In this document: in pieces, positions 1 to 32,869 of the stretch
Position numbering within the stretch: the stretch's first letter is position 1
Layout: the number at the start of each line of letters is the position of its first letter
NCBI GenBank assembly: GCA_030536655.1
Contig: JAUNPN010000019.1
Span: forward strand, 1-32,869
Length of the DNA: 32,869 bases
Direction: 5' to 3'
DNA from: a bacterium
GTDB taxonomy: Bacteria > Bacillota > Clostridia > UBA1381
Program-made: the position numbers and the translations under genes
The notes under the pieces: generated by a model
What the model was told of the DNA's origin: nothing
Database searches by the model: none
What the model saw: the letters and a program-made list of their open reading frames with translations, nothing else

Positions 1-3000
1 TGAGCCGCCTGAGCCGCTGCTTGATTCTGTTGCTGTAAGCTTAACCTTTTTCTCCGCCTTTAATCCATTGTATTCAGCGCGGATTGTAATCGTCTGCACC
101 GATGCATTCTTTGAAATCGTCAGCACTCCGTTCTCTACAGAAACACCTGATGAGCTCACACTCCATACCGCCTGTGACGCGTCTATCTTCTGACCAAGCT
201 GATTCAACAGATTATACGCTCTGCTTGTCGAACCGCTTGACGGAATTGTAATTGAACTGCTTCCGTCTATTGAAATTGAAGTTACTGCTGCAAGTGTATT
301 TACCGTCTTTTCAGCTGTCAATCCGTTGTATTCAGCACTGATTTTAATTGTTTCATTTTCCTTTGCTGAAGCCGAAACCTCAAGTATTCCTGATTCAGAA
401 TCAAAGCTTACTCCCTGCGGACACTCAGCTTTCATATGAATATCCAATGTATCAATCACATTTCCATTCAAATCTGTTGCACGAACCGTATACTGTGTTT
501 TGCTCGGTATTGCCGCGCTCTCAGCTCCTACAATTTCCATTCCTCCGATGCCCGCATTTGATGACGATGTAAATGCTGCGTCTGCAAACCATGCCTTACC
601 GCTTCCATCAATACAAAGGCTCATTACAGCATACGAGGCATTTATCGGTGCAACCGAAGATCCGCGCAGCTCACTCCATGATGTATCTGTCGTATATGCC
701 GTTTTATCCGATGCAAGCACTCTGCCAAGCTCATCATAATATGTTGCCATAAGATATGCGCCCTTGTTTGCATTGAAGGTCTGTACCTGTGCCGCATAGC
801 TGTACTTCTGTCCGGATGTGATTCCGGTAATGCTTTCGCTTTCCCACTTTTCGCCGTAGGTACGTGAAACGTCACCTTCCTCTGCGCCGTAGCCTGCAAG
901 CATCAATGACGGCTTACCGTTATATACAGCACTTTCGTCAATACCTGCCTGCTTCGTAATTTCCAGATCGTCAAACCAGACTGTACCTTTCCGGTTATTT
1001 GCACCGCCGCGGTAACGCATATCTATTCTGAGCTTTGTTGCGCGCGGATTTGCATAAATTGAGCCGGAAATCTTTTTCCAGTCGCTTGTGCAGTTTCCTG
1101 ATGAATCTCCGCTCGGATAGAATACAAGCAGCTGCTTATTTTCCTCAACAGTTGAACCGTTTTCATCATAGAATATCAACGTCGCATAGATATTGGAATC
1201 CTCTGAAACATGGTCTGTCTTTACCCACAAGGATATATTATACACATTACCTCCCTGAATTGACAGATTCTGTGATACCTGCATTGAACCCTGAGCGCGG
1301 TCTGCGTTGTAAATTCTTGCCGAACCGCCGCTGTTGCCTGTGTGGTCAACCTCGCTGTCCCACGTAAATACCGGTGCATTATCAGCAACGGTATATGTCG
1401 TTGTATTTGCTTTCCAACCCGATATACTTGAATCGAATGTATCATTCGTGGTTGAAATTCTTCTGTCGTTATTTGTCCAGTCTGCCGGAAGCATTGTATC
1501 CTTATCATACTCCGCAAAGCTTCCGTTTTTCAAAACAACACTGCCGCCCTCGGACTGCTTCAATATTGTAACAGTCTTTTCGGCATAGGCTGCATTGTTT
1601 TCCACTGCCGTTGCACGGATAACAATCGTTCCCGCCTGAGCATTGTCATCTATTACAAGCGCACCGTTGCTTCTAATTGAAACACCGTCATACTTCTTAT
1701 CAAGCGTCCATTCAACATTTCCGTCATACGGATTATTATACTGGTCGCTTACCTTTGCAGTGTACTGATACCTGTTTGCTGTTTCACCCTTAAGAGGTGC
1801 AACTGCAATATCAGCTCCGTCCGCTATACTTACATAGGTTACAACCGGTGATGATGTTTCCGTAAGAATTATATTATCATACCATACATCTCCCGAGCCT
1901 GCGCCGTTTGTAAGCTTAAGCTCCGCATATGTGCAGCCTGCCGGAACAATTACCTCGCCTATTTTCTCCGTCCACTTATTCACTGACTCAACACTGATTT
2001 TCTCAGTACTAATCTCTGCGCCCTCTGAATTCCTGAATATGATCTCAGCGTTTCCGATAGTGTCTGCTTCTGTCATTACCGACAGCTTATATGTATAGCT
2101 TTTTCCTGACGCAACAGTAATTCCATCGGAAGTCCAACTCATATTTCCTGTAACCTTTAGTACATTATTTCCGTCAACCGCTGTCTTTGAGTTATCTATT
2201 CCCTGCGGTGCAATACGGAAGTTATGATAGTAAACACTGCCCTCTGACGCTGATAAGCCCCAGTTTATTCTTAATCTGTCCACATTCTGCGGTACTGTAA
2301 TCTGCTTTCTGAGCGTATCATAGCCGCTTGTTGTATATGCCTTTGACGCGCTTCCGTCCTTTATATACCAGCTGCCCGAGAACTGATTTGACTTTCCTGT
2401 TGTTCCCTGGAAACCTTCATAGCCTACATAAGGTCCTGCCATTGATGATGAATTAAGCTGATAAAATTCATCAAGATGATAATCCTGAGCTACCCAGTAA
2501 GTAATTCCCGATGTAACTCTTATATCCGGGCCTCCGTCACTGCTGCTGTTAGCAGTGTTGTTTGTATATACTCTGCCCTCATAATCCTTGTCAATTCCGC
2601 GCGCTCCTGTGAGCTTAACGGTTTTCTTTCCGTAAAGCCCTGTCGGATCCTCCGCACTGTGGCTTCCGCTCAGATAGCCGTCGGTATCATTTGATTTCTG
2701 GAAATTCGCAAGCATATTTTCCGATGCCTGATCCATCTGATAACGCTGTATTCCGTTATGAGCCGAATCAATCGCCGGGTCATACGAGTTCCAACCCTTC
2801 GGCATCATTGCGTCATCGGTATTTTCGAATGAACCGTTTATCAGCTGTGCCGCAAGCGCGGCAACAGTGATTTCCTTCTCTGTCCATATTACTCCGTTTA
2901 ACTTGGACGCCGCTTTTACAAAAACTGTACCGGGCTTTGCGTCCTTCGTAACATTGAAAACACCGTTATTGTCAATGCTTATTCCCTCCGGCTCAGCCTC

Positions 3001-6000
3001 TGAACCGTCTGTACCAATAAATCTGCTTACTGACCATGTGATATTTTCATCGCTCTCGTTGGTAAACGGGTTAAAATGTACTGCCGAAAGCTTTGTTGTG
3101 TTAGCTTCATTTCCCGACGGAATCGGAATAGTGTCCACTCCGCCCGAAATTACAACCGTTTCCTTGCTGTAATTTATCATAAGTGTCGGATAAAGCTCAC
3201 TTAAATTATTTGCAAGCTCCGGGAACTTGTTGACTAAATCTCCGTAGTTTGCATATGATTTGTCTATATCCTTTGAGAATACTGTGTTCGCAGCTGTTCC
3301 GTTGTATCCTGCCGTCAGCATAAAGCTGATTTCATTTTCCTCCGGGTTAGCGTTTATCCATGATATGATGTAATCCTTAACATCAACAACAGTCTGCCAG
3401 CTTGCAATGCTTTCATTATCTCCGCGCTCACCCTCATATATTCTCTTACCCTTTGTCATTCTCGAAAGAGTGAATACTCCATCCTCAGCATTAACGACTG
3501 AATCTGCTGCAATCGCCGCATTTATTATCTCCGACTTATTTGCAAATGAATTGAGCGTTGAATCTGTTTCATCCCAGGAATTTGCAAGCGGCTTAAGCAT
3601 GAGCTTTCCGTCATTTGAAATCGAAGTTGCAAATCGGATATTAATCGAATCAATCGGATATCCTTCCTTAACTGCTTCCTTCAAGGTACTGATATCAAAC
3701 TTCATCGCACCCGAAAATCCTCTGTCTGAATCGGTCAGGTTGCGTATTTCCATATCAGGACCACTCACATTTTTTGTATCCGTATTACCGGAACGGAACA
3801 GTACGTCCGCCATCGGATATAATCTTGACGGATACTTTGAAATCACAAGCTCCACGTCAAATGCCGCTGCCGCATCATTAACTGCTGATTTTGCAGTAAT
3901 TGTAATAACCGCACTCTGCGCATTCTTTCCTATTATAAGCTTTCCGTTATCAATAGTAACGTCCTTTACTCTATCGCCTGAAACAGACCAATTAATATCT
4001 GCATCGCTTATTTCGCTGCCGAACTGGTCAAACACAGACGCATTGTAAATTCCCTCATACGGAAGCTGTGACACCAGTAAATTTAATTCACCTTCGCCGT
4101 TTATGACCACTGATGCAGGAATTGAAGCTGCTCTCTTTACTACCTTTATTATTTTTGAAGCTGTGAACCCGATTCCGTTCTCATCCTGATATTTTGCGGT
4201 CAACGTAATTGTCTGCTCACCCATCGGCATCGCTTTATCCGCTACCATTACACTGCCCGAAGCCTTCATTGAGATATAATCAGAACCGCTTACCGACCAT
4301 GTTACATTTTCGGCATTCGCAGCTATATCCATTCCCATATCGCTCATGAGAACTGCCCTGTACGCATCGGCACTTGTTTCGTAATCTGCCTCCGCATCGC
4401 CATGAATTATCCAGCTGTCCTCACCATCTATTCTTAATGATGATGGAGTTAAGGCCTTTCCGTTATAATATACTTCGATTTCTCCGCACCTTGTGGTTGA
4501 ACCGTTTCCGTCAAGCACGAGATAGCGGCTGTTTCCGAATTCTCCGCTTAATGTTACTGTTTCATATCTGTCGTCCGCATTTTTGCTGCTGTATTCTACG
4601 GTTATTGCTGATGTAAGATTTTTTGTATTGCTGTTATTTATTCTTGCCCAGTTTTTCTTTAACGAAATACTGTTGTCTGTAACAACACCGTTTGCACTTT
4701 CACCCGCATTACCGGCTAAACCTATAATTGCCGATGAGGAAATATCCTTAAGCACAATTCTCGATACCGGAATATTTGCTCCGAAATCTATTACCGATGC
4801 AAATCTATCACCCTGTCCGGTTGAATATAGTGTTGTTACATCTCCGTCTATCAGTGTTTTAGTCTTTGCTTCCGCCTTTGCCGCGTCAACAATATTAACC
4901 TCTCCGCCGGCTTCCTGTGTATGCTTATCCTTGCTTGATATGCTGTATGTATACAGTCCCTTGTCTGTCATATCAAGCTTATCGAATGCAATCGGTCCTT
5001 CCGTAGGCTTTGCTGTCGGCTCAGCAATATATTCTCCGTCATAGTATACTTCGATTTCTCCGCATCTTGTGGTTGAGCCGTTTCCATCAAGCACGAGATA
5101 ACGGCTGCTTCCGAAATCTCCGCTTAATGTTACTGTTTCATATCTGCCGTCCGCATTCTTACCGCTGTATTCTACAGTTATTGCAGCTGTAAGATTTTTT
5201 CTGTCGCTGTCATTCAATCTTGCCCAGTTCTTCTTTAATGAGATGCTGCTGCTTGTGAGAACACCGTTTTCACTTGCTCCTTCATCTCCCGCCAGACCTA
5301 TAATAGCAGATGATGACACGTCCTTTACTACAATTTTTGATACCGAAATGTTTGCTCCGAAATCTATTACCGATGCAAACCTGTCACTCTGTCCGGTTGA
5401 ATATATTGTAGTTACATCTCCGTCTGTAAGAGTTCTGTTGCTTGATTCCGACCTTGTTGCATCAACAATATTAACCTCTCCGCCGGCTTCCTGTGTATGC
5501 TTATCCTTGCTTGATATATTATAAGTATAAATTACTTTATCCGTCATATCAAGCTTGTTATATGAAAGCGGCTTTGATGTTGTTGCCGGTGTCGGCTCTG
5601 TTGTCGGTCCGGTTGTTGGTTCCTTTGTAACTTCTGCTGTCGGCTCGACCCCTGCCGTCGGTTCCGTTGTAACCTCTGCCGTCGGCTCCGTTGTTGCTTC
5701 TGAATCCAACACTGTTGTTACAGACACTGTACCGGTCTTAATCTTTGTCGCATCATCAGCTGAGGCAGCGTTCATGATTAGGAAGTCCACATAACCTCTC
5801 GCAATATCTTCATCACTTACCGTAAGCTCAAAATTCATAAGCTTTTCACTGCCCGAATTTGCCCTTGCCGCTGGTTCTGCCGCTGCAAAGTCCCCATTAT
5901 TTCCTGACCAATCGTGACCGGACGCCAGTGATGCGGCATAGGTTATGTCCGCAGCAACGGACGTATTCGGAACATGATTATAATCCGTCATCGGAAGCTC

Positions 6001-6429
6001 CGTTGTCCAGTCTGCAAATTCATTATTGTAAGAATATGCTTCAAAATCAACATTTCCCTTATCAACACCGAACTCCACATTTACAGCCGATGTATTTTCC
6101 GAATTAAGCACAATTCTCATCAAAGCATATTCTCTTGCCGATGTTTTCAGCTCCGCACTATCCCTGATACTATACTCAGCCTGATCCGGATCTGCATCAT
6201 ATGTTGACATATACTGTCCGTTCAGAATATCTATCAGATAGCCTGAACTGCAAAACGTTTCCCCGGTAGCCTGAGCGATGCCTGATTTTCCGTTGTTGCA
6301 TCGCAGCTGTCGGAAATATGCTACTTCGGCATCGCCTTCTGCCGCCATTGCCGCCGGAAATGCCGGAAGCAATGAGGTAAACATTGCAGACACTGACAGA
6401 AGTGCCACTCCGCTTTTAAATCCCTTCAT
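1..6429 (-). CDS. Giant secreted multidomain Ig-like/CBM/discoidin-like protein, 3' end outside window
   Basis: Open frame of 2143 codons from an ATG at 6429 with no stop before the window edge, so the C-terminus is missing. The start has GGAGGG about 8 nt upstream and lies 14 nt after the previous gene in the operon. Seen in the frame: signal peptide (residues 1-29), an unassigned N-terminal domain (30-243), a Thr/Pro/Glu linker (about 244-283), two tandem F5/8C-like repeats (about 291-463 and 483-655), two bacterial Ig-like domains (658-865), a CBM96/DNRLRE-like domain (about 866-1087), then Ig-like (1089-1187), CBM4/9-like (from LINGSFEN, about 1196-1520), Ig-like (1523-1623), CBM4/9-like (about 1629-1953) and two more Ig-like domains (1954-2133), ending in a Ser/Gly linker. 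I see no catalytic domain. Role inferred: surface carbohydrate binding or scaffold. The missing C-terminus could carry SLH repeats or an enzyme. Domain family names are from memory of their patterns. Confidence 0.9.
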   Translation of the reverse strand, partial: MKGFKSGVALLSVSAMFTSLLPAFPAAMAAEGDAEVAYFRQLRCNNGKSGIAQATGETFCSSGYLIDILNGQYMSTYDADPDQAEYSIRDSAELKTSAREYALMRIVLNSENTSAVNVEFGVDKGNVDFEAYSYNNEFADWTTELPMTDYNHVPNTSVAADITYAASLASGHDWSGNNGDFAAAEPAARANSGSEKLMNFELTVSDEDIARGYVDFLIMNAASADDATKIKTGTVSVTTVLDSEATTEPTAEVTTEPTAGVEPTAEVTKEPTTGPTTEPTPATTSKPLSYNKLDMTDKVIYTYNISSKDKHTQEAGGEVNIVDATRSESSNRTLTDGDVTTIYSTGQSDRFASVIDFGANISVSKIVVKDVSSSAIIGLAGDEGASENGVLTSSSISLKKNWARLNDSDRKNLTAAITVEYSGKNADGRYETVTLSGDFGSSRYLVLDGNGSTTRCGEIEVYYDGEYIAEPTAKPTEGPIAFDKLDMTDKGLYTYSISSKDKHTQEAGGEVNIVDAAKAEAKTKTLIDGDVTTLYSTGQGDRFASVIDFGANIPVSRIVLKDISSSAIIGLAGNAGESANGVVTDNSISLKKNWARINNSNTKNLTSAITVEYSSKNADDRYETVTLSGEFGNSRYLVLDGNGSTTRCGEIEVYYNGKALTPSSLRIDGEDSWIIHGDAEADYETSADAYRAVLMSDMGMDIAANAENVTWSVSGSDYISMKASGSVMVADKAMPMGEQTITLTAKYQDENGIGFTASKIIKVVKRAASIPASVVINGEGELNLLVSQLPYEGIYNASVFDQFGSEISDADINWSVSGDRVKDVTIDNGKLIIGKNAQSAVITITAKSAVNDAAAAFDVELVISKYPSRLYPMADVLFRSGNTDTKNVSGPDMEIRNLTDSDRGFSGAMKFDISTLKEAVKEGYPIDSINIRFATSISNDGKLMLKPLANSWDETDSTLNSFANKSEIINAAIAADSVVNAEDGVFTLSRMTKGKRIYEGERGDNESIASWQTVVDVKDYIISWINANPEENEISFMLTAGYNGTAANTVFSKDIDKSYANYGDLVNKFPELANNLSELYPTLMINYSKETVVISGGVDTIPIPSGNEANTTKLSAVHFNPFTNESDENITWSVSRFIGTDGSEAEPEGISIDNNGVFNVTKDAKPGTVFVKAASKLNGVIWTEKEITVAALAAQLINGSFENTDDAMMPKGWNSYDPAIDSAHNGIQRYQMDQASENMLANFQKSNDTDGYLSGSHSAEDPTGLYGKKTVKLTGARGIDKDYEGRVYTNNTANSSSDGGPDIRVTSGITYWVAQDYHLDEFYQLNSSSMAGPYVGYEGFQGTTGKSNQFSGSWYIKDGSASKAYTTSGYDTLRKQITVPQNVDRLRINWGLSASEGSVYYHNFRIAPQGIDNSKTAVDGNNVLKVTGNMSWTSDGITVASGKSYTYKLSVMTEADTIGNAEIIFRNSEGAEISTEKISVESVNKWTEKIGEVIVPAGCTYAELKLTNGAGSGDVWYDNIILTETSSPVVTYVSIADGADIAVAPLKGETANRYQYTAKVSDQYNNPYDGNVEWTLDKKYDGVSIRSNGALVIDDNAQAGTIVIRATAVENNAAYAEKTVTILKQSEGGSVVLKNGSFAEYDKDTMLPADWTNNDRRISTTNDTFDSSISGWKANTTTYTVADNAPVFTWDSEVDHTGNSGGSARIYNADRAQGSMQVSQNLSIQGGNVYNISLWVKTDHVSEDSNIYATLIFYDENGSTVEENKQLLVFYPSGDSSGNCTSDWKKISGSIYANPRATKLRIDMRYRGGANNRKGTVWFDDLEITKQAGIDESAVYNGKPSLMLAGYGAEEGDVSRTYGEKWESESITGITSGQKYSYAAQVQTFNANKGAYLMATYYDELGRVLASDKTAYTTDTSWSELRGSSVAPINASYAVMSLCIDGSGKAWFADAAFTSSSNAGIGGMEIVGAESAAIPSKTQYTVRATDLNGNVIDTLDIHMKAECPQGVSFDSESGILEVSASAKENETIKISAEYNGLTAEKTVNTLAAVTSISIDGSSSITIPSSGSTSRAYNLLNQLGQKIDASQAVWSVSSSGVSVENGVLTISKNASVQTITIRAEYNGLKAEKKVKLTATESSSGSGGS
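4465..4983 (-). repeat. Second F5/8C-like repeat within the giant protein gene
   Basis: This 519-bp segment encodes 173 residues (DKLDMTDK to GEIEVYY). It is a direct duplicate, 576 bp (192 codons) away, of 5041-5559, with roughly four in five residues identical and no indel inside the unit. The SRYLVLDG...TRCGEIEVYY ending resembles the last strands of discoidin/F5/8-type-C carbohydrate-binding domains. The units are separated by a short Pro/Thr spacer. Confidence 0.85.
5041..5559 (-). repeat. First F5/8C-like repeat within the giant protein gene
   Basis: First copy (NKLDMTDK to GEIEVYY) of the 173-residue tandem domain. The conserved parts are SSKDKHTQEAGGEVNIVDA, DRFASVIDFGAN and the C-terminal GNGSTTRCGEIEVYY. 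Variation is concentrated in two short stretches after VNIVDA and after IIGLAG, as expected for surface loops. Confidence 0.85.
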
Positions 6430-6443
6430 CTTATTCCCTCCTG

Positions 6444-8372
6444 TTAATTTGCTTTTTCGAATACGATATTTTTTACATTAATTAAGTAAGTATTCGGTAT
6501 CTCTTTATCAGTAAGCTCCAGTATATTCGTACCTGCCTTAAGTTCAACCGTTCCTATGTCCTCATATACATAGTAGCTCCATCCGCCGGTCTGTGCAAAC
6601 TCATGGTCAAAGCTGTTTCCGTTCAGATTAAATGTTACTGTTCCGCCGCCTGAATTTACATTCGCCGAATAATAAATCTTCATATTATATTTTCCGGGCG
6701 AGTTTGCCTTAAACTTAAAGGTCATCTTCTGATTATTACGGAAGTTTTCAACATAGCTGTCCTCTCCGCTGCCGAATACATTCAGCATACCGCCTTCAAG
6801 CTCTGCCGTATCTGCAAGAACTCTTATAGGACGCGCGTCACCTTCGCTTGCAAAATATGCGCACAGCTGAGGTGCTTTTCCTCCGGCAACATAGCATTTC
6901 GGCTTATTTTCTTCTTTAAGCTCATAGCCGTCATAGTTCACCGATGTCACAAAAAATTCCACAATATTGTTTTCGTCCATATGCTCCTTAAGCTCGTCAA
7001 GACTCAGTTCGAAATAATATTCCTCACCATTAAGCTTTGCCTGCGCAAACGGCTGCGTCTTTTTCTCCGGTGATACAGCCTTTTCCATATCACCCCAACT
7101 CGGCAATAATGCCGATATATTATCCACAACCGCATTGTAGCCGGCTTTATCCGTTCCGGCAACAGCCTTGCTGTTCATTACCTGCATATATGACGAATTA
7201 TTCCAGTCAGTATTGCTTACCTTGTTTTCATACCAGTACAAGCCAAGATCCATATCTCCGCCTGATTCCCGCGTCAGTGTCAGCGATACTGTCTGCGGTG
7301 CATTCTCATGCTCAATCAACTCGCTCAAATCATATCTCATAAGGAACGCAAAGCCCTGCTGTCCCTGCATTTCTTCAGAGATTTTCAGACCGGTCGCATC
7401 GTCGTCCGCATTCATATACTTTGCGTTCTTACCATAAAGACGGTAATTCATTCTGTCCTCATTGTTATTTTTTCTTACCTGCACCGCCGCAGTATAATCA
7501 ATATAAAGCTCTTCCGATTTGCCTTCTGCCTCTGTAACTGCTTTCGGTATTTCGCGGAGGTCCGGAGTAACAGTTCTTTTTATTATATTTAAAATCTCTG
7601 CTCTCGTCACATTACTGTTTGGCTTTAAAGTCCCGTCATCATATCCGGTAATAATCCCCGATATATACGCCTTGATAACATAATCCTTCAGGCTGTCTTC
7701 CGCATCGTCAATATCGGAAATCATTTCCTTATATTTATCAAGTGACTCAGGGAAATACTCACCCTTAAGCGAGCAGATTACAGCCTTTGCCACCTGCGCG
7801 CGCGTCATCGGAACATTATAATCACTGTAATCTCCCTGTTCAAAAATACCGTCATCAAGCATTTTTATAATATACGGAGTTGCCCAGTAGCCGTCTGTCA
7901 GCTGATAAAAGCTGCCGCGCCATGCCGCAAATATTTTTGAAAATTCCGATGCGGTTACCGGATTGTCAGGATAAAAATTCCCGTCCTCGTATCCTTCCAG
8001 ATAATTCTTATCTGTACACTCTTTAATCAGCTGTTCCGCCCAGTGACCGCTGCAATCAGGAAACTTTGAGCCTTCAAAGCCAAGACCACCGGCTGCGCCT
8101 GCTGCGCCGCCATTAAAAACAGGTCCTGTTTCCTCGCTGCTGTCCTCCGGATTCCCGATGTTTTCATCAACCGCAGTATCCGGCTCAGGTGTTGCCTCCT
8201 CCGGTGCCGGTGACGCTGTAGCCTCCGACTCATCTTCATCATCCTCCGCTTCCTCGGAATTGTCTGTTTCCGCCGCATATGCCGATGTATATCCCGACTC
8301 ATACTTCAAAAGTCCCGGTACTGTGCCGGCAGCTATTGCCGCTGCCAGCATCAGAGTTATAAGCTTTTTCAT
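6444..8372 (-). CDS. Secreted SLH-domain protein with CBM-like domains
   Basis: Predicted cell-surface protein of 642 residues. It has a signal peptide (about residues 1-34), an acidic Pro/Glu/Asp linker (35-100), three SLH repeats (about 105-280, with GHWAEQLI...GYEDGNFYPDNPVTASEF, a degenerate middle repeat, and ITGYDDGTLKPNSNVTRAEI), then a DNRLRE/CBM96-like beta-sandwich (about 295-510) and a C-terminal CBM6/35-like domain (about 515-640). I chose the ATG at 8372 over the TTG one codon upstream. The ATG overlaps the stop of the preceding gene (TGATG) and has GGAGGG 6 nt upstream, so translational coupling is likely. SLH repeats normally bind pyruvylated secondary cell-wall polymer. No catalytic residues are recognisable, so a wall-anchored glycan-binding role is inferred. 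Confidence 0.9.
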   Translation of the reverse strand: MKKLITLMLAAAIAAGTVPGLLKYESGYTSAYAAETDNSEEAEDDEDESEATASPAPEEATPEPDTAVDENIGNPEDSSEETGPVFNGGAAGAAGGLGFEGSKFPDCSGHWAEQLIKECTDKNYLEGYEDGNFYPDNPVTASEFSKIFAAWRGSFYQLTDGYWATPYIIKMLDDGIFEQGDYSDYNVPMTRAQVAKAVICSLKGEYFPESLDKYKEMISDIDDAEDSLKDYVIKAYISGIITGYDDGTLKPNSNVTRAEILNIIKRTVTPDLREIPKAVTEAEGKSEELYIDYTAAVQVRKNNNEDRMNYRLYGKNAKYMNADDDATGLKISEEMQGQQGFAFLMRYDLSELIEHENAPQTVSLTLTRESGGDMDLGLYWYENKVSNTDWNNSSYMQVMNSKAVAGTDKAGYNAVVDNISALLPSWGDMEKAVSPEKKTQPFAQAKLNGEEYYFELSLDELKEHMDENNIVEFFVTSVNYDGYELKEENKPKCYVAGGKAPQLCAYFASEGDARPIRVLADTAELEGGMLNVFGSGEDSYVENFRNNQKMTFKFKANSPGKYNMKIYYSANVNSGGGTVTFNLNGNSFDHEFAQTGGWSYYVYEDIGTVELKAGTNILELTDKEIPNTYLINVKNIVFEKAN

Positions 8373-11300
8373 CAATTTCCCTCCGTTTCCCTCAGGTCAA
8401 ATACAAGAGTTGAAAGCGGCTGCATCGTGATTTTTCCGTTCACGTCCATCATCGTGTCATTCACCAGCTCATGCACCCTCGCAGTATCAGCCTTAAATTC
8501 TACATTTACGGTTTTATTCTCATCAGAGCAGTTCATAATTATAACATACGGTCCGTACTTTGCAACATTAATCCTTCTCAATCCCAAGGGTGTTGTCATA
8601 TATCCGTTTCCGTGTCCGCTCCACTTATCATTCATTTCATGAAATCTTATTACCTGTGAATATACCGCAACCTCACGGTGATCATCCGCATAATATGCAC
8701 CGCTCGGCATTGTACTTCTCCAATCCAGCGTGCCGCGTACAAATTCGCCGTTATGCTGCAGCGAGAACGACTGTGCCACCTCATCTGAGAAAACATATTC
8801 ACGCTGCTTACCGTTCTCATCTTTATTCCACGGCTCGTTCGGAAGATAAATTCCGGAGCCTAAGTCAAACTTTGTAATATAAACTCCCTTATCAAGAAGC
8901 CTGTAATATATTTCATAAGCCGCCTGCGCTCTGGACATAATGCTGTTGTACTTAATCTCATTTTCATTTCCGAATGCGTTGCTGAGCCAACGCTTGAAAT
9001 CCGCCTCGCTGATTTTCTCCTGCGGTGCAAATGAGGTTTCGTTCACACCCTCGATTATTCCCTTCCATGCAAGCGTAACAACAGCTGCTTCCTGAGGAAT
9101 ACCCTTGATGTCCGCATAGGTTTTGTATCCCTTTGATGCTTCCTTTATCTTATCGCCCATCGCGTCAAAATTAAGAATCATATAAAACAGAAGTCGTCTG
9201 TCTGATACCAATGAGCTTAAGTACAATTCTCCGTTCTCAATGAAAAGCTCCATTGAACGAACAGAATCCTTTGAACCGAAGCCCGCTGCAATGAAATTAT
9301 TCCATGCTGCATACTCAATCAGACCCGGTCCCTTGTAGTTTCTGGTATTGATTGAATAATCGCGTCTTAACGCATTAAAGCCGCTTCTGTTCATGATTGT
9401 ATCAGCAAAGTAATTCATTGCATGAGATGCATTGATTGCCTTCTTTATAATAAGCTCGTCTCCGGTCATATACGCCAGATCTGCAGCCATAGCCGCTCCG
9501 TGCGGTCCATAGTTACCGTCATACGCTCCGTCCAGATGTCCGACCGTTTCCATTGAAAGGCCCTTGGGTGAAATCATAATTGATTTTCTCGGCGTCGGAT
9601 AAATTCCGACCGATTCATACATTCTCTGCTTCAGGGCTGCCTCATCCATGCAGCTTGACGGATTCAAACGTTTCAATGCCATTTGATACGCAACACCCGA
9701 AACAACATTAAACAGCTCCTGATTTACAGCCGGCTTTCTGACAATTACATTAAACATATAATCCGATGCCTTAACATACATCGTGGTGTACGCATTTCTT
9801 CGTTTAACCGGCGGAGTATCAGTATTCAAGTCATCGTCAATATACTCGTCCAGATAACCTCCCGCCTCTATCGCGTCTGCAAGCTCCGTATAGACCTCTC
9901 CGACCGCTCTTGCTCCGGCATTGATTCCGCCGGTTGCCGGCATTCTGTCCGGACCTCCTATCCATGTTTTGTATGTTTCATTGTTCCATCCGCCGTTCGA
10001 GCCCTGTGAACGTACCTGATAATCCAGCCATGCCACACAGCGTTCAACAATCTCCGGGTCATGGTAATGATTTGACCATTCACGGTTATATGCCATCGCC
10101 ATCGCTCTTATACCCTTCTGATTCTCACTGTTTGAACCGATACACTTCACATAATGAACCTGCTTCCAGTTTTCCCATGAGCCGTGACTGTAGGAATTTG
10201 TTCCCTCAAGCACTGCGCCTGTCGCGCCCGCCGGTGAACGTCCTGCCGCAACAGCCTCTTCCCACTGAGGTCCGTAGTTCTGACTCTGCATAATCGACTC
10301 AACACCGGCATTCATTTCATTGATAATATAATCATACGGTGACAGACCGTTCGGCGAAACCTTTATCGCGCCAAGATCATAGCGTTTTGTTATTCCGTCC
10401 TTATCGTCTGCCATTTTCTTGTACCTTGTGTCTGTATGTGTCACAAGCTTATACAGCTGACGTGAATATTCATATGCGGTATTCATACCGTTTGCGGAAT
10501 ACGCATTTGCATCACCGCCATGGTAAATCTGAAATCTCACTTCGTTTCTGCCATAGGTCATTGCCATCGGCAAACGGTAGGTCGCATAAAAATACGATTC
10601 ACGCTGCGCCGGCTCACTGTACATATTATCCCATACCGGCCAGTTAGTACCATACTTTGCCTGAAGCGTTCCGAACTCATCATTAATCATTAAGTTCTGA
10701 ATTTCTTTATTCTCTGCTTCGCTTCCCCACAGCTTTACGGTAATGTAATTCATCTTGTATGGGTCAACCTTCATTGTAACCCAGATCTTATCATCTCCGG
10801 GATAAAGCTGGCGGTATGTATCTCCCAGACCGCCGTATCCCGCAACACTCTTTCCAACGTCTGCGTTATGAGCTTTTTCCGATTCCTCATTACCTAAAAT
10901 CACGCTGTCCAGCACATCGTCCGATGCCGATTCCTCTGTATTCAGATTAATAAAGATGCTGTCGCTGTCCAGCTTCTTAACCTCCATACCGTGGTAATTT
11001 TCCAAATCCGGTGTGGATACGAAATCAGACATCAATGGATTTATTGTCAAATCATCAACCATAAATGTTCCGGTTGAGGCTCTGAGACCAATATTGATTC
11101 GTATATATGACGAGCCTTCCGGCACGGTAACCGAATAGCTGCTCTTCTGCCAGTCCTTGTCTGCGTCCGAATCAAGATAGGTTTTTGAAATATTTACCGT
11201 CTGAGTCTTTAAGTCATCGGTATATACGATTATATTTACCGACATTCCCCACGAGTTGGAGGCTCTCTTATACGGTCCTAAAATTTTATACCACCAGCTG

Positions 11301-12166
11301 ACGTCATAAACACCCGGCTTTACTCTGAAATATGAGCCGTTATACTTTCTGTTTATAATCTGCTGATTATTCTCAGCCGTAACATTAAGCTCGTCCGCTT
11401 TGAATCTGTAGCAGCTGCTGCCCGAATGTGCGTCCTCAGTTGTTACTCCGTATTCCGCCACCGCATTTGCTCCGATAGCGGTATCCCACCACGAGGAATC
11501 TTCGCCTTCCCAGCCGCATTCATAGCTTTCCCGTATGTACTCATTCTGAACCTGCACCGATGTAACCGGATTTGAGAGTGCCTCTCCTCTGTCAATTTTT
11601 TCAATTGTAATATCATCAAAATTAACTCCTCCGGTTGCCGCTCTTAATCCGACTGTAATCCTGCACTTTCTTGCACCGTCTGTAGGAAGAATATAAAAAT
11701 CGTTTCCCTGCCAATGCTCATCATAGGCTTCATCATTATCCTTTGACGCAACGCAGTATTCATACTGCGTTCCGGGGATTTCCATATTATTTTCATCAAG
11801 CAGCGTATATGTGAATACCGCTCCGCCGATGCTTCCGTTCAGCCTCGTATAGTCATTGCTGAGCAAATAATACAGTCCCACCCTGTAAGCAGACCCACTG
11901 TTCACATCAAAGGTCTGCGCGATGGATGCATACTCGCTTTCCTCTGCCGAAGAGCTAAGCGCCTCAAACCTATAGGACTTTTCTCCCGAACGCTTTCTGA
12001 ACTCGTCATACCCCATTGCCGTTCTTCCGTTCCGGGTATTTATCGTCCATTCCGCTTCACCGGTTTCAAAGCCATATGTCCCGATGTTATCCGATGCGTG
12101 AATTATCGGCACTGCCGAAAAAAGCATTGATGCTGCAAGTCCGGCACTTATTATTTTCTTTAACAC
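8372..12166 (-). CDS. Secreted alpha/alpha-toroid protein with CBM-like modules, putative polysaccharide-active enzyme
   Basis: First gene of the left operon, 1264 residues. It starts with GTG and has GGAGG 7 nt upstream. Order seen: signal peptide (1-25), two CBM4/9-like beta-sandwiches (about 30-190 and 220-385, each ending in a DDI/DDLTI strand), a beta module (about 405-600), a helical toroid-like region (about 605-1010), a degenerate SLH-like segment (about 1020-1095) and a C-terminal beta region. From about residue 405 onward it is paralogous to the 1342-residue protein at 28043-32071. Shared blocks include L(D)-GN-ESE-AH, NY(I/V)T(I/V)(K/R)L, ERxxxxLD and YG(P/K)Y. I do not recognise a named enzyme family. 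DGNYGPHG...LAY (about 882) is a loose reminder of PL8-type toroid lyases. Enzymatic action on a uronic polysaccharide is inferred from context only. Confidence 0.88.
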   Translation of the reverse strand: MLKKIISAGLAASMLFSAVPIIHASDNIGTYGFETGEAEWTINTRNGRTAMGYDEFRKRSGEKSYRFEALSSSAEESEYASIAQTFDVNSGSAYRVGLYYLLSNDYTRLNGSIGGAVFTYTLLDENNMEIPGTQYEYCVASKDNDEAYDEHWQGNDFYILPTDGARKCRITVGLRAATGGVNFDDITIEKIDRGEALSNPVTSVQVQNEYIRESYECGWEGEDSSWWDTAIGANAVAEYGVTTEDAHSGSSCYRFKADELNVTAENNQQIINRKYNGSYFRVKPGVYDVSWWYKILGPYKRASNSWGMSVNIIVYTDDLKTQTVNISKTYLDSDADKDWQKSSYSVTVPEGSSYIRINIGLRASTGTFMVDDLTINPLMSDFVSTPDLENYHGMEVKKLDSDSIFINLNTEESASDDVLDSVILGNEESEKAHNADVGKSVAGYGGLGDTYRQLYPGDDKIWVTMKVDPYKMNYITVKLWGSEAENKEIQNLMINDEFGTLQAKYGTNWPVWDNMYSEPAQRESYFYATYRLPMAMTYGRNEVRFQIYHGGDANAYSANGMNTAYEYSRQLYKLVTHTDTRYKKMADDKDGITKRYDLGAIKVSPNGLSPYDYIINEMNAGVESIMQSQNYGPQWEEAVAAGRSPAGATGAVLEGTNSYSHGSWENWKQVHYVKCIGSNSENQKGIRAMAMAYNREWSNHYHDPEIVERCVAWLDYQVRSQGSNGGWNNETYKTWIGGPDRMPATGGINAGARAVGEVYTELADAIEAGGYLDEYIDDDLNTDTPPVKRRNAYTTMYVKASDYMFNVIVRKPAVNQELFNVVSGVAYQMALKRLNPSSCMDEAALKQRMYESVGIYPTPRKSIMISPKGLSMETVGHLDGAYDGNYGPHGAAMAADLAYMTGDELIIKKAINASHAMNYFADTIMNRSGFNALRRDYSINTRNYKGPGLIEYAAWNNFIAAGFGSKDSVRSMELFIENGELYLSSLVSDRRLLFYMILNFDAMGDKIKEASKGYKTYADIKGIPQEAAVVTLAWKGIIEGVNETSFAPQEKISEADFKRWLSNAFGNENEIKYNSIMSRAQAAYEIYYRLLDKGVYITKFDLGSGIYLPNEPWNKDENGKQREYVFSDEVAQSFSLQHNGEFVRGTLDWRSTMPSGAYYADDHREVAVYSQVIRFHEMNDKWSGHGNGYMTTPLGLRRINVAKYGPYVIIMNCSDENKTVNVEFKADTARVHELVNDTMMDVNGKITMQPLSTLVFDLRETEGN

Positions 12167-12201
12167 GTCTGCGCCTCCTTAAAAACTTTTTCTTTGTTTA
12201 T

Positions 12202-12230
12202 ATTTTATCATATTATATTCACTTTTTCAA
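12202..12230 (-). promoter_or_regulatory. Sigma-A promoter of the secreted-protein operon
   Basis: On the minus strand, TTGAAA (12225-12230), a 17-bp spacer and TAAAAT (12202-12207), preceded by TGA as an extended -10. It lies about 35 bp upstream of the GTG start at 12166. It would drive the three large secreted-protein genes. Confidence 0.75.
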
Positions 12231-12237
12231 CTTTGCT

Positions 12238-12268
12238 TTTTAACAATGCTGTTTTAAATATGTTAAAA
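12238..12268. promoter_or_regulatory. Inverted repeat upstream of the secreted-protein promoter
   Basis: TTTTAACA (12238-12245) and TGTTAAAA (12261-12268) form a perfect 8-bp inverted repeat with a 15-bp spacer. It is centred about 58 bp upstream of the inferred start point, a usual activator position. It lies between this promoter and the terminator of the next operon. The regulator is unknown, and the AT-rich context makes chance possible. Confidence 0.4.
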
Positions 12269-12292
12269 GCAGATAACCATGAAAATCTCTAT

Positions 12293-12329
12293 AAAAAAAG
12301 GTCTCAGAACTCATTTTGTTCCAAGACCT
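12293..12329 (-). terminator. Intrinsic terminator of the ABC/GH88/ROK operon
   Basis: On the minus strand a 12-bp stem (AGGTCTTGGAAC with GTTCTGAGACCT, two pairs being G-U wobbles), a 7-nt loop and then a run of T residues. It begins a few bases after the ROK stop codon. Confidence 0.85.
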
Positions 12330-12334
12330 ATTCT

Positions 12335-13270
12335 TCATTTAACCAGCATAGCCGCTCCGATAATGCCCGCATCATTAAAAAGCTTTGCCGTAACAATCCT
12401 GCTCTTCGGCATGAATTTATTGAAGCCGTTTGCACTGACATAATCACGTACAGGATTAAGCAGATAATCTCCTTCGCGGCTTATGCCGCCTCCGATGGAA
12501 ATAATCTCAGGCTGAATAAAATTCTCACAGCTTACAATACCGTCCGCAATATATCTTGCATACTGCTCAACTATCTTCTGTCCTGCCTCATCACCGTTCT
12601 TCGCCGCTTCAAAGGCTGTTCTTCCTGAAACCTTGCCATCTCTTTCGGCAATCGTATTCATCATACTTTCCGGATACTGCTCCATCGCGCGCCTTGTATC
12701 ACGAATAAGCGCAGTTACGGAAGCATATGCCTCCCAGCAGCCCTCCTTGCCGCAGGTGCATTTCTCACCGCCCGAAATCAGCGTTATATGACCGGCCTCA
12801 ATCGCAGCACCGTTGAAGCCGCGGAATATCTTTCCATTCAATATAAGACCTCCGCCCACACCGGTTCCAAGCGTAATAAAAAGGAAACAATCTGCTCCGC
12901 CGCCGTTTACGGTATACTCTCCGAGTGCCGCACAGTTAGCATCATTATCCACCTTTACCGGCAAGTTCAGATACTTTTTAAAATGCTCTGCCAAAGGGAA
13001 ATGAGCCATCGGAATATTATTGGAATATACAACCTCACCCTTTTCAAAATCAATCGTTCCCGGACAGCCTATTCCAATGCCCTTGATTTCCTCATGTTCT
13101 GTGCCGCTTTCCGCAATAAGCTGCTTTGACAGCTCCGCCATATCACGTACAATCTCCTCTGTGGGACGCTCGCTCTCTGTAGGAACGCTCTTACTGCAAA
13201 TGATGTTTCCGTTTTCGTCTACAATACCGGCGGCAATATTTGTACCGCCCAAATCTATACCTATATACAT
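12335..13270 (-). CDS. ROK-family sugar kinase (glucokinase-like)
   Basis: Cytoplasmic kinase that phosphorylates a hexose or an N-acetylated amino sugar with ATP, 311 residues, a normal ROK length. Numbered from MYIGIDLGGTN: ATP phosphate motif DLGGTN (6-11), GCPGTID (68-74), catalytic aspartate D110 in NDAN, LGTGVGGG (134-141), and the zinc site H161 with C171, C173 and C178 in the CTCGKEGCWE signature. I prefer the ATG at 13270 because AAAGGGTG lies just upstream and the protein then begins at the conserved first strand; an upstream in-frame ATG at 13294 would add 8 residues that match nothing. It is last in the importer operon, so it probably acts on a monosaccharide released from imported oligosaccharides. 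The exact sugar cannot be told from sequence. Confidence 0.93.
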   Translation of the reverse strand: MYIGIDLGGTNIAAGIVDENGNIICSKSVPTESERPTEEIVRDMAELSKQLIAESGTEHEEIKGIGIGCPGTIDFEKGEVVYSNNIPMAHFPLAEHFKKYLNLPVKVDNDANCAALGEYTVNGGGADCFLFITLGTGVGGGLILNGKIFRGFNGAAIEAGHITLISGGEKCTCGKEGCWEAYASVTALIRDTRRAMEQYPESMMNTIAERDGKVSGRTAFEAAKNGDEAGQKIVEQYARYIADGIVSCENFIQPEIISIGGGISREGDYLLNPVRDYVSANGFNKFMPKSRIVTAKLFNDAGIIGAAMLVK

Positions 13271-13288
13271 ATTTTCACCCTTTATTAA

Positions 13289-13338
13289 GGGCAATCCCCG
13301 AAAACCCGGATACTGCGTCCGGTTCTCAAAGATTGCCC
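13289..13338 (-). other. Intercistronic hairpin between GH88 and ROK genes
   Basis: Outer stem GGGCAATC (13289-13296) with GATTGCCC (13331-13338), and inner stem CCGGA (13306-13310) with TCCGG (13318-13322). It fills most of the gap between the GH88 stop and the kinase ribosome binding site. No T run follows on the minus strand, so it is more likely an mRNA processing or stability element than a terminator. Confidence 0.6.
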
Positions 13339-13344
13339 GAATTT

Positions 13345-14481
13345 TTACCAGAAGAGCATTTCAAAGCCTTTCAGCTTATAAATTGCCTCTGTGAAATAAT
13401 AATCTCCATAAATAATCGGTACTTCCTTGCCCTGCGGACGGCATACATATGCCTCTGTTCCCTTTTGGAGAATAGACTGCTCTTCCAGACTCCAGTTACA
13501 GAGATTTTCGTCCATTGCTTTCAGCAGCTTAATCGCCGCATTCAGATACAAACGCTTTTCATTCTCAGGAACAGCCTTTGCAATTTCCAGTAAACCGCAC
13601 GCCGTACAAGCTCCGGCAGTCGCATCATAAATTATCGGTTCCTCCGGACTTCTGAAATCTACCTTCGGCAGCCAGTCATCGCATACATTCGCTATGAAAT
13701 AATGTGCAACACGCTTTGCTGCGTCCAGATATTCCTGATTTCCTGTATGCAGATAGCTTAATGCAAAACCGTAAATTGCCCATGCCTGACCTCTTGTCCA
13801 TGAAGAACCCACTCCGTAGCCCTGTCCGCCGAAGGTTTCAACAACCTCTCCGTTTGAAGGGTCAAGGCTTACGATATGATTAACCGAACCATCCGGACGA
13901 ATGTGAGTTTTCAGAACCTTATTCGCATGATTGACCGCAATATGCTTAAAGCGGTCGTCCTTATATTCCTCGCTTGCCCAGTAGAGAATCGGAATATTCA
14001 TCATACTGTCGATAATTACCCAGCCGGTGCAGTCATCGTTCCATGAACGGATAAATCCGCCTGCCGCATTATATCTTGATGCAAGAATATCTGCTGCAAT
14101 AGTCGTCCTTACTCTTGACTTCTTACCGCCGAACAGTCTGTAATTCACGCCGCTCGAAATATGCCACATAAAGCCGACATCATGATGAAGTGTATCGTAT
14201 TCGCCGAATGCCGCGTCAAGCAGCTCCTCGGAACGCTCTGCGACCTCTTTATACACATCATTCTTTGTTCCGACATACATCAGCCACATCAGTCCCGGCC
14301 AGAATCCGTTTGTCCACCACGTAATATCCTCTGATGCCATATCATTATATACGCCGTTTACTGTTGTATACGGAATTTTATCCTTATTCAGCGGCGCAAC
14401 CACTTTAAGCTTAGAATCAATCTTATTCCAGACTTCATCTACCCATGCGCGGTCCGCGTCACTTAAATTATATAAATACAT
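13345..14481 (-). CDS. GH88 unsaturated glucuronyl hydrolase
   Basis: Predicted cytoplasmic hydrolase of 378 residues that removes the 4,5-unsaturated uronic acid left at the non-reducing end by polysaccharide lyases. Bacillus UGL, the GH88 prototype, has 377 residues as I recall. Seen: WTNGFWPGLMWLMY (56-69), HHDVGFMWHISSG (99-111) with D101 matching the first catalytic aspartate, IIDSMMNIPILYW (156-168) with D158 matching the second, and SSWTRGQAWAIYGF (226-239), which is typical of GH88 rather than GH105. There is no signal peptide, which suits import of the substrate first. The start has AAAGGCGG 8 nt upstream. It sits between the binding lipoprotein and the sugar kinase in one operon. 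GH105 (rhamnogalacturonyl hydrolase) is the main alternative. The uronide could come from a glycosaminoglycan or another uronic polysaccharide. Confidence 0.9.
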   Translation of the reverse strand: MYLYNLSDADRAWVDEVWNKIDSKLKVVAPLNKDKIPYTTVNGVYNDMASEDITWWTNGFWPGLMWLMYVGTKNDVYKEVAERSEELLDAAFGEYDTLHHDVGFMWHISSGVNYRLFGGKKSRVRTTIAADILASRYNAAGGFIRSWNDDCTGWVIIDSMMNIPILYWASEEYKDDRFKHIAVNHANKVLKTHIRPDGSVNHIVSLDPSNGEVVETFGGQGYGVGSSWTRGQAWAIYGFALSYLHTGNQEYLDAAKRVAHYFIANVCDDWLPKVDFRSPEEPIIYDATAGACTACGLLEIAKAVPENEKRLYLNAAIKLLKAMDENLCNWSLEEQSILQKGTEAYVCRPQGKEVPIIYGDYYFTEAIYKLKGFEMLFW

Positions 14482-14500
14482 CTATTCTACCGCCTTTTGC

Positions 14501-14534
14501 AGCGAAGAAAATAAGCTGACTTATTTTTCTCGCT
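14501..14534. other. Intercistronic hairpin between binding-protein and GH88 genes
   Basis: AGCGAAGAAAATAAG (14501-14515), loop CTGA, then CTTATTTTTCTCGCT (14520-14534): a 15-position stem with one mismatch and one wobble. The operon is transcribed on the minus strand, where no T run follows, so it looks like a stability or attenuation element. On the plus strand it is followed by T residues, so it could also stop antisense transcription. Confidence 0.6.
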
Positions 14535-14539
14535 CTTTT

Positions 14540-16138
14540 TTATTTTGAATTCTTTTCCTTGAGGAACTCATTGATTTGTCTCTTTGCTTCCTCACGAATC
14601 ACATCAAGACCGTTGTTAAGACATTCCTGAGTATTCTGCCGCTTTACCTCAACAGGGTTATCCAACGCACCATGCTCCAAAGCCGTATTGACCTTTGAGG
14701 TTATACCCGAAATAACAGATGTTTCTGTCTGAAGCTGAGATGTATCAAAGGTAAATCCTGCAAGCGGGCTTTCATAATAAGCCTCCGGCTCCAAATCATA
14801 CTTCTTGTATTCATAAATATCATCAGGAAGTGATGACTGGAACTTTACAAAGTTCGGATTCCATGTAAGAACATATCCCGGGAATGAATACTTATCTCTG
14901 TCTGCCGGAGTGAGCTGTTCATACTTATCCTCTCCAACCTTATTCCAGTTCACACCCTCAATCCCCTGCTCAAACAAATCATGGTTATCCTCATCCGCAT
15001 ACAACCAATCAAGGAACTTGAGAACCTTATCAGTCTTTTTCGACCATGCCGGAATACAAACAAAGTTATTTGCCTTGAGGTCTGTTACTCTTGCTTCATT
15101 TTCCATAGCTCTTACACCGTCATTCAGAATAAATACCCCAAGCTCTGCATCAGGAATTGCCGATTTAAGCTCTGTTGCCTTCTGCTCATAGGTGTCAAGG
15201 TTATCTACCATTGCCGCGCACTTCAATCCTGTAAGCATAGACCATGAATCCTTACGGTTTAGTGAATCCTTTTCAAGATACTTGTTCCACTCGCGGAGCT
15301 TTCTTAGTCTTGCCATACCCAAAAGCTCGCCATCGCGGTACTTTTCCGGGAATGCAGCGTAACGCGAGGTATCCTCGCCCTCATACACAATGTCAACAAC
15401 CTCTGTATTATCTTCGTTAAGAAGAATATGCGCAAACGCGCCGACATTCATTCTTACAATATGATTTTTCGCAAAATCAACTAAATCCTGCGCGAACAAG
15501 CTGTAAAAGCCTCTTGAGCCGGTTACACCGAACGGCACCATATTCATCGCAGCTTCTTCACCGGACTGAATCGCATCAAAGAATTTCTGCAAATCCTCAT
15601 AGTTGTCAATCTGACCGTTATTTCCTATATTATACTTTTTTGCAAGGTCTTTTCTGTAATATACACAGTCAATACCATTGCCGTATGTTCTCATCATCGG
15701 TAAACCGTAAAGATGTCCGAAGTAATAATTTGCATCTGCAATGTTATCCGGAAAAGCCTTGCTAAGATTTGGATATTCTCCGCTTTCAAGATAACCCTCC
15801 AAAGGAGTATACATCTCATATGCCGCAAAATTCTTAAGCTTATTGAACGGAGCGTCAAACACCAGGTCATAATTTTCTGAACCAATCATTCTCAGATTCA
15901 GCTTTTCCTTGTAGCTTCCCTGAGATATCCACTCTACATCCAGCTTGACGCCTGTTTCCTCTGCGTCCTTTTTATTATATTCCGCAAGCACCTGCTCCCA
16001 GCCGGTAGGCTTCTGACCTGACAGCATAACCTTAATTGTATCCGCGTCCTTGCCGCTTCCGCTGCAGCCCACAAGAATCGGTGCGGCCATGACTGCCGTT
16101 AAACCGGCAGTCATTATTTTCTTAATATTAATCTTCAT
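14540..16138 (-). CDS. Extracellular solute-binding lipoprotein of a sugar ABC importer
   Basis: Membrane-anchored receptor that captures oligosaccharides outside the cell and hands them to the two permeases encoded just upstream. It has 532 residues, typical of the long cluster of sugar-binding proteins (Bacillus YtcQ/LplA, alginate-binding AlgQ types). A lipobox LVGC places the modified cysteine at residue 25 after a short basic and hydrophobic signal; the mature start SGSGKDADTIKVML is usual for the family. I chose the ATG at 16138 because GGAG lies 6 nt upstream; the in-frame ATG at 16150 adds four residues and has a poorer site. It is flanked on both sides by intercistronic hairpins, often seen around binding-protein genes that need more product than the permeases. 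Ligand inferred: uronide-containing oligosaccharide. Confidence 0.93.
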   Translation of the reverse strand: MKINIKKIMTAGLTAVMAAPILVGCSGSGKDADTIKVMLSGQKPTGWEQVLAEYNKKDAEETGVKLDVEWISQGSYKEKLNLRMIGSENYDLVFDAPFNKLKNFAAYEMYTPLEGYLESGEYPNLSKAFPDNIADANYYFGHLYGLPMMRTYGNGIDCVYYRKDLAKKYNIGNNGQIDNYEDLQKFFDAIQSGEEAAMNMVPFGVTGSRGFYSLFAQDLVDFAKNHIVRMNVGAFAHILLNEDNTEVVDIVYEGEDTSRYAAFPEKYRDGELLGMARLRKLREWNKYLEKDSLNRKDSWSMLTGLKCAAMVDNLDTYEQKATELKSAIPDAELGVFILNDGVRAMENEARVTDLKANNFVCIPAWSKKTDKVLKFLDWLYADEDNHDLFEQGIEGVNWNKVGEDKYEQLTPADRDKYSFPGYVLTWNPNFVKFQSSLPDDIYEYKKYDLEPEAYYESPLAGFTFDTSQLQTETSVISGITSKVNTALEHGALDNPVEVKRQNTQECLNNGLDVIREEAKRQINEFLKEKNSK

Positions 16139-16153
16139 TTTAATCTCCATTCC

Positions 16154-16169
16154 GCCGCCTCACGGCGGC
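16154..16169. other. GC-rich intercistronic hairpin before the binding-protein gene
   Basis: GCCGCC (16154-16159), loop, GGCGGC (16164-16169), a perfect 6-bp stem. On the transcribed minus strand the loop is GTGA, a GNRA tetraloop. It lies between the permease stop and the binding-protein start. Likely an mRNA stabiliser that favours the binding-protein segment. Confidence 0.65.
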
Positions 16170-16184
16170 AAGTTTAACTAAAAA

Positions 16185-17066
16185 TCAACCCTTTACCGAA
16201 CCAACTGTAAGACCCTGTACGAAATACTTCTGTAAGAACGGATACAACAATACAATCGGACCTATCGTTACAACTGCTGTTGCCATCTGAACTGTTTCCG
16301 CCGGAACAAGTCCTTCCGTCTGAACACCTGCCTGCGCCGCATTCTGCTGAACGAACTGAATATCCTTCTGAATCATCATGATGAGATACTGAAGCGGATA
16401 CTTCCATTCTGTGTGGATATAAAGCAATGCCTTATACCATTCGTTCCAGTATGCCAACGCGTAGAATAAACCAACCGTTGCGATACCCGGCAAAGAAATC
16501 GGAAGAATGATTTTAAAGAAAATCACAATATCATTTGCGCCGTCAATTCTGCCCGACTCCGATAATGCATCGGGAATGCCGTTGAAGAAGTTTCTCATAA
16601 GAAGCAGGTTCCACGCATTTACAAGCGACGGTAAAATCAATGCCCACAGAGAATCCGACAAATGAAGATATTTTGTTACCCACAAATATGTCGGAACAAG
16701 ACCGCCGGTGAACAGCATTGTAAAATAGATGAAGAATGCTATCGCTCCGCGGTACTGCATTCCCTTGCAGGAAATCGCATAAGCACACGCACAGGTTACA
16801 AGCATACTCAATACAGTTCCTACAACTGTTATAAATATTGTAACACCATATGCCGGAAGAATTGTTCCGGATTTGAACAACATTCTATATGCCGCCAAGT
16901 CAAATTCAGCAGGCCAGAGCCTGTATCCCATCTGATTTAACGACGCCTGTGATGTGAACGAGCTTGCCAGTACGAGCAGAAGCGGTACAAGACAAAGCAC
17001 TGCAAAAATGATTATGAAGCCGTAGCATACAACAGATACGGCGGTATCGCCTTTTACTTTTTTCAT
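16185..17066 (-). CDS. Sugar ABC importer permease, second subunit (LplC/YtcP-like)
   Basis: Integral membrane subunit of 293 residues with six predicted membrane segments. The first follows a short basic N-terminus (KKVKGDTAVSVVCYG...). The cytoplasmic EAA loop, which docks the ATPase, reads as ESGRIDGAND...ILPISLPG, with the usual GA and LP positions conserved. The family-typical WNEWYKALLYI segment follows, and the protein ends with FVQGLTVGSVKG, characteristic of LplC-type permeases. The ATG at 17066 is chosen because GGAGGG lies 8 nt upstream and it falls after the preceding stop; an upstream in-frame ATG at 17108 would overlap that gene. It pairs with the permease ending at 17081. Confidence 0.93.
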   Translation of the reverse strand: MKKVKGDTAVSVVCYGFIIIFAVLCLVPLLLVLASSFTSQASLNQMGYRLWPAEFDLAAYRMLFKSGTILPAYGVTIFITVVGTVLSMLVTCACAYAISCKGMQYRGAIAFFIYFTMLFTGGLVPTYLWVTKYLHLSDSLWALILPSLVNAWNLLLMRNFFNGIPDALSESGRIDGANDIVIFFKIILPISLPGIATVGLFYALAYWNEWYKALLYIHTEWKYPLQYLIMMIQKDIQFVQQNAAQAGVQTEGLVPAETVQMATAVVTIGPIVLLYPFLQKYFVQGLTVGSVKG

Positions 17067-17080
17067 TGTACAATCCCTCC

Positions 17081-18058
17081 TTAAAATAATGCCGATTCCG
17101 GACTCCACTTATTCGCAATCTTGTTACACAAAACAACGAAAAGGAATCCAAGGATTGACTGCACCAGACCTACCGCAGCCGTCTGTCCCATATTTGGATT
17201 TTCAAACATCTGTCTGAACAAATATGTATCAATTACGTCTGTTGTCGGATACAGCAGCGAGTTTGTGCCGACCATTGCATAAATCATGCCGAAGTCGCCG
17301 TTGAAGATTTTACCGACATTCATGATTGTCAGCATAATAATTGTGTTTTTCAGCATAGGCAGTGTCAGCCTTGTAATACACTGCCAACGGCTTGCACCGT
17401 CAACCGCTGCCGCCTCATATATTGATGAGTCGAAACCGGTTATAGTTGCAAGATAGACAATCGAGCCGAAGCCTGCGCCCTGCCATATTCTTAAAAGAAC
17501 AAGTACTGCCGGCCAGACCGACGGGGTGTTATAAAATTCAATACCCTGTCCGCCCATCTTCTGAATAACCTGGTTCACAATACCGTTTGATGCAAGAATT
17601 GCAACCGACAGCATTGAAATAACCGTCCACGACATGAAATGCGGAAGAATTACGACTGACTGGGTAATCTTCTTGACCCATTTGTTCTTCATTTCCGAAA
17701 GCATTATCGCAATCACAACCGAAGTCAGCGTTGTAAACGCAATGAACAATACATTTAAGAATAATGTATTTGCCGTTACGGTTATCCAGTTATTCGTTGC
17801 AAAAAATGCCTTGAAGTTTTCCAGTCCGACAAATTGGCTTGCCCAGATACCCTTCATAGGCCTGTAATCAACAAACGCGATATACAGTCCCGCCATCGGA
17901 ATGTAAGCAAATAAGACAAAAAACACGAGTGCCGGCAGACAAAGAACATACAACCACGGATTTCTTTTTATATCCTGCAGCAGTGTCGGTTTGATTTTCT
18001 TATTGGCAGCCTTCCGTGCCTTCATGACCGCCTTGTTTTCTGCTGTTGAAGTTTTCAC
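17081..18058 (-). CDS. Sugar ABC importer permease, first subunit (LplB/YteP-like)
   Basis: Integral membrane subunit of 325 residues with about six membrane segments. The first is NPWLYVLCLPALVFFVLFAY, followed by IPMAGLYIAFVDYRP, a standard LplB/YteP opening. The EAA loop is intact (EAAAVDGASRW...LTLP). I place the start at the GTG at 18058, which has AGGAGGT 9 nt upstream; an in-frame ATG at 18142 would start upstream of that site and almost at the promoter. First gene of the importer operon. No ATPase gene is in the operon, so a shared MsmX-type ATPase elsewhere in the genome is expected, as in the Bacillus Ytc/Yte importer. Confidence 0.92.
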   Translation of the reverse strand: MKTSTAENKAVMKARKAANKKIKPTLLQDIKRNPWLYVLCLPALVFFVLFAYIPMAGLYIAFVDYRPMKGIWASQFVGLENFKAFFATNNWITVTANTLFLNVLFIAFTTLTSVVIAIMLSEMKNKWVKKITQSVVILPHFMSWTVISMLSVAILASNGIVNQVIQKMGGQGIEFYNTPSVWPAVLVLLRIWQGAGFGSIVYLATITGFDSSIYEAAAVDGASRWQCITRLTLPMLKNTIIMLTIMNVGKIFNGDFGMIYAMVGTNSLLYPTTDVIDTYLFRQMFENPNMGQTAAVGLVQSILGFLFVVLCNKIANKWSPESALF

Positions 18059-18133
18059 AGCAAAATCACCTCCTGATAAAAATTTTAATGGCTCAGCGTC
18101 CGCACCGGCTTCACCGCTTCGCCTGTTAGTTAA

Positions 18134-18162
18134 ATTATACATATACTCCTACAAGATTTCAA
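18134..18162 (-). promoter_or_regulatory. Sigma-A promoter of the importer operon
   Basis: On the minus strand TTGAAA (18157-18162), exactly 17 bp, then consensus TATAAT (18134-18139). The inferred start is near 18127, giving an untranslated leader of about 70 nt before the GTG at 18058. Confidence 0.85.
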
Positions 18163-18187
18163 GTTTGTATATTCAAAATTTTCTTTG

Positions 18188-18200
18188 TTTTGTTACAAAA
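18188..18200. promoter_or_regulatory. Possible operator upstream of the importer promoter
   Basis: TTTTG-TTA-CAAAA palindrome centred about 67 bp upstream of the inferred importer start point. The position suits an activator, but the AT-rich context makes chance likely enough to keep confidence low. Confidence 0.3.
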
Positions 18201-18263
18201 TTCATCATTTTATCAAATAAAACAGTAAAAACAAGAAAAATAGTGAGCTTTTACATCCCCTGC

Positions 18264-18321
18264 AATGCTTGCATTATAATTTTTTCACAAAACTTTCTAT
18301 TGACAATTTATTATGCATTAT
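18264..18321. promoter_or_regulatory. Direct and inverted repeats in the divergent regulator region
   Basis: TGCATTAT occurs at 18270-18277 and again at 18314-18321, 44 bp apart (about four helical turns). The first copy overlaps the inverted repeat AATGC-TT-GCATT (18264-18275); the second lies inside the spacer of the regulator promoter. AraC-family proteins commonly bind direct repeats, so self-repression is possible. Apart from these sites and the two promoters, the 345-bp gap 18059-18403 shows only AT-rich sequence. Confidence 0.35.
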
Positions 18322-18329
18322 GCTATAAT
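18300..18329 (+). promoter_or_regulatory. Sigma-A promoter of the AraC regulator
   Basis: TTGACA (18300-18305), 18 bp, TATAAT (18324-18329), with TGC directly before it as an extended -10. Both boxes match consensus perfectly. Inferred start near 18336. Confidence 0.85.
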
Positions 18330-18403
18330 AAATATATATTTTTATTCAAATACATTATTATTTGCACATATAATTAAAAATACATATTTGGGGTGACAAC
18401 AAC

Positions 18404-20692
18404 GTGAAAGAAAACATAAATAAGTTTTGGCTGCAATTTAAGAATAACAGACTTTTTAATAAGACTATGAAGTCTTATTTTATTATTGCCTGTCTGGTTT
18501 TTTTGGCGTACGCTTTTGTAATGGTATTTAATGTATATCACGCTGCCATAGACCAGCTGACCTCTGCAGAACAGAAAATGCTTTCGCAGTCCGAAACAAC
18601 CAATGATTTTATACTGCGTGATATTAATTCTACGGCAAATACTGTATTTGAAAATGAATTAGTCGCAATCCAGGCAATGTCACAGCCATATACGACAATG
18701 CGTTCAGCTCAGATAAGCAGTCTGATTTCGGAAATGCGAACAAGAACCAGCGCAATATATAAGGTATATTTTTTCAATCTTAAGGACGACTATATCTATA
18801 CAGGCGAAAATCCGATATATCACACGAAGAATTTCCCCGACAAGGAGCTGCTTTCGATTATCCCTAACAGCGACTGGTATACGGTCAATCTTCCTCATAC
18901 ATTAAAATACGAGGATAATATGGAATTGAGGGAAGAACAGGTGCTTCTTTCATTATATAAATACAGCGATACAAGCTGTATGGCCGTATTTATCAACGCA
19001 AACGTTTTTAACAGCATGGTAAATACTGAATTCGAAAACAAAAAACAGTCTATGATGATTCTTAAATCGAACGGCACGGTTATGTCATCAACCGACCCGG
19101 AGCAGTTCGGCAAGGATTTATCAGAGGACAAAATTGTAAAAAAAATAAACCAACAAACCAAAAACAGCGGATACATAAACGACTTCGGTACTATATACTG
19201 CTATAAAAAGTCAAATACTCTCAATTCGCTTTACATATGCAGCTTCCGTTCATCATCTGTGATTGTATCCTACATATGGCAGTTTGCAATCATTATTCTG
19301 TTCGCATTTCTGTTGATTTTGCTGTATTTTATATCCAGCATGCACATGAGTATGTCGATTTTCAGACCGTTTAAAAAGCTGCGTTCGGATATTTTCCGTA
19401 TTCTGGATTTATCAGAACCTGTACCCGGCAACGATCTCGGCACAGAACAGGATTTAATGGTGATTTCAAAAAATCTTCGTACAATCCGTGCGAAATATGA
19501 TTCTATGAAGGAAACCGAACAGCTCTATTCGGAAACCAAGCAGAATGAACTTATGTACTGCCTTATAACAGGAACATTTTATCATGACACGACCGAACTT
19601 GACGAATATGATATTTGCCTCAGCTTCCCGCACAACACAATGCTGTTGGTTCGTCTGGACAATACAAAGAGTATCGTTCGCTCCGACATAGGATTTATAC
19701 AATACGGAATTGCAAATTCCGGCACGGAGCTTCTTACCAATGAAGGCATGAGAGCATATTCAACAACCTACAGTGATGATTATGACATTATATTTCTCAT
19801 TAATCACAGCTCGCCCATATTCGATATCGAATGTGCAAAACGTCTGCAAAAGTATGTATCCTCCGCCTTTGGCATAACGGTATCACTTTCCTATGACAGT
19901 TCGGACAACAGTTTAGAATCAATAGCCGAAATGTATCGCAATGTAAAGGAAGCAATGCAGTACAGAATGGTAAAAGGTCATAATTCGATTATAGAATACA
20001 CCTCGGTGATGTCGGATATATCCTCGAACAGAGAATATCCGTACAAACATGAAAAAGCGGTTGTCGCCGCAATCAATAAGAGAAATCCTCAGGAAGCAGA
20101 AGATGCTGTGGACGCATTCCTTAACGCAATACGGGATATGCCTTACTCATATATAGTAATTCATTCATCTGTACTTATTACGGCAATTCATTCCCGTATA
20201 AAGCAGGATAAGAACAGCGATTCACGTTCAGACGTCATTTCGACTACCATTCTGCGTATGGAAACTCTTGAAGAGCTTAGAGAAATACTTATTGCGAAAT
20301 GTAATGACGCTATTATTTCCATGAGTTCAGATGAAACTACCGATAAATATATGATGATAGCCAATTCAATTGAGCTCTTTATAAATGATCACTATACCGA
20401 TCCTAACCTCTCAATCGATTCGATTGCCTCCTATGCCGGAAAGAGCGCAAACTATACAAGAAACATATTCAAACAAAACAAGGGAATTTCAATTTCCGAA
20501 TACATTCTTGAGAAACGCTTTGCAGAGGTTAAACGTCTGCTTGCCAATACCAGCCTAACCTCACAGGCAATTGCACAGAAGGTAGGTATGAATTCCGGCA
20601 GCTATTTCTACACAGCATTCAAGAAGTACACCGGCTACACCCCGGAGCAATACCGCAGGCTGACCCTGACAATGAAGGAACCGATTCAGTAA
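18404..20692 (+). CDS. Membrane-bound AraC-family transcriptional regulator (YtdP/YesN-like)
   Basis: One-component sensor regulator of 762 residues, close to Bacillus YtdP in length. It has a short cytoplasmic N-terminus, a membrane segment (about 24-46), an extracellular Cache-like sensor region (about 47-285), a second membrane segment (about 288-311), a linker with a coiled-coil look, and a C-terminal double helix-turn-helix AraC domain (about 650-756). Key AraC features: LSIDSIASYAGKSANYTRNIFK and the second motif ending YFYTAFKKYTGYTPEQYRR. It starts with GTG, with GGGGTGA 7 nt upstream. It is divergent from the importer operon and shares a 345-bp control region, so it most likely activates uptake when it senses an extracellular oligosaccharide. 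The same neighbour arrangement (YtdP beside YtcQ-YtcP-YteP) is known in Bacillus. Confidence 0.95.
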   Translation: MKENINKFWLQFKNNRLFNKTMKSYFIIACLVFLAYAFVMVFNVYHAAIDQLTSAEQKMLSQSETTNDFILRDINSTANTVFENELVAIQAMSQPYTTMRSAQISSLISEMRTRTSAIYKVYFFNLKDDYIYTGENPIYHTKNFPDKELLSIIPNSDWYTVNLPHTLKYEDNMELREEQVLLSLYKYSDTSCMAVFINANVFNSMVNTEFENKKQSMMILKSNGTVMSSTDPEQFGKDLSEDKIVKKINQQTKNSGYINDFGTIYCYKKSNTLNSLYICSFRSSSVIVSYIWQFAIIILFAFLLILLYFISSMHMSMSIFRPFKKLRSDIFRILDLSEPVPGNDLGTEQDLMVISKNLRTIRAKYDSMKETEQLYSETKQNELMYCLITGTFYHDTTELDEYDICLSFPHNTMLLVRLDNTKSIVRSDIGFIQYGIANSGTELLTNEGMRAYSTTYSDDYDIIFLINHSSPIFDIECAKRLQKYVSSAFGITVSLSYDSSDNSLESIAEMYRNVKEAMQYRMVKGHNSIIEYTSVMSDISSNREYPYKHEKAVVAAINKRNPQEAEDAVDAFLNAIRDMPYSYIVIHSSVLITAIHSRIKQDKNSDSRSDVISTTILRMETLEELREILIAKCNDAIISMSSDETTDKYMMIANSIELFINDHYTDPNLSIDSIASYAGKSANYTRNIFKQNKGISISEYILEKRFAEVKRLLANTSLTSQAIAQKVGMNSGSYFYTAFKKYTGYTPEQYRRLTLTMKEPIQ

Positions 20693-20744
20693 ATACCGGA
20701 ATCCAAGGCAATAAGCATTATTTTAAAAAATCAAACAATTTTAT

Positions 20745-20781
20745 AAAAAAACGGAAGTTACACAAAAACTTCCGTTTTTTT
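20745..20781 (+). terminator. Intrinsic terminator of the AraC regulator gene
   Basis: Perfect stem with CGGAAGTT (20752-20759) against AACTTCCG (20767-20774), extended by A7/T7, a 7-nt loop, and T residues downstream. Confidence 0.9.
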
Positions 20782-20841
20782 GTCTTTATTTTAATTTTAT
20801 ACCTGTGTTACAATCCGCAGAAAATCATTAATATTCAAGCT

Positions 20842-20869
20842 TTAACCTATGTTTTTAACGTGTTAGAAT
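20842..20869 (+). promoter_or_regulatory. Candidate promoter of the manA operon
   Basis: TAGAAT (20864-20869) with TGT just before it as an extended -10, and a weak TTAACC (20842-20847) 16 bp upstream. It lies 25 bp before the start codon and after the regulator's terminator, so some promoter is needed here. The -35 is poor. Confidence 0.45.
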
Positions 20870-20893
20870 GTTTATAAAGGAGATGATTTTTTA

Positions 20894-21832
20894 ATGGATT
20901 TTACACCTATACAGCTTGCTCCCGCGCTCAAGGACTATCTGTGGGGCGGACGCAGGCTTATCACTGATTTCAACATAAAAACCGACCTTGACAAGGTCGC
21001 AGAGAGCTGGATGCTCTCCACTCATCCCGACGGCGAAAGCATAGTTATATCGGGAAAATTTGCCGGAAAAACTCTTTCGGAATATATCAGCGAAAACGGC
21101 AGCGAATGTCTGGGTTCCAACGCTGCCGCATTCGACTTTTTCCCGGTGCTGATTAAGCTGATTGACGCAAAGGACAGCCTTTCAATACAGGTTCACCCAA
21201 ACGATGAATATGCCCTGCGTGTTGAAGGTGAATACGGAAAAACAGAGGTATGGTATATTGCAGACTGTGAACCGGATGCTTATTTGTACTACGGTCTTAA
21301 CTGTAAAGTTACAAAAGAGGAATTTATCAGCCGCATCGAAAGCAATACTCTTCTCGAAATCCTTAATAAGGTTCCTGTACATAAGGGTGACGTGTTCTTT
21401 ATCCCCTCCGGTACAATTCATGCAATATGCGCCGGTATTCTGATATGCGAAATCCAGCAGAATTCCAACACTACCTACCGCGTATACGACTACGACAGAC
21501 GAGGAAAGGACGGCAAGCCGCGTGAGCTGCATATCGAAAAGGCTGCTGAGGTATCGGATTTGTTCCCCGCCCCGGCTCAGGAAAAGCTGCCCGAAAATAT
21601 GATTGCACGCTGCAAATACTTTACAGCAGAGCGTGTTAAGTGCAGCGGTAAGCTCACTGTCAGGACTGATGAATACTGCTTCCGTTCACTGGTTATACTG
21701 GACGGCGGCGGAACGCTCGAAATGAACAATACCGTACTTGAACTTCAAAAGGGCGACAGTGTGTTTATTCCGGCACAAAACAGCACTATTAACCTCATCG
21801 GTGAGATGGAGGGCATTATATCGTATGTCTGA
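20894..21832 (+). CDS. manA: Mannose-6-phosphate isomerase, class I
   Basis: Cytoplasmic zinc enzyme that interconverts mannose-6-phosphate and fructose-6-phosphate. It has 312 residues, matching the short Bacillus-type ManA. Seen: the metal-binding segment SIQVHPNDEYA (97-107) with H101, E118 in GKTEVWYI, H176 in IPSGTIHAI (170-178), and the strongly conserved NTTYRVYDYDR (192-202). An AAAGGAG site lies 11 nt upstream of the ATG. It heads a short operon with a LUD-domain gene 10 nt downstream. Placement beside a polysaccharide locus may reflect mannose or fructose-6-phosphate entry into metabolism, but no other mannose gene is in the window, so the link is inference. Confidence 0.95.
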   Translation: MDFTPIQLAPALKDYLWGGRRLITDFNIKTDLDKVAESWMLSTHPDGESIVISGKFAGKTLSEYISENGSECLGSNAAAFDFFPVLIKLIDAKDSLSIQVHPNDEYALRVEGEYGKTEVWYIADCEPDAYLYYGLNCKVTKEEFISRIESNTLLEILNKVPVHKGDVFFIPSGTIHAICAGILICEIQQNSNTTYRVYDYDRRGKDGKPRELHIEKAAEVSDLFPAPAQEKLPENMIARCKYFTAERVKCSGKLTVRTDEYCFRSLVILDGGGTLEMNNTVLELQKGDSVFIPAQNSTINLIGEMEGIISYV

Positions 21833-21842
21833 GGAGAAAAAA

Positions 21843-22481
21843 ATGAACGAAATACTAAAATATTCTTACGAGCGCAAGGCTCATGACGCAGTCGAGGTAC
21901 TGAACCGCTGCAAATTTGATGCTCATTATGCAGATAATGCCGCAGAGGCAAAGGAAATCGTAAAAAGCCTTATCCCAAAGGGGTCAGAAATCGCTGTGGG
22001 CGGAAGCGTTACACTACAGGAAACAGGCATTATGGATCTAATACGAAGTGACGATTATAAATTTATCGACCGCTTCAACAACAAGTCATGGGACGAGGAG
22101 CTGCATAAATACCGTCTTGGCTATATGTCTGACGTATTCATAACAAGCTCAAACGCGGTTACAATGGAGGGACAGCTTGTAAACATCGACTGCACCGGCA
22201 ACCGTACAGGCTGTATTGGCTTTGGACCGAAAAAGGTCATTATCGTAATCGGTGTGAACAAAATTGTAGCTGACGCCGCAGAAGGAGTAAAACGTGCAAA
22301 AAGCATTGCACCGCTGAATTCAAGGCGTATTAACCACGGAAATCCGTGCGATGAAACACTTTCCTGCGAAAACTGCACCGGTACAAACAGAGTATGCAAT
22401 ATTATAAGCATCATTGACGGCTGCTACAAATTCCCCGGCAGAATCAGCGTCATAGTTGTTGCGGAAGAACTTGGCTTCTGA
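21843..22481 (+). CDS. LUD-domain (DUF162, LutC/YkgG-like) protein
   Basis: Cytoplasmic protein of 212 residues. The LUD domain is shown by GSEIAVGGSVTLQETGIMDLI (about 46-66), VFITSSNAVTMEGQLVNID, NRTGCIGFGPKKVIIVIGVNKIV and a Cys-containing tail (PCDETLSCENCTGTNRVC). Family members include the lactate-oxidation subunit LutC, but stand-alone Clostridia members like this one have no established function. I chose the ATG at 21843 because GAGGAG lies just upstream; an earlier in-frame ATG at 21738 would run through the end of manA. It is 10 nt after manA, so the two are co-transcribed. No LutA or LutB partner is nearby, which argues against a complete lactate oxidase here. Confidence 0.9.
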   Translation: MNEILKYSYERKAHDAVEVLNRCKFDAHYADNAAEAKEIVKSLIPKGSEIAVGGSVTLQETGIMDLIRSDDYKFIDRFNNKSWDEELHKYRLGYMSDVFITSSNAVTMEGQLVNIDCTGNRTGCIGFGPKKVIIVIGVNKIVADAAEGVKRAKSIAPLNSRRINHGNPCDETLSCENCTGTNRVCNIISIIDGCYKFPGRISVIVVAEELGF

Positions 22482-22512
22482 TATTACCGCATAATTTTTA
22501 TTCTGAAAACAA

Positions 22513-22556
22513 GGACTGCGGGAAATCAATACTATATCCCGCCTCTGCCGAAGTCC
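22513..22556 (+). other. Structured leader before the secreted beta-helix gene
   Basis: Nested pairing: GGACT (22513-22517) with AGTCC (22552-22556), and inside it GCGGGA (22518-22523) with TCCCGC (22537-22542). No T run follows, so it is not a clear terminator. It lies between the LUD gene and the beta-helix gene; I see no convincing promoter in that gap. Confidence 0.45.
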
Positions 22557-22588
22557 CTGTATATATAATGAAAGGAATGATTTTATTT

Positions 22589-24091
22589 ATGAAATTTAAG
22601 AAAACACTCGCACTCTTATCATGCGCGGCATTAACCGCAGTTTCAGCTGTACCTTCATTTGCCGCTGAAGAGAGTATTATTTTCCAATCCGATTCTGATA
22701 CGTCATGGTATCTACAGGAAAATGCGAATGACACCGGCAGTGCAAGCGTCAACGGCACTGAGTTCACAGGGACAGGCACAAACAAAGCCTTATTGGGTGA
22801 CATTGTGACATTAACCATTCCGGAGGATGGTAAGTCAGATATGCCGGTACAGGTAAGACCTGTTCTCAGTAAAACACTCACTGCCGGTACGGAGTATGAC
22901 TTCTCTGTAAATTATACAGCCCATCTGACACGCTATACAAAGGCTACATCTGATAATGTTGTATATATGAAGGCATTAACACGTTATACAGACAGCTCAA
23001 AGCCGACAGAAGCGATATCAGGAATAAAGCACAAGAGCGGCGATACGGACGATTTAACAAGCTCAGGTACATTAACAGGTACTCTTACTCCCTCTGCCGA
23101 TGGTACATTAGAGATTCAACTCTATCTTCGTAACGCAATCGGCTCGGTAACATTCTCCGACCTTAAGGTTTCCACTACGGTACAGACGACTGTTCCGGAA
23201 ACAGCTGTTGCGTCTATAGACGGAGCATTTTATGATAACGTATATGATGCATTAGAGGCCGTTAAGAATAACGACACAATCGAGCTTATTAAAGATTCAC
23301 AGCTTTCCGATAGAGGCTTACTCGGCAAAACTACCACAGCGAGGAATATTACAATTAACGGCAAAGGTCACACAATTACCGCTCCGGACGGTCAGAACAT
23401 GGCATTAGAGGTTGCCGGCGGATACAATCTGACATTAAAGAACACAGTAGTTACAGGCGGCAGCATCTACAGCATAAACGTTAAGAGCGGCGGTACTTTG
23501 AACCTCATTGATTCCACAATCGGTACTTCAGATAAATCCGCAAAGCCGGCAATCAACATAGCCGGAACAGTAAACGCATCGGGAACCACTGTGATTAATT
23601 CAATTCTTTTCGGCAGCACAAGCAACAAACCGGTAATCGATCTCAGCGGTGACGCTAAATTAACCGGCACAATCAAGCCGCTTGATTCTAAGGTAATTAT
23701 TGATGAGAATTACCAATTAATAACCGGCAACACCGCAAACTGCACAGCTGTATACAGCAACAGTACAATCACGGATTATGAGCTTGTAAATGGCGAATTC
23801 GTAAAGAAGGCAGCTGAAATTACAATGACGCCCGCATTTATCGGCGCATATACCGGCGATTCAGACGGTTCAGAGGCTATCGCATACCGTGCTGCATTCA
23901 GGAGTTCAGCTGACACACCTGCAAGTCTTGATGTATCAAGTATAACATGGAAACTTGATGATTCAGAGCTCAGCATCTCAGATACGAATGAAACAAGTAC
24001 AATCACCCTTAACAGTACAGCAGAGGTTGTATACGGCATTATTATCAGCGGCACATCAACAGGAGGCACATTATCCGCTGTGTTTAATTAA
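22589..24091 (+). CDS. Secreted beta-helix-like protein of unknown function
   Basis: Predicted exported protein of 500 residues. It has a Sec signal peptide (cleavage near residue 26, after SFA), an N-terminal beta-sandwich (about 28-200) and a Thr-rich link. A right-handed parallel beta-helix-like stretch follows (about 205-390), with short repeating strands such as ITINGKGHTITAPDG, LTLKNTVVTGGS and LNLIDSTIGTSD. The C-terminal domain (about 400-500) ends in GTLSAVFN. The start at 22589 is chosen because the signal peptide then begins MKFKKTLALL and AAAGGA lies upstream; an ATG at 22568 would add seven residues. No pectate-lyase active-site pattern is evident. The last 17 codons are inside the tandem duplication that carries the two peptide genes, so the three form one unit. 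Confidence 0.85.
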   Translation: MKFKKTLALLSCAALTAVSAVPSFAAEESIIFQSDSDTSWYLQENANDTGSASVNGTEFTGTGTNKALLGDIVTLTIPEDGKSDMPVQVRPVLSKTLTAGTEYDFSVNYTAHLTRYTKATSDNVVYMKALTRYTDSSKPTEAISGIKHKSGDTDDLTSSGTLTGTLTPSADGTLEIQLYLRNAIGSVTFSDLKVSTTVQTTVPETAVASIDGAFYDNVYDALEAVKNNDTIELIKDSQLSDRGLLGKTTTARNITINGKGHTITAPDGQNMALEVAGGYNLTLKNTVVTGGSIYSINVKSGGTLNLIDSTIGTSDKSAKPAINIAGTVNASGTTVINSILFGSTSNKPVIDLSGDAKLTGTIKPLDSKVIIDENYQLITGNTANCTAVYSNSTITDYELVNGEFVKKAAEITMTPAFIGAYTGDSDGSEAIAYRAAFRSSADTPASLDVSSITWKLDDSELSISDTNETSTITLNSTAEVVYGIIISGTSTGGTLSAVFN

Positions 24092-24277
24092 AAAGGAGGC
24101 CAAATAAAATGAAAAAGATATTTGAAACCCCAAGCTTAAGCATTAAAAATTTCAACAAGGAAAACATCATTACTTTAAGCGGCAGCAGCGATACTCCGGC
24201 TCTTACAGCCGAGGAAAAGGCAGCGGCAGCGCTCGGCAATGAAGTAAGCATTATCAGATTAAGCATATAAAAGATAA
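24041..24277 (+). repeat. Tandem duplication, copy 1 (237 bp)
   Basis: Runs from ATTATCAGCGGCACA inside the beta-helix gene, through its stop codon and the AAGGAGG site, to just after the first peptide gene. The next copy starts exactly 237 bp downstream. In the 68 bp before the start codon the copies differ at only three positions. Confidence 0.9.
24109..24270 (+). CDS. Small peptide, copy 1 of a duplicated pair (53 residues)
   Basis: Begins MKKIFETPSLSIKNFN, then NIITLSGSSDTPALTAEEKA, and ends IIRLSI. It has a consensus ribosome site (AAGGAGG, 9 nt before the ATG) and starts 17 nt after the beta-helix stop. There is no classical signal peptide, membrane segment or cysteine. The pattern (short, MKK, aromatic, Pro near position 8, ENIITLSG, then a Ser/Thr/Ala-rich tail) resembles short hypothetical proteins that I recall in gut Clostridia, sometimes suspected to be secreted or precursor peptides. 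No modification enzyme is nearby. Function unknown. Coding status is supported by the second copy, which keeps frame, ribosome site and core. Confidence 0.8.
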   Translation: MKKIFETPSLSIKNFNKENIITLSGSSDTPALTAEEKAAAALGNEVSIIRLSI

Positions 24278-24513
24278 ATTATCAGCGGCACATTAACAGA
24301 AGGCACATTATCCGCTGTGTTTAATTAAAAAGGAGGCCGAATAAAATGAAAAAGATATTTGAAACCCCAGGCTTAATCATTGAAATTTTCAACACGGAAA
24401 ACATCATTACTTTAAGCGGCAGCAGCGATACTCCGGCTCTTACAGCCGAGGAAAAAGCAGCGAAAGCGCTTGGCAATGAAGCAATTATCAGATTAAGCTT
24501 ATAAAAGATAAAA
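24278..24513 (+). repeat. Tandem duplication, copy 2
   Basis: Second copy of the 237-bp unit. It starts with a leftover of the beta-helix gene's last codons (ending GTLSAVFN and a stop, without a start), then AAGGAGG and the second peptide gene. It shows the unit arose by tandem duplication that included the gene's 3' end. Confidence 0.9.
24346..24504 (+). CDS. Small peptide, copy 2 of a duplicated pair (52 residues)
   Basis: Begins MKKIFETPGLIIEIFN, shares NIITLSGSSDTPALTAEEKA exactly with copy 1, and ends IIRLSL after a three-base deletion near the C-terminus. The same AAGGAGG site lies upstream. Compared with copy 1, five residues differ between positions 9 and 17, all by single-base amino-acid-changing substitutions, while the middle 20 residues do not change. 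So the N-terminal part has diversified while the core is kept, or it is drifting. It is followed directly by two terminators. Function unknown. Confidence 0.8.
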   Translation: MKKIFETPGLIIEIFNTENIITLSGSSDTPALTAEEKAAKALGNEAIIRLSL

Positions 24514-24549
24514 GTCAGCGCGTTTTCGGCAGAGCGCACAGACTTTTTT
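24510..24549 (+). terminator. Terminator after the peptide genes
   Basis: AAAAGTC (24510-24516) pairs with GACTTTT (24541-24547) and GCGC (24518-24521) with GCGC (24534-24537), followed by a T6 run. On the minus strand it is followed by a T-rich stretch, so it may also help stop the lyase transcript. Confidence 0.75.
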
Positions 24550-24554
24550 ACAAG

Positions 24555-24592
24555 CATAAGCCGTTTCGGTGTTAAGACCGAAACGGCTTATG
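24555..24592. terminator. Perfect 16-bp hairpin between convergent genes
   Basis: CATAAGCCGTTTCGGT (24555-24570), loop GTTAAG, ACCGAAACGGCTTATG (24577-24592), then TTTTG on the plus strand. It sits between the plus-strand peptide genes and the minus-strand lyase, 9 nt from the lyase stop, so it probably serves both directions. Confidence 0.8.
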
Positions 24593-24600
24593 TTTTGCAT

Positions 24601-27600
24601 TTATTTTTCTATTCCCTTTCCACTTTCTCTGCGGACAAGCTGTCCATTAAGATACTCACTCACAGTAACAGCTGTATCTATACCGGTATCAAGATCAGAA
24701 ACGTCTATAACCTGTGTACGTCCGTCATTCAGCTCCACAGCAATTTTATTATCATTCGTATAGCGTATATGCTTAATCATTTTCTTGTCCGTATACGGCT
24801 CTATAATGCTCACAAATCTTGCTGTTCTGCCGCGCTTCATCAATGCAGCCATACGCCTTCTGTTTCTTTCATCTCCAACCGGGTAGTCACCGCCTATATC
24901 CGATACAAAGCGCACTGCGTTAAGTCCAGAAATGTCAACCGTAATCACACCCTCACTGTTCTTATCAATCACATCTCCCGGAACAGCCATTTCAAATTTC
25001 TTTGTCTGAATTTTCACCGAACCACCGCCGTAATCAACACCTATTCCGTTTCCTTTGTCGATGTTGCTTGTGGTATATTTCAACTCGGCAAGGTATATCT
25101 TCTCTCCTCTTTTCGTAATGAAATACGGGTCGCCCCAGAAAATCGTCTTTATTGTATTGCCCGGAGTTCCGATTTCAACCTCGCCGTCCTCTGTACGCGT
25201 ATAGAGTTTAAGCTCCTTCTTACCTGATACGTCAGCGTCAATATGATCTCTGCCGAGAATCCATGCGCCGAACTTACCTCCGGCAATCTGCTCTCCATCA
25301 GCCTCCGCCTTGTAATACAGACGCTTCGATACCAATGCATTCTCCGGGTCACAGCCGACAAAAAGCTCATCCTCCGTATCCTGAACATAATATAAATCTG
25401 TATTAAGCTTTCCCGGAATATTCATTCCGCTTCTGAACGGCGCCGGAGTCCATGGTGCCTTTGCGCTCAACTCATCAGTATATTCAAATGAGAATGACAG
25501 CTTCACCGTTCCCTTATTTTTATATCTGTCAACATCGGTAATAAACTGCGCGCTTGAAAGCGGGTCCGTCACAAGCTGCTCCATATGTTCAACACGTATC
25601 ATGTCGGCATTTTCCACGCTCTGAAGTCCCGGAAGATGATAAATACAATGATAATCATGCTCCTCAATGCCGGATATATAGTCAAAACATACCACATAAT
25701 CATCAGTCAGAACTGCCAGTCTGCGCTGCATAATCGGCTCTGTAAAGCCGGTACGCTTCGTATACGGAGGTGCATTCTCCGGTATGGGCACATAACGTCC
25801 CTCTGTCCAGGCTCTGTCCGCAAAGGTTTCATTGCTGACTACGCGCCAGCCGCCGTAAGGCGGATTGCACCATTTTGCACAGGTTTCAACCGCCACCGCC
25901 TGGAACAGCTCACCTGTATGAAACAGCAGCTTTCTGCTGTCCTGCGGATCCTGCTGCTTTAAATCAACAGTTACCATATTATGCGTAATTGAGTTCTGAA
26001 CAAAGAACTTATACATAAAGGTACTGTATGAATACCATATATTTTCAGGATTAAACAGTGATTTTCCAAAACGGCTGACCTCATTCAACGCACAGCGGTC
26101 ATAATGTCCGTGCGCGCCGCCATGAGAACCGTATTTCAGGCTGATTTCGAACTGCTCACTCTCTTCTCTTCCCTCTGTTTTCGAGCGGAGAAGCGCGACT
26201 CCTCCATTATCAAAATAGAATGACTGCTTATGAATATCACTCTTTACGTCCGGCAGCTCCCCTACTCCATGAAGCAAATCACGGAAGGAACGCTCACCGC
26301 TGTTATTGATAATTTCCGCATATTCAGGCTTGCGGTAAATCGCATACGCAAGGTCATATCTCGAATCAAATGCCACCGGCGACGCTCCCCGGAGAACATC
26401 TTCTGCACTGTCATTAACACCCTGTATAACACTTCGGTAATTCGCCAACGCAACAAGACTGTCCCACAAATCCTCGATACATCTATAATTTCTGGAATTA
26501 CTTCCATAAATATCCCAGCTCAATCCGTCAAAATTCGGATTTCTGAAATGAACCTTGTTCGAATAATTCGCAGGAACCCACCAGCTTGCAAGATTAATTC
26601 CCCACGGACGAAGTGCGATTGTATATTCCGAGAATAAGCCTGCCGCCATCTGATTATAGCCGATAGTACATTCACACCACCAGCCGTCTGAATATACTCC
26701 CGCTTTAAGGTGCGCGAGAATTCCGCCCGTTCCGAATACAAAGCGTTCTATACGCTCTCTGTCCTGCAAATCCATTGCACAATACATTGCGCCGGCAATT
26801 TCAGCCAATGACCAGTTCGAAATTCCTCCGTCAGCAAGCTCCCAATCAATGAAATCAACAAACAGGCGGAAGCTGTAGAGAATATCTTCCTTCACAGCCT
26901 CGGTCAATACTCCCGAATCACAAATCAGATCATATGCCATCGCACAGCTCTTAAAGAACTCACCCTCATGAACAAGCTGCTGACTTCCTGCCTTACGGCG
27001 CACAGGATAACCGCTGCTTCTGTCACTGAAGCTTTTCAGAAACAATGCAGCCTTTTGTGCAAATTCTATTCTTCCGGTCAGCTTCCAGGCAATCGCACTG
27101 TTGTAGCATTTATGAGCTGAATCGGTTATGAACATTCCGTGATTGAAATGTCCCACCTCCGGAACCTCCCACTGCTCTGCGCGCTTTATGTAGCTATCGG
27201 CAATTTCACTTGCCCAAGCGTATTTTTTCGCCTTTTCTATGACCTCCTGCCAACCGTCCTCTGTGTTTGCAATATACGGATGACGCATTCTGCGCACACT
27301 GTAAAATTCCAGTATCTGTCCCTGTGAGCCATCGCCGTTAGGAAGGATATGAATTCTATGCTTTTCAAATCCGCCCTCCACAATCTTGTCATTCATCTGT
27401 ACTCTTACATAACAGGTCTTTTCCTCAAACGGCTCAAGCAGCAGCTCTTTCTCCGTAATATACGGAGCAAGAACCTCATATCCGGTACGCTCAAAATTAA
27501 ATGATACCGACTGTCTGATATTCAAGCAGTTCACAATCTGCATCTTATACTCAATCATCTCTCCGGGCTGTGCCGGCTTTGACAGCACGTTAGCATGAGC

Positions 27601-28014
27601 GTATACACCCTTGCCCTTAAGAGCCTTCAGGTGCTTTACTTCTCTGTTGATTTCCAGACTTCTTAAGAACTTCCATCTTGCCGGAGTTGACGAAATAATA
27701 TCGAACTGGCTGAGCGGCGCAATCAGCTTTACAATTCCATCGCCGTATACTGTCGCGCGCCATGTGTAGTAGTCAATAGTTTCCTCGGAATGAACCTCAC
27801 CGAAATCGAGCAGTCCCGCCGTTACAACTATTTCCGCCCTTCCATGTATCTCTGTTTCAAATGAAAATCCGTACCAGCCGAAAAGGTCTGCCGTATAATC
27901 ATTTTTTGGTATAAGTCCCACATCATACCAATTATTTTTGTCCGGCGTAAGCGGGAAAATATATTTATTTCTTATTCGATCCCAGCCGTCCATTTCTATA
28001 ATAAATTCTGACAT
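24601..28014 (-). CDS. Cytoplasmic heparinase II/III-type polysaccharide lyase
   Basis: Predicted lyase of 1137 residues that cleaves uronic-acid-containing oligosaccharides by beta-elimination. Order inferred: an N-terminal beta region (about 1-250), an alpha/alpha toroid (about 255-600) with ISNWSLAE (N400, W401), then the heparinase II/III beta-sandwich. That sandwich holds the active-site-like GSHGGAHGHYDR (629-640, with H631, H635, H637 and Y638) and the ITHNMVTVD strand shortly after. The C-terminal 300 residues are extra beta structure. It is clearly longer than common family members of 600-850 residues. No signal peptide is present (MSEFIIEMDGWDR), so it should act inside the cell on imported oligosaccharides. 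GGAGG lies 10 nt before the ATG, and it follows the secreted toroid gene by 28 nt in one operon. The specific PL family and substrate are not determined. Confidence 0.88.
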   Translation of the reverse strand: MSEFIIEMDGWDRIRNKYIFPLTPDKNNWYDVGLIPKNDYTADLFGWYGFSFETEIHGRAEIVVTAGLLDFGEVHSEETIDYYTWRATVYGDGIVKLIAPLSQFDIISSTPARWKFLRSLEINREVKHLKALKGKGVYAHANVLSKPAQPGEMIEYKMQIVNCLNIRQSVSFNFERTGYEVLAPYITEKELLLEPFEEKTCYVRVQMNDKIVEGGFEKHRIHILPNGDGSQGQILEFYSVRRMRHPYIANTEDGWQEVIEKAKKYAWASEIADSYIKRAEQWEVPEVGHFNHGMFITDSAHKCYNSAIAWKLTGRIEFAQKAALFLKSFSDRSSGYPVRRKAGSQQLVHEGEFFKSCAMAYDLICDSGVLTEAVKEDILYSFRLFVDFIDWELADGGISNWSLAEIAGAMYCAMDLQDRERIERFVFGTGGILAHLKAGVYSDGWWCECTIGYNQMAAGLFSEYTIALRPWGINLASWWVPANYSNKVHFRNPNFDGLSWDIYGSNSRNYRCIEDLWDSLVALANYRSVIQGVNDSAEDVLRGASPVAFDSRYDLAYAIYRKPEYAEIINNSGERSFRDLLHGVGELPDVKSDIHKQSFYFDNGGVALLRSKTEGREESEQFEISLKYGSHGGAHGHYDRCALNEVSRFGKSLFNPENIWYSYSTFMYKFFVQNSITHNMVTVDLKQQDPQDSRKLLFHTGELFQAVAVETCAKWCNPPYGGWRVVSNETFADRAWTEGRYVPIPENAPPYTKRTGFTEPIMQRRLAVLTDDYVVCFDYISGIEEHDYHCIYHLPGLQSVENADMIRVEHMEQLVTDPLSSAQFITDVDRYKNKGTVKLSFSFEYTDELSAKAPWTPAPFRSGMNIPGKLNTDLYYVQDTEDELFVGCDPENALVSKRLYYKAEADGEQIAGGKFGAWILGRDHIDADVSGKKELKLYTRTEDGEVEIGTPGNTIKTIFWGDPYFITKRGEKIYLAELKYTTSNIDKGNGIGVDYGGGSVKIQTKKFEMAVPGDVIDKNSEGVITVDISGLNAVRFVSDIGGDYPVGDERNRRRMAALMKRGRTARFVSIIEPYTDKKMIKHIRYTNDNKIAVELNDGRTQVIDVSDLDTGIDTAVTVSEYLNGQLVRRESGKGIEK

Positions 28015-28042
28015 GATTTATAATCCTCCAATATATTATTAA

Positions 28043-31000
28043 TTATTTTATAATTTCAACCGTATACTCATCTGAAATCCAGTTGACCTCAGCTCCAAAT
28101 GATTCGGTGATAAAGCGAAGAGGAACCATAAGCCGGGAATCTGCAATAACCGCAGGTGCGTCAAGCTTCTTTTCAGCTCCGTCAAGTTCAGCCGTTTCCG
28201 AACCAACGTTAAATACCATTACATGACCGTCCTTGGATATTGTGACCTTACTCATATCCTCCGCTGCGCTTACTTCCGCACCAAGAGCCTCCGCAAGCGC
28301 CCTTGCCGGAATCATCGTTCTGCTGCTGTCCGAAAGATATGGCGAAACATCACTGTTGAGATACTCTCCGTTTACCTTTATTTTAAGTACAGGTGCAACA
28401 TTTACCTTCAATGTCTTACTTGCCGGCAGCTGATGATACGCATCATTAGCTTCTGCGGTAAACACATATTCTCCGCCGCGTACCGGTGTGAAATGAATCA
28501 GATGACCGTCCATGAACGCTCCCTCCGGAAGCTGTGACATAGTAAATGCAACCTCATCATCATCGGCATCATTCACACTGAAATCAAGCGTAACTGTATC
28601 ACCGACCTTTATATCTGCACCGACCATTTCCGCATCAATTTCCACATTGCTTACATATGCGGTATTCATTTCCTCAGTAGCTGCCGTCATAACCAGACCT
28701 ACATACAACGCGCTTCCCCCGTTATATTCAAAGCTCGGCTTTGAAGTCTGAATATAATTTTCACCGTCAAGGCTATACCAATATTCAATCATATTTCCCC
28801 TGCGTTCGATAATAACGTCCATCGGAACCGACTTATTATTCATATCTCCCGCCCAGTGCGAGGTGGTGCTCTTTTCCTGAGTGTCGATATGGTCAACCAT
28901 CAGAATATTGTTATTATTTGAAAAGTGCCTGTATTCCACATAATTTGCTTTCTCAAAATCAAGTGCGTCCGTTATAAACGCTCCGAAGAAATCGTCCTCC
29001 GATGAGGTATTCCGGATTTTGTTCAAGCGGAAATGCATTCTGAAATCACCTGTAATTTCTTTATAAGCAAAGGTTTTCTTCAGATTTTTCTCATTCTTTA
29101 TACCCTTTGAACAAATTGCGGTTATATTTCCATTTTCATCTGTTTCAATTCCGCCTTCTACACCGGTTGGGTTAAACACCTTCCAGCCGGTATCTTCAAC
29201 AACTCGTCTTGCAGCCGTAAACTTCGGAAGAGTATTCGTTTCATATTCAAATACAACCTTATTCTCTGCGCCATCGGCAGCTGTTACCTGTTTTGTTTCA
29301 CTTTCATTTTTAACAAGACTGTATCCCTCAAATGCGGCGGCATTAAATTCCGCAGTATCACCGTTCTCAACTGTTTTTGTATCTGAGCCTAAAATCAGAT
29401 CCCCGGCTTTATACACTGCCCCGACCGTTTCTGTCGGTACTTTTTCAAGTATTTCAAGCACAACTCCTGTCTGCGGTGCAACATCAACCTTAATTCCGTT
29501 ACTGTCCTCATAAATCTTGCCGGATACCAGGTCACGCGCTTTTGTAACTCCTGTTGTATGCTCCATAGTATAGGTCTTGCCGGTCTGACCAACCGCTGCA
29601 TCCTGCTTCGACATATTCAATGCAATGATATATTTTCCATAGCTCACCTCATTCATACCATCATAGCGTGTATGAGTATACGGATTTCCCGATTCTGTCA
29701 GATGCGTCGAATCCTTCCACGTATACACATCACCCTGATGTGAGCTTCTGACATCTGCCAGACGGTCACAATCACTGTTCTTCATATGAATTCTTGTGTA
29801 ATCGTTATATGTCCAATTATCACGTCTGAAGTTAAATGTCACATAACACTTATCGTCTTTATTTTTAAAGACTACAGACTGCGCATCAGTATCAAACCAC
29901 GCAAAATCCTCATGAGCGTCCTCCATAGGAAGCGGTTCAATCTTGTTTTCTTTAATCAGCTGCTCAACATCTTCGTAATATTTCAAAATATCCTGAGAGT
30001 CTACGAGTGCTGTATAGATATGCGGACTTTTTGTTTCAAATGTATTTCTTATATCACCGGTATATCCGCGCTCGTCCTGCACATATTTCGCAAGGAACGA
30101 AAGTGCGCCTGCTGAATTAAGCTTAGTAGCGGTATACCCTGCGATAGGATATGATGTATGTACACTGAATCCGTCCTTTCTTGACGAGGCAAAGGTTTCG
30201 GCACTCAATACACGATTTCCCTTTGCATCAACGGCAGGATAATAATAATACTTCGCTGCCTCAAACGCATTGTATGCCTGATTTGCAAACAGCTTTCCTG
30301 TTTCCTCCGGCAGATAACGCGCGCTTTCCGCATAACGTTCCGTCACGCTGATTAACAGAGTTCCATAATCGCCTGCCCAGCCGCCGTGTGATGCACCGCC
30401 TTCAAGTCCGGTTCCGTTCATATCGGAGAACCACTTTTCTCCGTCTGCCATTTCTCCATACTTATACCTTACCATATTCAGATATACATCGTCCGGCTCC
30501 CGCTTATAATCGGTATCAAGCCCGCCCTGCGCTCCGTCCGTCAAAAGACCAACGATGTGATTAGCATAATATGCAAATCCGAAATCCTGATTTGCCGTTC
30601 CGGCACGATTTGTCGGCGCATAAAAATCTCCGACTCCGCGCTTTGGATTTGCCAGCCTGTCACGCAGTCTTGCAAACATATCTATGTAATATTCCCGTCT
30701 TGTTTTGTCCGCCGTACCAGTAAGCGCGCCGTCAATCTTCTCTTCCAGCTTTCTTTCATAAAGTGACTTTGTTTCCTCGTCCGCATTAAGCATATAGTCA
30801 TCAAGCTGCACAAATGACTGCATCATTGCGTCCGCACCCAAGGACATCAGCGGCCACCATTCACCTGTGCCGCGTTCTCCGCTGCCGTTCAAATCTGCTC
30901 CGAGCCATGCGTTTTTATCCGCTCCTGAGGTATGGTAGCACCAGCCGCCCTCGCTGTCCTGTGCCTTTACATAAAAATCAAGCAACCGGAAATACCTTTC

Positions 31001-32071
31001 CAGAATTTCTTCATTTCCCTTGTATTTTGAAAAATCAAAGCAGTATGCGTTTGACAAAATCATCAAATTTGACATTGTTGACCAATTCTGATGTAAAATT
31101 GCCTCCTGAGTATATCTGCGTGCAATCTCATCGCTTGTTCCGGACATATCTGCATCTGCAACAGGCTGATTTCTGATAACCGCGCCGTCCATAAATGCGC
31201 TCTCTTTCGTCTTTTTTACTTCCCACGCATCACCAAAGCACTGCCACGAAAGCACCCTGTCGGTCATTGCGTCAACCTCACCCTTGAGAAATCCATAAGC
31301 AGATACTCCATCCGCATGCTCAACCTTCTTAGGTTCCGGCACACCCGAACCGACAAACGAATCCTCCGGAACATAATACGGATTTGTCGAAATGTCAATA
31401 CTGTAAATATATTTTGAAGGCTGAGTTATATCCAAATAATCGCCTGTACCGTAGGAATCCATTTTTCCGTTAGATACAATTTTCAAATCAACCGTTCCAT
31501 TCGACTTTACGAGCTGCTGAGGAATTTTATAGGTTGCATAGTAATATCTTCCTTCAAGCGGCGGATTATCCTTATACTGTCCGCAGTCAAGCTCCGCATA
31601 TTCTCTGCCGTTCCTTGGATTGAAATACTCCGTCGAGCCGTCACCTGCCAGAAGTATCAGATTCCCTCTGTCATACTGGCTGCCGCTTAAACGTATTGTT
31701 ACATAATTCACAGCCGCAGTATCTGCCTTCAATGTAAATCTGAGAAATCCTGCTGTTTTGTCCTCCTTTGAAGCCGGAGGATTTATATAACGGTAACTCA
31801 GACCGTCACCCAATCCTCCGCCTGTGTATAATCCGTTCCGGTCCTTCGTCTGTGCCGATGCTTGTGTGTCCGTTCCTGCTGATGTGCGGCTTTCGGTCAA
31901 AGAATGTGCTGCTTCCGATTCACTGTTGCCGAATATCAATCTGTCAAGCTTATCCGACCTTTCGGATCTAGCTGACTCTTTCACATTTTCCTGTGCAGCG
32001 TACGCTGTAGGCATAACCGTTCCCGCAGCCAGCATTGAAACAACAATTACGGCGGTAATAATTCTTTTCAC
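28043..32071 (-). CDS. Secreted alpha/alpha-toroid protein, paralogue of the 8372-12166 product, with stalk domains
   Basis: Secreted protein of 1342 residues with a GTG start and an AAGGAAGG site upstream. Order: signal peptide (1-25), beta module (about 40-245), toroid-like helical region (about 255-700), beta region (about 730-890), a small beta repeat (about 895-955), a concanavalin-like domain (about 960-1145), a cadherin/Ig-like domain (about 1150-1225), and a C-terminal copper-amine-oxidase-N-terminal-like stalk (about 1226-1342, two repeats with MIPARALAEALGAEV and MVPLRFITESFGAEV). The first 890 residues match the 1264-residue protein in order and motifs. ASHGGWAGDYG (about 559-569) has a His and Tyr that could be catalytic, a loose likeness to PL8-type lyases. 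Family not recognised; a polysaccharide-degrading role is inferred from the co-operonic lyase. Confidence 0.88.
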   Translation of the reverse strand: MKRIITAVIVVSMLAAGTVMPTAYAAQENVKESARSERSDKLDRLIFGNSESEAAHSLTESRTSAGTDTQASAQTKDRNGLYTGGGLGDGLSYRYINPPASKEDKTAGFLRFTLKADTAAVNYVTIRLSGSQYDRGNLILLAGDGSTEYFNPRNGREYAELDCGQYKDNPPLEGRYYYATYKIPQQLVKSNGTVDLKIVSNGKMDSYGTGDYLDITQPSKYIYSIDISTNPYYVPEDSFVGSGVPEPKKVEHADGVSAYGFLKGEVDAMTDRVLSWQCFGDAWEVKKTKESAFMDGAVIRNQPVADADMSGTSDEIARRYTQEAILHQNWSTMSNLMILSNAYCFDFSKYKGNEEILERYFRLLDFYVKAQDSEGGWCYHTSGADKNAWLGADLNGSGERGTGEWWPLMSLGADAMMQSFVQLDDYMLNADEETKSLYERKLEEKIDGALTGTADKTRREYYIDMFARLRDRLANPKRGVGDFYAPTNRAGTANQDFGFAYYANHIVGLLTDGAQGGLDTDYKREPDDVYLNMVRYKYGEMADGEKWFSDMNGTGLEGGASHGGWAGDYGTLLISVTERYAESARYLPEETGKLFANQAYNAFEAAKYYYYPAVDAKGNRVLSAETFASSRKDGFSVHTSYPIAGYTATKLNSAGALSFLAKYVQDERGYTGDIRNTFETKSPHIYTALVDSQDILKYYEDVEQLIKENKIEPLPMEDAHEDFAWFDTDAQSVVFKNKDDKCYVTFNFRRDNWTYNDYTRIHMKNSDCDRLADVRSSHQGDVYTWKDSTHLTESGNPYTHTRYDGMNEVSYGKYIIALNMSKQDAAVGQTGKTYTMEHTTGVTKARDLVSGKIYEDSNGIKVDVAPQTGVVLEILEKVPTETVGAVYKAGDLILGSDTKTVENGDTAEFNAAAFEGYSLVKNESETKQVTAADGAENKVVFEYETNTLPKFTAARRVVEDTGWKVFNPTGVEGGIETDENGNITAICSKGIKNEKNLKKTFAYKEITGDFRMHFRLNKIRNTSSEDDFFGAFITDALDFEKANYVEYRHFSNNNNILMVDHIDTQEKSTTSHWAGDMNNKSVPMDVIIERRGNMIEYWYSLDGENYIQTSKPSFEYNGGSALYVGLVMTAATEEMNTAYVSNVEIDAEMVGADIKVGDTVTLDFSVNDADDDEVAFTMSQLPEGAFMDGHLIHFTPVRGGEYVFTAEANDAYHQLPASKTLKVNVAPVLKIKVNGEYLNSDVSPYLSDSSRTMIPARALAEALGAEVSAAEDMSKVTISKDGHVMVFNVGSETAELDGAEKKLDAPAVIADSRLMVPLRFITESFGAEVNWISDEYTVEIIK

Positions 32072-32090
32072 TGTATTTTCTTCCCTTCCT

Positions 32091-32127
32091 TAAGAGGCTT
32101 CGCCCCGATATTTTATTTAAGCTCTTA
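32091..32127 (-). promoter_or_regulatory. Leader hairpin touching the ribosome site of the 1342-residue protein gene
   Basis: On the minus strand TAAGAGCTT (from 32127) pairs with AAG-C-CTCTTA (to 32091), nine pairs with one bulged C. The 3' arm ends where the AAGGAAGG site begins, so folding could affect translation. Confidence 0.4.
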
Positions 32128-32160
32128 CAAGCATTTAATACAATAATTTATTCCATATAC

Positions 32161-32197
32161 AACTTGAACCGGAGAACAGCAATCTCCGGTTCAAGTT
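32161..32197 (-). other. 15-bp hairpin in leader, copy 1
   Basis: AACTTGAACCGGAGA (32161-32175), 7-nt loop, TCTCCGGTTCAAGTT (32183-32197), perfect pairing. No T run on either strand, so it is not a standard terminator. Its sequence differs from the copy 2 hairpin but pairing is kept. Confidence 0.7.
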
Positions 32198-32290
32198 ATA
32201 TTGTAAAAGAGGTTTTTTATAACTAAATCTTTAGGGAGAGAGAATTATGAGATTTAACGATATTTTTTGTCAATGCCTCTTTATACTTTT

Positions 32291-32319
32291 AGTATAGCAT
32301 TTAATTCCTTTATCGTCAA
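32291..32319 (-). promoter_or_regulatory. Promoter of the toroid/lyase operon (module copy 1)
   Basis: Minus strand TTGACG (32314-32319), 17 bp, TATACT (32291-32296) with TGC before it. The -35, TGC and -10 are kept in copy 2 while the spacer has diverged, which supports function. Inferred start near 32284. Confidence 0.75.
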
Positions 32320-32339
32320 CTTAAAATCACATCAGTTTT

Positions 32340-32356
32340 ATTGTATTTTTTACAAT
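32340..32356. promoter_or_regulatory. Operator-like palindrome, copy 1
   Basis: ATTGTA-N5-TACAAT, within a longer TTTTATTGTA/TACAATAAAA palindrome. Its centre is 29 bp upstream of the -35 box, about 64 bp from the inferred start. Copy 2 has the same palindrome at the same spacing. Confidence 0.55.
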
Positions 32357-32504
32357 AAAACTTTTTTCATAACATATCGGATATCAAAAACCATAAAAAA
32401 TCCAAATAAGTATAATTTTAAACTTATAATCCGAACTCCTTTCGCCAATGCGTTTGGGAAAAGAGAAGCAGCGAGTAATAATTTTAATGGTTTCTTTCAT
32501 ATAA

Positions 32505-32548
32505 ATAAGTTCAAGCCGAAGAATGATTGGTCTTCGGCTTGAACTTAT
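32505..32548 (-). other. 18-bp hairpin in leader, copy 2
   Basis: ATAAGTTCAAGCCGAAGA (32505-32522), 8-nt loop, TCTTCGGCTTGAACTTAT (32531-32548), perfect pairing. Several stem positions differ from copy 1 with matching changes on the other arm. Confidence 0.7.
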
Positions 32549-32597
32549 ATTAACAAAAGAGGTTTCTTATAACTAAAATCTTTAGGGAGAGAGAATT

Positions 32598-32750
32598 ATG
32601 AGATTTAACGATATTTTTTGTCAATGCCTCTTTCTGACTATTAGTATAGCACTTTATCTCTGTATTATCAACTTAAAATCATATCAATTTTATTGTAATT
32701 CTTACAATTATACTTTTTGTAACAAGTCAAAGTTCAGCTTACAAAAATAG
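32598..32750 (+). CDS. Doubtful small open frame within module copy 2 (50 residues)
   Basis: Begins MRFNDIFCQCLF with GGGAG 8 nt before the ATG, ends in TAG at 32750, and is followed by a hairpin at 32767-32794. In copy 1 the same start (32247) reaches a stop after 16 codons because of a one-base indel. The strongest conservation is at nucleotide level and fits a minus-strand promoter and leader better, so I think it is probably not a gene. Confidence 0.2.
   Translation: MRFNDIFCQCLFLTISIALYLCIINLKSYQFYCNSYNYTFCNKSKFSLQK
32643..32671 (-). promoter_or_regulatory. Promoter in module copy 2
   Basis: Minus strand TTGATA (32666-32671), 17 bp, TATACT (32643-32648) with TGC before it. Same geometry as copy 1. 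Confidence 0.65.
32692..32708. promoter_or_regulatory. Operator-like palindrome, copy 2
   Basis: ATTGTA-N5-TACAAT, centred 29 bp upstream of the copy 2 -35 box, exactly as in copy 1. The bases just outside the half sites differ between the copies, while the half sites do not. Confidence 0.55.
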
Positions 32751-32766
32751 AACAGGGTAATCATTC

Positions 32767-32794
32767 AGGATTTTATAAATCGCCATAAAATCCT
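32767..32794 (+). terminator. Possible terminator near the right edge
   Basis: AGGATTTTAT (32767-32776), 8-nt loop, ATAAAATCCT (32785-32794), perfect 10-bp stem followed by AATTTTT on the plus strand. No confirmed plus-strand gene precedes it. Confidence 0.4.
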
Positions 32795-32869
32795 AATTTT
32801 TCGGCATAAAAAGTCTTAAGGAACCACTGATTAATTAACACCTAACGGCTTAGCACGCATTGAACTTGC

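Follow-up and report, generated by a model that had tools for sequence, protein, structure and literature searches.

The csRNAs of the CiaR regulon in Streptococcus are several near-identical small RNAs (sRNAs), each with its own regulator-bound promoter and terminator, in which stem-loops enclose a conserved stretch complementary to the Shine-Dalgarno sequence and AUG (PMC3091779). In Bacteroides thetaiotaomicron, the paralogous FopS sRNAs bind to the translation starts of glycan-utilization and transporter mRNAs and repress them (PMC11697453). The LhrC1-5 sRNAs of Listeria are multicopy and LisRK-dependent (PMC4132741). The zor-orz locus is a duplicated type I locus in which an antisense RNA accompanies a small hydrophobic ORF, and 15 nt of continuous pairing is sufficient for the interaction (PMC3919570).

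Here, we describe a duplicated module in a gut-type, poorly known Clostridia genome of 3.49 Mb (GTDB lineage Bacillota; Clostridia; UBA1381; assembly GCA_030536655.1). The window, meaning the whole stretch of DNA that was analysed, comprises the 32,869 nt at positions 1 to 32,869 of contig JAUNPN010000019.1. Both modules occupy the minus strand close to the contig's right-hand end, at ~32158-32362 (copy 1) and ~32503-32714 (copy 2), and adjoin a plant-fibre-degradation operon. The explanation that we favour, with a probability of just over one half, is that the modules represent a tandem pair of genes for trans-acting sibling sRNAs, driven from an operator, that would block the translation starts of their targets. 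In the proposed mechanism, a putative dimeric regulator would bind ATTGTA-N5-TACAAT, centred near -64, most likely as the activator of an extended -10 promoter (P1). The predicted transcript from P1 is ~130-135 nt in length and consists of a domain closed by a stem and, after it, a terminator-like hairpin. Through the stretch AAAUCUCAUAAUUCUCUCUCCCUAAAG, this RNA would anneal to the start regions of its target mRNAs and so prevent their translation, the candidate targets being a PL11 rhamnogalacturonan lyase together with a secreted protein of GDSL type. The features of the locus are listed in Table 1.

Table 1. Features of the two modules and of the adjoining DNA, by position in the window
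Feature	Position	Strand	Basis or remark
Copy 2 operator, ATTGTAAGAATTACAAT	32692..32708	-	Exact match
Copy 1 operator, ATTGTAAAAAATACAAT	32340..32356	-	Match to ATTGTA-N5-TACAAT
Copy 2 promoter P1, TTGATA-17-TATACT, TG extension	32643..32671	-	10/12 match
Copy 1 promoter P1, TTGACG-17-TATACT, TG extension	32291..32319	-	10/12 match
Copy 2 leader (putative sRNA body)	32555..32633	-	Closed by AAAGAGG (32627-32633) and CCTCTTT (32556-32562); fold
Copy 1 leader (putative sRNA body)	32205..32282	-	Closed by AAAGAGG (32276-32282) and CCTCTTT (32206-32212)
Copy 2 putative anti-ribosome-binding-site element, AAATCTCATAATTCTCTCTCCCTAAAG	32580..32606	-	Complement scores as ribosome-binding site, top 1.0% of ATGs
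Copy 1 putative anti-ribosome-binding-site element	32229..32255	-	Predicted start-region pairing
Copy 2 possible internal promoter P2, TTGACA-18-CATAAT	32595..32624	-	11/12 match
Copy 1 possible internal promoter P2, TTGACA-18-CATAAT	32244..32273	-	11/12 match
Copy 2 terminal hairpin	32505..32548	-	18 bp, perfect; weak U-tract
Copy 1 terminal hairpin	32161..32197	-	15 bp, perfect; weak U-tract
First gene of the downstream operon	28043..32071	-	1342 aa; signal-peptide-like start; Cu_amine_oxidN1 domain
ORF of 50 aa, MRFNDIFCQCLFLTISIALYLCIINL...	32598..32750	+	Antisense to copy 2; no homologue
ORF of 16 aa, MRFNDIFCQCLFILLV	32247..32297	+	Antisense to copy 1; frame departs from copy 2 past codon 12
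Hairpin and AATTTTT, terminator-like	32767..32801	+	Behind the 50 aa ORF

A preliminary description of this DNA had reported a duplicated module of fixed order and spacing, and both direct reading and a repeat search of the two copies bore this out. The repeat search returned identities of 83% over 82 nt, 100% over 58 nt and 96% over 23 nt, at an inter-copy distance of 350-352 nt. In both copies, the operator is followed by the promoter, a 78-79 nt leader and a perfect hairpin. The operator, the 29 nt between its centre and the edge of the -35 box (32348 to 32319 in copy 1, 32700 to 32671 in copy 2), the -35 box itself, the 17 nt spacer and TGC-TATACT were all found as described. The modules are two homologous intergenic units, each with a predicted promoter and a hairpin, as is expected of sibling sRNA genes, with the strength of the terminators uncertain. 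The operator motif is present at only three sites in the 3.49 Mb genome, two of which are the modules; the third lies within the coding sequence of a pectinesterase gene, and was put down to chance. The leader occurs twice in the same 3.49 Mb. Between the modules, at 32416-32470, is a dispersed intergenic repeat (also seen in stretches L002-L020) of which the genome has ~50 copies; the unit is ~67 bp, an imperfect palindrome around AAACTTATAATCCGAACTCCTTTCACCAATGCGTTTGGGAAAAGAGAAGC, and some sites hold between one and three of these units in tandem. The contig end (32816-32869) is a second dispersed repeat, CTTAAGGAACCACTGATTAATTAACACCTAACGGCTTAGCACGCATTGAACTTG, with at least 39 further copies (stretches L092-L100). 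Several other contigs start or finish in this second repeat, so the assembly breaks there.

Differences between the two modules are unevenly distributed. The leader core differs at 2 of 79 columns, the -10 box at 0/6 and the operator at 2/17 (both in N5), compared with 5/17 columns of the promoter spacer and 20/39 of the hairpin. The longest identical run, in the alignment used, was 55 columns (P ~0.003 with the differences permuted). The leader had been called almost invariant, and the spacer and hairpin had been said to vary whilst the boxes and the pairing are kept; these figures agree with both statements. The near exclusivity of the operator to the modules, and a body that is nearly invariant while the spacer and hairpin diverge, support the interpretation of the modules as an sRNA pair. 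The claim of compensatory stem changes held in part. In hairpins aligned by pairing, by hand, 6 of the 15 homologous pairs were changed on both sides and none was broken, but three of these changes amount to the replacement of CTTGAAC by GTTCAAG, in place, in one arm, and so may reflect one template-switch event and not several selected ones. A single template switch would explain those hairpin changes as well as repeated compensation does.

The hairpins themselves, one perfect stem in each copy as previously noted, folded far more stably than shuffled sequences (z about -8 to -9.6). The U-tracts of both are weak, and consensus terminator calling identified no terminator. Long perfect hairpins (arms of at least 12 bp) were found at 52 intergenic positions in 783 kb of the genome, 32 of them no more than 120 nt from the 3' end of a gene, and many of the long perfect gene-end hairpins of this genome have poor U-tails. 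The module hairpins match this class of long, mostly U-poor hairpins. Several of the intergenic hairpins (stretches L104-L143, 783 kb) have a TGCTGCAAAAC...GTTTTGCAGCA core in common, which suggests a recurrent terminator or repeat family. The fold energy of the leader was unremarkable (z -1.2): the AAAGAGG and CCTCTTT arms that were proposed to close it are present, but the stem alone is not significant.

The preliminary description had allowed for either a cis-regulatory RNA or a small RNA, and the second possibility is the better supported. Copy 1 does precede the operon, as stated, ending 86 nt before the start codon of its first gene, while no gene lies behind copy 2. A structured 5' leader would make copy 1 the UTR of the operon, with its hairpin acting as an attenuator or stabilizer, and copy 2 a spare duplicate or second promoter. 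We consider this rather unlikely. The short distance to the start codon, a hairpin that lacks a strong U-tract, and the absence of a strong promoter call between hairpin and gene are all in keeping with a leader; the weak U-tract of copy 1 makes read-through into the operon possible, a point against the sRNA pair. However, the leader of copy 2 is equally well conserved though it stands before no gene, and Rfam gave no match. Furthermore, orthologues of the first gene of the operon (55-68% identity) had no such module upstream in the relatives examined, where they sit behind other coding genes or unrelated sequence. When the downstream protein was used as bait, one GTDB contig was recovered (54% identity), and it lacked the module. 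Because copy 2 has no gene to lead and the orthologues in the relatives examined have no module, independent RNA units are favoured over a leader.

The complementarity of the leader to translation start regions is the property that would connect the sibling sRNAs to their targets. Read as its complement, the invariant stretch AAAUCUCAUAAUUCUCUCUCCCUAAAG gives a good Shine-Dalgarno sequence or ribosome-binding site together with an AUG. The target search covered 783 kb of the genome (22%), containing 516 called start regions. The leader was predicted to pair with starts better than with windows of coding sequence by 1.9 kcal/mol, a difference that 0/60 shuffles reached. For the 27 nt core, the start of the PL11 rhamnogalacturonan lyase gene ranked first of the 516 start regions (-24.2 kcal/mol), with a predicted duplex of 16 continuous pairs across the Shine-Dalgarno sequence and AUG. 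Third of the 516 (-22.2 kcal/mol) was the GDSL-type gene, whose product is large and secreted and matches the GDSL hydrolases weakly, below the Pfam cut-off. Exact complementarity over 13 nt was also seen at a third start region, that of an ABC permease of binding-protein type, identified by a generic domain only. Genome-wide, and outside the modules, the 13-mer GAGAGAATTATGA occurs only at the PL11 and GDSL-type start sites and in one coding sequence, and widening the anti-ribosome-binding-site query to a 19-mer with up to three mismatches yielded no further start site. In a random baseline, a small sample, 0/10 genes had a polysaccharide-degradation domain. The putative sRNA body includes a CAUAAUUCUCUCUC stretch that would face the PL11 and GDSL-type start regions in the proposed pairing. 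A point against the sRNA pair is that no more than about half of the anti-ribosome-binding-site stretch is free of pairing in the predicted fold (means of 0.62 and 0.48). The tie to glycan genes that had been proposed is only suggested, by where the modules lie and by which start codons are predicted to pair best. When real ribosome-binding sites were used as queries, they had a mean of 0.49 13-mers in common with others, and 15/516 reached at least three; real start sites, as queries, behave much as this stretch does, so complementarity alone cannot separate an sRNA from a start site on the plus strand.

Such a start site is central to an interpretation in the style of type I toxin-antitoxin systems, in which the plus strand would encode a small hydrophobic peptide and the minus-strand RNA would be its antisense antitoxin. 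The plus-strand ATG lies behind AGGGAGAGAG, and its score places it within the best 1.0% of ATGs overall and at the 72nd percentile among called starts. The ORF opposite copy 2 (50 aa) has a hydrophobic stretch and a terminator-like hairpin behind it, the start site would be covered by the minus-strand RNA, and zor-orz provides a precedent for duplication of a type I locus. Set against this, the copy 1 ORF is merely 16 aa because a 1 nt indel shifts the frame past codon 12, and so the conserved small hydrophobic ORF opposite the RNA that marks type I systems is lost in that copy. Moreover, of the 12 codons that changed among the 27 comparable ones, 10 did so nonsynonymously, and codon position 1 took most of the changes. 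The peptide matched nothing in Pfam or NCBIfam and had no homologue in 391 genomes of the class, in phages, in plasmids or in viral contigs. The preliminary description had named conservation of the plus-strand frame, in place of the pairing, as the result that would count against its proposal; in the comparison of the two copies (n=2), the indel and the lack of synonymous bias indicate that the conserved feature is something other than the plus frame. Given the broken frame, the nonsynonymous changes and the lack of a homologue, we regard a type I pair as possible but disfavoured. A possible minus-strand peptide that would initiate at a leader TTG, with a length of 24 aa in copy 2 and less in copy 1, was also considered, and was rejected on its poor ribosome-binding score and lack of a family match.

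The invariant block also contains, on the same strand, a possible second promoter (P2) that was absent from the earlier account. It is improbable that P2 explains the invariance of the block, with tandem promoters and an ~80 nt RNA that would begin near CUCUCCCUAAAG and carry the anti-Shine-Dalgarno sequence at its 5' end. P2 is identical in both copies and is a better promoter match than P1, but the invariance runs well beyond it to the closing arms, and it is P1 that has the TG extension and stands at a fixed distance from the operator. Very improbable is a recent local duplication without RNA function, homogenized by gene conversion and with ordinary bidirectional terminators as hairpins, which would suit a sequence with two copies only, nothing conserved beyond this genome and long perfect hairpins common in it, but would not lead us to expect differences that are concentrated in the spacer and hairpin and spare the operator half-sites, -10 box and leader, or hairpins that are both still perfect despite six changed pairs.

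The covariance-model search of related genomes that had been proposed gave no support for an RNA family: across 70 genomes of the family, covariance model R1 detected no module beyond the two copies. R1 also produced a 38-bit match at 32459-32550 (+), overlapping the copy 2 hairpin; because its hairpin columns are out of register, R1 chiefly models the leader. A DNA search of genomes of the family and order gave no homologue, only weak short matches, of which the 13 looked at more closely, from this genome and its family, proved to be -35-like TTGACAAAAA strings, gene starts or coding sequence. The leader was not found in phages and plasmids; exact 20-22-mers retrieved nothing from viral contigs or from GTDB contigs, the latter queried with one 20-mer. 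No Rfam match reached the gathering threshold, and the best weak matches were chance. The class-level search (391 genomes) concerned the peptide only, and this genome alone represents its genus among the genomes compared. In the absence of a homologue beyond the two copies, all comparative evidence, covariation included, has n=2. In one relative, the first 30 nt of a small ORF, MTKNNLKSHNLSQEKGGGHVEPQNKHHNIKKQALGPNIKRGK (L044:1501-1530, +), are 87% identical to leader DNA. This ORF had no Pfam or NCBIfam match, and the likeness of the leader to its start (ATGACAAAAAATAATCTGAAATCTCATAATT) is probably due to chance.

The sibling sRNA pair is at present a well-formed candidate from a single genome. 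Provided that it is both transcribed and functional, the pair would link sRNA control to pectin degradation in a fibre-degrading lineage of Clostridia. We tentatively put forward a more specific proposal, which we consider doubtful: that a lineage-specific, operator-run sRNA pair beside a rhamnogalacturonan-type operon silences pectin-degrading enzymes encoded elsewhere, as an independent Bacillota counterpart of FopS. If true, this would suggest that the ranking of plant glycans at the RNA level arose independently in Bacteroidota and Bacillota.

The design of the modules is known from other bacteria, although this particular pair is without known relatives, and we place it, as an unproven member, amongst the sibling sRNAs. 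Like zor-orz, the locus is duplicated and has a small hydrophobic ORF opposite the RNA; unlike zor-orz, the frame of its peptide is broken between the copies and the peptide has no homologue. The LhrC sRNAs of Listeria have C/U-rich loops aimed at Shine-Dalgarno sequences. They are likewise multicopy sRNAs of a Gram-positive host, but are controlled by LisR, and neither a sequence match to the modules nor any Rfam match was obtained. The streptococcal csRNAs are alike in having a regulated promoter, a short RNA, a stem-enclosed stretch complementary to the Shine-Dalgarno sequence and AUG, and sibling copies. They belong to another lineage, we found no sequence homology between them and the modules, and their operator is the direct repeat TTTAAG-N5-TTTAAG, which is not present upstream of the modules, whereas the operator described here is an inverted repeat. 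FopS likewise comprises paralogous sRNAs aimed at the start regions of glycan genes, which in the present case are predicted targets; it has 14 members and the protein partner RbpB and belongs to another phylum, whereas the present locus consists of two copies known from their sequence. Our analysis is consistent with a pair of sRNA genes that resemble the csRNAs of Streptococcus and FopS of Bacteroides by design, and not by descent.
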